The notes under the pieces were generated by a model, which worked only from the letters and a program-made list of their open reading frames with translations, made no database searches and was not told the DNA's origin. Source: Propionibacteriaceae bacterium (GTDB lineage Bacteria; Actinomycetota; Actinomycetes; Propionibacteriales; Propionibacteriaceae). From it: a stretch of DNA of 64,000 nucleotides. Location of the stretch: NCBI GenBank assembly GCA_031262485.1, contig JAISHO010000049.1:49999-113998 (forward strand), given 5' to 3'. A program made the position numbers and the translations under genes. Of this stretch, positions 1 through 64,000 are shown piece after piece (positions within the stretch are counted from its first letter, which is position 1; the number at the start of each line of letters is the position of its first letter).

Positions 1-85
1 GCCCGGTCGGTGTCGAGAGCGATCATCGGACTGGCGGGCGCGGCCTGGGGGGAATCATGTTCAGCCATAGGGCAATTGTGGCACG

Positions 86-91
86 TAGGCT
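86..91 (+). promoter_or_regulatory. -10 box of rsmD, leaderless geometry
   Basis: TAGGCT is followed by 6 nt and then the GTG start of rsmD, so the predicted transcript would begin at or next to the start codon. No Shine-Dalgarno sequence precedes the gene. No convincing -35 box is visible. Confidence 0.45.
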
Positions 92-97
92 GGGGTC

Positions 98-835
98 GTG
101 ACCAGGATCATCGCCGGACGATTAGCCTCCCGTCGTCTCGCTCCCGCACCCACCGAGCACATCCGCCCCACGACCGACCGGGTGCGAGAATCCGTTTTCT
201 CCCTTTTCGCCGCTCGCCTCGGGGCCGCCGACGCCTCGCCCGAGGAACAGTTGGCCGGCCTCGCCTTCCTCGATCTCTACGCCGGCACCGGCGCCGTCGG
301 GTTCGAAGCCGCCAGCCGCGGCGCCGCGCCCGTCGCCTGGGTCGAGAAGGACCGCCCCACCGCCGCCCGGATCGACCGGCAGCGCCGCGCCTTCGGCCTC
401 GACGGACACGTCTACACCGCCACCGCCGCCCATCTGCTCGCCAACCCCCCTTCGGCTAGTCGAAACACGAGCACGAACGCCGCCGATCGAGGCTTCGAGG
501 CGAGCGTTCGCCGGGGCGAAGGGGGCCCAGATGAGAAGCGCCTGGGGGAGGGGCCCACGGGGAAAGACGGCGGAACTTCTGTGGATCGGCCGACCGGATA
601 CGACATCGTCTGGCTCGACCCCCCCTACGACACGCCCAACGACGAGGTCGACGAAGTCGTCTCCGCGGCGATCCGGCACGGCTGGATCAACCCGGGCGGC
701 TGGCTCGTCATCGAACGTTCGCGCCGTGGCGAGGCTGTGAGAATTCCTGAGATTTTCACAGATTCTTGGGTTCGGCGCTACGGTGATACCACTGTGACAT
801 TTGCCCGGCTGTCGGGCGAAGAGGAGTGTGAGTGA
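98..835 (+). CDS. rsmD: 16S rRNA (guanine(966)-N(2))-methyltransferase
   Basis: RsmD methylates G966 of 16S rRNA during 30S assembly, using S-adenosylmethionine. The sequence shows the N-terminal RIIAGRLASRRL segment with RPTTDRVRESVF (residues 4-34), the SAM-binding loop DLYAGTGAVGFE (59-70) and the catalytic DPPY motif (174-177). At 245 aa it is longer than usual for the family. The excess is a low-complexity stretch at about residues 118-166, just before the YDIVWLDPPY strand, and its DNA contains inverted repeats. The reading frame is intact, so the insert is probably a tolerated surface loop. GTG start chosen because the N-terminus matches the family and a -10 box sits 6 nt upstream. The stop overlaps the start region of coaD, its usual actinobacterial partner. 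Confidence 0.9.
   Translation: MTRIIAGRLASRRLAPAPTEHIRPTTDRVRESVFSLFAARLGAADASPEEQLAGLAFLDLYAGTGAVGFEAASRGAAPVAWVEKDRPTAARIDRQRRAFGLDGHVYTATAAHLLANPPSASRNTSTNAADRGFEASVRRGEGGPDEKRLGEGPTGKDGGTSVDRPTGYDIVWLDPPYDTPNDEVDEVVSAAIRHGWINPGGWLVIERSRRGEAVRIPEIFTDSWVRRYGDTTVTFARLSGEEECE
446..525. repeat. Inverted-repeat segment inside rsmD
   Basis: CCCCCTTCG at 446-454 is matched by CGAAGGGGG at 517-525. Inside lie nested shorter palindromes: CTTCG with CGAAG, and GGCGA with TCGCC around 492-521. The segment is in frame with rsmD and coincides with the extra, non-conserved stretch of the protein. It may be the remnant of a small palindromic insertion. Confidence 0.4.
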
Positions 836-1314
836 TGATGAAAGCCGTTGTGGCGGGCTCATTCGACCCGATCACGAACGGCCACGTCGATCTTGTCGAG
901 CGCGCTCGGGAACTTTTCAGGAATGTCGTCGTCGGCGTCGGCGTTAATGATACGAAGACCTACCTCTTCGACTCCCCGACGAGACTGAGGCTCGTGAGAG
1001 AAACCTGCTCGGGTCAAGACGGCGTGACAGTCGAGCCGTTCGACGGTCTGCTCGTCGATTTCTGCCGTGAGCACGACGTTTCCGTCATCGTCCGAGGAGC
1101 CCGCAACGGCTCGGATTTCGATCTCGAAGTCGCCATGGCCCAAATGAACCGCTCGCTGACTGGCATCGAGACGGTGATCCTGCCGGTCGATCCCAGGAAC
1201 GCCTTCATCTCCTCGACCTTGATCCGCCAGATCGCGAGAGCAGGCGGCTCCGTGGCAGAGTATGTTCCCGGCGCTGTCGTCAACGAACTTTCGAAGGAAA
1301 TACATCATGGTTAA
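835..1314 (+). CDS. coaD: Phosphopantetheine adenylyltransferase (PPAT)
   Basis: CoaD catalyses the fourth step of coenzyme A synthesis, converting 4'-phosphopantetheine and ATP to dephospho-CoA. The nucleotidyltransferase signature GSFDPITNGH (the TNGH variant of the HxGH motif) is near the N-terminus and ISSTLIRQ is near the C-terminus. Length of about 159 aa is normal. Two ATGs in tandem (835 and 838) follow GAGGAG at 821-826; the first has 8-nt spacing and 838 is equally possible. Its first base is the last base of the rsmD stop, and its stop overlaps the next gene, so the first three genes look translationally coupled. Confidence 0.93.
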   Translation: MMKAVVAGSFDPITNGHVDLVERARELFRNVVVGVGVNDTKTYLFDSPTRLRLVRETCSGQDGVTVEPFDGLLVDFCREHDVSVIVRGARNGSDFDLEVAMAQMNRSLTGIETVILPVDPRNAFISSTLIRQIARAGGSVAEYVPGAVVNELSKEIHHG

Positions 1315-1792
1315 TGACGTCCTTCCCACGCGGCAACGTCTCCGCGACCTCAAACGCCTCATCTCTGAGGCGCGGAGCGTGCCGATGTCCGCCTCATGCA
1401 TGGTCAACAGGGCGGCGACGACCTCTGCCATCGACGACATCATGCGCGGGCTCGACAGCGATCTCGAGAACTACGCCAACGATTACCTGGCCGAGCACGC
1501 CGCCTCGTCGGTGAGAGACGCCCAAGCCGAATCGGAACGCCTCATCAGCGAATCCGAGATCGTGAGGGAATCGAACACCCGCGCCGCTCAGATCCTCGCC
1601 CGCGCTCGGGCCGAAGCCGATGAACTGCTCGTCGAGGCCGACCGCTACGTCGAGACCCGTCTGGCGGCTTTCGAAGCCGAACTCCAAGTGACGATGTCGC
1701 GTGTCACCGTCATGCGCGATCGTCTCCAGGAACGATCGCGGCTCAACGAGTCGAGCGATGAGACGACGGTTCTGCCGCGCTGGCACGATTGA
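1307..1792 (+). CDS. SepIVA-like DivIVA-family coiled-coil protein
   Basis: This 161-aa protein is mostly alpha-helical and rich in Ala, Glu and Arg. A heptad-like coiled coil (about residues 45-145) contains repeated ESERLISESE and ARARAEADELLVEADRY type segments. It lies between coaD and yceD-rpmF-rnc. In mycobacteria the DivIVA-domain septation protein SepIVA (Rv2927c) lies next to the yceD homologue, so I infer a role in septation or envelope growth. Start at ATG 1307 overlaps the coaD stop; a longer frame from 1262 has no support. A generic F0-b-like coiled coil is the alternative description. Confidence 0.65.
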   Translation: MVNDVLPTRQRLRDLKRLISEARSVPMSASCMVNRAATTSAIDDIMRGLDSDLENYANDYLAEHAASSVRDAQAESERLISESEIVRESNTRAAQILARARAEADELLVEADRYVETRLAAFEAELQVTMSRVTVMRDRLQERSRLNESSDETTVLPRWHD

Positions 1793-1907
1793 TCCGCCGC
1801 CTGGAGCGAGATAACCTCTCACAAGGGATTTTTTAAGGCGAAGCCGACGAGGCGCGAACGACCCCCGAGGGATGAGCCGTCGCCGCCGGCGAGAGACGAG
1901 GTGAACG

Positions 1908-2456
1908 ATGAGCCCCCGCGGCGTCACCATCGACGACTTGGTCGTCGGCATCCATCAACTCGGCCGTCAGGTCGGAACCCACGTCGAACACACGTGGACG
2001 GCTCCCGCCCCTGAGGGCTGGGGGCTTGAGCACATCGCCGTTCCGGCCGGCGCCCCCTTGGACATCGAGGCCGTCTTCGAGACGGTGGGGGACGGCGTCC
2101 TCGTCAGCGGAGAGGTCTCCTATCCGCTCGACGGGCGGTGCGCCCGCTGCCTCGGCCCGGTCGAGACGGCCGCGACGAGCGCTTTCCAAGAGCTCTTCGT
2201 CTACGACATGCCCGTCGCCGGCGAGGACGACGAGGTGGAGGTCAGCCCCATCGTGGCCGAACGCGTCGACCTCGGGCCCGTCGTCCACGACGCCATCATC
2301 CTGGATTTGCCATCAACCCCCTTGTGCGAGGATAATTGCGCGGGTCTGTGCGTTCAGTGCGGTGTCGATCTCAACGAGCAGCCGGATCACGTCTGTGCTC
2401 CGCTCGTCGACGAACGTTGGGCGGGTCTTTCCGCCTGGCGTGAATCGGCCCAGTAG
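1908..2456 (+). CDS. yceD: YceD family protein (DUF177)
   Basis: This family is almost always encoded directly upstream of rpmF and is linked to 23S rRNA or 50S assembly; the biochemical role is not settled. The 182-aa protein has the family's cysteine pattern: CARC at about residues 77-80, then a C-terminal PLCEDNCAGLCVQCG segment with a further Cys before the end, compatible with metal binding. Start ATG is preceded by GACGAGGTGAACG, an acceptable ribosome binding site. It is separated from rpmF by about 80 bp that hold a palindrome and a hairpin. Confidence 0.85.
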   Translation: MSPRGVTIDDLVVGIHQLGRQVGTHVEHTWTAPAPEGWGLEHIAVPAGAPLDIEAVFETVGDGVLVSGEVSYPLDGRCARCLGPVETAATSAFQELFVYDMPVAGEDDEVEVSPIVAERVDLGPVVHDAIILDLPSTPLCEDNCAGLCVQCGVDLNEQPDHVCAPLVDERWAGLSAWRESAQ

Positions 2457-2476
2457 ACTGGTCGCCGCCCAACAGG

Positions 2477-2517
2477 TTCGTTAACGAAGGTTTGACACCG
2501 CGACGGGATGTCGCGGT
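2477..2517. promoter_or_regulatory. Palindrome and hairpin in the rpmF leader
   Basis: TTCGTTAACGAA (2477-2488) is a perfect 12-bp palindrome. It is followed by ACCGCGAC-GGGAT-GTCGCGGT (2497-2517), a perfect 8-bp stem with a 5-nt loop, just before the rpmF ribosome binding site. TAGACT at 2454-2459 could be a -10 box. The set may be an operator plus a leader structure for rpmF; no regulator can be named. Confidence 0.35.
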
Positions 2518-2535
2518 CAGTGTGAGGAGTTTCCA

Positions 2536-2727
2536 GTGGCTGTTCCCAAACGGCGGATGTCGCGAGCCAACACCCATGCCCGCCGCTCTCAGTGGAAGAC
2601 GACGGCGGCGACGCTCGTCACGTGCGTCAACCCGGCCTGCCGCCAGAAGCACCTGCCTCACACGGCGTGCCCGTCCTGCGGCCAGTACGGCCCGCGTTCG
2701 GCCCGCCGTCAGGTTCTGGAGGTCTGA
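2536..2727 (+). CDS. rpmF: 50S ribosomal protein L32, zinc-ribbon form
   Basis: L32 is a small 50S subunit protein. The 63-aa sequence begins [20 protein letters not shown], as expected for L32. It has the four-cysteine zinc ribbon (CVNPAC ... CPSC), so it is the zinc-containing form rather than the Cys-free paralogue. GTG start follows GTGAGGAGT. It sits in the conserved order yceD-rpmF-rnc. Confidence 0.95.
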
Positions 2728-2736
2728 GACTCGGTC

Positions 2737-3498
2737 GTGAACCGCGTCGAAGAAGCGTTCGCGCGTCTGGGGATCGTCGTCGATCCCCAGTTGTTCGATA
2801 TCGCCTTGACTCACCGTTCCTGGGCCTATGAGAACGGCCGAGGGCCGACCAACGAGCGGCTTGAATTCCTCGGCGACTCGGTGCTCAGCATCGTCGTGAC
2901 CGAGCAGTTATACCGCCAGTTCCCTCATGATTCCGAGGGGCAGTTGGCACGCATGAGGGCTGCTGTCGTCTCGGGGCACAGCCTCGCCCGCGTGGCCCGT
3001 CGACTCGAGATCGGCTCGCTCGTCAAACTCGGCCATGGCGAAGTCGCGACCCATGGCAGCGACAAGGATTCGATCCTGGCTGACACCGTCGAGGCCATCA
3101 TCGGCGCCGTCCACATGAGCGCCGGCTTCGAGGCGTCGTTCACCCTCGTCCACGATTGGATGGATCACCTCATCGAGGAGGCGCGTCTCCTTGGCGCCGG
3201 GCTCGATTGGAAATCCAGCCTGCAGGAATTGACGTCGCGCTTCGAGAAGGGCTCCCCCTCCTACACCGCGGTCGGCTCCGGCCCCGATCACGATCGGCGC
3301 TACGAGGCCCATGTCACCATCGGTGACGACATCTACGGCCCCGGGCGTGGCACGAGCAAGCGCCAAGCCGAACAGGGCGCCGCGGCTCTCGCCTACGAGG
3401 CTTTGGCCGCGCTGGCCGCATCCGATCTCGCCGATGAGACGGATGAGATGGAAACGGCTCAACAGTCATCCCCTGAACCCGCGCTCTCGCGGGCTTGA
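2737..3498 (+). CDS. rnc: Ribonuclease III
   Basis: RNase III cleaves double-stranded RNA, including rRNA precursors. The catalytic signature NERLEFLGDSVL is at residues 39-50, with the second acidic cluster DTVEAIIGA near residue 115. The double-stranded RNA-binding domain occupies about residues 160-230 (KSSLQELTSR ... GTSKRQAEQGAAALAYEAL). At 253 aa it is slightly long because of an acidic, Ser-rich tail. GTG start lies 9 bp after the rpmF stop. In many actinobacteria mutM (fpg) separates rnc from smc; here smc follows directly. Confidence 0.95.
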   Translation: MNRVEEAFARLGIVVDPQLFDIALTHRSWAYENGRGPTNERLEFLGDSVLSIVVTEQLYRQFPHDSEGQLARMRAAVVSGHSLARVARRLEIGSLVKLGHGEVATHGSDKDSILADTVEAIIGAVHMSAGFEASFTLVHDWMDHLIEEARLLGAGLDWKSSLQELTSRFEKGSPSYTAVGSGPDHDRRYEAHVTIGDDIYGPGRGTSKRQAEQGAAALAYEALAALAASDLADETDEMETAQQSSPEPALSRA

Positions 3499-3517
3499 CG
3501 CCGACGGCCGCCCCCCG

Positions 3518-6500
3518 ATGTATCTCAAACGGTTGACCCTGCGCGGATTCAAATCGTTCGCCTCCGCCACGACGATGGTCTTCGAACCGGGCATCACCTG
3601 CATCGTCGGCCCCAACGGCTCCGGCAAATCCAACGTCGTCGACGCTTTGGCCTGGGTCATGGGGGAGCAAGGCGCCAAATCCTTGCGCGGCGCCAGCATG
3701 GAAGACGTCATCTTCGCCGGCACCCACGGTCGTTCCCCGCTGGGGCGAGCCGAAGTCGTGCTCACGATCGACAATTCCGACGGGGCGCTGCCGATCGATT
3801 TCCGCGAGGTGACGATCGCGCGGACCAAATTCCGCAACGGCTCCTCGGAATACTCGATCAACGGGACGGTCTGCCGACTCCTCGACGTCCGCGAATTGCT
3901 GAGCGATTCCGGCATGGGCCGCGAGATGCACGTCATCGTCGGCCAAGGCCAACTCGACTCCATCCTCCAAGCCACCCCGGAGGCGCGTCGCGGTTTCATC
4001 GAAGAGGCCGCTGGTGTCCTCAAACACCGTGACCGTAAAGACAAGGCCCTTCGTAAACTCGACGCGACCGACGCCAACCTGGCCCGGTTGGCTGATCTCG
4101 TCACCGAAGTCGGACGTCAGCTCAAACCCCTCGGCCGGCAAGCCGAAGTCGCCCGCAAGGCCGGATTCATCCAAGCCGAGGCCCATGACGCCAAGGCTCG
4201 TCTGTTGGCCGACGACGTCGCCCAAGCCCAGAAAGCGCTTGATCAAGACGTCGCGTCCGAGGCCTCGACCCGCCAGGAACGCGACGAGACCGAACGGGAA
4301 CTGACGCAGACCAGAGCCGAGGAAGACCGCCTCCTCGCCGCCGCCGAGGAAGCCGCTCCGCGTTTGGCGGCCGCCCAAAGCCAGTGGTACGCCCTCCAAA
4401 GCCTCGCCGAACAAGTGCGATCACTCACCTCGCTGGCCCAGGAGCGCATCCGTCAGGCCGAACGCGAACCGGCCGAAGCCGAGGTCGCCGGGCGTGATCC
4501 GGAAACCCTCGAAGCCGAAGCCGCCGCGGCCGCCGAGGCGGAGGAGCGCGTGCGAGCCGAGATCGCCGGCCACCAGAGCGCCCTCGCCGAGGCGACCGAG
4601 CGCCGACAAGCCGCCGAGAAAGCCCAATCCGAAGCGGAAGCGGAGTACTCCTCACGCCTGCGCGCCATCGCCGACCGCCGCGAGGGCCTGGCCCGACTCC
4701 ACGGCAAGGTCTCCTCCTTGACGAGCCGGGCCGACCAAGCCGCCGCTCAAATCGAACGGTTGAGCGCCGGGGTGACGGCCGCCCAGGAGAGGGCCGAGGC
4801 GGCGGACGCCGAATACGCCGCTTTGTCCTCCACCGTCCCCGGCCTCGACGACAGCGAAGGCGATCTCGACGAGGCCTACGAAGAGGTCTCGAACGCGGTC
4901 ACGACGGCCCGCGGCGACGTCGCCGATCTGGAGAAAGCCCGCCAGAGCGACGAACGCGATCTGGCCGCCGTCAAAGCCCGTCTCGAAGCCCTCGAAGTCG
5001 CCCAAGAACGCGAAGGGGCCGGTGAGCGGATCATCGAAGCCGGCGAAAGCCTGGGCGGGGTCGTCGGGCCGATCGCTTCCGTCATCACCGTCGACCCGGG
5101 CTATGAGACCGCCATCGCCGCTCTCCTTGGGGCGGCCGACGACGCCGTCGTCATGGCCTCCCTGGCCGACGCCCGCGACGCCCTCACCTGGTTGAAATCC
5201 GAGGACGCCGGGCGAGCCGAGTTCCTCGTCGAGATCGATGATTCTTCCGCCGATCCCGCTGGTCCGCCGGCCGATCCCGCCCTCGACCATGTCACCGCCG
5301 CGGCGCCCGTCCTCGCCGCTTTACGGGCGGTCGTGGGCCGGGCGGTCGTCGTCGACGACCTCGCCGCCGCCCACGAGATCGTCACCGCCCACCCCGGCTG
5401 GACGGCGGTGACGAAGGAGGGCGACATCCTCGCCCCGGGATTCGCCGCTGGCGGCTCCCACCAACGCCAATCCCCGATCCACATCCACGCCGCCCTCGCT
5501 GCCGCTCAAGCCGAGATGGACGCCGTGACCTCGCGGATCGACACTGGAGCCGAGGCCCTTCAAACGGTCCGGGCACAGTTGGCGAGCGCTCGCGAACGTC
5601 TCGCTGAGCTGGAGGCCCGCCTCAACGAATCCGACGCCCGCCAAGCCGCGATCGCAGAACAACTCAACGGTCTCATTCAACGAGCCAGCGCCGCCCGGGG
5701 CGAAGCCGATCGGCTCAGCGCCCAAGTCGCCGCCGCGGAGAAAGACCGGACCGAGGCGTTGGCCGCCCTTGAGGAGGCCCGCCACCGGCTCGAGGCGGCC
5801 GAAGCGGCTGGCCAGGACGACGGTGAGCCCGATCGAGGCGCGTGTGACAGCGCCGCCGAGGCGGCGAAAACGTCCCGGGCCGGCGAGATGGAAGCCCGTT
5901 TGGCCTTGCGCACCGCCGAGGAACGGGCGAAATCCCTGCTCGGGCGCTCCGAGAGTCTGGCTCGGGCGGCGCGCCAGGAACGAGCCGCCCGCGCTCGACG
6001 CCAGGCTCGGCGTCAGCAGATGATCGCCCGGGCCAACCGGGCCTCGGCCATCCTGGCGGCGGCTCAATGGGTGGCCGGACGGATCGCCGAATCGCTCGCC
6101 GCCGCGGCGGACGCCCGCGGTGAGGCGGAGGGCGCCAAAGCACGAGCCGATGAGGCCGGCCGTCAGGCCCGGGACCGCGCGCGTCAACTCAGCGCCCGGC
6201 TCGACACCCTCACCGAAGGCGTCCACCGCGAAGAACTGCTGCGATCCGAACGCCGGATCCGGTTGGAGAACCTCGTCGGACGGGCTCACGAGGAGATCGG
6301 CCTCGACCTCGACGACCTCGTGCGCGATTATGGCCCCGATCAGCCGATCCCCGCCGGAGAGGACGAGGACGGCAATCCGTTGACCATCCCCTTCGTCCGC
6401 GCCGAGCAGGAGAAACGGTTCAAACGAGCGGAGCGGGAGCTGCGCCTGCTCGGCAAGATCAACCCCCTCGCCCTCGAAGAGTTCGAAGCGATGCGGGAAC

Positions 6501-7048
6501 GCCACCGCTTCCTCACCGAACAACTCGATGACATCAAACGGACGCGCAGCGATCTGCTCGACATCGTCAAAGAGGTCGACGCCCGGGTCGAGGAGGTGTT
6601 CTCCGCCGCCTACGAGGACGTCGAGCGGGAATTCGCCTACACCTTCACCCGTCTGTTCCCCGGTGGCGAGGGGCGGCTCGTGTTGACCGAACCCGGCAAC
6701 TGGCTGACGACGGGCATCGACGTCGAAGCCCGCCCGGCTGGCAAGAAAGTCAAACGGCTCTCGCTGCTCTCCGGCGGAGAGCGCTCGCTCGTCGCCGTCT
6801 GCTTCCTCATCGCGCTCTTCCGCGCCCGGCCCAGCCCCTTCTACATCCTCGACGAGGTCGAAGCCGCCCTCGACGACACCAACGTCGGGCGCCTGCTCGA
6901 CGTCTACACCGAGTTGCGGGAGACCTCCCAGCTGCTCGTCATCACCCACCAGAAGCGCACGATGGAGATCGCCGACGTCCTCTACGGCGTCAGCATGCGC
7001 GGCGACGGCGTCTCGACGGTGGTGAGCCAGCGGCTGCGCGACGACTGA
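3518..7048 (+). CDS. smc: Chromosome segregation ATPase SMC
   Basis: SMC forms the ring-shaped condensin core that organises and segregates chromosomes, together with ScpA and ScpB (not in this window). The 1176-aa protein has Walker A GPNGSGKSN (31-39) and a long Ala/Glu/Arg coiled coil. The hinge (about 500-680) starts around GGVVGPIASVITVDPGYE. A second coiled coil is followed by the C-terminal head with INPLALEEFEAM, the ABC signature LLSGGERSLVAV and Walker B FYILDEVEAALDD. ATG 3518 gives the canonical MYLKRLTLRGFKSF start; the frame is open upstream but only as an overlap with rnc. No break is seen. Confidence 0.96.
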   Translation: MYLKRLTLRGFKSFASATTMVFEPGITCIVGPNGSGKSNVVDALAWVMGEQGAKSLRGASMEDVIFAGTHGRSPLGRAEVVLTIDNSDGALPIDFREVTIARTKFRNGSSEYSINGTVCRLLDVRELLSDSGMGREMHVIVGQGQLDSILQATPEARRGFIEEAAGVLKHRDRKDKALRKLDATDANLARLADLVTEVGRQLKPLGRQAEVARKAGFIQAEAHDAKARLLADDVAQAQKALDQDVASEASTRQERDETERELTQTRAEEDRLLAAAEEAAPRLAAAQSQWYALQSLAEQVRSLTSLAQERIRQAEREPAEAEVAGRDPETLEAEAAAAAEAEERVRAEIAGHQSALAEATERRQAAEKAQSEAEAEYSSRLRAIADRREGLARLHGKVSSLTSRADQAAAQIERLSAGVTAAQERAEAADAEYAALSSTVPGLDDSEGDLDEAYEEVSNAVTTARGDVADLEKARQSDERDLAAVKARLEALEVAQEREGAGERIIEAGESLGGVVGPIASVITVDPGYETAIAALLGAADDAVVMASLADARDALTWLKSEDAGRAEFLVEIDDSSADPAGPPADPALDHVTAAAPVLAALRAVVGRAVVVDDLAAAHEIVTAHPGWTAVTKEGDILAPGFAAGGSHQRQSPIHIHAALAAAQAEMDAVTSRIDTGAEALQTVRAQLASARERLAELEARLNESDARQAAIAEQLNGLIQRASAARGEADRLSAQVAAAEKDRTEALAALEEARHRLEAAEAAGQDDGEPDRGACDSAAEAAKTSRAGEMEARLALRTAEERAKSLLGRSESLARAARQERAARARRQARRQQMIARANRASAILAAAQWVAGRIAESLAAAADARGEAEGAKARADEAGRQARDRARQLSARLDTLTEGVHREELLRSERRIRLENLVGRAHEEIGLDLDDLVRDYGPDQPIPAGEDEDGNPLTIPFVRAEQEKRFKRAERELRLLGKINPLALEEFEAMRERHRFLTEQLDDIKRTRSDLLDIVKEVDARVEEVFSAAYEDVEREFAYTFTRLFPGGEGRLVLTEPGNWLTTGIDVEARPAGKKVKRLSLLSGGERSLVAVCFLIALFRARPSPFYILDEVEAALDDTNVGRLLDVYTELRETSQLLVITHQKRTMEIADVLYGVSMRGDGVSTVVSQRLRDD

Positions 7049-7357
7049 GGCCACCCACGACATCTCCTCTCACCTCGTGTTGAAGGAAAATGCCTTGTCA
7101 TTGAGGCAGTGTGGTCATCCTCAGCGGCAGGCGGCGGCGACTCACCCGAGAATCGGGACGGTTCACCGATCGGCGCCGAAGGCACTAATCTAGGGGATTG
7201 GGTAACGGGGACCGCCTCCCGCTTCTGTGTCCAAATCGTTATCCAACCAGGCAGGGGAGAGGTCGGTGGAATCCGCTCGGAGCTGTCATACTAGTTGATG
7301 GCTTCATCCGTCTGTAGCAAAACTGACGGAGAGCCCACGGTGTTGGGAAGGTGGAAC
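7049..7357. other. Gap between smc and the next small gene
   Basis: About 310 bp without a convincing protein gene. TTCACC (7162-7167) and TAATCT (7186-7191), 18 bp apart, could be a weak promoter reading toward the small ORF and ftsY. No tRNA or other RNA gene was recognised. Confidence 0.3.
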
Positions 7358-7594
7358 ATGGTCGCTGCTGCATGCACAATGCTCGTCGTCGTTGGTCTCG
7401 CTGTCGTCGTCGGTTTGGTGGCTGGTGTCGGAATCGGGCAGCGCGGACGTCCGGTCGAGGTTCACGGCAAGCAGATCGAGATTCCCTTCGCCCACGTCTT
7501 GGAGAAGACGGCCGATCATCTCAACGGCGACGCCGAGCCGCCGCAGCGTTTCGTTCATTTCGTCGAGCAAGTCGAATCCGTCACCCATCGCTGA
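7358..7594 (+). CDS. Small putative membrane protein
   Basis: The 78-aa frame starts with a strongly hydrophobic, Val-rich segment (about residues 2-27, one membrane span), followed by a short polar tail. GGGAAGG lies 6 nt before ATG 7358, and a textbook intrinsic terminator for the same strand follows at 7632-7657; both support a plus-strand gene. Against it, the opposite strand also has a long open frame (minus strand, up to 7660) whose codon-position G+C pattern looks at least as gene-like. No family is recognised, so the strand choice remains uncertain. Confidence 0.4.
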   Translation: MVAAACTMLVVVGLAVVVGLVAGVGIGQRGRPVEVHGKQIEIPFAHVLEKTADHLNGDAEPPQRFVHFVEQVESVTHR

Positions 7595-7631
7595 GCGATC
7601 CTGGGGGAGAGCCCCCCATCCTTGAAACTTT

Positions 7632-7657
7632 GGCCGCACCGGGGGGTGCGGCCTTTT
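7632..7657 (+). terminator. Intrinsic terminator downstream of the small membrane protein
   Basis: GGCCGCACC (7632-7640), loop GGGG, GGTGCGGCC (7645-7653), then TTTT. This perfect 9-bp GC stem with a T-run is oriented to stop plus-strand transcription before ftsY. Confidence 0.85.
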
Positions 7658-7778
7658 CATCGCCTAGGCCCAAGTTCCTAGCTCGCTCCTTCGTCTGAGG
7701 ACGACCCCGACATCATCGTCGATGAAGGGAGGCGACGATGTCGCCCGGGGAGCGTCCACGCGAACGAAGCGATCCGCG

Positions 7779-7784
7779 TAGAAT
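7779..7784 (+). promoter_or_regulatory. -10 box of ftsY, leaderless geometry
   Basis: TAGAAT, 6 nt, then GTG of ftsY. No ribosome binding site precedes the start. The upstream terminator at 7632-7657 also implies that ftsY has its own promoter. Confidence 0.5.
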
Positions 7785-7790
7785 GCCCGC

Positions 7791-9005
7791 GTGGATTGGA
7801 TCTCATGGCTCATCGTCGCCGGTGTCATCGCCGCGATCATCGCGGCCGGTGTCATCGTCTTTATCAGCAACCGGCGTCATGCTCGGGAACTCGAACCGCC
7901 GGCCAAGCCGGTCTCCACGGAGATTCCCCCGGCTCCAGCCGAGCCCGCCGCTGCGCCTGAGCCAGTAGCGCCGCCCGTCGCGCCGGTCGATAGCACGGCG
8001 GTCGATGTCCCCGTCTCCCCGCACACTCCGCCAGCGTCTCCCGAAGAGTCGTCCGTGCCTGCGGTGGAGACGCCGGAATCCTCGCTCACCCGCTTCGCCC
8101 GCTTGCGCCGCCGTCTCGCCTCCTCGAACAACTATCTCGCCCGTGGCCTGGCCACCTTGTTGGCGAGCGATCACATCGACGAGGCGACCTGGGATGATTT
8201 CGAAGCCACCCTCATCGCCTCCGACCTCGGCGTCGGGCCCTCGACCGAACTCGTCTCGACGCTGCGCCGCAAGCTCGCCATCGACGGCGTCTCCGACCCC
8301 GTCCAAGCCCGCTCCATCCTGCGCTCCGAGCTCATCGCGCTCGTCGATCCCAGCCTCGATCGTTCTCTCTCCTTGACCCCGCCGCCCGATTCGGATGGCC
8401 CGGCCGTCGTGCTCGTCGTCGGCGTCAACGGCACCGGGAAGACGACGACGGTCGGCAAGCTCGCCCGCCTCCTCGTCTCCGAAGGACGGACGGTCACCCT
8501 CGGGGCGGCCGACACGTTCCGGGCCGCGGCCGCCGATCAGTTGACGACCTGGGGGGAGCGGATCGGCGTCGAGACGGTGCGCGGCCCCGAGCAGGCCGAT
8601 CCCGCCAGCGTCGCCTTCGACGCCGCCAAATCCGGTCAGGACGCCGGCGCCGACATCGTCATCGTCGACACCGCCGGGCGCCTGCACACCAAAGTCGGGC
8701 TCATGGACGAGTTGGGCAAGGTCAAACGCGTCATCCAGAAGGTCGCCCCCGTCACCGAGACCCTCCTCGTCCTCGACGCGACGACCGGCCAGAACGGGCT
8801 GACCCAGGCTCGGGTCTTCGCGGACGCCGTCGACATCACCGGCGTCGTCCTGACGAAACTCGACGGTTCGGCCAAGGGTGGCATCGTCGTCCAGGTGCAA
8901 CGTGAACTCGGCGTGCCCGTCAAACTGATCGGTCTCGGCGAAGGCGCCGACGACCTCGCCCCCTTCGACGTCGAACAATTCGTCGACGGCCTGCTGGGCG
9001 ACTGA
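7791..9005 (+). CDS. ftsY: Signal recognition particle receptor FtsY
   Basis: FtsY docks SRP-ribosome complexes at the membrane. The 404-aa protein has an N-terminal transmembrane helix (about 5-25, ending in SNRRHAR), then a Pro/Ala/Glu-rich linker to about residue 95. The NG GTPase domain follows: G1 loop GVNGTGKTTT (211-220), DTFRAAAADQL (241-251), DTAGR (293-297) and TKLDG (355-359). A membrane-spanning N-terminus is common in actinobacterial FtsY. It lies 14 bp upstream of ffh, its GTPase partner. Confidence 0.95.
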   Translation: MDWISWLIVAGVIAAIIAAGVIVFISNRRHARELEPPAKPVSTEIPPAPAEPAAAPEPVAPPVAPVDSTAVDVPVSPHTPPASPEESSVPAVETPESSLTRFARLRRRLASSNNYLARGLATLLASDHIDEATWDDFEATLIASDLGVGPSTELVSTLRRKLAIDGVSDPVQARSILRSELIALVDPSLDRSLSLTPPPDSDGPAVVLVVGVNGTGKTTTVGKLARLLVSEGRTVTLGAADTFRAAAADQLTTWGERIGVETVRGPEQADPASVAFDAAKSGQDAGADIVIVDTAGRLHTKVGLMDELGKVKRVIQKVAPVTETLLVLDATTGQNGLTQARVFADAVDITGVVLTKLDGSAKGGIVVQVQRELGVPVKLIGLGEGADDLAPFDVEQFVDGLLGD

Positions 9006-9019
9006 GAGGAAGAACTGTC

Positions 9020-10630
9020 ATGTTCGACGCATTGCAAGATCGGATGTCCCGGGCGTTCAAATCGCTGCGGGGCAAGGGGCATCTCACCGACGCAGACATC
9101 GAGGCGACGCTCAAGGAGATCCGGGTCGCCCTGCTGGAAGCCGACGTCAACCTCGACGTCGTCAAACTCTTCATCAACGACGTCCGCGAGCAAGCCAAAC
9201 AGGCCGAGCTGTCGAAAGCGCTCAACCCGTCGCAGCAAATCGTCAAGATCGTCCATGACGAACTCGTCAAGGTGCTCGGGGGCTCCACCCGGGAACTGCG
9301 CTTCGCCAAGACTCCGCCGACGGTCATCATGCTGGCCGGCCTCCAAGGCGTCGGCAAGACGACGTTGGCCGGAAAGCTGGCGGCTTGGCTCATCGAACAG
9401 GGGCACACCCCTCTGCTCGTCGCAGCCGACCTCCAGCGTCCCAATGCCGTCACCCAGCTCCAAGTCGTCGGCCAGCAAGCCGGGGCCGCCGTCTACGCGC
9501 CGCAGCCTGGCAACGGGATCGGCGATCCCGTGGCGGTGGCCCGTGACGGCGTCGACTACGCCCACCGCCGTCTCCACGACGTCGTCATCGTCGACACCGC
9601 CGGCCGGCTCGGTGTCGATGAGGAGATGTTGCGCCAAGCGGCGATGATCCGCGAGGCCGTCAACCCGCACGAGACGCTCTTCGTCGTCGACGCCATGATC
9701 GGCCAAGACGCCGTCATGACGGCGAACTCCTTCGCCCGCGCCGTCGGCTTCGACGGGGTCGTCCTCACCAAACTCGACGGCGACGCCCGCGGTGGCGCCG
9801 CCTTGTCCGTCGCCACTGTGACGGGCGCGCCCATCATGTTCGTCTCGACCGGGGAGAAGCTGGACGACTTCGACGTCTTCCACCCCGACCGGATGGCCGG
9901 GCGCATCCTCGACATGGGCGACATCCTCACCCTCATCGAGCAAGCCGAACGCGTCATCGACCAAGAGGCCGCCGCCCAGTCGGCCAGCAAGCTCCTCGGC
10001 GGGGGAAATCAGTTCACCCTCCAGGACTTCCTCGAACAGATGAGGATGATCCGGCGGATGGGCCCGCTGTCGAAGATCTTCTCAATGCTGCCGGGTATGG
10101 GTCAGATGGGCGATCAACTGGCCCAGGTCGACGAGAAAGAGGTCGATCGGATCGAGGCGATCATCTCCTCAATGACGCCCCAGGAACGCGCCGACGTCTC
10201 CATCCTCAACGGCTCTCGCCGCGCCCGCATCGCCCGCGGCGCCGGGGTCGAGGTCTCCGAGGTCAACAGCCTTGTCAACCGGTTCGTCGAAGCGCGCAAG
10301 ATGATGTCGCAGATGGGCTCGATGATGGGCGGCGGCATGCCCGGCGCGTCAGCCTTGCCGGGCGCTCCCCGGGCGCAGAAGAAGCAGCAGGCGAAGAAAA
10401 AGAAGAAGGGCGGCAAGGGCGTCTCCGGCAACCCGGCCAAACGCAACGCCACTCCCGTCGAAGAGGCCGTCGAACCCGCTCCGACGGCCGGCGCCGCCTT
10501 CGGGCTGGGGCCCAAGGGCAGCGATCTGCCTCCGATGCCCGAACTAGCCCAGGATCCCGCCCTCGTCGATCCCGATTTCACCTTGCCACCGGAACTTCAA
10601 CGGATGTTCGAAGCGAATCCGCCGCGCTGA
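9020..10630 (+). CDS. ffh: Signal recognition particle protein Ffh
   Basis: Ffh binds signal sequences and 4.5S/SRP RNA, and pairs with FtsY in a GTP-dependent complex. The N domain is followed by the G domain (GLQGVGKTT at 107-115, VDTAGRL, TKLDGDARGG). The Met-rich M domain has the RNA-binding segment SRRARIARGAG and a Met-rich MMSQMGSMMGGGM stretch. At 536 aa it has a long Lys-rich, then Pro-rich C-terminal tail, as in other actinobacteria. ATG follows AGGAAGAACTGTC. The stop overlaps the next start by one base (TGATG). Confidence 0.96.
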   Translation: MFDALQDRMSRAFKSLRGKGHLTDADIEATLKEIRVALLEADVNLDVVKLFINDVREQAKQAELSKALNPSQQIVKIVHDELVKVLGGSTRELRFAKTPPTVIMLAGLQGVGKTTLAGKLAAWLIEQGHTPLLVAADLQRPNAVTQLQVVGQQAGAAVYAPQPGNGIGDPVAVARDGVDYAHRRLHDVVIVDTAGRLGVDEEMLRQAAMIREAVNPHETLFVVDAMIGQDAVMTANSFARAVGFDGVVLTKLDGDARGGAALSVATVTGAPIMFVSTGEKLDDFDVFHPDRMAGRILDMGDILTLIEQAERVIDQEAAAQSASKLLGGGNQFTLQDFLEQMRMIRRMGPLSKIFSMLPGMGQMGDQLAQVDEKEVDRIEAIISSMTPQERADVSILNGSRRARIARGAGVEVSEVNSLVNRFVEARKMMSQMGSMMGGGMPGASALPGAPRAQKKQQAKKKKKGGKGVSGNPAKRNATPVEEAVEPAPTAGAAFGLGPKGSDLPPMPELAQDPALVDPDFTLPPELQRMFEANPPR

Positions 10631-11760
10631 TGATCCCGCCTCGTCTGCCCCAGAGCCGGCCGCGACACCACGGCTTCAGCGGTGGCGCCATCCATCTGCG
10701 AGGGATCGTCTTGCCTGAAGGCGAGGAGCGCGATCTATGGATCACCGACGGGGTGATGAGCGATCAGCCGGTCGAGGGAGCCACGACGATCAGCGAGACC
10801 GGGTGGATCCTCCCCGGGCTCGTCGACGCCCACTGCCACATCGGTCTCGGGCCTGACGGCGCCGTCGATGACGCAACCTGCTTGGCTCAGGCGAGAGCCG
10901 ACCGTGACACCGGCGTCCTCCTCATCCGCGACGCCGGATCGCCGCGTGCGACCACCTTCATCGACGATCTGCCCGGACTGCCACGTCTCATGAGGGCTGG
11001 GCGCCACATCGCCCGCCCCAAGCGTTACATCAAGAACTACGCCGTCGAGATCGAACCGGAGGATCTCCCCGCCGAGGTCGCCCGTCAGGCCGCCGCCGGC
11101 GACGGGTGGGTCAAACTCATCGGTGATTGGATCGACCGAACGGTGGGGGATCTGACCCCGCTGTGGCCGGTCGAACTCGCCGAGGAGGCGATCGCGGCCG
11201 CCCACGCCAACGGCGCCAAAGTCACCGCGCACTGCTTCGGCGAGGAGTCGCCGGCCCAGTTGGTCGCCGCCGGGATCGACTGCGTCGAGCATGGCACCGG
11301 CCTCGACGAGGCGACGGCCGCCGAGATGGCCCGTCGCGGCGTCGCCCTCGTCCCCACCTTGGACAACATCGAGATCTTTCCTGGGATCGCCGACCAGGCC
11401 CAACCGCGTTATCCCCTCTACGCCGCCCATATGCGCCATCTCTACGAGCGCCGTGATCACGCCCTCGCCCTGGCGCTGGCCGCCGGCGTCGACGTCTACG
11501 CCGGGACGGACGCCGGGGGGACTCGACCGCACGGCACGATCGGCGCTGAGTTGGCCGCCCTCGAACGGGTCGCCGGAGCGGAGATCGCGTTGGGAGCGGC
11601 CAGTTGGCGCTCTCGTCGTTGGCTCGGTCGGCCCTGCCTTGAGCCCGGCGCCCCCGGGGACCTCATCGTCGTCGACCGCGACCCGCGCCGGCGGGCTCGT
11701 TCGGCTGCCGAACCGGCGATCATCGTCGTGGGTGGAGCCGTCGTCTCGGCCGCCAGATGA
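10630..11760 (+). CDS. Amidohydrolase-superfamily protein, ffh-linked
   Basis: A 376-aa metal-dependent hydrolase of unknown substrate. Metal-binding motifs of the superfamily are visible: DAHCHIG (about 71-77), a Lys in WVKLIGDW, HCF (about 200), VEHGTG and TDAGGTRPHG. The N-terminal beta-sandwich has ITDGVMSD and the C-terminus ends with the typical PGDLIVVDRDP. A related gene (Rv2915c) follows ffh in mycobacteria, so the pairing is conserved, but I know of no assigned reaction. Imidazolonepropionase- or prolidase-like activity is only a superfamily guess. Start overlaps the ffh stop. Confidence 0.8.
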   Translation: MIPPRLPQSRPRHHGFSGGAIHLRGIVLPEGEERDLWITDGVMSDQPVEGATTISETGWILPGLVDAHCHIGLGPDGAVDDATCLAQARADRDTGVLLIRDAGSPRATTFIDDLPGLPRLMRAGRHIARPKRYIKNYAVEIEPEDLPAEVARQAAAGDGWVKLIGDWIDRTVGDLTPLWPVELAEEAIAAAHANGAKVTAHCFGEESPAQLVAAGIDCVEHGTGLDEATAAEMARRGVALVPTLDNIEIFPGIADQAQPRYPLYAAHMRHLYERRDHALALALAAGVDVYAGTDAGGTRPHGTIGAELAALERVAGAEIALGAASWRSRRWLGRPCLEPGAPGDLIVVDRDPRRRARSAAEPAIIVVGGAVVSAAR

Positions 11761-11845
11761 CCGCCGACGGCGGGATCCTCGCGGGACGTCGCATGGCGCC
11801 CGAGAATCGCGTTCGATCGGTTTCCGTGAGATTGCGAAGTTCTGG

Positions 11846-11851
11846 CATAAT
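11846..11851 (+). promoter_or_regulatory. Candidate -10 box for the rpsP operon
   Basis: CATAAT preceded by TGG (extended -10 style) sits about 150 bp upstream of rpsP, in a 235-bp gap. The implied leader contains small hairpins (CTCACC-ACTG-GGTGAG, and CCCC-ACCTTC-GGGG) and the direct repeat CCCGGGCA-CCCGGGCA just before the ribosome binding site. Confidence 0.4.
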
Positions 11852-11995
11852 GGCCCCCGTATCTGTCATGCCCGGTGCCCTCTCACCACTGGGTGAGCAG
11901 TCCTTGTGAAGATCATCCGAGGTCCCCACCTTCGGGGTGAGATTCATCCGTTCGCCCGGGCACCCGGGCACCAGTGATCAGGAGAAACCACACCC

Positions 11996-12493
11996 GTGGC
12001 TGTCAAGATTCGACTGAAGCGGCTCGGCAAGATCCGCTCGCCCCACTATCGCGTCGTCGTCATGGACTCGCGCACCAAGCGCGATGGCCGGGCCATCGAA
12101 GAGATCGGGATCTACCATCCCAAAGCTGATCCTTCGGTCATCGAAGTGAATTCAGAGCGCGTTCAGTATTGGCTCGGCGTCGGCGCCCAGCCGACCGAGG
12201 CCGTCGTCGCCATCCTCAAGCGGACCGGCGATTGGCAGAAGTTCACCGGCGATAGCTCGATCCCTTCGGGCATCGATCCTCAGCCGGTCAAGAAAGACAA
12301 GCTGGCCGCGTATAACGAAGCGGTCGCCGCCTTCGATCCGGACAAGGAAGCCGTCAAGCCGAAGCGTTCGGCCAAGAAGAAGGCTGACGACGTCCCGGTC
12401 GAGGATTCGGCCGAGGCGCCGGCGGAAGCTGAGGCCCCCGTCGAGAAGGCGGAGAAGGCTGAGGAGCCCGCTGAGAAGGAAACCGAGGCCTGA
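11996..12493 (+). CDS. rpsP: 30S ribosomal protein S16
   Basis: S16 is an early 30S assembly protein. The first 85 or so residues are canonical ([20 protein letters not shown], then the conserved [15 protein letters not shown]). The remainder to residue 165 is a Lys/Ala/Glu-rich tail typical of actinobacterial S16. GTG start follows CAGGAGAAACCACACCC. First gene of the rpsP-khpA-rimM-trmD block. Confidence 0.95.
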
Positions 12494-12494
12494 G

Positions 12495-12767
12495 ATGCTG
12501 TCCGAAGCCTTGGAACATCTCGTCCGTGGGATCGTCACCCATCCGGAGAACGTCCGGGTGAAAGATCTCGATCTCCGTCGTGGGCGCGTCCTCGAAGTCC
12601 GGGTCCACCCGGACGATGTCGGCAAGGTGATCGGGCGGGCAGGGCGGACGGCCTCCGCGCTGCGCACCGTCATCATGGCGTTGTCCGGCCATGAGCAGAT
12701 CCGGATCGATTTCATCGACGTCGATCGGCGTCAGAACAACCGCGGCGGCAATCGCCGCCACCACTGA
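12495..12767 (+). CDS. khpA: KH-domain RNA-binding protein KhpA
   Basis: A 90-aa single KH-domain protein (YlqC/KhpA family) that binds RNA. In several Gram-positives it acts with KhpB in small-RNA and cell-division control. The GxxG loop is in VIGRAGRTASALRTV (about 46-60). It starts one base after the rpsP stop, the conserved position between rpsP and rimM. A strong hairpin follows before rimM. Confidence 0.9.
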   Translation: MLSEALEHLVRGIVTHPENVRVKDLDLRRGRVLEVRVHPDDVGKVIGRAGRTASALRTVIMALSGHEQIRIDFIDVDRRQNNRGGNRRHH

Positions 12768-12776
12768 TTTCGGCGT

Positions 12777-12817
12777 GACGCCGGATGGGCGGGACTGACA
12801 CCCGCTCATCCGGCGTC
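12777..12817 (+). terminator. Long hairpin between khpA and rimM (terminator or attenuator)
   Basis: GACGCCGGATGGGCGGG (12777-12793), a 7-nt loop, then CCCGCTCATCCGGCGTC (12801-12817) give a 17-bp stem with one G-U pair. Only a weak T-rich stretch follows (ATTGTCTTC). It lies inside the operon, so partial termination or mRNA processing is more likely than a full stop. Confidence 0.6.
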
Positions 12818-12870
12818 ATTGTCTTCATCACCATGATGTCCCACACTGTTTTCCGCCTAGGTCGCCTCCG

Positions 12871-13536
12871 GTGAGCCGCCAACAGCCGGGTGGCGAGACC
12901 ATCGATGTCATCGTCGCCGTGGTGGGCCGGGCCCACGGAGTCAAAGGCGACGTCGTCGTCCACGAACGGACCGATTCGCCGCAGCAGCGCTTCGCCCCAG
13001 GATCCCGCTTGATCGGTGAGGGGAGGGCAAGCGCGTTCACCGTGACGTCGTGGCGCCGACACGCCGGGCAGTCGATTCTTCACTTGGACGGGGTCGAGGA
13101 TCGCACCGCCGCCGAAGCGCTTCGGGGAATCGTCCTCCACGCCCACGTCGATCCGGCGGAGTCGACGGGAGAAGAGGACGCGTACTTCGACCATCAACTC
13201 GCCGGTTTGACTGTGCTCGTCGACGGCCAGGAGCGGGGGAGCGTTCGCCGCGTCGAACATGGAGCGGCCCAAGATCTCCTTGTCGTCGACGCCGGTAGGG
13301 GAGAGCGTCTCGTCCCCTTCGTCGACGCCTTCGTCGGCACAGTCGATCTGGCGGGTGGGACGATCGAGATCCGCCCCATTCCTGGTCTGCTCGACGACGC
13401 GGACGAGGCCGATCCTCCCGCGGGCCCACGTCCACACGGGGGGTCGAGCAGGGCGATGAAAGGCCTTACCACCGACGAGAACAGGGCCGATGGCGCCGAC
13501 GCCACAGCAGCCGATGACGACGAGGAGGAGAACTGA
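12871..13536 (+). CDS. rimM: 16S rRNA processing protein RimM
   Basis: RimM assists maturation of the 30S head and binds S19. The N-terminal domain has [16 protein letters not shown] (about 13-28). The C-terminal PRC-barrel begins around [11 protein letters not shown] and includes LVPFVDAFV. At 221 aa it is longer than usual because of an acidic C-terminal tail ending DDDEEEN. GTG start; the stop overlaps trmD by one base (TGATG). Confidence 0.92.
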
Positions 13537-14273
13537 TGCGCCTCGATGTCGTCACGATCTTTCCGGCTTACTTCGAACCGCTGCGGGAATCCCTCGTCGG
13601 CAAGGCGTGGCGTGATGGGCGGATCGACGTCGCCGTCCATGATCTGCGCGACTTCACCCACGACGTCCACCGCACCGTCGACGACGCCCCCTTCGGCGGC
13701 GGCGCCGGCATGGTGATGAAACCCGAGCCCTGGGGCGAGGCGCTCGACTCCCTCTTCTCCGATCCGGGCGATCCCGCCTCCGAAAAAGGCGAGTCGTGCA
13801 TCGTTTTCCCTAGCCCGAGTGGTGTTCCTTTCACTCAAGCGGAGGCCGAGGACCTCTCCCGATTCGATCGTCTCGTCTTCGGCTGCGGGCGCTACGAGGG
13901 GATCGACGCCCGGGTGGCCGACTACGCTTCCACCCTCGCCGAGACCCGCGAGCTCTCACTGGGCGACTACGTCGTCAATGGCGGAGAGGTGGCCGCGCTG
14001 GCCATGATCGAGGCGGTCGTCCGCCTTCTGCCCGAGGTCATCGGCAACCCCGAATCACTGCGGGAGGAATCCCACTCCGGCGAGTGGGGGAACCGGCTCG
14101 AATATCCCCTGTACACTCGCCCGGCGGTGTGGCGGGGCAGAGGGGTGCCCGAGGTTCTTCTCAGCGGGCATCACGCTCGAGTCGCCCAATGGCGGCGCGA
14201 ACAAGCCCTCGAGCTGACACGGCGCCGCCGCCCCGATCTGCTTCAGGCGAGCGAAAGCAACGATGCTGCTTGA
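13536..14273 (+). CDS. trmD: tRNA (guanine(37)-N(1))-methyltransferase
   Basis: TrmD places m1G37 in tRNAs and so guards against +1 frameshifting. It is a SPOUT (trefoil-knot) enzyme. [13 protein letters not shown] starts the protein, with [14 protein letters not shown] (about 52-65), the knot segments [13 protein letters not shown] and [11 protein letters not shown], and EYPLYTRP near the C-terminal domain. Length 245 aa. Usually rplS follows; here sdhCAB comes next. Confidence 0.95.
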
Positions 14274-14373
14274 CCCTGATCGCCGCCCGTGACCGCTCGA
14301 CCGGAAGGCTGACAAGCGGAGATAGGGTTTCGGACACGACCCCGCCAGGCTGTGCCGATCGGGCCTGAGGCGC

Positions 14374-14379
14374 TAGGGT
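14374..14379 (+). promoter_or_regulatory. -10 box of sdhC, leaderless geometry
   Basis: TAGGGT, 7 nt, then GTG 14387. Upstream GTG 14378 and ATG 14381 overlap or abut this box, which favours 14387 as the true start. Confidence 0.5.
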
Positions 14380-14386
14380 GATGCCC

Positions 14387-15109
14387 GTGGCGACTACATC
14401 TGCGACCCCTTCACTGAGCGTGCACCAAAGAGCACTGCGCTCCAATGTCGTGAAAAAGGCCATCATGGCCGTCACCGGCTTGGTGTTGATCACGTTCCTG
14501 CTTTTCCATATGTTCGGCAACCTCAAAATGTTCGTCGACGCCGAGGCCTACAACCATTACGCCTCCTGGCTGCACGACGACATCTTGTATCCGATCCTTC
14601 CCCACGGCTGGTTCATCTGGATCTTCCGCGTCGTTCTCCTCGCTTGCCTCGTCGGCCATGTCTACTGCGCCGCGTCGCTGTGGCGAGCCGCTCGACACGC
14701 GCGCAGCTCCAAGTATGTGCATGCGGCGCATCGGCCGGAACAGACCTATGCGGCGCGCACGATGCGCGTCGGCGGCGTCATCCTCCTGCTCCTCGTCATC
14801 TTCCATCTCCTCATGTTCACGACACGGTCGGTCCAGATCGGCTTCGACTCCGCGTCGACTCCCTACGAGATGATGATCGGCGCCTTCTCGCTCGAGAACT
14901 GGTGGGTGGTCTTGATCTACGCGATCTTCGTCGGCGTCGTCTGCATGCACGTGCGGCACGGATTCTGGAGCGCCTTCACGACCTTGGGCGCCAACGTCGG
15001 GCCGAACGCCCGGATCGCTCTCAACTGCCTGGCTTATTTCGTGGCCGTGCTCCTCTTCGTCGGCTTCATGCTTCCTCCGGTTGCGATCATGTTTGGGATG
15101 GTTAACTGA
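14387..15109 (+). CDS. sdhC: Succinate dehydrogenase/fumarate reductase cytochrome b subunit
   Basis: Membrane anchor of complex II; it carries heme b and exchanges electrons with quinone. About five hydrophobic helices are visible, with His residues in or near several of them ([30 protein letters not shown]), as in the single-subunit di-heme b558 type of Bacillus and propionibacteria. About 240 aa. The start was chosen from the -10/GTG geometry; two starts lie a few codons upstream. The stop overlaps sdhA by one base. Confidence 0.88.
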
Positions 15110-17115
15110 TGACCACTACGGCTCCTGATCCCGCCCTGTCGTACTACACGCTGGGCGAGGAAATCCACGACACCAAGGCCCCCGGCGGCCCGATCGAGAA
15201 GAAATGGCCGACGCGTCAGTTCGAGGCCAAGCTCGTCAACCCCGCCAACCGGCGCAAGCTCACCGTCATCATCGTCGGCACCGGTTTGGCCGGCGGCGCG
15301 GCGGCGGCCAGCCTCGGCGAGGCCGGCTACCACGTCATCAACTTCTGCTATCAAGATTCACCTCGTCGCGCCCACTCGATCGCGGCCCAGGGCGGCATCA
15401 ACGCGGCGAAGAACTACAAGAACGACAACGATTCAGTTCAGCGTTTGTTCTACGACACCGTCAAGGGCGGCGACTACCGCGCCCGCGAGACGAACGTCTA
15501 TCGTTTGGCCGAAGTCTCGGCCAGCATCATCGACCAATGCGTCGCCCAGGGCGTCCCGTTCGCCCGTGAGTACGGCGGCCTGCTCGACACCCGCTCCTTC
15601 GGCGGGGTCCAGGTGCAGCGCACCTTCTACGCTCGCGGCCAGACCGGTCAGCAGCTCCTCATCGGCGCCTACCAGGCTCTCGAACGCCAGGTCAACGCCG
15701 GCACCGTCGAGATGCACACGCGCCACGAGATGGTCGAACTCATCGTCCACGACGGTCGCGCTCGCGGCGTCGTGACGCGCGACATGGTGACGGGCGCCGT
15801 CGAAGCCTGGCTGGCCGACGCCGTCGTCCTCGCCACCGGCGGTTATGGCAACGTCTTCTTCTTGTCGACGAACGCCATGGGCTGCAATGTGACGGCGACC
15901 TGGCGGGCTCACCGCAAGGGCGCCTATTTCGGCAACCCCTGCTTCACGCAGATCCACCCGACCTGCATCCCCGTCCACGGCGACACCCAGTCGAAGCTCA
16001 CCCTCATGAGCGAGTCGCTGCGCAACGACGGTCGCATCTGGGTGCCGAAACGCGCCGAGGACGCCGAGAAGGACCCGCGCCAGATCCCCGAACAGGATCG
16101 CGATTACTACCTCGAGCGGATCTATCCGGCCTTCGGCAACCTCGTGCCTCGCGACATCGCCTCGCGTCAAGCCAAGAACATGTGCGACGAAGGCCGTGGC
16201 GTCGGCCCCGAGGTCACCGAGGTGACCCAAGAAGGGGAGAGCCGCCAGCGTCGTCGTGGCGTCTACCTCGACTTCTCCGACGCCATCGATCGTCTGGGCA
16301 AGAAAGCGGTCGAAGCGAAGTACGGCAACCTCTTCGATATGTACGAGCAGATCACCGGCGAGAACCCTTACGAGGTGCCGATGCGGATCTACCCGGCCGT
16401 CCACTACACGATGGGCGGGCTGTGGGTCGACTACGACTTGTCGAGTTCGATTCCTGGCCTGTACGTCTGCGGCGAGGCCAACTTCTCCGATCACGGGGCC
16501 AACCGTTTGGGCGCCTCCGCTCTCATGCAGGGCTTGGCCGACGGCTACTTCGTCTTGCCGAACACGATCAACGATTACCTCTCGGGCGCTCCCTTCGAGA
16601 AGCTCGACGAGCGCACCCCGGCGGTGGCCGAGGCGCTGTCGTCGGCGACTGGGCGTATCGACAAGCTCATGGGGATCAAGGGCAACCGCAGCGTCGACTC
16701 CTTCCACAAGGAACTCGGGTCGATCATGTGGGAGTACTGCGGCATGGAGCGCACGGAAGCCGGTCTGCAAAAGGCGATCGAGCTGATCCGCGAGTTGCGT
16801 TCGGAATACTGGTCGAATGTCAAGGTGACCGGTGCGGCCGAAGACTTCAACCAGGCTCTCGAGAAGGCCGGCCGGGTGGCCGACTTCATGGAGTTGGCTG
16901 AACTCATGTGCATCGACGCCCTCCACCGGCGGGAATCGTGCGGCGGCCACTTCCGTCGTGAATCGCAGACCGAGGATGGCGAGGCGTTACGTGACGACGA
17001 GCATTTCGCCTACGTGGCGGCCTGGGAATTCACCGGTGACGGTCAGAAACCGACGCTGCACAAGGAACCCCTGGAATACCATTTCATCGAACTGAAGCAA
17101 CGGAGTTACAAGTGA
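15109..17115 (+). CDS. sdhA: Succinate dehydrogenase/fumarate reductase flavoprotein subunit
   Basis: Catalytic subunit that interconverts succinate and fumarate. The 668-aa protein has the FAD dinucleotide loop [18 protein letters not shown] (about 54-71). [12 protein letters not shown] (89-100) contains the His expected to carry covalent FAD. Substrate-site segments include [10 protein letters not shown] and the Arg-rich [14 protein letters not shown]. It belongs to the b558-type family rather than the SdhC/SdhD mitochondrial type. It overlaps sdhC by 1 bp and sdhB by 4 bp (GTGA). Confidence 0.94.
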
Positions 17116-17882
17116 AAATCACACTTCGGATCTGGCGTCAGGCGAATAAGGACGCCCAGGGCAAGATGCAGACCTATCAGCTCGACAATGTCTCCGAGGA
17201 GATGAGCTTCCTGGAGATGCTCGATCTGCTCAATGAGCAATTGACGGATCAAGACGTCGAGCCGGTCGCCTTCGACCACGATTGTCGTGAGGGCATCTGC
17301 GGCATGTGTGGTGTCGTCATCAATGGCGCCCCGCACGGTCGTTACAACTCGCCTGTCGCGACGACGACCTGCCAGTTGCATATGCGCAATTTCAAGGATG
17401 GCGACGTCATCGACATCGAACCGTGGCGTGCCGGGGCCTTCCCCGTCATCAAGGATCTCGCCGTCGATCGCTCCGCTTTCGACCGCATCATCCAAGCCGG
17501 CGGATATATCTCCGTCAACACCGGTTCCGCGCCGGACGCCCACTCGACTCCCGCCCCCAAGCGGGAGGCCGACAAGGCCTTCGACGCCGCCACCTGCATC
17601 GGGTGCGGCGCCTGTGTGGCGGCCTGCCCCAACAGCTCCGGGATGCTCTTCACCTCGGCCAAGATCGCCCACTTGGCGAATCTGCCCCAGGGCCAGCCCG
17701 AGCGGCGACTGCGGGTCAAAGCGATGGTGGCGGCCCACGACGAGAACGGATTCGGCGGATGCACCAACGTCGGCGAGTGCGCCGCCGTCTGCCCGAAGTC
17801 GATCCCGCTCGAATCGATCGGTCAGCTCAACCGTGATCTCATCGCCTCCCTCTTTAGGGGAGATGGTCGCACGATCAGCTGA
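17112..17882 (+). CDS. sdhB: Succinate dehydrogenase/fumarate reductase iron-sulfur subunit
   Basis: Carries the electron wire between FAD and heme/quinone. Cysteine clusters: CREGICGMC (58-66) with a later C for [2Fe-2S]; [12 protein letters not shown] (about 157-168) for the [4Fe-4S] cluster; and [15 protein letters not shown] for the third cluster. 256 aa. GTG start overlaps the sdhA stop as GTGA. A terminator hairpin follows 22 bp downstream. Confidence 0.93.
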
Positions 17883-17904
17883 CACCTTCATCAGCCAACG
17901 GCAT

Positions 17905-17936
17905 GGCCCGGTCGGAGCTTCGGCTCCTTCCGGGCC
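17905..17936 (+). terminator. Terminator of the sdhCAB operon
   Basis: GGCCCGGTCGGAGC, loop TTCG, GCTCCTTCCGGGCC: a long GC stem with a 1-2 nt internal mismatch and a UUCG tetraloop, followed by TTCGCCTT. Confidence 0.7.
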
Positions 17937-18060
17937 TTCGCCTTGGTGGGGATCATCGCCACGTCGCCCGCTGACCAGGCGCAATCAGCCGGGCGGCAAC
18001 GCTATCTCCAGTGATGTCAGCGCCAGGGAGAAGGATGTCAACCCTGTGTTCGTTCCGTGG

Positions 18061-18115
18061 TAGTATCTCCGTTTGTGCTTGAAGGGCGGCTCCTGCCACA
18101 GGGGGATAACCGCCC
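18061..18115 (+). promoter_or_regulatory. rplS promoter and leader hairpin
   Basis: TAGTAT (18061-18066) is a good -10 box. The predicted leader folds as GGGCGG (18084-18089) with CCGCCC (18110-18115), enclosing an inner CCTG-CCA-CAGG stem. This may be an autoregulatory L19 leader; the sequence alone does not prove it. Confidence 0.45.
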
Positions 18116-18173
18116 GGCATCCTGAACATTAGTTCGCCGAGGCGACCTGTGGCGCCTGGTAAGGATTTGACCC

Positions 18174-18524
18174 ATGCATCAGCTGATCGAGGAGATCAAC
18201 ACCGCCGCCCAGCGCGACGACGTCCCCGCCTTCCGTCCCGGTGATTCCGTCAAGGTTCACGTCAAGGTCGTCGAGGGCAACCGTTCCCGTATCCAGGTCT
18301 TCGCTGGTGTCGTCATCGCCCGCACGGGCAGTGGGATCCAAGAGTCGTTCACCGTGCGCAAGGTTTCCTTCGGCGTGGGTGTCGAGCGGACCTTCCCGCT
18401 CCACTCGCCCATCATCGACAAGATCGAGGTCGATCGTCACGGCGATGTGCGCCGTGCCAAGCTGTATTACCTGCGCGGTCTGCGCGGCAAGGCGGCCAAG
18501 ATCAAGGAGAAGCGCGACTTCTGA
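18174..18524 (+). CDS. rplS: 50S ribosomal protein L19
   Basis: L19 lies at the 30S-50S interface. The 116-aa protein has the family's [38 protein letters not shown] and C-terminal [24 protein letters not shown] lies about 7 nt before ATG. It has its own promoter and leader, being separated from trmD by the sdh operon. Confidence 0.96.
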
Positions 18525-18675
18525 GCCGCCATACGGCGAGATCACGATTGGCTCCGGCGAGATCGATGCCGGATCATCACGCAATCCTGTCATTCTCCCA
18601 GGTATTCTCCAGGGAGAGGTGTATCGGTACGGAGAGAGGCTGTGACGCCGATCGAGGAGGGCACGGAGAACAGCG

Positions 18676-19566
18676 ATGGTGAGGGGAGAGTCGTCCCGCG
18701 AAAGCGTGGGTGAACGGCTTCAACGGAATTTCCGAGCGATTTTTCCCCCTCGTGAAGCGCGTCGTGCCAAGTCGTCGATCGGGCGAGACGCCGTCCGCGC
18801 CTTCGACATCGTGCTTCCGGTGCCTCCCCGACGGGCCCGGCGCACCCCGGGCGAGCTGGTGTCACATATTCTCAAAGAAATCGCTATCATCGCCGTTTTG
18901 GGGCTGTCGATTTCGATCGTCGTGCGGCTCTTCGTTATGCAGTGGTATGTCGTCCCCTCACCCTCGATGGAGCGAACCCTCATGACCGACGATCGGATCG
19001 TCGTGTGGAAGATGTCCGATTATGACCGTGGCGACGTCGTCGTCTTCGAAGACACCCTTGGCTGGCTGCCGGATCCGGCCCAGCCGACCGGAATGCAGGC
19101 CGTCCTCGAATTCGTCGGATTGGCCCCCTCCTCGGCCGAGCAATACCTCGTCAAACGGATCATTGGATTGCCCGGTGACAAGGTCGAATGCTGTACAGCT
19201 AGTGGTCAGATCATCGTCAATGGGTCGCCCTTGGACGAAACCTCGTATCTCTACCGCAGCTCCGACGCTTTCCCTGCGGTGCCGTCGCGACGATCCTTCT
19301 CCCTCGTCGTGCCGGAGGGACGAATGTTCGTCCTTGGCGACAATCGTGATAATTCAGCCGATTCCCTCTACCACCTCTGCGTCAACGGCGCGGTTGACGT
19401 CGAAGCAGGTTTCCCCTCGCTCGAGACGGTTCAAGGCCCGGTCTGGGCGATCGGCTTGCCGTTCAACCGGGCGACACGGTTCCACACTCCGCAGACCTAC
19501 GCCGCCGTGCCCGCGCCGGCTGAACCCGCTCCGCAGGTCGGGACCGCGACGATCACCTGTTCGTGA
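18676..19566 (+). CDS. lepB: Signal peptidase I (first of two)
   Basis: Membrane serine/lysine protease that removes signal peptides after Sec/Tat export. The 296-aa protein has a basic cytoplasmic N-terminus, one transmembrane helix (about 69-90, IAIIAVLGLSISIVVRLFVM), catalytic Ser in VPSPSMERTL (about 97) and catalytic Lys in YLVKRIIGLPGD (about 160), plus GDNRDNSADS. GGAG lies 9 nt before ATG. A paralogue follows directly; divergence between the two suggests different substrate ranges. Confidence 0.92.
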   Translation: MVRGESSRESVGERLQRNFRAIFPPREARRAKSSIGRDAVRAFDIVLPVPPRRARRTPGELVSHILKEIAIIAVLGLSISIVVRLFVMQWYVVPSPSMERTLMTDDRIVVWKMSDYDRGDVVVFEDTLGWLPDPAQPTGMQAVLEFVGLAPSSAEQYLVKRIIGLPGDKVECCTASGQIIVNGSPLDETSYLYRSSDAFPAVPSRRSFSLVVPEGRMFVLGDNRDNSADSLYHLCVNGAVDVEAGFPSLETVQGPVWAIGLPFNRATRFHTPQTYAAVPAPAEPAPQVGTATITCS

Positions 19567-19723
19567 CCCTGCCGCAGCTCCAGAGGCGCCGTCCGGTCAG
19601 TGTCGTGGATCGTGAGTGGGGAGATGTTCGCAGACTCCTCACCGTGACGACCGTGGTTCTCACCGGTTGCCTTAAGGTGAAGGACTAGACTGACGTGGTT
19701 AAGCGGCAATGAGAGGAGCGGCT

Positions 19724-20524
19724 ATGGCACGGATAGAGTCGACCGTCTCTTCGGCTCCGCGCGGAACCGCTGGGAACGCTCAGGCGAGTGAGGGCGCCGT
19801 CAAACGACCCCATCAAACCTCCGGGCAAAAGATTCGCCAGGCGTTCCTTGAGATCGGCATCATCGTCCTCGCCTCGATCCTTCTCGCCGCCCTCTTCAAG
19901 GCCTTCCTCTTTCAGATGTTCGTCATCCCCTCCGGTTCGATGGAGAACACGCTGCAGATCAACGACCGGGTCATCGTCTCGCGGATCACCGAGTTCGATC
20001 GGGGCGACATCGTCGTCTTCGAAGACGAGGAGGGGTGGATGCCCGAGGCGGCGGAGCCGGGGGCCATCGAATCTGTCCTCCAATTTCTCGGTTTACGGCC
20101 CTACACCGGTGAGAGTTACCTAGTCAAACGTGTCATCGGCAAGGGCGGTGATCGAGTGACGTGCTGCGATGAAGCCGGCCGGATCACCGTCAACGGGTAC
20201 GCGCTTGAGGAATCGGCCTACCTCTTCAGCGAAGGGGGAGTGACCGTCGAACCGTCGACGATCGCCTTCGATGTCATCGTGCCCGAGGGGAGAATTTTTG
20301 TCCTCGGCGATCACCGGAACCGATCGGCTGATTCGCGCTATCACCTGTGCGATTCTGATCCGCTCGTCGCTTTCCCTCCCGAAACGGCCGTGCGTGGACC
20401 GGTCGCGTTCATCGCCTTCCCTTTGGGGCGGGCGACTCGCTTCCACACCCCTGAGTCCTTCGCGAACATCCCAGCCGCAGCGGAATCGCCGCCGGGCGTC
20501 GGTCCCGTCCTGTCCGGTTGTTGA
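19724..20524 (+). CDS. lepB: Signal peptidase I (second of two)
   Basis: Paralogue of the preceding gene, about 266 aa. It has a transmembrane helix (about 45-67), catalytic Ser in IPSGSMENTL, catalytic Lys in YLVKRVIGKGGD, and GDHRNRSADS in place of the more usual GDNR. ATG 19724 is chosen because AGAGGAG lies 5 nt upstream; ATG 19709 is the alternative. A possible -10 box TAGACT is at 19686-19691. rnhB starts 7 bp after its stop, giving the lepB-rnhB-DUF2469 order typical of actinobacteria. Confidence 0.92.
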   Translation: MARIESTVSSAPRGTAGNAQASEGAVKRPHQTSGQKIRQAFLEIGIIVLASILLAALFKAFLFQMFVIPSGSMENTLQINDRVIVSRITEFDRGDIVVFEDEEGWMPEAAEPGAIESVLQFLGLRPYTGESYLVKRVIGKGGDRVTCCDEAGRITVNGYALEESAYLFSEGGVTVEPSTIAFDVIVPEGRIFVLGDHRNRSADSRYHLCDSDPLVAFPPETAVRGPVAFIAFPLGRATRFHTPESFANIPAAAESPPGVGPVLSGC

Positions 20525-20531
20525 CGGGCGA

Positions 20532-21170
20532 GTGAACGATTTCGAGTCGGCTCTCGTCACCGCGGGTTTCGGCCCTGTCGCGGGTGTCGATGAGGCTGGG
20601 CGTGGAGCTTGTGCCGGGCCGCTCGTGGCGGCAGCCGTCATCCTGGAGACCGAACCCTGTGATTTCTCCACCACCAACCCTGTCGATGCGATGACGTGGC
20701 GCGAGCAGTTGGATGATTCCAAGGCGTTGACTCCACGCCGTCGGGAATCGTTGTTCGAGCGGATCCTCGCCGAGGCCGCAGCGGTCGCCTGGGTCGAGGT
20801 GTCCGCTGACGAGTGCGACCGGTGGGGGATCCAGGAAGCCGATATCCAGGCGCTGCGCCGGGCCGTCTTGAAGCTGGAGATCGCTCCGGGGTTCGTCGTC
20901 TCCGACGGTTTCGCCATGCCGGGGCTGGCCGTTCCGTCGGTCGGCATGTGGAAAGCCGATCAGGTGGTGCCGTGCGTCAGCGCCGCCTCGATCGTCGCCA
21001 AAGTCGTCCGCGACACCATGATGAATGACTACGACACGGCCTATCCCGGTTATGAGTTCGCTCGTCACAAGGGATATGGGACGGCCTTGCACCAAGAACG
21101 GCTCATGACGCTCGGGCCGAGCCCGATCCACCGGCTGACCTACGACAATGTTCGAAGGGCGATGCGATGA
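20532..21170 (+). CDS. rnhB: Ribonuclease HII
   Basis: RNase HII removes ribonucleotides from DNA and RNA-DNA hybrids. The 212-aa protein has the catalytic AGVDEAGRGACAGPLVAAAV (Asp-Glu pair), DSKALTPRRRE and VVPCVSAASIVAKVVRD. GTG 20532 is chosen because the family N-terminus lies just before VAGVDEAGRG; the frame is open much farther upstream, but only as a shadow of lepB. Confidence 0.94.
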   Translation: MNDFESALVTAGFGPVAGVDEAGRGACAGPLVAAAVILETEPCDFSTTNPVDAMTWREQLDDSKALTPRRRESLFERILAEAAAVAWVEVSADECDRWGIQEADIQALRRAVLKLEIAPGFVVSDGFAMPGLAVPSVGMWKADQVVPCVSAASIVAKVVRDTMMNDYDTAYPGYEFARHKGYGTALHQERLMTLGPSPIHRLTYDNVRRAMR

Positions 21171-21277
21171 TCGTCATGGTCGTGCCCTGATGAGGGCGTG
21201 AATGCGCCTGAACCGGACGGCACGCGGGCGCCCGATGAATGCGATGTCGCAGTCTCATGCTCTACAGTGAGGTGATT

Positions 21278-21589
21278 ATGAGCGCTGAAGACCTCGAGCA
21301 ATATGAGACAGAACAAGAGCTGTCTCTCTATCGCGAATACAAAGATGTTGTAGGGATCTTCAAATACGCTGTCGAGACGGACCGGCGGTTCTATCTCTGC
21401 AACAATGTCGAGGTCAAGGTCCGCACCGAAGCCGCTGACGTCTACTACGACATCACGATGTGGGACGCCTGGGTGTGGGATCTCTACCGTCCGACCCGTT
21501 TCGTCAAATACGCCCATGTCCTGACCTTCCGCGACGTCTCTCTCGAAGAGATCGCCCATGCCGAGCTTCAAGTCCCGGCCGATAAGTGA
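21278..21589 (+). CDS. DUF2469 protein
   Basis: A 103-aa acidic, aromatic-rich protein (MSAEDLEQYETEQELSLYRE ... MWDAWVWDLYRP) of a small actinobacterial family found next to rnhB (as Rv2901c in mycobacteria). Function unknown. TACAGT (21263-21268) lies 9 nt upstream of ATG, and GAGGTGAT could serve as ribosome binding site, so both near-leaderless and short-leader starts are possible. Confidence 0.88.
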   Translation: MSAEDLEQYETEQELSLYREYKDVVGIFKYAVETDRRFYLCNNVEVKVRTEAADVYYDITMWDAWVWDLYRPTRFVKYAHVLTFRDVSLEEIAHAELQVPADK

Positions 21590-21706
21590 TCGTCGACGTC
21601 GCATTGTGCGACGAGGCGGTTGATCGCCACATCGGTGGCGCCCGCGCTTGCCAGGTAAGGTTTTCCTTGGTTGCTTATGGGGGGCGGTTCCGGGAATCCT
21701 GGTGCC

Positions 21707-22435
21707 ATGTCGCAAACCGTGCCCACTGAGGCGAACGCTGCTCCTAGTGTCGACGAGGGCGCCAACCTGTCGAGCAAACTCAACTGGTTACGAGCCGGGG
21801 TGCTCGGCGCCAACGACGGCATCGTCTCCACCGCCGGCATCGTCATGGGTGTGGCGGGCGCGGCGGCGGATTCGCAGACCCTCCTCATCGCCGGCCTGGC
21901 CGGGTTGGTCGCCGGGGCGTTGTCGATGGCCGGCGGGGAGTACGTCTCCGTCTCAAGCCAACGTGACACCGAGCGCGCCGCCGTCGAATCGGTCAAGGAA
22001 TCTCTCGCCAAGGATCCCGGCGCCGCTTTGGCTCGTTTGTCGCACAGCTGGCGCTCGAAGGGCTTGAGCGCCGATCTGGCCGACGAGGTGGCCCGCGATC
22101 TGCACCGCCACGACGCTGTCGGATCGCAGACGGAAGCTGATTTCGGCATCAGCGCCTACGAGCAGACCTCCCCGTGGCAGGCGGCTTTCGCCTCCTTCAT
22201 CTCCTTCACTATCGGGGCGGTCATCCCGCTCGTCACCATGGTGGCGAGCCCGGCCTCAGCCCGGGTCGTCGCCACCCTCATCGCCGTCATTTTGGCGTTG
22301 GTGCTGACAGGATCCGTCTCCTCCTATCTCGGCCGCGCCTCCGTGCCCAAGGGGATTCTGCGCAACGTCATCGTCGGCTGCTTGACGATGGCCCTGACCT
22401 ATGCGATCGGCCATATCGTCGGCGTCCAGTTGTGA
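21707..22435 (+). CDS. VIT1/CCC1-family metal transporter
   Basis: A 242-aa membrane protein of the vacuolar iron transporter (VIT1/CCC1, formerly DUF125) family, which moves Fe2+ or Mn2+. The first helix LRAGVLGANDGIVSTAGIVMGVAG and the next helix with GALSMAGGEYVSVSSQRD match the family. A charged central loop (about 85-155) is followed by three C-terminal helices. ATG 21707 gives a normal N-terminus. A terminator follows. Confidence 0.85.
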   Translation: MSQTVPTEANAAPSVDEGANLSSKLNWLRAGVLGANDGIVSTAGIVMGVAGAAADSQTLLIAGLAGLVAGALSMAGGEYVSVSSQRDTERAAVESVKESLAKDPGAALARLSHSWRSKGLSADLADEVARDLHRHDAVGSQTEADFGISAYEQTSPWQAAFASFISFTIGAVIPLVTMVASPASARVVATLIAVILALVLTGSVSSYLGRASVPKGILRNVIVGCLTMALTYAIGHIVGVQL

Positions 22436-22443
22436 TCGCCTCA

Positions 22444-22470
22444 GGCCGGCCTTCACTGGGCCGGTCTTCT
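22444..22470 (+). terminator. Terminator after the VIT transporter
   Basis: CCGGCC (22446-22451), loop TTCACTG, GGCCGG (22459-22464), extended by a G-U pair and followed by TCTTCT. It also separates the convergent minus-strand gene. Confidence 0.65.
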
Positions 22471-22522
22471 CGCCTGGGAGCCGGTAGGGAGATGACAGAC
22501 CACTAAGGCCCCCCCACGCGGA

Positions 22523-23104
22523 TCAACACGGTGGAGCCGTGTTCAACCGGCGCCGGGCTTGGCGCATGAGATCCCCCCAATCCGCCGGAGCGAACGGTGA
22601 GTCGTGGATCCGCCGTACGAGAGCGGTGAGAGCGCCCCTCTCCCCGGAGGCGACCAACTCCCCGTAGCACCGCCGAAAGAGGACGGTGTCGTCGGCCACC
22701 CATGCGGTGATGGCGGTGACGGCGATCGGCGCGTTGCGATGGGCCCGTGGCGTGCCGCGCACGATGGCACAGGCGAGGCTGAGGAGAAGTGGCGCGGTCC
22801 TTGACGTCAGGCGCCACCACCAACGATCACGAACGGCGACCTCCTCGAGGAGGACCGCCCATTCGGCGAGATCGGCCGACGACATCGGCTCACCGGTGAG
22901 GGCCTGGTCGAGCAGGTCTTCGGCCCGTTGCGACCACGCCCCCACCGGTTCGCCGAGGAGGAGGTCGCAGGCCTGGCAGCGCCGTTTCAAAGCGAGGTCT
23001 TCGGCCTCACCCGTGGGTGGGCTCAGGCTCGTCGAGGAGGGGGGTGAGGCGAGCGCGGTGGGGGAGAAGCGATGGAATGCGGCCAGTGCTGGCGAGATCG
23101 TCAT
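22523..23104 (-). CDS. Hypothetical protein, C-terminal part DUF4192-like
   Basis: About 193 aa from ATG 23104; the frame is open to 23275, so the start is uncertain. The protein is Trp/Leu/Arg-rich with LLEEVAVRDRWWWRLTSRTAPLL and an ITAWVADDTVLFRRC segment that recalls the C-terminal helical half of actinobacterial DUF4192 proteins, but it is much shorter than that family. High G+C at third codon positions supports a real gene. It faces the VIT transporter and diverges from the next gene. No function assigned. Confidence 0.55.
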   Translation of the reverse strand: MTISPALAAFHRFSPTALASPPSSTSLSPPTGEAEDLALKRRCQACDLLLGEPVGAWSQRAEDLLDQALTGEPMSSADLAEWAVLLEEVAVRDRWWWRLTSRTAPLLLSLACAIVRGTPRAHRNAPIAVTAITAWVADDTVLFRRCYGELVASGERGALTALVRRIHDSPFAPADWGDLMRQARRRLNTAPPC

Positions 23105-23236
23105 ACCCGGACCATGGGGAGATGTGGCGTCCCATGCCCAGGCGGGCTGGATCTGGGGATCGATGGTCGCCCTAGCGATGAGCTGTGGATGAGGACGCGG
23201 TCGAGCGGTTCGGTCGGCAATTCTTACTCGCTCCAG

Positions 23237-23242
23237 TAGTCT
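23237..23242 (+). promoter_or_regulatory. -10 box of the 23250 gene, leaderless geometry
   Basis: TAGTCT, 7 nt, then ATG 23250. Confidence 0.5.
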
Positions 23243-23249
23243 GGAGGCG

Positions 23250-23819
23250 ATGGCACATCCAGCTGAGAATCCCACCTTCGGGCCTTCCTCGTCGACTCCC
23301 GGCGCCCCACCGACCCCGGGAGCGTCGATCGCCCACTACGCGCCGCCGAGGCGGTTGGGATGGATCCCCATTTTCGCCATCGCCGTCGCCGTCATCATGG
23401 TCGGAGGGTTCCTCATCTATCAGGTCGGGCGCTCCGCCGATCCGGGGGTCGTTCCTGCCTCGGAGACCTCGGTCGACGCCGAGCAGCGCACCGGCGGCAT
23501 CGCGTTCGAGACGTCGTCGGTTTCCGGGTACTGGAAGATCACCGATCATCAGTGGTCCGGCGATCGGGTCACGGCGACCTTGTCGATCGTCGTCGACGAC
23601 GGCACGCTCACCTACATGTTCTACGCCTTCGGCGTCAACGATTCGGTCGATCTTCGCCCGGTCGGCGGCGCCGCGGACTCCCTGGAGTACGGCACGATTC
23701 GCGCCGGGGCCACGGAGACGACCGGCACCGTCACCTTCACGACACAACGACAACCAATCATGCTTGTCTTGGCGGACGGGCGGGGCAATCAGCTCTCCGC
23801 TCTCACGATCGAAGGGTGA
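23250..23819 (+). CDS. Membrane-anchored hypothetical protein
   Basis: A 189-aa protein with a Pro/Ser/Thr-rich cytoplasmic N-terminus (about 1-35), one transmembrane helix (about 37-58, LGWIPIFAIAVAVIMVGGFL) and an extracellular domain of about 125 residues rich in beta-strand-forming residues (GYWKITDHQWSGDRVTATL). DUF4352-like or other beta-sandwich folds are possible, but no family is recognised. purT follows 55 bp later on the same strand and could be co-transcribed. Confidence 0.7.
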   Translation: MAHPAENPTFGPSSSTPGAPPTPGASIAHYAPPRRLGWIPIFAIAVAVIMVGGFLIYQVGRSADPGVVPASETSVDAEQRTGGIAFETSSVSGYWKITDHQWSGDRVTATLSIVVDDGTLTYMFYAFGVNDSVDLRPVGGAADSLEYGTIRAGATETTGTVTFTTQRQPIMLVLADGRGNQLSALTIEG

Positions 23820-23874
23820 GGGCGCAGCCGTGCGTCCGGATCACCCTGAGCCCACCAGTCATTGAAAGGCACCT

Positions 23875-25137
23875 ATGTCATTCGGATTGCTCCCTCCTGG
23901 CCGGATCGAGACCCCTCAATCTCCGAGCGTCACCCCGCTTGACGACGGCGCTCCGCGACCGGCGACCGGAACCCGTGTCATGGTGCTCGGCTCGGGCGAG
24001 TTGGGCAAAGAGGTGGTCATCGAACTGCAGCGGTTGGGGATCGAGACGATCGCCGTCGACCGCTACGCCGGCGCTCCAGCCATGGCGGTGGCCCACCGCT
24101 GCCACGTCCTCTCGATGCTCGACGGGCCGGCCTTGCGCCAGGTCATCGCCGAGGAACGGCCCGCGCTCGTCATTCCCGAAGTCGAGGCGATCGCCACTGA
24201 CACCCTCGCCGCACTCGAAGCTGAAGGGATCACCCGGGTGGTCCCGAATCCTCGCGCCGTTCAGTTGACGATGGACCGCGAGGGCATCCGGCGGTTGGCG
24301 GCAGAGACTCTCGGGCTGGCGACCTCCCCGTATGTCTTCGCCGATTCCGAGGACGAGGTCCGTGCCGCGGTGAGCGAAGTCGGCCTGCCGTGTGTCATCA
24401 AACCGGTGATGAGCTCCTCCGGCCACGGCCAGTCGGTCATCCGTCGCACCGAGGACATCGCCGCCGCCTGGCAGGAAGCGGTCACCGGCGGCCGGGCCGC
24501 CACGACGGGAGCGACCCGTGTCATCGTCGAAGGATTCGTCGACTTCGATTGCGAGATCACCCTCTTGACGGTGCGCCACCGCGATGGCGTCACCTTCTGC
24601 CCGCCGATCGGCCATGTCCAAGTCGATGGTGACTACCGGGAATCCTGGCAGCCCCAACCCTTGCCGGAAGGGGTGTGGGAGCGGGCCTGCGCGATCGCCG
24701 ACGAGGTGACCGGGGCCTTGGGCGGGTGGGGGTTGTTCGGCGTCGAGTTGTTCATCCGCGGCGACGAGGTCATCTTCTCCGAGGTCTCGCCCCGGCCTCA
24801 CGACACTGGGCTTGTCACTCTCGCCTCTCAGGATCTCTCCGAGTTCGCCCTCCACGTGCGCGCCTGCCTCGGTTTCCCGGTGCCGGGAATCACCAGTCTG
24901 GGCCCATCCGCCAGTTGCGCGGTCATCGCCGAGGGTCAGGGGGTTCCCCGCTACGACCAGGTCGACGTCGCTTTGGCCGAGCCGACGGTGCAACTGCGGA
25001 TCTTCGGCAAACCGACCGTCGACGGCCACCGCCGAGTCGCTGTCGCCGTGGCTCGAGGAAATGACATCGACGAGGCCCGGCGACGCGCCCGGACAGCGGC
25101 GCAGGCGCTGACGGTGACCGTCGAGCCGGTGCGCTGA
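23875..25137 (+). CDS. purT: Formate-dependent phosphoribosylglycinamide formyltransferase
   Basis: PurT makes formyl-GAR in purine synthesis from GAR, formate and ATP, replacing the folate-dependent PurN. The ATP-grasp domains are clear: [20 protein letters not shown] (about 35-54), [33 protein letters not shown], and the Mg-binding [12 protein letters not shown]. 420 aa is slightly long owing to a 33-residue N-terminal extension. GAAAGG lies upstream of ATG. The enzyme is well known from Proteobacteria; whether the genome also has purN cannot be seen. Confidence 0.92.
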
Positions 25138-25314
25138 CGCCGATCGATGGAGGGGGGAATCATCGCCACAGCTTCGGTCATCGCTGTCGTTTCCCCTAGC
25201 GGTAGGCATGATGGGGAGACTTGACAGCGAGGTTCTAGAATAAGGGTGACCTAAGTTCGAAATGGTCACACCGCAGAATCGTCTTCGCGCATCGTCACCC
25301 CTGGAAAGGATGCC

Positions 25315-26391
25315 ATGGCTGAGCCATCTCCCACTTCTGACAGCGTCGCGGCGCCGAAGCCCCCATCGGCGCCGGTCCCTTCGACGGGATCCGCTGAGAC
25401 CACAGCAGCCAAGCCAGCCGTCGTTCTCGTCAACTTGGGCACTCCACCGGAGCCGACGACTGAGGCGGTGCGCGTCTATCTGCGCGAGTTCCTCAGCGAC
25501 CGGCGGATCGTCGCCATGCCCCGCTGGATTTGGCTGCCCATCCTCGAGGGCATCATCCTGCGGGTGCGGCCGAAGAAATCGGCCGAGAAATACGCCTCCG
25601 TCTGGTTGCCCCAGGGGTCGCCTTTGCTCGTGCACACCCAGGCCCAAACGGCCGGTGTGGCCGATCGGCTCCATGATCGGGTAGAGGTTCGCTTCGCCAT
25701 GCGCTACGGGCAACCGAACCTTCCCAGTGTCCTCGATGAGCTTCGTCGCTCCGGTGTGAGCCGGGTGCTCGTCCTCCCGCTGTTCCCTCAGTATTCGACG
25801 ACGACGACCGGGTCGATCGACGACGTCCTGGAGGCCTATGGTCAGCCCGAGGGGATGACGATCGAACGGGTGCGCGATTACCACACCGACGCCGGTTACA
25901 TCGAGGCCATGGCCCATGCGATCGAAGCGGCCTGGGACGTCAACGGGCGGCCCGATTTCGCCGCCGGCGACCGGCTCCTCCTCAGCTACCACGGCATCCC
26001 CGTCTCCTTGGTGCGCCAGGGCGATCCCTACCCGGAGCAATGCGCGTCGACGACCACGTTGTTGCGCCAGCGCCTCGGCTTGACCGCCGACGAGGCGGTC
26101 ATGACCTACCAGTCGAAGTTTGGACCTGCTCCCTGGTTGACTCCCGCCACGATCGACACGATGGCCGAGTGGGGCGCCGCCACGATGGGCCGGGTCGATG
26201 TCTTCTGCCCCGGGTTCGCCGCCGATTGCCTGGAGACCGACGAGGAGATCAACATCCTCAACCGTGAGGCTTTCCTCGAAGCGGGGGGAGGGGAGTTCCA
26301 CCGGATTCCCTGCCTCAACGCCGACAAGGTGTGGCTCGACTCGCTGGCCGCTCTCATCGATCATGAGGTCTCCGCCCGGTTTCGCGCCTGA
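25315..26391 (+). CDS. hemH: Ferrochelatase, proteobacterial HemH-like
   Basis: Inserts Fe2+ into a porphyrin. The protein (358 aa, with a Pro/Ala-rich 35-residue N-terminal extension) has LVNLGTPPEPTTEAV, YLREFLSDRRIV, KYASVWLPQGSPLLVHT, LLSYHGIP (with the metal-site His) and CPGFAADCLETDEEI. These match E. coli-type protoporphyrin ferrochelatase closely. Actinobacteria generally use the coproporphyrin-dependent CpfC type, so this gene looks acquired. GGAAAGG precedes ATG. TAGAAT at 25236-25241 is a likely -10 box. No other heme gene is next to it. Confidence 0.9.
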   Translation: MAEPSPTSDSVAAPKPPSAPVPSTGSAETTAAKPAVVLVNLGTPPEPTTEAVRVYLREFLSDRRIVAMPRWIWLPILEGIILRVRPKKSAEKYASVWLPQGSPLLVHTQAQTAGVADRLHDRVEVRFAMRYGQPNLPSVLDELRRSGVSRVLVLPLFPQYSTTTTGSIDDVLEAYGQPEGMTIERVRDYHTDAGYIEAMAHAIEAAWDVNGRPDFAAGDRLLLSYHGIPVSLVRQGDPYPEQCASTTTLLRQRLGLTADEAVMTYQSKFGPAPWLTPATIDTMAEWGAATMGRVDVFCPGFAADCLETDEEINILNREAFLEAGGGEFHRIPCLNADKVWLDSLAALIDHEVSARFRA

Positions 26392-26418
26392 CTTCTCCCG
26401 GCAGGGATGATCTCGGGT

Positions 26419-27621
26419 TCACCCATGGCTCTTTCTTTCGCCTGTTCCGCGCCGCCTCTTCCAAGCGCCTGGTTTCGCTTCGACGATCAGTCCCTTCTCA
26501 GCCAGGCCGACGAGGGCTGCGCCGACCTTGAGGGGTGTGAGCCCGGTGAGGGCGACGAGGTCTCCGGGAGTCACCGAGCCACGGGCGGGCAACGCCTCGG
26601 CGACGTCGTGCTCCGTGGTGGTCAGCTCCTCCTGAGGATCGACATGTTCTGATGCGGCTGGGAGTTCCTCGGCGTTCAACGGGGCGATCGCTTCGAGGAC
26701 GTCGTCGACGGAGGCGACGAGGGTCGCTTCGCCACAACGGATGAGACGGTGAGGCGTGGCTGAGAGTGTGGAGGTGATCGGCCCGGGGACCGCCAAAATC
26801 GGACGCCCCACGGCTCCGCACCAACGGGCGGTGTTCGACGCGCCGCTGCGAGAGGACCCTTCGACAACCAGCGTGGCTCCGGACAAGGCCGCGATGAGAC
26901 GGTTCCGGGTGAGGAAACGCACGCGTGAGGGCGGCCGGGTGGGCGGCTGCTCGCTGACGAGGAGCCCGGTCTCGCGGATCCGCTCGAACAGATGAGTGTT
27001 GCCGACGGGGTAGTACGAGCCGAGCCCGCCGGCCAGCACGGCGATCGTCGGTCCAGCGACGGCCAAACTGCCCCGGTGAGCTGCGGCGTCGATGCCATAG
27101 GCCCCACCAGAAACGATGGTGATCCCTTTCTCGGCGAGTCCGGCGGCGAAGTCGGCCGCCGCGTGTTCGCCATAGTTGGTCGCGGCCCGGGCGCCGACGA
27201 CGGCCACGGCCGAGCGCGTCATCGCGTCGAGCCGAGCGGGTCCGGCCGCCCACAAACCGAAGGGGGCTCCTCTCCACTCACCGACCGAGCACCACCCCAG
27301 GGCCTGAACACCTTGGGGCCACTCGTCGTCGCCGGGGATGAGAAAGCGCGTCCCTGACGCGGTTGTGGCCTCCCCCACCTCGGCGAGGTCGAGGCTGCGG
27401 GCCCGCCGGGCCACCGCCGCCTCGGAATCGCCCTCACGCAGGCAGCGCCAGACCTCGACCGCTCCGAAGGCCGCGACGAGATCGCACAGTTTCGGGTTCG
27501 CCGGGTCGCTGATCGCGCACAAGGCCATCCGGGCCAGGCGCTCCTTATCGTCGATCGAGGTCGCTGTCGTCGGTGGCGATCCGCTCGGCGAGAGAGGGGT
27601 GGTGTCAGCGTCGTTGGTCAT
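26419..27621 (-). CDS. dprA: DNA-processing protein DprA
   Basis: DprA binds incoming single-stranded DNA and loads RecA during natural transformation. The 400-aa protein has a helical N-terminal part and the Rossmann-fold core with VAVVGARAATNYGEHAA, GITIVSGGAYGIDAAAHRG, VLAGGLGSYYP and SGATLVVEGSSRSGASNTA. A C-terminal winged-helix-like segment (ALPARGSVTPGDLVALTG) completes it. ATG 27621 is preceded by GAGGAGACACC and overlaps the comM 3' end by 17 bp. The longer frame from 27894 is only a shadow of comM. Confidence 0.92.
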   Translation of the reverse strand: MTNDADTTPLSPSGSPPTTATSIDDKERLARMALCAISDPANPKLCDLVAAFGAVEVWRCLREGDSEAAVARRARSLDLAEVGEATTASGTRFLIPGDDEWPQGVQALGWCSVGEWRGAPFGLWAAGPARLDAMTRSAVAVVGARAATNYGEHAAADFAAGLAEKGITIVSGGAYGIDAAAHRGSLAVAGPTIAVLAGGLGSYYPVGNTHLFERIRETGLLVSEQPPTRPPSRVRFLTRNRLIAALSGATLVVEGSSRSGASNTARWCGAVGRPILAVPGPITSTLSATPHRLIRCGEATLVASVDDVLEAIAPLNAEELPAASEHVDPQEELTTTEHDVAEALPARGSVTPGDLVALTGLTPLKVGAALVGLAEKGLIVEAKPGAWKRRRGTGERKSHG

Positions 27622-29152
27622 GGTGTCTCCTCGGCAGGGGTTCTCCGCTCCGCAGGGCGAGGGCGGCTTTGAGATGATCGGCCTCGGGGCGATCGTTCGC
27701 GTCGAGATCGGCGATGCTCCACGCCACCCGTATGACCTTGTCAGCGCCGCGGGGAGTGAGATGTCCGCGGCTGACAGCGGCCTCGAGAAGGTCGATGCCC
27801 TGCGGGCTCGGCATCGCGTTGTGGAGGTGGCCTCCGGGGACCTCCGCGTTGACCTGCCACGGCAATCCGCGATAGCGGCGTGACTGGCGGTCACGCGCTT
27901 CGGCCACGCGTGCGGCCACGACCGAGGAGGATTCCTCGCCCCCGTGGTAGAGGGCGGTCAGAGAGAGCCGGGAGGGGGTGATGTGCTGGTGGATGTCGAT
28001 CCGGTCGAGGATCGGCCCCGAGATTCGGGCGGCGTAACGCCGAATCGCCATCGGTGTGCACCCGCATGAGGCGCCGGGGGTGGCGGCGAAACCGCACGGA
28101 CAGGGGTTGGCCGCCAGCACCAATTGGAACCGGGCCGGGTAGACCACTTGGGTCTCAGAGCGCCCCAGGAGGATTTCGCCCGATTCCAGCGGGGTGCGCA
28201 GGCAATCGAGCGATTTAGCGGGGAACTCGGGCGCCTCGTCGAGGAAGAGGACCCCCCGATGGGCCCGGGAGACGGCTCCGGGCCGTGCTATCCGGGCGCC
28301 TCCGCCGACCAGGGCGGCCAGGGAGATCGTGTGATGGGGGTCGGAGTAGGGCGGGCGAACCGGCAATCCGGTGATGGCCGCTGGTTCGAGCAGCGAGTGG
28401 ATCGAGGCGACTTCGAGCGCCTCGCTCACCGTCAAATCGGGCAAGATCGTCGGCAACCGGGAGGCGAGAAGTGTTTTCCCAACGCCGGGAGGGCCATGGA
28501 AATAGAGGTGGTGCCGGCCGGCGGCCGCCACCTCGAGGGCCCATTTCTCCGTTCGTAAGCCGATGACATCGCTGAGATCATCCCCGATTGCGGAGGGCTC
28601 CGGCGCCTCCGGGGGCGCAGCGGAGACCGGCGGGGTGGGATCGCCGTTGAGGAGAGCGATGAGATCGGCCAGGCTCGCCACCGGCGACACCGTCATACCC
28701 TCGACGAGGCCGGCCTCACGCATCTGACTGGCCGGCACGACAGCCCGGGTGATTCCTCGACGGTAGGCGCAGATGAGAGCCGGCAGGACACCGCGGACGG
28801 CGTGGACTCTGCCATCGAGACCAAGTTCGCCGAGGATGACGAGATCCTCGAGGAGAACGGGGGAGACGATCCGGTGGGCCGCCAACACCGCTGCGGCGAT
28901 GCCGAGATCGTAGTGAGAACCGGCCTTCGGCAACGTGGCCGGCGTCAAATTGATCGTCACGACCTGCCCCGGCCAAGCCAATCCGGTGCTCGCCACCGCC
29001 GCTTTGCACCGGTCGCGCGATTCGTATAAGGCGGTGTCGGGCAATCCGACGATGACGGTGCGGGGCAGCCCCGGGCCGATCCAGGCCTCGATCTCGACGA
29101 TGGTCGCCTCCATGCCGATCAAAGCGATCGACTTCGCTCGTGCCAGGTTCAC
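27605..29152 (-). CDS. comM: ComM/YifB-like AAA+ ATPase (Mg-chelatase-like)
   Basis: ComM is a branch-migration helicase that aids integration of transforming DNA. The N-terminal Lon-like domain starts with LARAKSIALIGMEATIVEIE and includes GLPDTALYESRDRCKAA. Walker A is HGPPGVGKTLLASRLP (about 215-230) and Walker B is VLFLDEAPEF, followed by the Cys cluster CPCGFAATPGASCGC. 515 aa. GTG 29152 overlaps the yraN stop as GTGA, and dprA follows with overlap, giving a compact three-gene operon. Confidence 0.92.
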   Translation of the reverse strand: MNLARAKSIALIGMEATIVEIEAWIGPGLPRTVIVGLPDTALYESRDRCKAAVASTGLAWPGQVVTINLTPATLPKAGSHYDLGIAAAVLAAHRIVSPVLLEDLVILGELGLDGRVHAVRGVLPALICAYRRGITRAVVPASQMREAGLVEGMTVSPVASLADLIALLNGDPTPPVSAAPPEAPEPSAIGDDLSDVIGLRTEKWALEVAAAGRHHLYFHGPPGVGKTLLASRLPTILPDLTVSEALEVASIHSLLEPAAITGLPVRPPYSDPHHTISLAALVGGGARIARPGAVSRAHRGVLFLDEAPEFPAKSLDCLRTPLESGEILLGRSETQVVYPARFQLVLAANPCPCGFAATPGASCGCTPMAIRRYAARISGPILDRIDIHQHITPSRLSLTALYHGGEESSSVVAARVAEARDRQSRRYRGLPWQVNAEVPGGHLHNAMPSPQGIDLLEAAVSRGHLTPRGADKVIRVAWSIADLDANDRPEADHLKAALALRSGEPLPRRHHDQRR

Positions 29153-29526
29153 CGCGTCACATCCCGCTCATGAGTGATATCCGGCTCCTGGCCCGGTCTC
29201 ACGAGCACGCCGATGGCGTCGATCCGCACCACCGCCCAATGCCCGGGATGCTCCGCCAGCCATGCTCCTGCGAGGCGCTTGAGGGTGCGCACTTTGGCGA
29301 CGGTGATCGCCTCCAGAGGAGACCCGAAGCCCATGCCGCGCCGTGTCTTCACCTCGCAGATGACGAGGGCGCCGCCCGGGGCCGGCTCCGGCTGACGAGC
29401 GACGATGTCGATCTCGCCATCGCGCCCATGCCTCCAATTCCGCTCGATCACCGACCACCCCAGGTGTTCGAGATAGCGGGCGGCGATCTCTTCGCCTTCG
29501 CGCCCGGCTTGCTGTCGTCGATCCAT
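29149..29526 (-). CDS. yraN: YraN family protein (UPF0102)
   Basis: A 125-aa endonuclease-like protein commonly found next to rnhB or comM-dprA. The nuclease-type core is visible: GREGEEIAARYLEHLGW, GRDGEIDIVA (Glu and Asp) and VICEVKTRRG (Glu and Lys). Function is not settled; a DNA-processing role is inferred from fold and neighbours. A strong GGAGGTGA precedes ATG. Confidence 0.9.
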   Translation of the reverse strand: MDRRQQAGREGEEIAARYLEHLGWSVIERNWRHGRDGEIDIVARQPEPAPGGALVICEVKTRRGMGFGSPLEAITVAKVRTLKRLAGAWLAEHPGHWAVVRIDAIGVLVRPGQEPDITHERDVTR

Positions 29527-29670
29527 GGCTCACCTCCACCGGGACCATGGCGTCGTCGGCGAGCCTTCGTTCTTCGTCCACAGGAAAAAGAGAATCGGTG
29601 GGGTTATCCCCAAATAGGAAGGATGAACATCGCCGTTAGACGGTTTTCTCATGCCGTGGAACGAGCGGCG

Positions 29671-29676
29671 TAGAAT
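29671..29676 (+). promoter_or_regulatory. -10 box upstream of leuS
   Basis: TAGAAT, predicting a leader of about 70 nt before ATG 29752. An in-frame ATG at 29692 lies within the leader. No T-box-like structure or clear leader peptide was recognised. Confidence 0.45.
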
Positions 29677-29751
29677 CACCCAGGTCTGCCGATGTGGCGG
29701 ATCGGTTCACGCCCTGCCCGGCGTGCGTACGACGAGAGACAGAATTCGACG

Positions 29752-32253
<2,502 letters not shown>

Positions 32254-32346
32254 TGGCATTCTTCCCCAACCTGTTGTGATCGGGCGGATTCGTCCACAGA
32301 TCGGGGGAAGACGACACGGCGACTCGCCCGCCGCCCATGGTGGGGC

Positions 32347-33312
32347 GTGGGTTTACGAGAACACGCCCGCGACGACGGGTGGTCGCAGGAACGCTATCTG
32401 TCACGCCTGAGGCGGCTCGACGGCGTCGGCGCAGACGTGCTCGCTCAACGCGTCGACCCGGTCGCCCTTCGAGCGGCGGCGGGGGCGGGGAGGCGAGCCT
32501 GGAACAGCGACGAGGCGATCGTCGACGAAGACCACGTCATCGTCGGGCCAAACGATCCCGACGAGGCGGACGATGCCGCTGAACCGCAGGCCAGCTCTGA
32601 CGACGATCGACGCGAGGTCTGGCGGGCGCGTCCCAGCTCGCCGCCCCGGAGCCCCGCTTGGCCTGGGATGGCCGATCGCCTCCGGGAAGTCGGCGCCCGA
32701 CATGTCAAGGCGTTGTCCGCACTCGGGCTCATCGCGGTGGCGCTCTGCGCTTGGGCGATCCTCTCCGCCCGGACCTTGCCCATCGAATCAGCTGTCGCCG
32801 CGACAGCGACTCCGCAGTGGAGCGAGCCGATCGCCACAACGACCCCGGAACCACCAGCGGCGCCGTGGACGATCCATGTTCTCGGGGCCGTCCATCATCC
32901 CGGCATCGTCTCGGTGCCGGCCGGGAGCCGGGTGCATGACGCCATCGCAGCGGCTGGCGGTCTGACCGACGAGGCTGATCCGGCTGGCCTCAACCTCGCC
33001 GCCTTTCTCACCGATGGCGTCCAGATCATCATCGGCACGGTCGATGAGCCGGTCGGCGAGATACGTTCTGGCGCCGACGGGCAGGCTGTCCCCACCGGCG
33101 CTGAATCGGGGGCGGCGTCGACGCTCATCGACCTCAACACCGCCACCGCCGCTCAACTGGACACGCTCCCCGGGGTGGGGGAGGTGACGGCCGCCGCGAT
33201 CCTGGCCTGGAGGGAGGCCTATGGTCCTTTCACCCAGACGGCGGAGCTTCAGGAAGTCGATGGCATCGGCGCGAAAACCTATGAACGCATCGCCCCCTAT
33301 GTTCGCGTGTGA
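32347..33312 (+). CDS. comEA: Competence protein ComEA
   Basis: ComEA is the membrane-anchored DNA receptor of natural transformation. The 321-aa protein has a long acidic cytoplasmic N-terminus, one transmembrane helix (about 121-141), a SLBB domain (about 172-225, IHVLGAVHHPGIVSVPAGSR) and a C-terminal pair of helix-hairpin-helix motifs (LNTATAAQLDTLPGVGEVTA, then LQEVDGIGAKTYERI). GTG start 32347. It overlaps comEC by 4 bp (GTGA). Confidence 0.9.
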   Translation: MGLREHARDDGWSQERYLSRLRRLDGVGADVLAQRVDPVALRAAAGAGRRAWNSDEAIVDEDHVIVGPNDPDEADDAAEPQASSDDDRREVWRARPSSPPRSPAWPGMADRLREVGARHVKALSALGLIAVALCAWAILSARTLPIESAVAATATPQWSEPIATTTPEPPAAPWTIHVLGAVHHPGIVSVPAGSRVHDAIAAAGGLTDEADPAGLNLAAFLTDGVQIIIGTVDEPVGEIRSGADGQAVPTGAESGAASTLIDLNTATAAQLDTLPGVGEVTAAAILAWREAYGPFTQTAELQEVDGIGAKTYERIAPYVRV

Positions 33313-35618
33313 TGACAGGGCCCGATCGCCGGCTGGTCCCGGCCGCAGTGGCGGCTTGGGCGGGGATGGCCGTCGTCACCGGCGCCCGGTTCGGCCTCGC
33401 CATCGCCGCCGGGGTGGGCTTCATGGCCGCTCTTGTGGCCTGGAAGCGGCGTTGGGCCTCGGCCGCCCTCGTCGCCGTCGCTCTCATCAGCTGCGCGATC
33501 ATCGGCGGCGGGCGCGTCCTCATCCTCACGGACGGGCCGGCGGCCCATGCGGCCGCCTCGAGCCGGGCGGTCAGCGCCGAGGTCACCGTCACCACCCTCG
33601 CCCCGGTCGGTGATCGGGGGTCGGTGCGCCTCGACGGCACGCTGCGCCAGTTCACCCTCGACGGGACGACGTGGAGCACCCGTGCTCCCATCCTCGCCTG
33701 GTTGAACGCCTCCCAGGCCGAATCGTGGGCCGCGATCCCCCTCGGGGCGACGGTGACGATCACCGCCCGTCTCGCCCCGGCCGACGTGGCCGATGGCGTC
33801 GTCGCTGAGCTGACCGGCGCCTCGGCGCCCGTCGTCGTGGAGTCGCCGGCGGCCTGGCAGGTCGTCGTCGAACGAATTCGGGCCGGGCTGAGAGAGGCGA
33901 TGTCCTTAGCTCCCGCAGACCAAGCCGCTCTCGTGCCCGCGCTCGTCGTCGGCGACACCTCGCTCATGCCCACGACGCTCAAGGAGCAGTTCCGCACCAC
34001 GGGGCTGACTCATCTCACCGCCGTGTCGGGGGCGAATCTGACGATCATGCTCGCCTTCGTCACCGCCATGGCTCGCGCCGTCGGAGCGCGGGGGAGGGGG
34101 ATCACCCTCCTCGCCGTCGCCACGACGGTCGGTTTCGTCGCCTTGTGCCACGGGGAGCCGAGCGTGGTGCGGGCCGCCGCCATGGGGCTGGCGGGCTTAG
34201 CGGCCCTCGGGAGGGCCGATCCGACGGCCTCCGGGCTGCGGGCGCTCAGTGTCGCCATCATCGCCTTGTGCTGGATCGATCCGTGGATGAGCCGGTCGAT
34301 CGGGTTCGCCCTGTCCGTCCTCGCCTGTGGCGGCATCATCCTGTGGGCCCGCCGATGGGCGGACCGGTTAGAACGCTGGTTGCCCGGGTGGTTGGCCGAA
34401 GCGATCGCCGTTCCCTTGGCCGCCCAACTAGCCACTCAGCCGGTCGTCACCTGGCTATCAGGGGCGATCAGCCTCAGTGGCTTGGTCGCCAACGCGGCCG
34501 CCGGCCCGTGGGTCGGCCCGACCACCGTCGCCGGCCTCGCGACCGCCCTCGTCGCCGTCATCTCACCCACCGTGGCGTCACTGCTCGGGCGCGTGGCCGG
34601 GTGGGGGACAGCGCCGATCATCGCCGTCGCCGAGTATTGCTCCGCTCTGGCGGGCGCCTCCTACGAGTGGCCGGTCACACCGATCGGGCTCGTCCTCCTC
34701 GCCCTCGCCTGCCTGCTCACAGCCCAGGTCGTCCCTCACGTGCTGGCCCGGCCGATCGCCGTCGTGCTCGCGACCATCCTCATGGTCGCCGGGATGGTGT
34801 CCCCACCGATTCAACCCGGCTGGCCGCCTCGCGATTGGCTCATCGTCACCTGCGACGTCGGACAAGGCGACATGACGGTCGTCAACGCCGGGCCGGGGGT
34901 GGCGATCGTCATCGACACCGGCCCGCCGAGTTCGGGAGCGGGGCGCTGCTTGGCCGGGTTGGGCGTCGCTGAGATCCCCGTGCTCGTCCTCACCCACCCC
35001 CATGCCGACCACACCGGCGGTCTCGACGAGGTGCTCGCGGGCGCCGCCGTCTCCACGATCCTCGTGCTCGAGGGGGCCGAACAGGACAGCGCCCTTCAGC
35101 AAGCCCGGGATCGGGGAGTGACGATCCGCCCCGCACGAGTTGGGGCGAGCGTGGTCGTCGGCTCGGCGCGCCTGGACATCCTCGCCGCCACGCCACTGCA
35201 CACGAGCGCGCTGAGCGAGGATGGGGAATCAGGAGCGGTCAACGACGCCTCGATCGTCGCCCGGATCGATATCGCCACGACCACGGCGGTGGGCCAGATC
35301 AGTCTTCTGACGACCGGCGACATCGAAGAGCCCGCTCAACGTTCGCTCGTCGCTCAGGGCGATGCGATCGCCGTCGACGTGCTCAAGACGCCTCACCACG
35401 GCTCATCGGGATTCGACGAGGGTTTCTTGGCGGCGACGGGCGCGTCGATCGCTCTCATCGGGGTCGGCGAAGGAAACGATTATGGCCATCCTGCGGCGGC
35501 CACGTTGGCCGCTTTGACACGGTTGGGGATGACGGTTGCGCGCACCGATCGCCATGGTTCGATCGCGGTCGCCGTCGACGACGACGCCCTCGTCACTGTG
35601 GTGCAGAAGGTCGGTTGA
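33309..35618 (+). CDS. comEC: Competence protein ComEC/Rec2
   Basis: Inner-membrane channel for single-stranded DNA uptake. The 769-aa protein has N-terminal helices with a short soluble domain and the central competence domain (LTHLTAVSGANLTIMLAF, many helices, about 220-510). The C-terminal metallo-beta-lactamase-like domain has THPHADHTGG and KTPHHGSSGFDE. GTG 33309 gives a GTGA overlap; ATG 33312 is the alternative. Its last 26 bp overlap the convergent holA gene. Confidence 0.92.
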   Translation: MMTGPDRRLVPAAVAAWAGMAVVTGARFGLAIAAGVGFMAALVAWKRRWASAALVAVALISCAIIGGGRVLILTDGPAAHAAASSRAVSAEVTVTTLAPVGDRGSVRLDGTLRQFTLDGTTWSTRAPILAWLNASQAESWAAIPLGATVTITARLAPADVADGVVAELTGASAPVVVESPAAWQVVVERIRAGLREAMSLAPADQAALVPALVVGDTSLMPTTLKEQFRTTGLTHLTAVSGANLTIMLAFVTAMARAVGARGRGITLLAVATTVGFVALCHGEPSVVRAAAMGLAGLAALGRADPTASGLRALSVAIIALCWIDPWMSRSIGFALSVLACGGIILWARRWADRLERWLPGWLAEAIAVPLAAQLATQPVVTWLSGAISLSGLVANAAAGPWVGPTTVAGLATALVAVISPTVASLLGRVAGWGTAPIIAVAEYCSALAGASYEWPVTPIGLVLLALACLLTAQVVPHVLARPIAVVLATILMVAGMVSPPIQPGWPPRDWLIVTCDVGQGDMTVVNAGPGVAIVIDTGPPSSGAGRCLAGLGVAEIPVLVLTHPHADHTGGLDEVLAGAAVSTILVLEGAEQDSALQQARDRGVTIRPARVGASVVVGSARLDILAATPLHTSALSEDGESGAVNDASIVARIDIATTTAVGQISLLTTGDIEEPAQRSLVAQGDAIAVDVLKTPHHGSSGFDEGFLAATGASIALIGVGEGNDYGHPAAATLAALTRLGMTVARTDRHGSIAVAVDDDALVTVVQKVG

Positions 35619-36606
35619 ACGCGGCCCTCCGGGCGGATACCACCCGCAGGATGAGTCGTTCGAGGGCGAAGCTGGCGTCGTGTGCCGCGCCCTTGATGTC
35701 GGCGTCGGCTCGCCCGGTCGCCCGGATGGCGGAGGCGATCGCCGGTTCGCTCCACGAGCGAGCCTGGTGGGCGATGTCCTTGAGTTTCCACGGGGGCACC
35801 CCGACGCTGGCGGCGCTGGGCGCGCCGTTCCTGCCCGCCGCCAAATAGCGGCCCAGTTGGCGTAACTGGGTGGCGACGGCGGCGGTGATGAGGACCGGCG
35901 CGACTCCTGTCGTCAACGCCCACCGCAGGGCGACGATCGCCTCACCGGCCCGACCGGCGACGGCGTGGTCGGCGACCGCGAAACTTGTCACATGCGCCCG
36001 TCCGGCGAAATAGCGCTTCGCCTGTTCGAGGGTGACGTGGCGATCCTCGGAATCGTCGATCAGCTGGGCGATCGCCGCGCTCAAGGTTCTCAGGTCGGGC
36101 CCCAGCGCGTCGACGAGGTGGTGGGCCGCCGCTTGATCGAGGGCGCCGTGCTCGCGGGCCGCCTCGTCGCGGAGGAACCGGGGAAGTTCCCAGGGTTTGA
36201 CGGCGGGGCACTCGATGACAAGATCCGAACGGTCCCTCACCTTCTTGGCCAAGGCGCGTCCGGCGTTGCCACCGGCATGGGTGCAGATGACGGCCGTGGT
36301 GGCGGGGATGTCGTCGAGGAGGGCGAGCAGGGAGGATTCGGATTCCTTCGGCAAACGCTCCAGACCGAGGAAACAGGCGATGGCTCCGGTGGAGAACAGG
36401 TCGGCTCCGGTGCGGGCCATGATCTCGTTCGGCGTCAGGTCGGCGGCGTCGATCTGCGTCCATGACGCCGACGGATCGCGCCGTCGCAGTTCGGCGATGA
36501 CACGCTTGGTCTCTCGCTCGACGAGGAAGGATTCAGCACCGGCGACGAAGGTGGCGGCGCCGAACGCTGCGGTGCTGTGGGCCATGGGTGAAGCCTGCCA
36601 GGTCAC
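35593..36606 (-). CDS. holA: DNA polymerase III delta subunit
   Basis: Delta opens the beta clamp within the clamp loader. About 337 aa. The N-terminal AAA-like part starts with ATFVAGAESFLVERETKRVIA and includes LFSTGAIACFLGLERLPKESES. The C-terminal collar has LRWALTTGVAPVLITAAVATQLRQLGRYLA and PPWKLKDIAHQARSW. Start: GTG 36606 overlaps the nagA stop as GTGA; ATG 36585 is an alternative 7 codons in. Usually holA follows comEC on the same strand; here it is convergent and linked to nagA. Confidence 0.88.
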   Translation of the reverse strand: MTWQASPMAHSTAAFGAATFVAGAESFLVERETKRVIAELRRRDPSASWTQIDAADLTPNEIMARTGADLFSTGAIACFLGLERLPKESESSLLALLDDIPATTAVICTHAGGNAGRALAKKVRDRSDLVIECPAVKPWELPRFLRDEAAREHGALDQAAAHHLVDALGPDLRTLSAAIAQLIDDSEDRHVTLEQAKRYFAGRAHVTSFAVADHAVAGRAGEAIVALRWALTTGVAPVLITAAVATQLRQLGRYLAAGRNGAPSAASVGVPPWKLKDIAHQARSWSEPAIASAIRATGRADADIKGAAHDASFALERLILRVVSARRAAFNRPSAPQ

Positions 36607-37727
36607 TTGACCCAGGCGCCACCGGACATGACACGGCGGACCTGGAAATCATTGTCGAGAAAGACGAGGTCGGCCCGTTGCCCCGCTTTGATGCTGCCGA
36701 CGTCGTCGAGTCCGAGATAGGCGGCGGCGTGCTCGGTGGCGGCGCGCAAAGCCAGCATCGGCGGCGTCCCCGCTTCGATGAGATGACGGATTGCTCGGTC
36801 GAGGGTCAAGGTCGAGCCGGCGATCGTCGAGGCCCCGGCCAGGCGGGCCACGCCGTCACGGACGACGACGGGCAACTCGCCCAACATGTAGTGCCCATCG
36901 GCGGCCCCAGCGGCGGCCATGGCGTCGGTGACGAGGACGATCCGTCGGGGGGCGGTGGCGGCGACGTGGGCGACGAGGGCGAGGTCGACATGGATGCCGT
37001 CGACGATGAGTTCGAGCCAGACCCGGGGATCCTGCCAGAGCGCCAAGACGGGGCCGGGGTTGCGGTGCGACAAGTCGGGCATGGCGTTGAAGAGGTGGGT
37101 CGCCCCTTTGGCGCCGGCGGCGATGGCGGCCTTCGTCGTCGCGTAGTCGGCCGAGGTGTGCCCGATGCTGACGACGATGTCTTGAGCGACGAGGTGGGAG
37201 ATCGCCTCGATCGCTCCGGCCCGCTCCGGGGCGATCGTCACCATCTTGATGGTTCCCTGCCCGGCTTCGATGAGTTCATTGATGACCTTCGTCGACGGGT
37301 TGATGAGATGGTTGAGCGGGTGGGCGCCCTTGCGCTCTGGCGACAGGCAAGGCCCTTCGAGGTGGAGGCCGGCGAGCAGCCCTTGATGGACGAGGGGGGC
37401 GAGGAGATGGATGCTGTCGACGAGGTCGTCGACAGCCGCGGTGACGAGCGAGGCGATCATCGTCGTCGTGCCGTGGCGCCGGTGGGTCGCTAGAACTGTT
37501 TTGGCTTCACCAAGGGTGGTGCCGAAATTGGCTCCGCCGCCGCCATGGGCGTGGACGTCGATAAAACCGGGCACGATGAAACCGTCCGCTTCCTCGGTGG
37601 CGGCCCGGGGCGGGGCGCCGTACCCGGCGGCGGTGATGACGCCGTTGCGCACTTCGATCCATCCCGCGGACATCTCGCGACGATCGGGGAACAGGATGTG
37701 CGGCGCGCTGAACAGGTGGGTGATCAT
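36603..37727 (-). CDS. nagA: N-acetylglucosamine-6-phosphate deacetylase
   Basis: Removes acetate from GlcNAc-6-P in amino-sugar recycling. The 374-aa amidohydrolase has PGFIDVHAHGGGG (metal His pair), GLHLEGP (Glu), VSIGHTSADY, THLFNAMPDLSHR and VTDAMAAAG (catalytic Asp). GAGGAG lies 7 nt before ATG 37727. No nagB or PTS gene is beside it; it is coupled to holA instead. Confidence 0.92.
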   Translation of the reverse strand: MITHLFSAPHILFPDRREMSAGWIEVRNGVITAAGYGAPPRAATEEADGFIVPGFIDVHAHGGGGANFGTTLGEAKTVLATHRRHGTTTMIASLVTAAVDDLVDSIHLLAPLVHQGLLAGLHLEGPCLSPERKGAHPLNHLINPSTKVINELIEAGQGTIKMVTIAPERAGAIEAISHLVAQDIVVSIGHTSADYATTKAAIAAGAKGATHLFNAMPDLSHRNPGPVLALWQDPRVWLELIVDGIHVDLALVAHVAATAPRRIVLVTDAMAAAGAADGHYMLGELPVVVRDGVARLAGASTIAGSTLTLDRAIRHLIEAGTPPMLALRAATEHAAAYLGLDDVGSIKAGQRADLVFLDNDFQVRRVMSGGAWVK

Positions 37728-37960
37728 GCGATCTCCTCGATCGTGACGGGCGATCATGGGGCAGCCGAGGGACGGCTGATGATGTCTCTTTACCACAGAT
37801 CATCGCTCATCGTTGCGACGTCGTCGTCGACGGTCCGGCTGATCACCGCCCGCAGGTGAGAAATAGGGGTGGGCCCGCGCGCCTCTCTCCCTGTGCGCCC
37901 GGCGTAGTCTCTCTCCTCCACAGCCGGGGCACGATCCACGCGCGGACCCACGCTGAGGTG
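37728..37960. other. Upstream region of nagA, no gene seen
   Basis: Holds the nagA ribosome binding site and, farther upstream, TAGTCT (37905-37910), a possible -10 box reading rightward into the hairpin region. The short open frames here look like chance. Confidence 0.35.
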
Positions 37961-38070
37961 GGGTAGGGGTGGTGGCTCGCCGCCCCCCGATGGCGAGCCA
38001 CCCGGTGTTCCGTGATGGGACACCTCAGAAGTCGGTCGCCGTCTCCCCCGATAAAGGCGACCGACATTCG
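37961..38070 (+). ncRNA. Candidate 6C-like small RNA
   Basis: Two strong hairpins with C-rich loops. The first is GGTGGCTCGCC (37971-37981) with GGCGAGCCACC (37992-38002), loop containing CCCCCCGAT. The second is GTCGGTCGCC (38031-38040) with GGCGACCGAC (38056-38065), loop containing TCCCCCGAT. A short GGTGTTCC/GGGACACC hairpin lies between them. Two stem-loops with about six unpaired cytosines each define the actinobacterial 6C RNA. The second loop has only five consecutive Cs. Strand is inferred from the C-runs. Boundaries are approximate. Confidence 0.55.
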
Positions 38071-38160
38071 CTGCCAGCTATGCCCTCAGGCAGAACCGAC
38101 AACGAAACGAGTAAGGATCGGGGTCGATGGATCAACGGCGACGTCGTACAATCGCCTTGT

Positions 38161-38220
38161 GGCGAGCCTCCCCCTGGAGCGCTTCGCAACGATCGTATGA
38201 GCCACCCCCCGATGACTCGC
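38161..38220 (+). other. Two further C-tract segments downstream of the 6C-like RNA
   Basis: CCTCCCCCTGG (C5 at 38070+100, i.e. 38170-38174) lies between GCGA and TCGC half-stems, and ACCCCCCGATGA (C6 at 38205-38210) lies between GAG and CTC. The second repeats the CCCCCCGAT loop word of the first hairpin. The stems are weak. They may belong to the same transcript. Confidence 0.3.
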
Positions 38221-38222
38221 TT

Positions 38223-38273
38223 GGAACCTCCCACTAGGCTATTCACTTCTTCGCCTAGCACGGTGGGTGTTCC
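38223..38273. terminator. Long imperfect hairpin
   Basis: GGAAC...GTTCC, then CCCA/TGGG, then CTAGGC (38234-38239) with GCCTAG (38253-38258) around a 13-nt loop. No T-run follows. It could end the upstream small RNA or be a separate structured element. Confidence 0.4.
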
Positions 38274-38280
38274 CCGCATT

Positions 38281-38431
38281 TACTAAGGTACCGTCACAAA
38301 TCGGGAGAGCCAACCCCAAACCGTATGAGATTTTTCACTTTTTCTACTTCTGTCGTTATATAACCATGGGATGACAGTGAAGGGCAAGAGCTTGTGGAAG
38401 ACCTCCCAGTGATGACGGTCTGGGGTGACAG
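38281..38431. other. AT-rich intergenic tract
   Basis: About 150 bp including an unusually A+T-rich core at about 38320-38370 (ATTTTTCACTTTTTC, then TTATATAACC). No gene seen. GATGACAG and GGTGACAG are short repeated words on either side of the leaderless promoter of the next gene. Confidence 0.4.
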
Positions 38432-38437
38432 TAGGAT
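38432..38437 (+). promoter_or_regulatory. -10 box of the 38444 gene, leaderless geometry
   Basis: TAGGAT, 6 nt, then ATG 38444. Confidence 0.5.
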
Positions 38438-38443
38438 GAGATC

Positions 38444-39034
38444 ATGACGTCACAACCTTGGTCGGAGGAGAACAAAGGGGGCTTTTGGCCCACGTATCCC
38501 GAAGATGGTGCGAGTTCGGACAAGCCAGCCGCTTCAGCGTCGACGGGCCCGGCGGTGACTCCGTCGGCGCCCCAGGGATACACCCCGGCGGGCTATCGCC
38601 AAGACGATCCGCTCGTGCTCTCCGGAATGTTCGGCGACGAACGGCGCGACGGCGCTTGGCTGGTCCCTCCTTACCTCAAGATCAAGGGAGGGGTGACGCT
38701 CGATTTTCAGCGCGCCCAGTGGGCGAGTGAGATCATCAGCATCGATGTCGACGCCAAGTTCGGCGAGATCCTCCTCATCGTGCCAGTCGGCTGGAGGGTG
38801 GACCACGATCGGTTCACCACCTCGATGGGAAGCAGCACCGTCAAGATCGATCCCAGCCAGCTCCGGAGCGGAAAAGGACCGCTCCTCATCATCACCGGTT
38901 CGATCCTCTTGGGGTCGTTGACGATCCGTCACCCGAGTTGGTGGGATCGCCGACGGGCGCGCCGCCAACTCAAGCAGGAGGCGAAGAACGGCCTGATCAG
39001 CCCCCAACCGCCCTCGATCGAGCAGCAGCGCTGA
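38444..39034 (+). CDS. LiaF-C-terminal-like hypothetical protein
   Basis: A 196-aa protein with a disordered Ser/Pro/Ala-rich N-terminus (about 1-60). A beta-repeat domain follows (ISIDVDAKFGEILLIVPVGW ... GPLLIITGSILLGSLTIRHP), the pattern of the LiaF C-terminal / cell-wall-active antibiotic response fold. The C-terminus is basic (WWDRRRARRQLKQE). No membrane helix. Related actinobacterial proteins often pair this fold with DUF1707. A role in envelope-stress sensing is only an inference. Confidence 0.65.
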   Translation: MTSQPWSEENKGGFWPTYPEDGASSDKPAASASTGPAVTPSAPQGYTPAGYRQDDPLVLSGMFGDERRDGAWLVPPYLKIKGGVTLDFQRAQWASEIISIDVDAKFGEILLIVPVGWRVDHDRFTTSMGSSTVKIDPSQLRSGKGPLLIITGSILLGSLTIRHPSWWDRRRARRQLKQEAKNGLISPQPPSIEQQR

Positions 39035-39058
39035 AATCCGCTCACAGAATCTGACGCG

Positions 39059-39952
39059 TCAGGGCTTCTCGCCCGGCGCCAGTGTCAACACCTCGGCTCC
39101 CGTCTCGGTGACGACGAGGCTGTGCTCGAACTGAGCGCATCGGGAATAGTCATTGGTGACGACCGTCCAGCCGTCGTCCCAGACATGGTTGGCGGCCTCG
39201 CCCAAGGTGAGCATCGGCTCGATGGTGAACGTCATACCCGGTTCGATGACCGTCGTCACCCGCGGCTCGTCGTAGTGGAGGACGACGAGCCCGGAGTGGA
39301 ACGCGGTGTGGACGCCATGACCGGTGTATTCGCGCACGACGCCGTAGCCGAAGCGTTTGGCGTAGGCCTCGATGACGCGTCCGATGATGTTGAGCTGGCG
39401 GCCTGGTTTGACGGCCTTGATGGCGCGGTCCATCGCCTCTTTGGTGCGCACCATGAGGTCGCGGGAGGCTTGGTCGATCTCGCCGCAGGGGAAGGTGACG
39501 CAGGAGTCGCCGTGGACGCCGTTCTTGAAGACGGTGATGTCGATCTTGACGAGGTCGCCGTCCTCGAGCGGGCGGGCGTCGGGGATGCCATGGCAGATGA
39601 CCTCGTTGACGGAGGTGCAGATCGCCTTGGGGAAGGGCGGGGCGCCATGGCCCGGGTAAAGCAGGGCCGAGGGGTAGGCGCCATGGTCGCAGACGAATTC
39701 GTGGGCGAAGGCGTCGAGTTGGTCGGTCGTCACCCCGGGGGCGACGAGCTTGCCCGTCTCGGCGATGGCGAGCGCGGCGAGCGCTCCAGCCTCCCGCATC
39801 GCCTCGATGATCTCGGGCGGTTGGACGTCGGAGCCGGTGTACGGAGGATCGACGTCGAGGCCGACGTAATTCGGTCGGGGGATCGAGGCCGGCACGGGGC
39901 GCACGGGGGAGACGGGGTACGGTTCGACGGTGGGGCGCGCGGTTGGAGTCAC
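39059..39952 (-). CDS. map: Methionine aminopeptidase, type I
   Basis: Removes the initiator Met. About 297 aa. Metal ligands are in KIDITVFKNGVHGDSC (two Asp), TGHGVHTAFHS (His), TIEPMLTLG (Glu) and FEHSLVVTETG (Glu). The Pro-rich N-terminal extension (PRPNYVG and repeated P-V-P type turns) matches the longer MetAP1c subtype. GTG 39952 chosen: TACGAT lies 8 nt upstream, and no Shine-Dalgarno sequence is visible. Divergent from glnA. Confidence 0.92.
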   Translation of the reverse strand: MTPTARPTVEPYPVSPVRPVPASIPRPNYVGLDVDPPYTGSDVQPPEIIEAMREAGALAALAIAETGKLVAPGVTTDQLDAFAHEFVCDHGAYPSALLYPGHGAPPFPKAICTSVNEVICHGIPDARPLEDGDLVKIDITVFKNGVHGDSCVTFPCGEIDQASRDLMVRTKEAMDRAIKAVKPGRQLNIIGRVIEAYAKRFGYGVVREYTGHGVHTAFHSGLVVLHYDEPRVTTVIEPGMTFTIEPMLTLGEAANHVWDDGWTVVTNDYSRCAQFEHSLVVTETGAEVLTLAPGEKP

Positions 39953-39960
39953 GAGACGAC

Positions 39961-39966
39961 ATCGTA
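39961..39966 (-). promoter_or_regulatory. -10 box of map, near-leaderless geometry
   Basis: On the minus strand TACGAT, 8 nt, then GTG 39952. Confidence 0.4.
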
Positions 39967-40030
39967 ACCGACGTGAAACAACCTCCGGCCATAGTGACAC
40001 CTGTGGCGCGACATGCGATATTTCTCATGT

Positions 40031-40075
40031 GTCTGGCGCCGGTATCGTGGCCGGTGACGAACCCGGGCGCCAGAC
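40031..40075. promoter_or_regulatory. Inverted repeat upstream of glnA
   Basis: GTCTGGCGCC (40031-40040) and GGCGCCAGAC (40066-40075), perfect over 10 bp with a 25-nt spacer that contains TATCGT, a possible -10 box. Either an operator spanning the promoter or a leader hairpin. It does not fit the GlnR box pattern. Confidence 0.4.
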
Positions 40076-40100
40076 TGGTCGGTGATAAGGGGGAACGCCT

Positions 40101-41438
40101 GTGAGCAAGCAGACCGAATACGTGTTGAGGGCGATGGAGGAGCGCGACGTCCGCTTCGTGCGGCTCTGGTTCACTGACGTGCTCGGATTCCTCAAGTCGG
40201 TCGCGATCTCACCGACCGAGGTGGAGGAGGCCTTCGACGAAGGGATCGGTTTCGACGGCTCGGCGATCGAGGGCTTCGCCCGAGTGTACGAATCCGACAT
40301 GATCGCCCGGCCCGACCCGTCGACGTTCCAAACCCTGCCGTGGCGTGACCAGGCCAAGCCGACGGCGCGGATGTTCTGCGACATCGTCTTGCCCGACGGC
40401 TCGCCGTCGTTCGCCGATCCGCGCCACGTCCTCAAACGGGCCCTCAAGAAAGCGGGGGAACGCGGCTTCACGTTCTACACCCATCCCGAGATCGAGTTCT
40501 TCCTCTTCCGCACCCCGCTGCCCACTGGCGAACCGCCTGAGCCGCTCGACAACGCCGGCTATTTCGACCACACGAACTTAGGTCAGGGCTCCGATTTCCG
40601 CCGCAAGACGATCTCGATGCTCGAACAGATGGGGATCTCGGTCGAGTTCTCCCACCACGAGGCCGCCCCCGGGCAACACGAGATCGATCTGCGTTACGCC
40701 GACGCTCTCTCCACGGCAGACAACATCATGACCTTCAGAGTGGTTGTCAAGGAAGTAGCGGCATTGCTTGGTATCCACGCCTCGTTCATGCCGAAACCCC
40801 TGGCCGATTTCCCCGGCTCCGGCATGCACACCCACATGTCCCTCTTCGAGGGAGACACCAATGCTTTCTATGACGCGTCGGACGAATACCACCTCTCCAA
40901 GGTCGGCCGTCAATTCGTCGCCGGCCTGTTGGCGCACGCCGCCGAGATCACCGCGGTGACGAACCAGTGGGTCAACTCCTACACCCGCCTGGCCGGAGGG
41001 GGAGAGGCTCCGGCCTACATCTGCTGGGGCCGCAACAACCGCTCCGCTCTCGTGCGGGTGCCCGGCTACAAACCCTCCAAAGCGGCCTCGACGCGCATCG
41101 AACTGCGCTCGATCGACCCGGCCACCAATCCGTATCTGACCTTCGCCCTCATCCTCAACGCCGGCCTCGACGGCGTCGACCGCGGCCTCGAACTGCCCCC
41201 CGGCGCCGAGGACGACGTCTGGAGCCTGAGCGACCGCGAACGCCACGCCCTCGGCATCGAACCCCTGCCGCGCAACCTCGACGAAGCCGTCAACATCATG
41301 GAGCGCTCCGAACTCGTCGCCGAAACCTTGGGCGAGCATGTCTTCGACTTCTTCATCAAGAACAAGCGAGCCGAGTTCGAGTCCTACCGCCACCAAGTGA
41401 CCCCGTGGGAGCTGAACCGGTTGTTGCCCTCCCTGTGA
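40101..41438 (+). CDS. glnA2: Glutamine synthetase, GlnA2-like
   Basis: Makes glutamine from glutamate, ammonia and ATP. The 445-aa protein follows mycobacterial GlnA2 closely: VRLWFTDVLGFLKSVAI, GIGFDGSAIEGFARV, HPEIEFFLF, GSGMHTHMSLFEGD, GRNNRSALVRVPGY and the C-terminal LGEHVFDFFIKNKR. The NLYDLP adenylylation motif of the classical GSI-beta form is absent, so this enzyme is probably not a GlnE target. GTG 40101 or an adjacent codon; GGGGGAACGCCT precedes the start. Ends at a strong terminator. Confidence 0.93.
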   Translation: MSKQTEYVLRAMEERDVRFVRLWFTDVLGFLKSVAISPTEVEEAFDEGIGFDGSAIEGFARVYESDMIARPDPSTFQTLPWRDQAKPTARMFCDIVLPDGSPSFADPRHVLKRALKKAGERGFTFYTHPEIEFFLFRTPLPTGEPPEPLDNAGYFDHTNLGQGSDFRRKTISMLEQMGISVEFSHHEAAPGQHEIDLRYADALSTADNIMTFRVVVKEVAALLGIHASFMPKPLADFPGSGMHTHMSLFEGDTNAFYDASDEYHLSKVGRQFVAGLLAHAAEITAVTNQWVNSYTRLAGGGEAPAYICWGRNNRSALVRVPGYKPSKAASTRIELRSIDPATNPYLTFALILNAGLDGVDRGLELPPGAEDDVWSLSDRERHALGIEPLPRNLDEAVNIMERSELVAETLGEHVFDFFIKNKRAEFESYRHQVTPWELNRLLPSL

Positions 41439-41443
41439 CAGGG

Positions 41444-41478
41444 GATCGTTCGATTCTGTGACGAAGGATCGAACGATC
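41444..41478. terminator. Terminator between glnA2 and dprE2
   Basis: GATCGTTCGAT (41444-41454) and ATCGAACGATC (41468-41478), perfect 11-bp stem, followed on the plus strand by AGCCTTCTTATTTC. It lies between convergent genes and may serve both. Confidence 0.75.
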
Positions 41479-41610
41479 AGCCTTCTTATTTCAGTGTCAG
41501 ACTGCGCGGCGGCCTGATCGCCGGCGGCGATCAGTGCAGCGGCGATCAAAGCAGAAGGCGATGCGAAGATTCTCGGTCGAAACGAAGGAAGACGAAGGAA
41601 ATGGTCGCTC

Positions 41611-42372
41611 TCACAGCGGCAATAGACGCATGATCGGCGCCGGAATGTGGTGGAGCACGAGCATGACGAGCCGGAAGAGCGGCGGTACCCAGACGATGGG
41701 CTTGTGGGCACGGGCGGCTTCGACGATGATGCGGGCGGCTTCGTCGGGGTCGAGGGTGAGGGGGGCGTCGGGCATGCCGACGGTCATCTTGGTACGGATC
41801 ATGCCGGGGCGGGCGACGGTGATGCTCACGCCGGTGTTGCGGTGGGCCTCGTTCAATTGGGTGAAGAAACCGTCGAGGCCAGCTTTGGTGGAGCCGTAGA
41901 CGAAGTTGGAACGGCGCACCTTCTCGCCGGCGACCGAGGAGCAGACGATCATCTGGCCGTGGCCTTGTTCGCGCATGCGGTTCGCCAGGAGGACGCCGAC
42001 GCTGACGGCTCCGGTGTAGTTGACGCCGATGAAGTCGACGACACGGGCTTGATCTTGCCAGAGCGTGTCGGCGTCGCCTAAGAGGCCGAAGGCGATGATG
42101 GCGAGGTCGATGTCGCCCTCCCCGGCGATCTGATCGACGGCCTTCGGATGGCCAGCGGTGTCGAGAGCGTCTAAGTCGACGACCCGCACACTTAGGGCGC
42201 CGGCCGTCGTCATCTGCTCGACGGCGCTCTCGCGCTCAGAACTGGCCGGGCGGATGCCTAGGACGACATGGGCGGGAGCCTGAGCGAGATACTCCGCCAC
42301 GATGGCCAAGCCCAATTCGGAGGTTCCCCCGAGCAAAGCGATCGTCTGCGGATCGCCGGTCGCGTTGATCAC
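41611..42372 (-). CDS. dprE2: Decaprenylphosphoryl-2-keto-ribose reductase (DprE2-like SDR)
   Basis: Second half of the epimerase that makes decaprenyl-phosphoryl-arabinose; it reduces the keto intermediate with NADH. The 253-aa short-chain dehydrogenase has [17 protein letters not shown] (nucleotide loop), the family-specific [13 protein letters not shown] and [18 protein letters not shown] segment, and catalytic [14 protein letters not shown] (Tyr and Lys). It aligns along its length with mycobacterial DprE2. GTG start overlaps the dprE1 stop as GTGA. Confidence 0.88.
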
Positions 42373-43745
42373 ACCAACTCCAATCGTCGTGCCATGTCGG
42401 AGAGAAAGACACCATCAGGGTCGACCCGTTGTCTCACGGCACGCCACTCGTCGATCCTGGGATACATGGCGTGGAAGGTCGCGGCGTCGGTGCGCGAGTC
42501 CTTGGCGACGTAGAGGCGTCCGCCGAACTCGAGGATTCGCCGGTCGAGCGAGGCGAGGAAGGGGCCGAGATCCGGCTTGATGGGGAAGTCGACGCACACG
42601 TTCCAGCCCGCCATCGGGTAGGACAAGGGAGCCTCGTTGCCGGGGCCGAAGAGCTTGAAAACGTTGAGGAAGGAATAGTGCCCGCTGGCTTGAATGTCGC
42701 GCAAGATGCTTGTGAACTCGTCGACCGCTTGAGGAGGCACGACGAACTGGTATTGGAGGAACCCCTTGGTGCCGTAAGCCCGGTTCCAGTGGCCGATGAG
42801 GTCGAGCGGGTGGTAGAACCCGGTCAACGTCTTGACCTTGCCGGTGTAGTTCCCGGAGGCGGCGTACCACAGCGAACCGAGCGTGCCGAAGGTGAGCTTG
42901 TTGGCCAACCCGTTGGGGAAGACATCCGGCAGATCGACGAGCGACTTCGCCTCGAAACGATAGGGATCCTCGCGCAGCTTGGGCGGCAACTGGTCGAGCG
43001 TGGCGATCGAGCCACGGGAGATCGCGGCCCGGCCCATGCGCGGGGGAGCGGAGATCGTGTCGAACCACGCCGAGGAGAACGGGTAACGAGCCTCGGAGCC
43101 ATCGGTGTGAACAGCGATCGTCTCCTCGAGCGAGGAGGTGACGAGGCCGTCGGCGATGAAATAGGACGTCTCGACCGGCTGCAGACTCAACCGAGCCCGC
43201 ACGATGACGCCCGTCAACCCGACGCCGCCGACTGTGGCCCAAAACAGCGAGGCGTCCGGATCATCCGGCGAACCGCCGGGGCGCAGCACCTTGACGCTGC
43301 CATCGGCCGTCACCAGCGACATCTCGGCCACATGGCTGCCGAAGCTTCCGGCCGAATGGTGGTTCTTGCCGTGGATGTCGCAGGCGATCGCCCCACCGAC
43401 GGTGACATGGCGCGTGCCCGGCAACACCGGAACCCACAAACCGTGGCGCAATCCGGCCCGCACCAACTGATCGAGGGTGACGCCGGCGTCGACCTCGGCC
43501 GTCGCCGTGGCGGTGTCGATCGTGTGAATGACGTCCATGGCGGTGAGATCGACGATCTGCCCGCCCGAGTTCTGCGCCGGATCGCCATAGGAACGCCCCA
43601 TGCCCCGGGCGATCAGACCACGCGTCGTCCGTGGGCGGGTGACGAGCGCCACCACCTCCTCGACCGATCGCGGGTACGACAGATGAGCCGGTGTCGGAGC
43701 GGTGCGCCCCCACCCGGTCACAAAACGATCTACTGACGTGTCCAT
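42369..43745 (-). CDS. dprE1: Decaprenylphosphoryl-beta-D-ribose oxidase (DprE1-like)
   Basis: FAD enzyme oxidising decaprenyl-phosphoryl-ribose at C2', the first half of the epimerisation to the arabinose donor. 458 aa, three shorter than mycobacterial DprE1 at the N-terminus. FAD-binding [15 protein letters not shown] (48-62) and [16 protein letters not shown] (121-136) are present. [10 protein letters not shown] (381-390) contains Cys384, matching the Cys387 targeted by benzothiazinones; Lys415 corresponds to Lys418. ATG 43745 was chosen because TAGGGT lies 7 nt upstream; the longer frame to 43937 has no support. Confidence 0.9.
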
Positions 43746-43752
43746 CGCCTTC

Positions 43753-43758
43753 ACCCTA
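43753..43758 (-). promoter_or_regulatory. -10 box of dprE1, leaderless geometry
   Basis: On the minus strand TAGGGT, 7 nt, then ATG 43745. Confidence 0.5.
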
Positions 43759-43806
43759 CCCGCCCCATGGTTGAACACCCATGCCTGAGAGGGTCGGCGG
43801 GGGAGG

Positions 43807-46797
43807 TCAACGACGCGTCGCCGGGCGGGGAACGGTGTCGTCCAGCCCCCAGAACAAGCGGTCGGCGATCGATCGGGCGTGACGGGCGTGGCGGCGCCAG
43901 ACCTCGTCGAGCCGGGAGGCCCCGCCGGACAGCCCACCGCAGAGCGCGCCGACTTGGGCGGCGTCGGTGGCGTCGGCCGGGATGATGTCGGAGGCCTTAT
44001 TGCGCACCAGCATGATGGCGTTGCGAATCCGGCTGGCCCACACCCAGGCCTCGCTCAACCCGTCCACGTCCGCGTGGTCGATGAGCCCAGCCTCCTCACC
44101 GGCCCGAAGCGCAGGAATCGTGCCGGTGACGCGAAGCCCTTCGACCTCGTCGCCATGACCGAGCTGGAGCAACTGGGCGACCCATTCGACGTCGCTCAGC
44201 CCGCCGGGGCCGAGCTTGACGTTGCGCCGGGGATCGACGCCGCCGGGCAGGCGTTCCTTCTCCATGCGGGCCTTGAGACGGCGGATCTCGACGATGTCGT
44301 CGGGCCGCAACCCGCCGGGGCGATAACGGATCTCGTCGACGGCGGCGAAGAAGGCCTGACTGATCGCCGGATCGCCAGCGCCGTGGCGAGCCCGCAGGAG
44401 GGCTTGAGCCTCCCAAGGCGACGACCACTTGCGGTAATAGGCGATATAGGACGACAAACTGCGCACGAGGGGACCGTTGCGTCCCTCCGGGCGCAGATCG
44501 AGGTCGAGGGCGAGGGTGAACTCGCCACCCGGCCCGCCGACGATCTCACGCAGGGCTCCGACGACGGCCCGGCCCGCGTCGAGCGCGGCGGGATCCTCGC
44601 TGTCCTCGACGATGACCATGAGATCGGCGTCCGAACCATAGGAGGTCTCCGCCCCGCCCCAGCGGCCCAGCGCGATGATCGCCATCGACGGAGCGCCAGG
44701 GACTCGGGCCCGGGCCAACGCCAAAGCGGAGTCCAGGACGGCGTCGGTCAATCCCGTCAAATCGTCGCCGACCCGGTGAATGTCGCTGCGCCCCAGCACG
44801 TCGCTGGCGGCGATCCGCAACAACTCGCGCCGACGCACCGAGCGGATGAGGCCCGGCCCGCGATCGTCGTCGCTGTGACGACGGACGATCTCGTTCAACT
44901 CGCCGCGGATCGAGGCCAGGTCGGGCGGGTCCCCCTCGTCGATGAGGATCTCCACACTCGTCGGGGCCTTCTGCAAGAGTGCGGCGACATAGCGGGAGCG
45001 CGACAGCAAGGTGGCGAGGTTCTGCGCCATCTCTCCCTCATCGCGCAACGCCCGCAGATAGAACGGCGTCGAGCCGAGGGCGTCGGAGAGCTGACGGAAG
45101 GCGAGCAACCCGAGATCAGGGTTGAAGCCTTCGGCGAACCAGCCCAACATGGCTGGCAGGAGATGGTGCTGAATCTCCGCCCGACGCGACATCCCGCTCG
45201 TGAGCGCCTCGATGTGGCGCAGCGCCGCCGCCGGATCGGCGTACCCGAGGACACGCAGCCGCGTCTCGGCCGCCTCGGGCGTGAGACGGATATCGGCCGA
45301 GGGGATCCGCGCCACCGCCTCAAGGAGGGGGGAGTAGAAGATCTCCCGGTGGAGGCGGCGCACGGTGCGGGCCGATTCCTGCCACCGCTGGGTGACCTCG
45401 CTGGCCCCCACGCCGATCGCGCGGCCCAACCGGCGCAGATCAGCCGGATCGGCCGGGAACAGGTGCGTGCGGCGCAAGTGGTACAGCTGCACCCGGTGCT
45501 CGAGCACACGCTGGAATCGGTAGGCCTCAGCCAACGTGGCCCCGTCGGCCCGCCCGATATAGCCGTGAGCTGTCAACTCGGCCAAGGCGGGCAAGGTGCC
45601 CCGTAGCCGGAGACGTTCGTCAGCGCGCCCATGGACCAACTGGAGGATCTGGACGGAGAACTCGGTGTCGCGCAACCCGCCGGAGCTCAACTTGATCTCA
45701 CGGTCGCGTTGCCGTTCGGGGATCTGATCGATGACGCGCCGGCGCATCGCCTGGGCGTCGGCCAAGAAACCGTCCCGTTGGGCCGCTTCCCACACGAGGG
45801 GGGCGACGAGCGCGACGAACTCCTCGCCCAAGGCCATGTCGCCGGCCATCGGACGGGCCTTGAGCATCGCCTGATACTCCCAGTTGCTGGCCCATTTCTC
45901 GTAGTAACGTCGCATTCCGGCGAGCGAGCGGACGAGCGGGCCGGCGGCCCCCTCGGGGCGCAAGTTGGCGTCGAGCGGCCAGATTGTCCCCGCCGGGGTG
46001 GCCGCCGAACACACCCGAGACAAACGGGCGACCAACTGGGTGGCGAGCTGGTTGGCCGCCTCCGCGCTCAACACCGCCTCGCCGTCCGCGCCGGTCACCG
46101 GTTCGGCCACATAACAGACGTCGACGTCGGAGATGTAGTTGAGCTCTTGGGCGCCCGTCTTTCCCAAGGCGATGACGGAGAGACGGACCTGCTCGAAACC
46201 CGCCACCTCGCTGCGGGCGATGGCGAGCCCGCCTTCGACAGTCGCGTCGGCCAGATCGGCCAACTCGGCCATCACCTCGTCAAGCGCCTCGACCGGTTCA
46301 GGGGCCGTCAGATCACGGGCCGCGACGCGCATGAGATGGCGCCGGTAGGCCCATCGCAGTTCCTCGACCGCCTTGGCACGCGTCGCGACCGGATGGGGGG
46401 CGAGCGGATCGGCGCCGAGCCGCTCGAGCAGATCGGAGCGGATCCGTGCGGCGGGCCACCGTGTCGGCTCCTCGAAGACGGCCTCGGCGTCGCCCGGGCG
46501 CAAGGTCAACCAATGGCCGAGTGCGGCTGAGCCTCCCGTCAGCGCCGCCAACCGGGCCAGCGAACGGGGTCGATTGATCCACGCCTGCATATCGATCGAC
46601 GGGGCGAGCGCGGCGATCGCGCCGAGGGCGACCTCGGGGTCGATGACCGTCGCGCACGCGTCGAAAACGATCTCGGCGTCCTCCCCGACCCGCTCGCGGA
46701 TCCGCTCAGCTGCGGCGCCCGCCGCCGGGGAACGGAGGAAGGCCCAGTGGGCGCCCACCGTCGGCGCCGGAGAGGGCGACGAAAGTGGTTGTTCCAT
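43807..46797 (-). CDS. glnE: Glutamine synthetase adenylyltransferase/deadenylase
   Basis: GlnE adds and removes AMP on glutamine synthetase according to nitrogen status. The 996-aa protein has two nucleotidyltransferase domains: the N-terminal one with [19 protein letters not shown] (about residue 212) and the C-terminal one with [20 protein letters not shown] (about 700). A central helical region lies between them. Both active-site Asp pairs are present. TAGGGT lies 6 nt before ATG. glnA2 next door lacks the target Tyr motif, so the substrate is presumably a glnA1 elsewhere. Confidence 0.94.
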
Positions 46798-46803
46798 GGT
46801 GAA

Positions 46804-46809
46804 ACCCTA
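46804..46809 (-). promoter_or_regulatory. -10 box of glnE, leaderless geometry
   Basis: On the minus strand TAGGGT, 6 nt, then ATG 46797. Confidence 0.5.
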
Positions 46810-46827
46810 GCGTTCCCTCCGTCGCCG

Positions 46828-46875
46828 GCGCAGTCGTGTGGCGAACGAGCCAATACAGCGCAGTCGTATGGCGAA
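46828..46875. repeat. Two 18-bp direct repeats in the divergent glnE promoter region
   Basis: GCGCAGTCGTGTGGCGAA (46828-46845) and GCGCAGTCGTATGGCGAA (46858-46875) differ at one base and start 30 bp apart, about three helical turns. They lie between the divergent glnE and SCP2-like promoters, so a regulator-binding site is plausible. Confidence 0.6.
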
Positions 46876-46957
46876 ATAACCGATCGCGGGTTCGCCATGA
46901 GAGGCGGCGGCGCCACATTCAGGCGAGCGGAAGCGGCACGCGAATCGGACGACCGCT

Positions 46958-46963
46958 TAGAAT
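46958..46963 (+). promoter_or_regulatory. -10 box of the 46970 gene, leaderless geometry
   Basis: TAGAAT, 6 nt, then ATG 46970. Confidence 0.5.
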
Positions 46964-46969
46964 CCGCCC

Positions 46970-47425
46970 ATGGCGGTTTCCGAAGAACGCACCCGCGCCC
47001 AGGTCGAGGCGGCCATCGCCCGTCTCGCCGGTGAGATGGCGTCTCCAACCGGTCGAAGTGGGCCGAGAACACTGGCCGACCTTCTCCTCGCGGTCGAAGA
47101 CGAGGGCCGCGTCGTCGATCCCGCCGACCTCGCCCTGGCCGTCAGGGCCGGCGCCGCCGCTCTGGCTCGGCGCCGCCCCGGCCGTTCCGTCGAAGTCCGC
47201 GTGCCGCCCTACGTCGCCGTCCAAATCGGCACCGGGATCGACGAGGGGCCCGGGGCTGGGCCCAGCCACAAACGGGGCACACCGCCCGCCGTCGTCGAGA
47301 TGAGACCCGCCACTTTCCTCGCCCTCGTCACCGGGCGGATCGCTTGGGCGGAGGCGCTCGGCGCCCACGACGTCACCGCCTCCGGGGCCCACACCGATCT
47401 GGCGGACGCTTTCCCGCTCGCCTGA
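46970..47425 (+). CDS. Sterol-carrier-family (SCP2-like) protein
   Basis: A 151-aa protein of the actinobacterial 'bacterial SCP ortholog' type. After a helical N-terminus, a beta-rich core RSVEVRVPPYVAVQIG is followed by HKRGTPPAVVEMRPATFLAL and the C-terminal helix-turn WAEALGAHDVTASGAHTDL, the pattern seen in SCP2 and maleylpyruvate-isomerase-like domains. Ligand unknown. It diverges from glnE. Confidence 0.65.
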   Translation: MAVSEERTRAQVEAAIARLAGEMASPTGRSGPRTLADLLLAVEDEGRVVDPADLALAVRAGAAALARRRPGRSVEVRVPPYVAVQIGTGIDEGPGAGPSHKRGTPPAVVEMRPATFLALVTGRIAWAEALGAHDVTASGAHTDLADAFPLA

Positions 47426-47554
47426 CCCCAGGACGCACTCGCGCGGATCAGCGCTTGACACAAGGGTGGTTGGATGTCGAACTCCCGTGGTCTCTCCGGC
47501 GCCCCTCGGCCTCGCCCACCCCGTGAGCGGATCTGGCGAAGGATTCAGAAGAAC

Positions 47555-49210
47555 TCAGTCGATGTGCTGGGCGAGTCGGTAGCTGGTCGCATCGCCGCTT
47601 TGGGCGGTCGAATAGATCGTCTCGAAATCAGCGCCGGGATAATACCCCTCGGCCAACTGGGCTGGATCGCCCGGATCGGAACTCCAACCCACCGTCGGGT
47701 CGATGACGACGAAATCGGGCACGACTCCGTCGTCGAGCGGGCCGATCCAGTAGACGGTGTGATCGGCCACGAGATAGGTGATGAGTCCGGTGTCGGCCGC
47801 CACCGAGGTTCCGGCTGGCATGAGAGCCATGACCGCCTCCGCCTCCTGCGCCCGGGGGTTGTCGGCGTACGTCTCCGGCTTGACGAGGTCGCCCAGCGGA
47901 TACGACGCGCACGAGATCAACCCGAAGGCGAGCGCCAGCGGCGGCACGAGTCGGCCGTAGCGCCGTACCGCCGGCGAAAGGGAGACACGGAACTTGCTCA
48001 ACGCGTCGATCATGGCGGCGAAGAGGATCGGCATGAGGATGAGCGAGTAATGCCACGTCGTCCCCCAATACCCCTCGTTGGGGGAGATGAACCGCCACAG
48101 CAGCGTGGGCAAGGCGATGAGGGTGAGCCAGGAGACCGCCGCCGAACCGATCGTGACGGCGCCGCACATGACGAGCGTGACGACCTTCGAGGCCGGGGTC
48201 AGCAAGGAGGCGAGCAGGGCGGGGATCGTCGTGAGGATCTCGACCCCGCGCTGACTCATACCCACCGTCGTGTTGTTCTCACCGTCGAGGCGTTGCCAAT
48301 ACTGCCACTGGCCGTCGGGGCTGAAGGAGGGGACGATGACGAAGAGGATGAGCAGGGGAGCGACGACGCCGATCGCCGTGACGATCGCGCCGATCTTGAA
48401 CTGACGCTCGGCGTCGGCCAGCGCATCGGCGTCGGTGGCGTCGACCATGGCGCTGTCAGCGTCGTGCCTCTCAACGTCGGACACCTCCGTGTCTGCGTCA
48501 TCCCCGTCGAAACGTTCCGGGTCGGAGCTTTCCGCCGCTCCCATCCGAGCCCGCAGCCGACGACGTCGGAAGAACCCGCCGCCCACCATGATGAGGCCGA
48601 TGACGAGAACGTTGAACCCGAGATCCTCCTTGACGCCGAGCAGGAGGACAGTCCAGATAGCCGCCGAGCGCCAGCGTCCGTCCACGAGGGCGGTCAGACC
48701 GAAGGCGAGGATGGGGACGGCGATGCAATATTCGTGGAACTGGACGTCGACGCCCGATTGCAGCCCCCAGGAGATCCCGTAAGCGGCCCCCAGCATTGCC
48801 CCGGCGGGCGCGCCGAGCCGGCGGCGAGCCAACCCGGCGATCGGGATGATCGAGATCGCGACGAGGGCGCACTGGGCGACCAGCAGCGTGACGGCCGAGG
48901 GGAAGAGGGCGTAGAAGGGGGCGATGATGACGAGGAGGGGGGAGAAGTGATCGCCCAGCTGATTGAACCCCACCCCCTTGATGTCGACGATCGGAGCGCC
49001 GAAGTGGGCGTAGCCCTTGATCGCCTCCTCGAAGATCGCCAGATCCCAACTCGGCGACGACATCCGGTGCCAACGCGCCAGCGACAAGGCGAGATAAGCG
49101 ATGAAAACGACGAGGGCGATGGCCCAGGCCGGCCACCAGAAGTGGGGGGCGATCCGGGCGGTCACCCGCTCGCGGAATCGTCGCAACGGTGGAACCGGCT
49201 CATCACTCAC
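47555..49210 (-). CDS. DUF2079 polytopic membrane protein
   Basis: A 551-aa integral membrane protein with roughly nine or more hydrophobic segments. The family's N-terminal region is visible: HRMSSPSWDLAIFEEAIKGY and FNQLGDHFSPLLVIIAPFYALFP, then HFSPLL- and FHEY-type motifs. An acidic cytoplasmic loop (about 225-265) and an extracellular C-terminal domain (about 450-551) follow. DUF2079 resembles glycosyltransferase-C type fold proteins in layout; substrate unknown. GTG 49210 chosen: CACAAT lies 6 nt upstream and the longer frame is unsupported. Confidence 0.8.
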   Translation of the reverse strand: MSDEPVPPLRRFRERVTARIAPHFWWPAWAIALVVFIAYLALSLARWHRMSSPSWDLAIFEEAIKGYAHFGAPIVDIKGVGFNQLGDHFSPLLVIIAPFYALFPSAVTLLVAQCALVAISIIPIAGLARRRLGAPAGAMLGAAYGISWGLQSGVDVQFHEYCIAVPILAFGLTALVDGRWRSAAIWTVLLLGVKEDLGFNVLVIGLIMVGGGFFRRRRLRARMGAAESSDPERFDGDDADTEVSDVERHDADSAMVDATDADALADAERQFKIGAIVTAIGVVAPLLILFVIVPSFSPDGQWQYWQRLDGENNTTVGMSQRGVEILTTIPALLASLLTPASKVVTLVMCGAVTIGSAAVSWLTLIALPTLLWRFISPNEGYWGTTWHYSLILMPILFAAMIDALSKFRVSLSPAVRRYGRLVPPLALAFGLISCASYPLGDLVKPETYADNPRAQEAEAVMALMPAGTSVAADTGLITYLVADHTVYWIGPLDDGVVPDFVVIDPTVGWSSDPGDPAQLAEGYYPGADFETIYSTAQSGDATSYRLAQHID

Positions 49211-49216
49211 CGTCCC

Positions 49217-49222
49217 ATTGTG
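49217..49222 (-). promoter_or_regulatory. Candidate -10 box of the DUF2079 gene
   Basis: On the minus strand CACAAT, 6 nt, then GTG 49210. Weaker match than the other leaderless promoters. Confidence 0.3.
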
Positions 49223-49265
49223 AGGCTTGAGCCAAATGAGGGCCACTTGGCTTCGGCGACGACAG

Positions 49266-49300
49266 CGACGCCCGTCTCTCCTGACGAGAGACGGGCGTCG
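49266..49300 (-). terminator. Terminator of the amt-glnB unit
   Basis: CGACGCCCGTCTCT (49266-49279), loop of 7 nt, AGAGACGGGCGTCG (49287-49300): perfect 14-bp stem just beyond the glnB stop. No T-run, as is common in high-G+C genomes. Confidence 0.7.
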
Positions 49301-49370
49301 CGTCGACGGGTGATGACTCGCCGGCCGGTCCGCTAGAAGAAACGATCGGATCGCCGTGTGTCGGGCAGCG

Positions 49371-49709
49371 TCAGATCGCCTCCTCGTCCCGTTCGCCGGT
49401 GCGGATCCGCACGACGCTCTCGACGGGGACGACCCAGACTTTTCCGTCGCCCGGAGTGTCGGTGCGCCCAGCGGCGACGATCGTCTCGACGATGCCGTCG
49501 ACGTCGGCCTCGCCGGCCAGGATCTCGATCTTGACCTTGCCGACGAAATCGATCGTCATCTCGGCGCCGCGGTAGACCTCGCTATGGCCGAGTTGACGGG
49601 CGTAGCCGGAGCATTCGCTGATCGTCATCCCGGCCGTCTCGCGACGGGCCAGGGCGATTTGGATGTCGGCCAGCCGCTCCGGCTGGACGATCGCGGTGAT
49701 GAGTCTCAT
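49371..49709 (-). CDS. glnB: Nitrogen regulatory protein PII
   Basis: PII senses 2-oxoglutarate and ATP/ADP and controls Amt. The 112-aa protein has MRLITAIVQPERL, the T-loop GYARQLGHSEVYRGAEM and the C-terminal TPGDGKVWVVPVESVVRIRTGERDEEAI. Aligned with E. coli GlnB without gaps through the T-loop, Tyr46 is kept, but position 51, the uridylylation/adenylylation Tyr, is Met. Lys9 is Gln. AAGGAGGATGAGGTC precedes ATG. No glnD is adjacent, although amt-glnB-glnD is the usual actinobacterial set. Confidence 0.92.
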   Translation of the reverse strand: MRLITAIVQPERLADIQIALARRETAGMTISECSGYARQLGHSEVYRGAEMTIDFVGKVKIEILAGEADVDGIVETIVAAGRTDTPGDGKVWVVPVESVVRIRTGERDEEAI

Positions 49710-49735
49710 GACCTCATCCTCCTTGGTTGCTCAAT

Positions 49736-49769
49736 ACGTTGGTTGGTTCCGGACGTTGGATGGTTCCGG
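49736..49769. repeat. Tandem 17-bp repeat upstream of glnB
   Basis: ACGTTGGTTGGTTCCGG (49736-49752) is immediately followed by ACGTTGGATGGTTCCGG (49753-49769), one mismatch. It lies 26-60 bp upstream of the glnB start, close to the ribosome binding site, and could be an operator or a leader element. Confidence 0.6.
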
Positions 49770-49836
49770 TTGTCAGGGCGGGAGCGCGGCCGCGCCGTGG
49801 GGATGGGAGAGGGCTCGGCCGCGCCCCTGGAGGGCG

Positions 49837-49882
49837 CCGTGGGATATTCCGTGAGAGTGATGATCACGGGAATGTCCCACGG
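49837..49882 (-). terminator. Long hairpin between amt and glnB
   Basis: CCGTGGGATATTCCGTGA (49837-49854) pairs with TCACGGGAATGTCCCACGG (49864-49882), with one mismatch and a one-base bulge. It lies just after the amt stop, so it may terminate or attenuate read-through to glnB, or stabilise the amt mRNA. Confidence 0.6.
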
Positions 49883-49886
49883 CCGC

Positions 49887-51284
49887 TCACACGTGCTCGG
49901 GGACTTTCTCCTCGGTCGGAATGACGATGTGGTGGGTGACGCCGCCGCGGAAAGCGCTGTAGCGCACATTGCTGAGGTCGTAGCCGACTTCGGCGTGCTC
50001 GGCGAGATCGACGCCGCGCAACTCGGACTTCGGATCGACCCGGATCGGCATGATCGCCTTGAGCGCGAAGGCGATGAGGGCGGTGACGATCGCGGAATAG
50101 GCCAGCACGGCGAAGGCGCCGACCGCTTGACGGCCCAACTGACCGAAGCCGCCGCCGTCGAACAAGCCGGCCACCCCGGCCGGAGCGCTCTCGACGGCGA
50201 AGAAGCCGACGAGCAGGGTGCCGACGAGCCCGCCGACGAGGTGGACGCCGACGACATCGAGCGAATCGTCATAGCCGAGCTTGTACTTGAGCGGGACGGC
50301 CAGGCAGCACAGCGCACCAGCGATGACGCCGATGGCGATGGCGCCAACGGGGCTGACCGAGGAGCAGGCCGGTGTGATGGCGACGAGACCGGCGACAGCT
50401 CCCGAAGCCGCGCCCAAGGTCGTGAAGTGTCCGTCGCGCACCCGTTCGGTGACGAGCCAGCCGAGGACGGCGGCGCCGGTGGCGGCCAAGGTCGTCACCC
50501 AGACGGTGGCGGCGTGCCAGTTGGCGCCGAGCGCCGATCCGGCGTTGAAGCCGAACCATCCGAACCAGAGCAGAGCCGCGCCAAGCATGACCATCGTCAT
50601 GTTGTGAGGACGCATCGGGCGTTGTCCGAAGCCGATCCGCTTGCCGAGGACGAGCGCGAGGACGAGCCCGGCCGCGCCGGCGTTGATGTGGATGGCGGTG
50701 CCGCCGGCGTAGTCGATCGCGCCGACGATGTTGGCGATCCACCCGCCCTTCTCAGCGGCGAAGCCGTCGAAAGCGAAGACCCAGTGCGCGGCCGGGAAGT
50801 AGACGAGCGTGGCCCAGACGGCGGCGAAGACCATCCACGCGCTGAACTTCATCCGGTCGGCCACCGCGCCGGAGATGAGAGCGACGGTGATGATGGCGAA
50901 GGCCGACTGGAAGGCGACGAACGCCATCGCCGGAAGCGTCCCCTCGTCCCCGATCGGCAGCAGGACCCCAGCCCCGCTCTCACCGCCGCCGAACAAACCA
51001 GTGAGCCCGAAGAGCCCGGACGGATCGCCGAGCAAACCCCCGCCGACATCCTCGCCGAAAGCGATGCCGTAACCATAAAGAACCCACAACACACCGACGA
51101 TCGCCATCGTCGAGAAGCACATCATCATCATGTTGAGTGCGGAGTTGGCCCGGCACATCCCCCCGTAGAACAAAGCCAGGCCAGGCGTCATTAAAAAGAC
51201 CAATGCGGCGCTGATGAGCACCCAGGCGGTGTCACCCGCCGAAACGTCGAAGAAGATCATACTTCGAGTGTGACGTGGGCTCAT
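49887..51284 (-). CDS. amt: Ammonium transporter Amt
   Basis: Channel for ammonium/ammonia uptake, gated by PII. The 465-aa protein has about 11 hydrophobic segments and family motifs FLMTPGLALFYGGM, FVAFQSAFAIITVALISGA, GGTAIHINAGAAGL, LWFGWFGFNAGSALG and DDSLDVVGVHLVGGLVGTLL. The cytoplasmic tail (about 410-465) is longer than in E. coli. ATG 51284 has GAGGCGTC upstream; ATG 51260 (MIFFDVSAGD) is an alternative. glnB follows downstream on the same strand. Confidence 0.92.
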   Translation of the reverse strand: MSPRHTRSMIFFDVSAGDTAWVLISAALVFLMTPGLALFYGGMCRANSALNMMMMCFSTMAIVGVLWVLYGYGIAFGEDVGGGLLGDPSGLFGLTGLFGGGESGAGVLLPIGDEGTLPAMAFVAFQSAFAIITVALISGAVADRMKFSAWMVFAAVWATLVYFPAAHWVFAFDGFAAEKGGWIANIVGAIDYAGGTAIHINAGAAGLVLALVLGKRIGFGQRPMRPHNMTMVMLGAALLWFGWFGFNAGSALGANWHAATVWVTTLAATGAAVLGWLVTERVRDGHFTTLGAASGAVAGLVAITPACSSVSPVGAIAIGVIAGALCCLAVPLKYKLGYDDSLDVVGVHLVGGLVGTLLVGFFAVESAPAGVAGLFDGGGFGQLGRQAVGAFAVLAYSAIVTALIAFALKAIMPIRVDPKSELRGVDLAEHAEVGYDLSNVRYSAFRGGVTHHIVIPTEEKVPEHV

Positions 51285-51505
51285 GACGCCTCAAAGAAAT
51301 CATGGTTACGATGGTGCGCCGGAACGTGACAGGCTTGTGACGCCGTGTCACAGTCGGATGACGACGACTGCATCCGTGAGGCCACGCCGATTCGCACAGT
51401 CAGTTCCACGACGGCCTCGTCCGGGATACGGTTGGGGTAAGGCACGATGACGCTTGTGAGCGTCGGAGGGCGACACCGAGGCGCTGGCGCGCGAAGGAGG
51501 AGATC

Positions 51506-52222
51506 ATGGACATCATCGTGACGGGTAGGCATATCCACATCGCCGACGACTTCCGTGAGCAGGTCGAACAGCGCTTCGACGCGCTCGACCGCAAGGAGCG
51601 CTTCATCCGAGCCGAAGTTCAACTGACCCTCAACGAGAACAGCCGACAACCCGACGAGGCGGCCCGGGTCGAGATCACGCTCATCGGGCCGGGGCCGGTG
51701 GTGCGAGCCGAGGCGGCGGCCGACGAGAAGACGGTCGCTTTCGAGCACGCTTTCGACCGTCTCCAGTCGCGGCTGCGCAAAGCGGCCGACCGACGACGCA
51801 GCCAACGGGCCATGCGCGGGGCCACCCGCCCGCGTCCCTTCTCGACGGAGGACCACCTGCCGATCGATCCGACGGCCCCGCAGTCGGTGGCCACCCCGGC
51901 CCCATCGGCTGAGAAAGAGGACGAGCCGGCCCCCGCGACTGCGCCGACCAAGACGATGGCCGGCCTGGAGATCCAAGGCGACGGGCCGCTCGTCGTGCGC
52001 GAGAAGCACTTCACCTCGGTGCCCTTGACCTTGGCTCAAGCCCTCGACGAGATGGAATTGGTCGGCCATGACTTCTTCCTCTACGTCGACGCCGCGACCG
52101 GTCAGCCCAGCGTCGTCTACCGTCGCAAAGCCTATGACTATGGCGTCATCCACTTGAGCGTGGTCGACGACGCCGCAGAGACGACCGGCGACTATCGCCA
52201 AGCGGCCGAGACCGCCGTCTAA
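51506..52222 (+). CDS. hpf: Long-form hibernation promoting factor
   Basis: HPF dimerises ribosomes into 100S particles in stationary phase. The 238-aa protein has the N-terminal beta-alpha-beta domain (DIIVTGRHIHIADDFREQVEQR, LNENSRQPDEAARVEITLIG), a linker of about 65 residues, and the C-terminal dimerisation domain (VREKHFTSVPLTLAQALDEM, FFLYVDAATGQPSVVYRRK). GAAGGAGGAGATC before ATG is one of the strongest ribosome binding sites in the window. It lies upstream of secA, as in many actinobacteria. Confidence 0.94.
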   Translation: MDIIVTGRHIHIADDFREQVEQRFDALDRKERFIRAEVQLTLNENSRQPDEAARVEITLIGPGPVVRAEAAADEKTVAFEHAFDRLQSRLRKAADRRRSQRAMRGATRPRPFSTEDHLPIDPTAPQSVATPAPSAEKEDEPAPATAPTKTMAGLEIQGDGPLVVREKHFTSVPLTLAQALDEMELVGHDFFLYVDAATGQPSVVYRRKAYDYGVIHLSVVDDAAETTGDYRQAAETAV

Positions 52223-52297
52223 GGGAACCGGGGCGGCGCAGCCATCCTCGCGCCGCCCCGAGACACCCCCGAAAGAGCGTTCGTCGGCGGGACTCCG

Positions 52298-52303
52298 TAG
52301 GAT
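52298..52303 (+). promoter_or_regulatory. -10 box of secA
   Basis: TAGGAT; 6 nt later comes a GTG (52310) that opens a 59-codon frame overlapping the secA start in another frame (to 52489). The secA GTG lies 40 nt downstream of that start. Confidence 0.4.
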
Positions 52304-52349
52304 GGGTCAGTGATACCTCGCAACGGGCGGGGAGAGAGCAGGTTTTCGC

Positions 52350-55169
<2,820 letters not shown>

Positions 55170-55198
55170 GGCCACCCGAACGGATCACCGGTCGACGA

Positions 55199-55861
55199 TC
55201 AACCGAGGGTGAAGGCGACACAGACCCACCCGTCGTCACCCTTGGCCAAGCCGAGCGCCGCCGGATGATTGCGCTGGGCGGTGTCGAGGCGCACTGTCAC
55301 CTCGGCCGCCCTGGCTCGGGGGACTTGGACGTGGAGTGATCCGAGTTTGACGGTTCCCGAGCCCAGACGTGACCTGCCTTGCTCGAACCCAGCCAAAGCC
55401 GTGTCGCTCAACCAGGCTGTCAGATGCCCCGACGGGCGCCGTCCGTTGAGGACTTCGACGATGCCCTGAGCGAGATGGACGGCGAGGCGATACAACTCAG
55501 GAGCGGTGACGGGGCTGCGCCGGACGACGGGGGGATGGGAGGTCGACGAGGAGCCTCCGGCAGAAGGCGTGCTCACCGACAGCCCGCCGGTGATCGCCGC
55601 CAAGGCTGTATCCGGACCGGAAGCGGCGCCGCAGGTCGTCTCACCAACGGAATCAGGGCTTGGGGGAGGAGATTCGAAGGCGGTCGGCCCCAAGGGCGAG
55701 GGGAGCAGGCGGTGGTGGCGCCGCCACGACCAAGCCGGGGGAGTCGACAGCGTCCTGAGGTGACAGCGGGCGCCCTCGGGGCCGAGGAGATCATCGGCCT
55801 CGGTGTCCGAAGCGACGGAACGTTCGCAGGTGAGAGTGGGCATGACGAAAAGTCTGTCCAC
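55199..55861 (-). CDS. Rv3235-like protein (DUF6459)
   Basis: A 220-aa protein with a Pro/Ser-rich, probably disordered N-terminal half. The conserved C-terminal domain begins at APELYRLAVHLAQGIVEVLNG, followed by RRPSGHLTAWLSDTALAG and a short beta-sheet ending WVCVAFTLG. This domain matches actinobacterial proteins found beside secA. Function unknown. GTG 55861 with GAGGT 7 nt upstream; ATG 55843 is also possible. Convergent with secA. Confidence 0.7.
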   Translation of the reverse strand: MDRLFVMPTLTCERSVASDTEADDLLGPEGARCHLRTLSTPPAWSWRRHHRLLPSPLGPTAFESPPPSPDSVGETTCGAASGPDTALAAITGGLSVSTPSAGGSSSTSHPPVVRRSPVTAPELYRLAVHLAQGIVEVLNGRRPSGHLTAWLSDTALAGFEQGRSRLGSGTVKLGSLHVQVPRARAAEVTVRLDTAQRNHPAALGLAKGDDGWVCVAFTLG

Positions 55862-55937
55862 CGAGGTGACCTCAATGGGGAGTCACCGGCTCATCTGTGG
55901 ATAACGATGAAAGCCGAGTCATGGTTGGATGACTGCC

Positions 55938-56405
55938 ATGTTGGTCTCAATCCCCGCTTCCGCTGCTCTGCTCGACGATCTCGCCGCCGGTCGGCGGGCC
56001 GGCCCGGTGACCGGGTTCGCCGCCACCGACTCCTTGGTCGACGAGATCGGCGACGCCGAGGAGGCGGAACGCGCGGCGACGGTGTACGCCTCGATCGTCG
56101 CTTGGACGGGCGACGGGCGCCGCCGGGTCGTCGTCGTGACGGCGCCAGACACCATGGTCGCCGAGGCGAGCGGCGTCGAGGCGGAAAGCTCCGGGCAAGT
56201 CGCCCTCAAGGAGTTCGCTCCCCGCGACGTCGTCGCCTACTACGCCGAGGATCCCGCCGCGGCGGGGGAGAGCGCAGCGCTAGCGGAGCGGATCCGGGGG
56301 CTCAGCCTCGACGAGGCCTGGGAGACCCCCGGGGTGACGGATCACCTCGCCCGATGGGAGCTGCTCTGGTTCGGCCCTGGCGAGATCGCGACCGTGATCG
56401 CCTGA
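55938..56405 (+). CDS. Small actinobacterial protein (DUF6912-like)
   Basis: About 155 aa. MLVSIPASAALLDDLAAGRR, then an Ala-rich helix with EEAERAATVYASIVAWTGDGRRRVVVV and LKEFAPRDVVAYYAEDP, a pattern seen in short proteins near secA in many actinobacteria. A C-terminal LARWELLWFGPGEI segment completes it. Function unknown. ATG 55938 is preceded 7 nt upstream by TTGGAT, an imperfect -10 box; ATG 55929 is an alternative. Confidence 0.65.
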   Translation: MLVSIPASAALLDDLAAGRRAGPVTGFAATDSLVDEIGDAEEAERAATVYASIVAWTGDGRRRVVVVTAPDTMVAEASGVEAESSGQVALKEFAPRDVVAYYAEDPAAAGESAALAERIRGLSLDEAWETPGVTDHLARWELLWFGPGEIATVIA

Positions 56406-56481
56406 CAGAGCGACGTCTGAACCGGCCGATCTGGCCGATCCGACGAAGGACGGCGCCGGCCCAGCGACCGACGTCGTGGCG

Positions 56482-57066
56482 TCAGGCAGCCGTGGAGTCG
56501 CTCGCCGCGCCTTCGGCGGGCGCGCTCTCAGCGGGTTCGGCGGCAGCGGCCGCCGTTCCATCGGCTTCCTCGGCGTCGGCCATCTCGGCTTGTTCGGCTA
56601 GCCAACCGTCGCCGATCTGCTGAGTGGCGGCGAGGATGTCGGCGAAGGAGTCGACCGCCGACTCCTCGAGCTTCGGCCCCAGGATGGGGATGTCGATCGT
56701 CAGCTGCGAGTCGTAGACGACCGTCGAGGCGGCATCGTCGCCGGTCAACGTCATCTCGCCTTCGAGGACCGTCTTCATCTTCTCGACGAGCACCTGGATG
56801 TGCCCGCGCCGTGATCCGTCGCCGGCCCAAGGCTCCCACGACGTCGTCTGTTTGATCTCCATCTCCTTGCCGACGATGCGCTTCATCTTGTCGGGGGAGG
56901 GGACGACGTTCCAGACGGTGAGGGTGTCGGAGCCCGGCTCGACCCGGTGCTCGATCGCCTCCATGTCGGCGGCCGCCCGGTCGGCGAACTCCTGAGAGAC
57001 GAGCATGTCGGCCACCCGCTGAGGCGAGGCGGCGAAAGTGAAGGTCGATTGAAGGCGTTGTGACAT
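56482..57066 (-). CDS. DUF2505 protein (START-like fold)
   Basis: A 194-aa protein of the DUF2505 family, related to the SRPBCC/START lipid-binding fold: MSQRLQSTFTFAASPQRVAD, then EAIEHRVEPGSDTLTVWNVV and WAGDGSRRGHIQVLVEKM. A long amphipathic helix (about 140-170) and an Ala/Glu-rich tail follow. Ligand unknown. ATG 57066 chosen: TATTCT lies 6 nt upstream. Confidence 0.75.
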   Translation of the reverse strand: MSQRLQSTFTFAASPQRVADMLVSQEFADRAAADMEAIEHRVEPGSDTLTVWNVVPSPDKMKRIVGKEMEIKQTTSWEPWAGDGSRRGHIQVLVEKMKTVLEGEMTLTGDDAASTVVYDSQLTIDIPILGPKLEESAVDSFADILAATQQIGDGWLAEQAEMADAEEADGTAAAAAEPAESAPAEGAASDSTAA

Positions 57067-57072
57067 GGGGCA

Positions 57073-57078
57073 AGAATA
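57073..57078 (-). promoter_or_regulatory. -10 box of the DUF2505 gene, leaderless geometry
   Basis: On the minus strand TATTCT, 6 nt, then ATG 57066. Confidence 0.5.
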
Positions 57079-57121
57079 CGGCATCGGCTCCGTCATCAGG
57101 CCCTCCACGCGCAGCGGGGGC

Positions 57122-57127
57122 TAGGAT
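57122..57127 (+). promoter_or_regulatory. -10 box of the hydrolase-murF-ddl cluster
   Basis: TAGGAT, predicting a transcript start near 57134 and a leader of about 35 nt that includes AAGGAG (57153-57158), 9 nt before GTG 57168. Confidence 0.45.
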
Positions 57128-57167
57128 GAGGTGTCCCCGTCGTCGACATGCCAAGGAGCGAGTGCCC

Positions 57168-57941
57168 GTGCACGCCACCATCGATGGTCTCACCGTCTCC
57201 TGGAGCGTCAAAGGTTCCGGTGACGATGTCGTCCTCCTGCACGGCTGGGGGGCGCGCGCCTCGCTCTTCGACGCGCTCGGCGACCTGCTGGCGACGCGCT
57301 ATCGGGTCACCGCCTTCGACTTCCCGGGTTTCGGCGACAGCGATGAGCCGCCCGAGCCGTGGAGCGTCGACGATTACACCGTCTTCACCCGCCACCTCTT
57401 CGCCCACCTCGGCATCACCCGGGCCAGCCTCATCGGTCACTCCTTCGGCGGACGCGTCATCATCAAACTGGCCGCCGACCCCGATCGCGGCTTCGAGCTT
57501 GATCGTCTCGTCCTCGTCGACAGCGCGGGCATCCCCCCCCAACGCTCCCTCGCCTACCAAGCCCGAGTCAAGGCCTACAAAGCCGGCCGTCGCGTCCTCA
57601 CCTCGAAACCGGTCAAGGCGATCGCCCCCGGCGCCGAAGAAGCGTTCCGGCGTGCCGCAGGATCAGCCGATTACGCCAGCGCCACCCCGATCATGCGCCA
57701 ATCGCTCGTCAAGGTCGTCAACGAGGATCTCACCCCCCTGCTCGAGCGCATCAGCCAGGAGACCCTCCTTGTCTGGGGCTCGAACGACACCGACACCCCG
57801 GTCAGCGACGGCGAGATCATGGAGGAGAAGATCCCCGATGCCGGCCTCGTCATCCTTCCTGGAGCGGGGCATTACTCCTTCCTCGACCAGGCCTATGCCT
57901 TCCACCGGGTCATCCGCTCCTACTTCGGCATCGAGGAGTGA
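57168..57941 (+). CDS. Alpha/beta hydrolase linked to murF and ddl
   Basis: A 257-aa alpha/beta hydrolase with oxyanion region LLHGWGAR (23-30), nucleophile elbow LIGHSFGGRV (Ser92), Asp in WGSNDTDTP (about 207-209) and His235 in GAGHYSFLD, so the triad appears complete. No signal peptide: likely cytoplasmic. The gene starts a run hydrolase-murF-ddl-PHP-trpS with short gaps. Its position suggests it acts on a precursor or side product of stem-peptide synthesis, for example an ester or amide; this is inference. Start chosen by the AAGGAG site. Confidence 0.8.
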   Translation: MHATIDGLTVSWSVKGSGDDVVLLHGWGARASLFDALGDLLATRYRVTAFDFPGFGDSDEPPEPWSVDDYTVFTRHLFAHLGITRASLIGHSFGGRVIIKLAADPDRGFELDRLVLVDSAGIPPQRSLAYQARVKAYKAGRRVLTSKPVKAIAPGAEEAFRRAAGSADYASATPIMRQSLVKVVNEDLTPLLERISQETLLVWGSNDTDTPVSDGEIMEEKIPDAGLVILPGAGHYSFLDQAYAFHRVIRSYFGIEE

Positions 57942-57989
57942 CCGCCCCATGGTCGTGACGATCTCTAACCGTGCGGGGAGGGCCGCCTC

Positions 57990-59543
57990 ATGTTGACCAC
58001 CGTGCTCACCATTCTCGGCATCGTCGCTGTCGTCGTCGCCGGATCGCGCGCCTTCCTCTACGCGATGCACATGTTCCAGCTCAACTCGTACCGCGAGACC
58101 GTCCACCTCGACTGGATGCGCTCGCACCCGCGCTCTTTCTGGTCGCAAACCCTCGTCGCGCTGCTCGTCATCGCGACCTTGCTGAGCCAAGCCAACGCTT
58201 GGCGGATCATCGCCATCGTCGTCCTCGTCGGCTGTTTCTTCCTCAACCGGCGCGCCAAGCACATCAAGAAACCGCTCGTGTTCACCGGGCGCGTCCAACG
58301 GATGATGGTGACGACGCTCGTCATCGCCGCCCTGCTCATCGGGCTCGCCTTCGTCACCCCGGGTCGCTTCACCTTCCCGATCATCTTGCTCGTCTACGTG
58401 CTCAGCTCCGTGCTGCCCGTCCTGGCCAATCTCATCAACCGGCCGGTCGAGGCCGGCATCCGCCGCCACTACATCCACGACGCGGTCAAGAAGCTCAAGG
58501 AGCACCCCAACCTCATCGTCATCGGCATCACCGGCAGCTACGGCAAGACTTCCGTCAAATACATGCTGACGACGCTGCTCAAAGCCAAGTACAACGTGCT
58601 CATGACCCCGGAGAGTTTCAACACCCCCATGGGCGTCGTCAAAACGATCCGTGAACAGTTGCGCAGCACCCACGAGATCTTCGTCTGCGAGATGGGCGCT
58701 TATCGCAAGGGTGAGATCAAGGAGATCTGCGACATCGTCAACCCGCGCCACGGCGTCATCACCGCGGTCGGCGAACAGCACCTCGAGACGTTCAAAACGA
58801 TCGACACGATCCGGGCCACGAAATACGAGCTGGCCGAGGCGGTCGCGGGGCGAGGGATCCTCTTCCTCAACGGCGACTCCCCCCAGATCCGCCAGCACCT
58901 GCCCACCCAGGAACGGCGCGTCTACGGCCTGAGCGAGGGTGTCGACGTGCGCTCCTTGGACATCTCCGTCAGCCGGGAGGGCACCCAATTCTCCCTCACC
59001 AGTCAGGGCAAACGCTATGACAAGCTGCAGACCTCGCTCATCGGCGAGCACAATGTCGTCAACCTGACCGGCGCCATCGCCGTCTGCGACGCGCTCGGCC
59101 TGACCGAGACGCAGATCCGTTCCCAACTGCGCAAGGTCCAGGGTGCGCCGCACCGGTTGCAACTGACTCAATCGCGCGGTTTGACGATCGTCGACGACTC
59201 CTACAATTCGAACCCGGCCGGCGCACGGGCCGCCTTGGCCACCCTCAAACTGTTCGACGACTACAAGATCTGCATCACCCCCGGCATGGTCGATCTCGGT
59301 TCCCAACAGGATGCCCTCAACGAGGAGTTCGGTCGCGAGATGGCCGACGTGTGCGATCGTGTCATCCTCGTCGGGCGACGCCAGACCGCCGCGATCGCCA
59401 AGGGATTGACCACCGCCGGATATAGCGACGCCGACGTCGACATCGTCGAGAGCTTCACCGAGGCGATGGCCCGAGCCCAAGCCGCCGCCGCCGGGCGACC
59501 CGCCGTCCTCCTGCTCGAGAACGACCTGCCCGACAACTACTGA
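57990..59543 (+). CDS. murF: MurF-type ligase with N-terminal membrane domain
   Basis: Mur ligases of the MurF class add D-Ala-D-Ala (or a related dipeptide) to the UDP-MurNAc-tripeptide. Residues 1-150 form about five hydrophobic helices, absent from ordinary MurF. The ATP-binding loop GITGSYGKTSVK is at 179-190, followed by EMGAYRKGEIKEI, GEQHLETFKTID and, in the C-terminal domain, VDDSYNSNPAGARAAL. The protein ends in LLLENDLPDNY. 517 aa. GGGGAGG lies 9 nt before ATG. The layout resembles Firmicutes MurF-like proteins that accompany a Ddl; a separate classical murF probably exists in the dcw cluster. Confidence 0.85.
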   Translation: MLTTVLTILGIVAVVVAGSRAFLYAMHMFQLNSYRETVHLDWMRSHPRSFWSQTLVALLVIATLLSQANAWRIIAIVVLVGCFFLNRRAKHIKKPLVFTGRVQRMMVTTLVIAALLIGLAFVTPGRFTFPIILLVYVLSSVLPVLANLINRPVEAGIRRHYIHDAVKKLKEHPNLIVIGITGSYGKTSVKYMLTTLLKAKYNVLMTPESFNTPMGVVKTIREQLRSTHEIFVCEMGAYRKGEIKEICDIVNPRHGVITAVGEQHLETFKTIDTIRATKYELAEAVAGRGILFLNGDSPQIRQHLPTQERRVYGLSEGVDVRSLDISVSREGTQFSLTSQGKRYDKLQTSLIGEHNVVNLTGAIAVCDALGLTETQIRSQLRKVQGAPHRLQLTQSRGLTIVDDSYNSNPAGARAALATLKLFDDYKICITPGMVDLGSQQDALNEEFGREMADVCDRVILVGRRQTAAIAKGLTTAGYSDADVDIVESFTEAMARAQAAAAGRPAVLLLENDLPDNY

Positions 59544-59590
59544 CGAATAGCCGGTTCCCGCAGATCGCCGGGAGAAGGATGAGGAGTGTC

Positions 59591-60820
59591 ATGAGAATCA
59601 CCGTCGCCGTCCTCTTCGGAGGCAAATCCGTCGAACACGAGGTGTCGGTCATCTCCGCCGTCCAAGCGATGCAGAACATCGACGAGGAGACCTACGAGAT
59701 CGTCCCCGTCTACCTCACCAAGGGCAATGAGATGTACACCGGCGCCGGGTTGCGCGAGATGGATTCGTACCGCGACATCCCCGCCCTCCTCAAAGGCTGC
59801 ACCCGCGTCGCCTTCGTCGTCGACGGGGACAAGACCTTCCTCATGCCGTCCCCGCCGCCGCGGTTGCACCGCCGGGGAGGAACGCTCATCGATGTCGCCT
59901 TCCCCATCGTCCACGGCACCAACGTCGAAGACGGGGCGCTCCAGGGGATGCTGCGCTGCCTCAACCTGCCCTTCGTCGGCCCCGACGTGCTGGCCGCCGC
60001 GTGCACCATGGACAAATTCGTCATGAAGACGATGCTCAAGCAGGGCGGTTTCCCCGTGCTCGACGGGCTGCGGTTCTCGATCGCCGAACAGGAGGACATC
60101 GACGCCATCCGCGCGGCCGTCGAGGGGGCGTTCTCCTACCCTGTCATCGTCAAACCCGTCAACCTCGGCTCCTCGGTCGGCATCGGCAAGGCCGACGACG
60201 CCGAAGGCCTCGAGACGTGCTTGCGCACCGCCTTCAGCTTCGCCCGCCACGTCCTCGTCGAGCCGGCCATCACCCATCTGCGTGAGATCAACTGCGCCGT
60301 CCTGGGCGACGCCGACGAGGCCGAGGCCTCCGAGTGCGAGGAACCCTTCATGACCGAGGAGATCCTCAGCTACGCCGATAAATACGAGGGCGGATCCGGC
60401 TCCGGCAAGGCGAAAGGCGCCAGTGACGGCCCTTCGGGAGGCAAGTCGGGCATGGCCGGGCTCAAGCGGCGCATCCCGGCCGAGATCACGGCGGAGACGC
60501 GCGATCACATCCGGCGCCTCGCTGTCGACGCCTTCCAATACCTCGATTGCGCCGGGGTGACCCGCGTCGACTTCCTCCAAGACACCTTGACCGGGGAGAT
60601 CTGGATCAACGAGCTCAACACCATTCCCGGATCGCTCGCCTTCTACCTCTTCGAACCGCTCGGCATCAGCTACACCGAGTTGCTCACCCGCCTCATCCAG
60701 TTGGCGCTCAAGCGCGCCCGCTTCGAGGAGGACATCGTCTATTCCTTCGACAGCAACATCCTCGCCTTGGCGGGAGGCGGCGCCAAGGGCGGTAAGGCCG
60801 GCGGGGGAGCGAAGCGATGA
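59591..60820 (+). CDS. ddl: D-alanine-D-alanine ligase family protein
   Basis: ATP-grasp ligase joining two D-amino/hydroxy acids for the stem terminus. 409 aa. FGGKSVEHEVSV contains Glu15; NLGSSVGIGK (191-200) has the serine loop; SYADKY (260-265) keeps the Lys-Tyr pair of D-Ala-D-Ala ligases; NELNTIPGSL (340-349) is the Mg site. A Gly/Ser/Lys-rich insertion follows directly at about 266-292, and the C-terminus is another Gly/Lys-rich tail. GAGGAG lies 5 nt before ATG 59591. It overlaps the next gene by ATGA. Substrate choice (Ala, Ser or lactate) cannot be settled by eye. Confidence 0.9.
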   Translation: MRITVAVLFGGKSVEHEVSVISAVQAMQNIDEETYEIVPVYLTKGNEMYTGAGLREMDSYRDIPALLKGCTRVAFVVDGDKTFLMPSPPPRLHRRGGTLIDVAFPIVHGTNVEDGALQGMLRCLNLPFVGPDVLAAACTMDKFVMKTMLKQGGFPVLDGLRFSIAEQEDIDAIRAAVEGAFSYPVIVKPVNLGSSVGIGKADDAEGLETCLRTAFSFARHVLVEPAITHLREINCAVLGDADEAEASECEEPFMTEEILSYADKYEGGSGSGKAKGASDGPSGGKSGMAGLKRRIPAEITAETRDHIRRLAVDAFQYLDCAGVTRVDFLQDTLTGEIWINELNTIPGSLAFYLFEPLGISYTELLTRLIQLALKRARFEEDIVYSFDSNILALAGGGAKGGKAGGGAKR

Positions 60821-61680
60821 GGATCGACCTGCACGTCCACTCCGCCATCTCCGACGGAACCGACACCATCCCTCACCTCATCGAGGCCGCCGAAGACGCC
60901 GGGCTGGGCGCTTTCGCCTTGTGCGACCACGACACCTTCGACGGGGTCGAGGAGGCCCAACGCCTAGGGGAGCGGGTGGGGATCGCCGTGCTCAACGGGG
61001 TCGAGATCAGTTCCCATGGCGATGTGGGCGACGACCAACGCCCCGTCCACGTGCTCGGCTACGGCTGCCACCACGACGATCTCGCTCTGGGCGCCATCCT
61101 CGCTCGGATCCGTGCCGGACGCAGCGGACGAGTCGAAGCCATCATCGACAAACTGGCCGACCTCGGGTTGCCGTTGACGGTCGAGGAGGTCCAAGCCCAA
61201 GCGGTTCGCGCCGCCTCCATCGGGCGCCCCCACATCGCCGACGCCATGGTCGCCCGGGGGTACGCCGCCAATCGGGACGAGGTCTTCGCCCGGTGGCTGT
61301 ACAACGGCGGCCCCGCCGATGTCACGCGCTACACGCCGACGGTTCCCGAAGTCCTCGACGCCATCCGCGCCGCCCACGGCGTCGCCGTCATCGCCCACCC
61401 CTGGAGCCGGGGGACCGACGCCGTCCTCACCCCCGACGTCATCGCCACCCTCGCCGCCGAACACGGCTTGGCCGGTGTGGAGGCCGATCACCTCGACCAT
61501 AGCGAGGCCCAACGCGCCGCCCTCAAAGAGCTGGCCGCCCGGCTCGGTCTGCTCGTCACCGGATCGAGCGACTACCATGGCTCGGGCAAACTCAATCATC
61601 CCCTGGGCGCCTGCCTCACGGCTGAGCCCGTCTACCGTGAGATCCTCGCCCGGATCGACGACCAAGGAGGGCACCGATGA
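60817..61680 (+). CDS. PHP-domain phosphoesterase (RNase AM/YciV-like)
   Basis: A 287-aa PHP metallo-phosphoesterase. Metal-binding motifs: RIDLHVHSAISDGT (residues 2-15), CDHDTFDGV (about 36-44), GVEISS, AHPWSRG and the C-terminal SSDYHGSGK. Characterised relatives are 5'-3' exoribonucleases or 3',5'-nucleoside bisphosphate phosphatases. It overlaps ddl and trpS by 4 bp each (ATGA), so it is translationally coupled to both; there is no obvious functional tie to cell wall synthesis. Confidence 0.88.
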   Translation: MRIDLHVHSAISDGTDTIPHLIEAAEDAGLGAFALCDHDTFDGVEEAQRLGERVGIAVLNGVEISSHGDVGDDQRPVHVLGYGCHHDDLALGAILARIRAGRSGRVEAIIDKLADLGLPLTVEEVQAQAVRAASIGRPHIADAMVARGYAANRDEVFARWLYNGGPADVTRYTPTVPEVLDAIRAAHGVAVIAHPWSRGTDAVLTPDVIATLAAEHGLAGVEADHLDHSEAQRAALKELAARLGLLVTGSSDYHGSGKLNHPLGACLTAEPVYREILARIDDQGGHR

Positions 61681-62840
61681 CACCGCCCACGCCGGCTTCC
61701 ACCACCGCCCCGGAGGCGGACGACACGCTCGCCTTCGACAGTGAGACCGGCGACGCCCTAGCCGCGTCGACCTCGCAGGCCTCGCTCGAGCGCACCCTTG
61801 CCCGCAGCCGTCAGATCGAAGCCGAGATCGCCGTCGATCCCTCGAAATACCGCATCATGACCGGCGACCGGCCGACCGGCAACCTCCACATCGGCCACTA
61901 TTTCGGCTCCCTCCTCAACCGGGTGCGCCTGCAAGACGCCGGGGTCGAGACGATCGTGCTCATCGCCGACTACCAGGTCATCACCGACCGGGACGGCGTC
62001 GGGCCGATCAAAGAGCGCGTCTACTCGATGGTGGCCGATTACCTCGCCGCCGGGATCGATCCGAGCCGTTCCGTCATCTACCCGCACTCGGCCGTGCCCG
62101 CCCTCAACCAGCTCATGTTGCCCTTCCTCTCGCTCGTCACCGATTCCGAGTTGCGCCGCAACCCGACGGTCAAAGCCGAACTGGAGGCGACGGGCAACCG
62201 GCCGATGACGGGTCTTCTGTTGACCTACCCGGTGCACCAGGCCGCCGACATCCTCTTCTGCAAGGCCAACCTCGTGCCCGTCGGCAAGGATCAACTGCCC
62301 CACCTCGAGCAGACCCGGGTCATCGCCCGGCGTTTCGACGAGCGGTACGGCCGGGTCGATCCGGACCATCCCGTCTTCCCCCAGGCCGACGCCCTCCTCA
62401 GCGAGGGCGGGGTGACGATCCTCGGCACCGACGGGGTGAAGATGTCGAAGTCGCGTCACAACACGATCGAGTTGGGGATGGACGCCGACACCACCGCCGC
62501 GATCATCAAGAAGGCGGTCACCGATTCCGACCGCCACATCACCTACGATCCGGTCAATCGTCCGGCCGTCTCCAACCTCGTCTATCTCGCCGCCGTCAGC
62601 CTCGACCGGGATCCGGTCGAGGTGGCCGAGGAGATCGGCGACGGCGGAGCCGGCCAGCTCAAACGGCTCGTCACCGAGGCGGTCAACGAGCGTTTCGCCG
62701 CGCACCGGGCCCGTCGGGCCGAGTTGTTGGCTGACCCGGGGTATCTCCACACGGTGTTGGCCGAAGGCGCGCAGAAGGCGAACGTGTTCGCCGACGCCAC
62801 CCTCGACGAGGTCCGCCAAGCGATGAACATGGTGTACTGA
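61677..62840 (+). CDS. trpS: Tryptophanyl-tRNA synthetase
   Basis: Charges tRNA-Trp. 387 aa, with an unusual N-terminal extension of about 55 residues (Thr/Ala/Glu-rich). The class I signatures are TGDRPTGNLHIGHYFGSL (HIGH as HIGH) and KMSKSRHN. The wording TGDRPTG-LHIGHYFGSL and ADYQVITDRD is that of the second bacterial TrpRS branch common in Firmicutes and Bacteroidetes, not the SGIQPTG..LGNYLGA wording of standard actinobacterial TrpS. Start ATG overlaps the PHP gene by ATGA. Confidence 0.9.
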   Translation: MTPPTPASTTAPEADDTLAFDSETGDALAASTSQASLERTLARSRQIEAEIAVDPSKYRIMTGDRPTGNLHIGHYFGSLLNRVRLQDAGVETIVLIADYQVITDRDGVGPIKERVYSMVADYLAAGIDPSRSVIYPHSAVPALNQLMLPFLSLVTDSELRRNPTVKAELEATGNRPMTGLLLTYPVHQAADILFCKANLVPVGKDQLPHLEQTRVIARRFDERYGRVDPDHPVFPQADALLSEGGVTILGTDGVKMSKSRHNTIELGMDADTTAAIIKKAVTDSDRHITYDPVNRPAVSNLVYLAAVSLDRDPVEVAEEIGDGGAGQLKRLVTEAVNERFAAHRARRAELLADPGYLHTVLAEGAQKANVFADATLDEVRQAMNMVY

Positions 62841-62854
62841 GGCCGCTTCGGCGC

Positions 62855-64000
62855 TCAGCCGTAAAAAGCGTCTTTCCAGCGTTGCCCGGTGAGGCGGCGC
62901 CAGGCCTGCGAGGTCGGGATGTCGTGGCCGGTGGCGGCGTAGTAGAGCGTCGAATCGTCGTAGAGGACCTCCGTCTGCTCGTCAAAGGCCTCCGGGGAGC
63001 CGAGCATGACGATCTCGTCGCCGGGGCGAAGAAAGATCGTGTCGGCGGGAAATTCCGTCACCTTGCCCCCACGGATGAGCAGGAGCGGCAGACCGGCGAT
63101 CGGTTCGGCGGCGTTGAGCGGGGAGCGGAAGAGGGTTCCCAACTCGAGGCGGCGGTGGCCGAGCCAACGATGGACCGACGGGGTCTGCTGAGCCGAGATC
63201 GTGATGACATCGGTCCGCGGCGTCTCGGTGCCGACCCGAGCGACGATCCGTTCGGTGGCGCGGGCCGCCCATTCGTCGGACTCCTCCATGACCGTCTCGA
63301 AGAAACCCCACAGGCGCGGCGAGATGAGGTTGGTGAGGACGCGTTGGACGACGAGCCGGGGCGGGAAGAAGATCGAATCCGGTTTGAAGGCGTCGAGCAG
63401 GGGCAGGTGGACGTGCGATTGCTGGCGCACCGCGAGATAGATGTCGGGCTTGCGGGAGCGGATGTGGGCGGCCAAAGCGAGATTCGTCGTGTCCGACTCG
63501 GCGCCGGCCACGACCCCGCTGATGGCGTCGAGATCGAACTCTTCCCCGGGGAAGGCCTGGATCACCTTCTGGCCGGCTTGGGCGAGATCGCTGGCGATCT
63601 CGTGGCCGAACTGGCCGTCGGCGACGATGAGCCAGGTCCGCGTCGACAGGGGCGCCGGCAGGGGCGGCAGTTCCATCTCGACATCGGAGCTGAGCCAGGT
63701 CAGCAGCCGGAACGAATGGGGTTTCTCCAGGGCGAGAAGGAGGAATTCGCCGTAGTCGTCGAAGGGGTTGATGATGGCGGTCGGTTTGAAGTCGGCCATC
63801 GATTGGCTCGTCCGTCGGGTCGAGGCCCGGGCCACCACGGGAACGTCGGGACGCAACAGACTACACGTCATGACGATCTGAAGGTTCGTCTCGTCGTCGC
63901 CGGTCAGGGCTATGACCATGTCCATGTCGCCCATGTTTTCGCCGCGCATGAAGTCGCGATCGGTGCCGTCGCCGCGGAGGACCATGACGTTGACAAGCTG
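62855..64000 (-). CDS. TrkA-N/RCK ion-channel-like protein, 5' end outside the window
   Basis: The frame stays open to the window edge (codons for QLVNV precede ATG 63985), so the N-terminus, probably with membrane helices, is missing. Visible: a first RCK/TrkA-N Rossmann domain ending RGDGTDRDFM ... DMVIALTGDDETN, then a second one with TWLIVADGQFGHEIASDLAQAG. A C-terminal TrkA-C-like part has FLRPGDEIVMLGSPEAFDE. The layout resembles CASTOR/POLLUX-type potassium or calcium-activated channels. Convergent with trpS. Confidence 0.75.
   Translation of the reverse strand, partial: QLVNVMVLRGDGTDRDFMRGENMGDMDMVIALTGDDETNLQIVMTCSLLRPDVPVVARASTRRTSQSMADFKPTAIINPFDDYGEFLLLALEKPHSFRLLTWLSSDVEMELPPLPAPLSTRTWLIVADGQFGHEIASDLAQAGQKVIQAFPGEEFDLDAISGVVAGAESDTTNLALAAHIRSRKPDIYLAVRQQSHVHLPLLDAFKPDSIFFPPRLVVQRVLTNLISPRLWGFFETVMEESDEWAARATERIVARVGTETPRTDVITISAQQTPSVHRWLGHRRLELGTLFRSPLNAAEPIAGLPLLLIRGGKVTEFPADTIFLRPGDEIVMLGSPEAFDEQTEVLYDDSTLYYAATGHDIPTSQAWRRLTGQRWKDAFYG

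Follow-up and report, generated by a model that had tools for sequence, protein, structure and literature searches.

The window analysed here, a stretch of 64,000 nucleotides of a Propionibacteriaceae genome, is the end of contig C5 of an assembly of 2.84 Mb (49 contigs, completeness 95.24%). Five genes, all on the + strand as an earlier note on this DNA had described, lie near its distal end. In particular, the genes for an alpha/beta-hydrolase, a MurF-like ligase and a Ddl-type ligase, which we refer to together as the cassette, are followed by PHP and trpS:

57162..57941, + strand: alpha/beta-hydrolase, 259 aa; GTG start; Pfam Abhydrolase_6 at 91.9 bits; Ser-Asp-His triad conserved
57990..59543, + strand: membrane MurF-like ligase, 517 aa; Mur_ligase_M and Mur_ligase_C, without the UDP-binding N-terminal domain
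57990..58505, + strand: predicted five-helix membrane domain plus the helix leading to the core, residues 1-172 of the MurF-like protein; from hydropathy, structural model and conservation (85 rows)
59591..60820, + strand: cassette Ddl, D-Ala-D-Ala ligase type; from Pfam N and C parts, NCBIfam models, and tree and identity with the other cassette genomes
60617..60649, + strand: second-substrate loop of Ddl, NTIPGS..., four residues shorter than in the Ddl of a sister genome (G006) and in DdlA
60817-61680, + strand: PHP
61677-62840, + strand: TrpS

The hydrolase frame is also opened by an earlier GTG at 57060, and the Ddl frame by an ATG at 59579. The coupling that the note had reported for the last three genes is present as ATGA overlaps at the Ddl/PHP and PHP/TrpS junctions. 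The single -10 box that it placed ahead of the genes fared less well, in that a two-hexamer scan of 56900-63100 gave no promoter; the 53 bases before the hydrolase start contain only a lone TAGGAT, which may be the element that was meant. The possibility that the window is a contaminating foreign contig was ruled out, since GC3 of the cassette (0.85-0.90) equals that of secA (0.85) and trpS (0.89), and since the flanks are in the gene order of the genus. A defence system was likewise rejected, there being no PADLOC match for the four proteins searched.

The MurF-like protein matches Mur_ligase_M (PF08245, 136.6 bits) and Mur_ligase_C (PF02875, 58.5 bits) in a Pfam search, and the N-terminal UDP-binding domain of Mur ligases (PF01225) is absent from it at E 0.001; the MurF of G006 has this domain (35.4 bits, cut-off 21). 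The best of the Mur models, TIGR01143, scores 226.4 bits on the MurF-like protein, below its cut-off of 288.6, with a match that starts only at model position 68. An AlphaFold2 model built from 60 sequences (mean pLDDT 92.8) has MurF as its closest solved folds, in rows 1-10 of Foldseek and rows 1-8 of VIA-align; a single-sequence fold (pLDDT 42.5) was set aside. In place of the missing domain, hydrophobic runs span residues 1-151, with a peak 19-residue hydropathy of 2.47 on a scale on which the canonical MurF of G006 is never over 1.39, and the AlphaFold2 model places helices at 2-31, 36-45, 47-65, 69-85, 100-122, 125-140 and 142-170 ahead of the Mur core. The roughly 150 membrane residues that the note had seen in front of the ligase domain thus reappear, as a prediction, by both approaches. 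If the domain crosses the membrane five times and the ligase is cytosolic, the N-terminus would face outwards and residues 25-46, 86-104 and 146-154 would lie inside.

Conservation was read from 85 rows, comprising 60 kin of the window protein and 25 distant actinobacterial sequences. Four residues of the membrane domain (Gln30, Tyr34, Thr99 and Arg101) are invariant in all 85 rows, Arg104 is kept in 81 and Pro152 in 84. His27, Lys93, Lys94 and Asn150 are constant in the 60 kin rows only; because they vary in the 25 distant sequences, a complete basic cluster is not a general feature. Searched alone, the membrane part had no match among PDB sequences at E 0.001 (lowest E value 0.38) and gave only sub-cut-off matches against Pfam. 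Relatives of the whole protein are already present in the databases, labelled MurF or Mur ligase family protein, and the sequence family is therefore not new.

The cassette Ddl exceeds the cut-offs of two D-Ala-D-Ala ligase models (NF002528, 285.3 bits against 262; TIGR01205, 248.1 against 245.65), and all listed Van models fall far below theirs (VanG 198.7 against 495, VanD 155.4 against 700, VanA 148.2 against 775 bits). The Lys-Tyr pair, a mark of D-Ala-D-Ala ligases to which the note had drawn attention, is present in the window Ddl and in all 98 aligned relatives, as are the other ATP-grasp residues. Compared with the sister-genome Ddl and three aligned DdlA chains, the loop after NTxPG lacks four residues; the shortened form recurs in 94 of the 98 relatives, two of the others having no letters there and two being absent from the printed list. 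In the hydrolase, Ser94 and His237 are unchanged among 113 relatives and Asp209 is kept in 98%; because the triad is conserved in this way, the enzyme is probably active, judging from sequence.

The genome contains six Mur_ligase_M genes (the cassette MurF, MurE, MurD, MurT, MurC and FolC), and no MurF other than that of the cassette was found in this 95.24% complete assembly. The note had proposed a second route beside a housekeeping set; of the second murF and ddl whose search it suggested, only a ddl emerged. This second, unlike Ddl (G000:C34, L020:5901-8280) is over the cut-off of NF002378, and a weak match to its type is found elsewhere in 17 of the 19 genomes sampled from the genus, this genome included. 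Its gene overlaps the end of that for an aminotransferase related to MocR-type proteins.

Comparison of these 19 genomes, and of 14 further genomes each representing another genus of the family, indicated that the membrane MurF and the canonical enzyme replace each other. The membrane MurF occurs in 12 of the 19 (whole in 10, as a contig-edge piece in two), canonical MurF over cut-off occurs in the remaining seven, and the two kinds are never found together (0/19); several of the 12 cassette genomes are 96-99% complete, yet have no canonical MurF. All 14 other genera have canonical MurF over cut-off. Ddl follows MurF: a cassette-type Ddl is present in the 11 other cassette genomes (54-68% identity, one being a piece), and five canonical genomes have a different Ddl, with 32-38% identity to that of the cassette. 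The Ddl of G014 is a piece with 36% identity, and G009 (79% complete) gave a weak match only. The note had held that a sole murF and ddl, vertically inherited in this order throughout the family, would be the housekeeping set; what we find is a sole murF, a ddl that is not the only one, and, with 14 of 14 other genera canonical, an inheritance that is not vertical.

Consistent with these findings, the dcw cluster is changed at the position of murF. Six canonical genomes have the order ftsI-murE-murF-mraY, and in eight cassette genomes, this one included, mraY comes immediately after ftsI, without murE or murF. The cluster was readable in these eight of the 12 cassette genomes, three of the other four having contigs that end inside it and one a region that was not retrieved; its genes were typed in this genome, together with murE and murF of G006, and ftsI was assigned by penicillin-binding-protein models and place. 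Displacement of canonical MurF by the cassette is thus well supported. Because displacement is seen in several lineages, we infer that the cassette is the working MurF-Ddl set of the genome.

MurE lies off the dcw cluster in the cassette genomes (here at L018:7481-9532, G000:C35:52480-54531; in others at L262-L269). At the place of the DNPR motif, the nine cassette genomes read have EDPG (this genome), ASPR (five), DDPN (one) or DNPR (two), and all six canonical genomes read have DNPR. Species of the genus may differ in their third stem residue. A change of that residue was rejected as the cause of the MurF swap, since MurE is of several kinds and motifs and the swap is tied to none of them. 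The Ddl match is interrupted by one stop codon in each of G015, G004 and G002, and the MurF match in G279 by six (L165, L166, L169, L329); such stops may reflect decayed copies, assembly errors or matches that overrun the true end.

The site of insertion can be read from G006, in which the order is secA-DUF6912-DUF2505-PHP-trpS-TrkA and DUF2505 is separated from PHP by 238 bases; the cassette occupies this gap in the window. Of the 11 other cassette genomes, 10 have the hydrolase gene next to DUF2505 and one has a contig that stops before that point; PHP-trpS is a pair located elsewhere in the four cassette genomes whose trpS region was retrieved. PHP and trpS (window 60817-62840) are adjacent in every genus genome for which both could be read from a single stretch; the exception is G012, whose trpS has no PHP match beside it. 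TrpS itself is present in all 19 genomes, 69-78% identical to that of the window. The block is therefore one of three genes, PHP and trpS having been resident before it. Transfer of all five genes, which the note had suggested from the Firmicutes-like appearance of TrpS and MurF, is rejected for PHP and TrpS, which are adjacent without the cassette in G006 and of which neither is matched in any of 80 clostridial loci; for the hydrolase, MurF and Ddl the suggestion likely holds.

In a species tree of six other proteins (rooted by midpoint only), the 12 cassette genomes and G014 fall on one side of a branch (100/100), and this genome is set apart from the other 12 of that side (100/100). G014 lies within the cassette clade, yet it lacks the cassette MurF; its canonical-type MurF stands beside a canonical-type Ddl (L229:1502-3937, G014:C300), away from the dcw genes seen. 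The composition of that 7.5 kb contig resembles its other contigs (tetranucleotide correlation 0.93 and 0.89), and the arrangement may be a second paired swap or a binning error. MurF trees place the window MurF apart from nine other MurFs of the genus, with a single genus clade not rejected (p-AU 0.067); the genus forms one side of the Ddl tree (97%) and, with weak support (41%), of the hydrolase tree. The insertion site is common to the cassette of the window and those of the genus. We take one gain followed by fast divergence to be likelier than a separate origin for this genome.

Outside the family, a scan of named genomes gave 361 MurF relatives, and the best 80 of these 361 loci are nearly all titled Clostridia or other Bacillota, with 41-55% identity to the window MurF. 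Among these 80, the hydrolase gene is upstream of MurF in 79 (a contig end truncates the remaining locus), and 72 have a Ddl match downstream; of the other eight, five end at most 0.9 kb after MurF, and three extend for 5 kb or more with no Ddl match. Canonical MurF over cut-off was absent from 22 of 24 carriers chosen from the 80 (completeness unstated) and present in two. Five clostridial dcw loci read ftsI-murE-mraY with no murF match, and in the two double carriers murF follows murE in dcw. From 396 sampled Actinomycetota, 46 matched MurF at E 1e-60 and were split by match start into 29 of membrane type, this genome included, and 17 canonical cores. In 25 loci from the 28 other membrane-type genomes the hydrolase is present in all 25 and Ddl in 21; of the four loci lacking Ddl, three are truncated by the end of a contig, and one extends for 1.5 kb with no Ddl match. 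Canonical-core loci had neither hydrolase (0/4) nor Ddl (0/4). A search of 26 of the 28 carriers found no canonical MurF over cut-off in any of the 26. The hydrolase-MurF-Ddl order, a search for which the note had advised, is thus found elsewhere, and because it occurs in Clostridia and distant Actinomycetota the arrangement is old and common to two phyla. In the genus the set was likely acquired by transfer, the relatives of its cassette being clostridial and the set itself foreign to the family. The note's view that MurF, predicted to be membrane-embedded, forms a set with Ddl is upheld, as is its inclusion of the hydrolase, which belongs to the set because its presence is constant.

Like canonical MurF, the cassette enzyme has the Mur middle and C-terminal domains, finds in MurF its best structural match, has a Ddl partner and takes the genomic place of the canonical enzyme. 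Unlike it, the cassette MurF has a predicted membrane domain instead of the UDP-binding one, lies outside dcw, adjoins a hydrolase gene and stays under the TIGR01143 cut-off. A parallel for the missing domain is MurT of the lipid II isoglutaminyl synthase MurT/GatD, which, in the text available of PMC6113224, also lacks the UDP-binding domain and acts on lipid II, its authors arguing that such a domain would clash with the membrane. MurT differs in that it amidates D-Glu together with GatD, and that text reports no membrane domain for it; moreover, the NCBIfam MurT models score only 36.2 and 29 bits on the cassette MurF against a cut-off of 800. The genome has its own MurT-like and GatD-like genes, overlapping head to tail (L019:5769-8263, G000:C35), and because of their presence lipid II amidation is likely here. 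In Actinobacteria, murF-like genes have also been described beside vanHAX clusters (PMC8698665, in the part available). There too a MurF-like gene adjoins a ligase of the Ddl superfamily, but those genes sit with van resistance genes, whereas no van gene is among the typed neighbours of the cassette and the housekeeping murF is missing. In the open-licence PubMed Central literature we found no description of a membrane or N-terminally truncated MurF; nor did we find in print a fixed hydrolase partner, the displacement or a changed order of steps, including in the available portions of PMC6113224, PMC9603463, PMC11915815, PMC11707648 and PMC8698665.

The results raise the possibility, to which we assign a probability of about 0.5, that the cassette, the only MurF-type route found in the genome, attaches D-Ala-D-Ala at the membrane, the acceptor likely being a lipid-linked tripeptide. 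Ddl would make the D-Ala-D-Ala dipeptide, MraY would first move MurNAc-tripeptide to undecaprenyl phosphate, and the membrane-held ligase core would then join the dipeptide to the lipid-linked stem. Those invariant residues of the membrane domain that are predicted to face the cytosol would hold the sugar-pyrophosphate head, which the lost domain would hold through UDP. We infer an acceptor linked to lipid rather than to UDP, by analogy, because the UDP-holding domain is missing, because MurT works on lipid II without that domain, and because the replacing domain is predicted to be membrane-embedded and contains invariant residues. When MurF is in short supply, S. aureus incorporates tripeptide into its wall (PMC9603463, in the part available), and the steps after MurF therefore tolerate tripeptide in that species. 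The hydrolase might, as a guess, clear a mis-made or ester-linked intermediate. Counting against this explanation are the two double carriers among 24 clostridial genomes, the loci without Ddl, G014, the sub-cut-off TIGR01143 score and the variation of His27, Lys93, Lys94 and Asn150 in the 25 distant rows.

The same displacement could also have brought in a ligase that uses soluble UDP-MurNAc-tripeptide and whose membrane domain, as a scaffold, only positions it beside MraY and MurG, both of which are present and ordinary by their models. All displacement evidence fits this account equally, and we regard it as a serious possibility, if one somewhat doubtful given that the UDP-holding domain of MurF is missing and that four residues of the membrane domain are fixed in all 85 rows across two phyla, which is more than a plain anchor needs. 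The shortened loop of Ddl, together with the joint travel of MurF and Ddl, would suit a different stem terminus, in which Ddl joins D-Ala to a partner other than D-Ala and MurF adds the product; the invariant Lys-Tyr pair and ATP-grasp residues, and scores over the cut-offs of D-Ala-D-Ala ligase models and far under those of the listed Van models, make this improbable. Least credible, and in our judgement very improbable, is an extra MurF-Ddl pair for resistance or proofreading, with the housekeeping murF hidden in the missing 5% of the genome. Incomplete assembly and the two clostridial genomes with both MurF kinds would allow for it, but canonical MurF is missing from each of the 12 cassette genomes in the genus, several at 96-99% completeness, and every one of the eight readable dcw junctions is closed. 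Nor does anything link the cassette to resistance to D-Ala-D-Ala-binding antibiotics, to which the note had pointed.

The order of steps that leads to UDP-MurNAc-pentapeptide is textbook knowledge and usually taken as general. If addition of D-Ala-D-Ala to a lipid-linked acceptor, the reading we prefer, holds beyond the genus, much of Clostridia and several actinobacterial lineages might reorder stem synthesis, making lipid-linked tripeptide first, then employing membrane MurF, Ddl and hydrolase, with no UDP-MurNAc-pentapeptide made; we advance this tentatively, as something short of an even chance. A wide set of bacteria appears to have exchanged its last cytosolic ligase for one embedded in the membrane, along with a Ddl and a hydrolase for which we found no role in wall synthesis described. 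One genus with both states at one known site makes a direct comparison possible, and the exchange is relevant to drugs against soluble MurF and to how pools of nucleotide precursors in gut Clostridia are interpreted.
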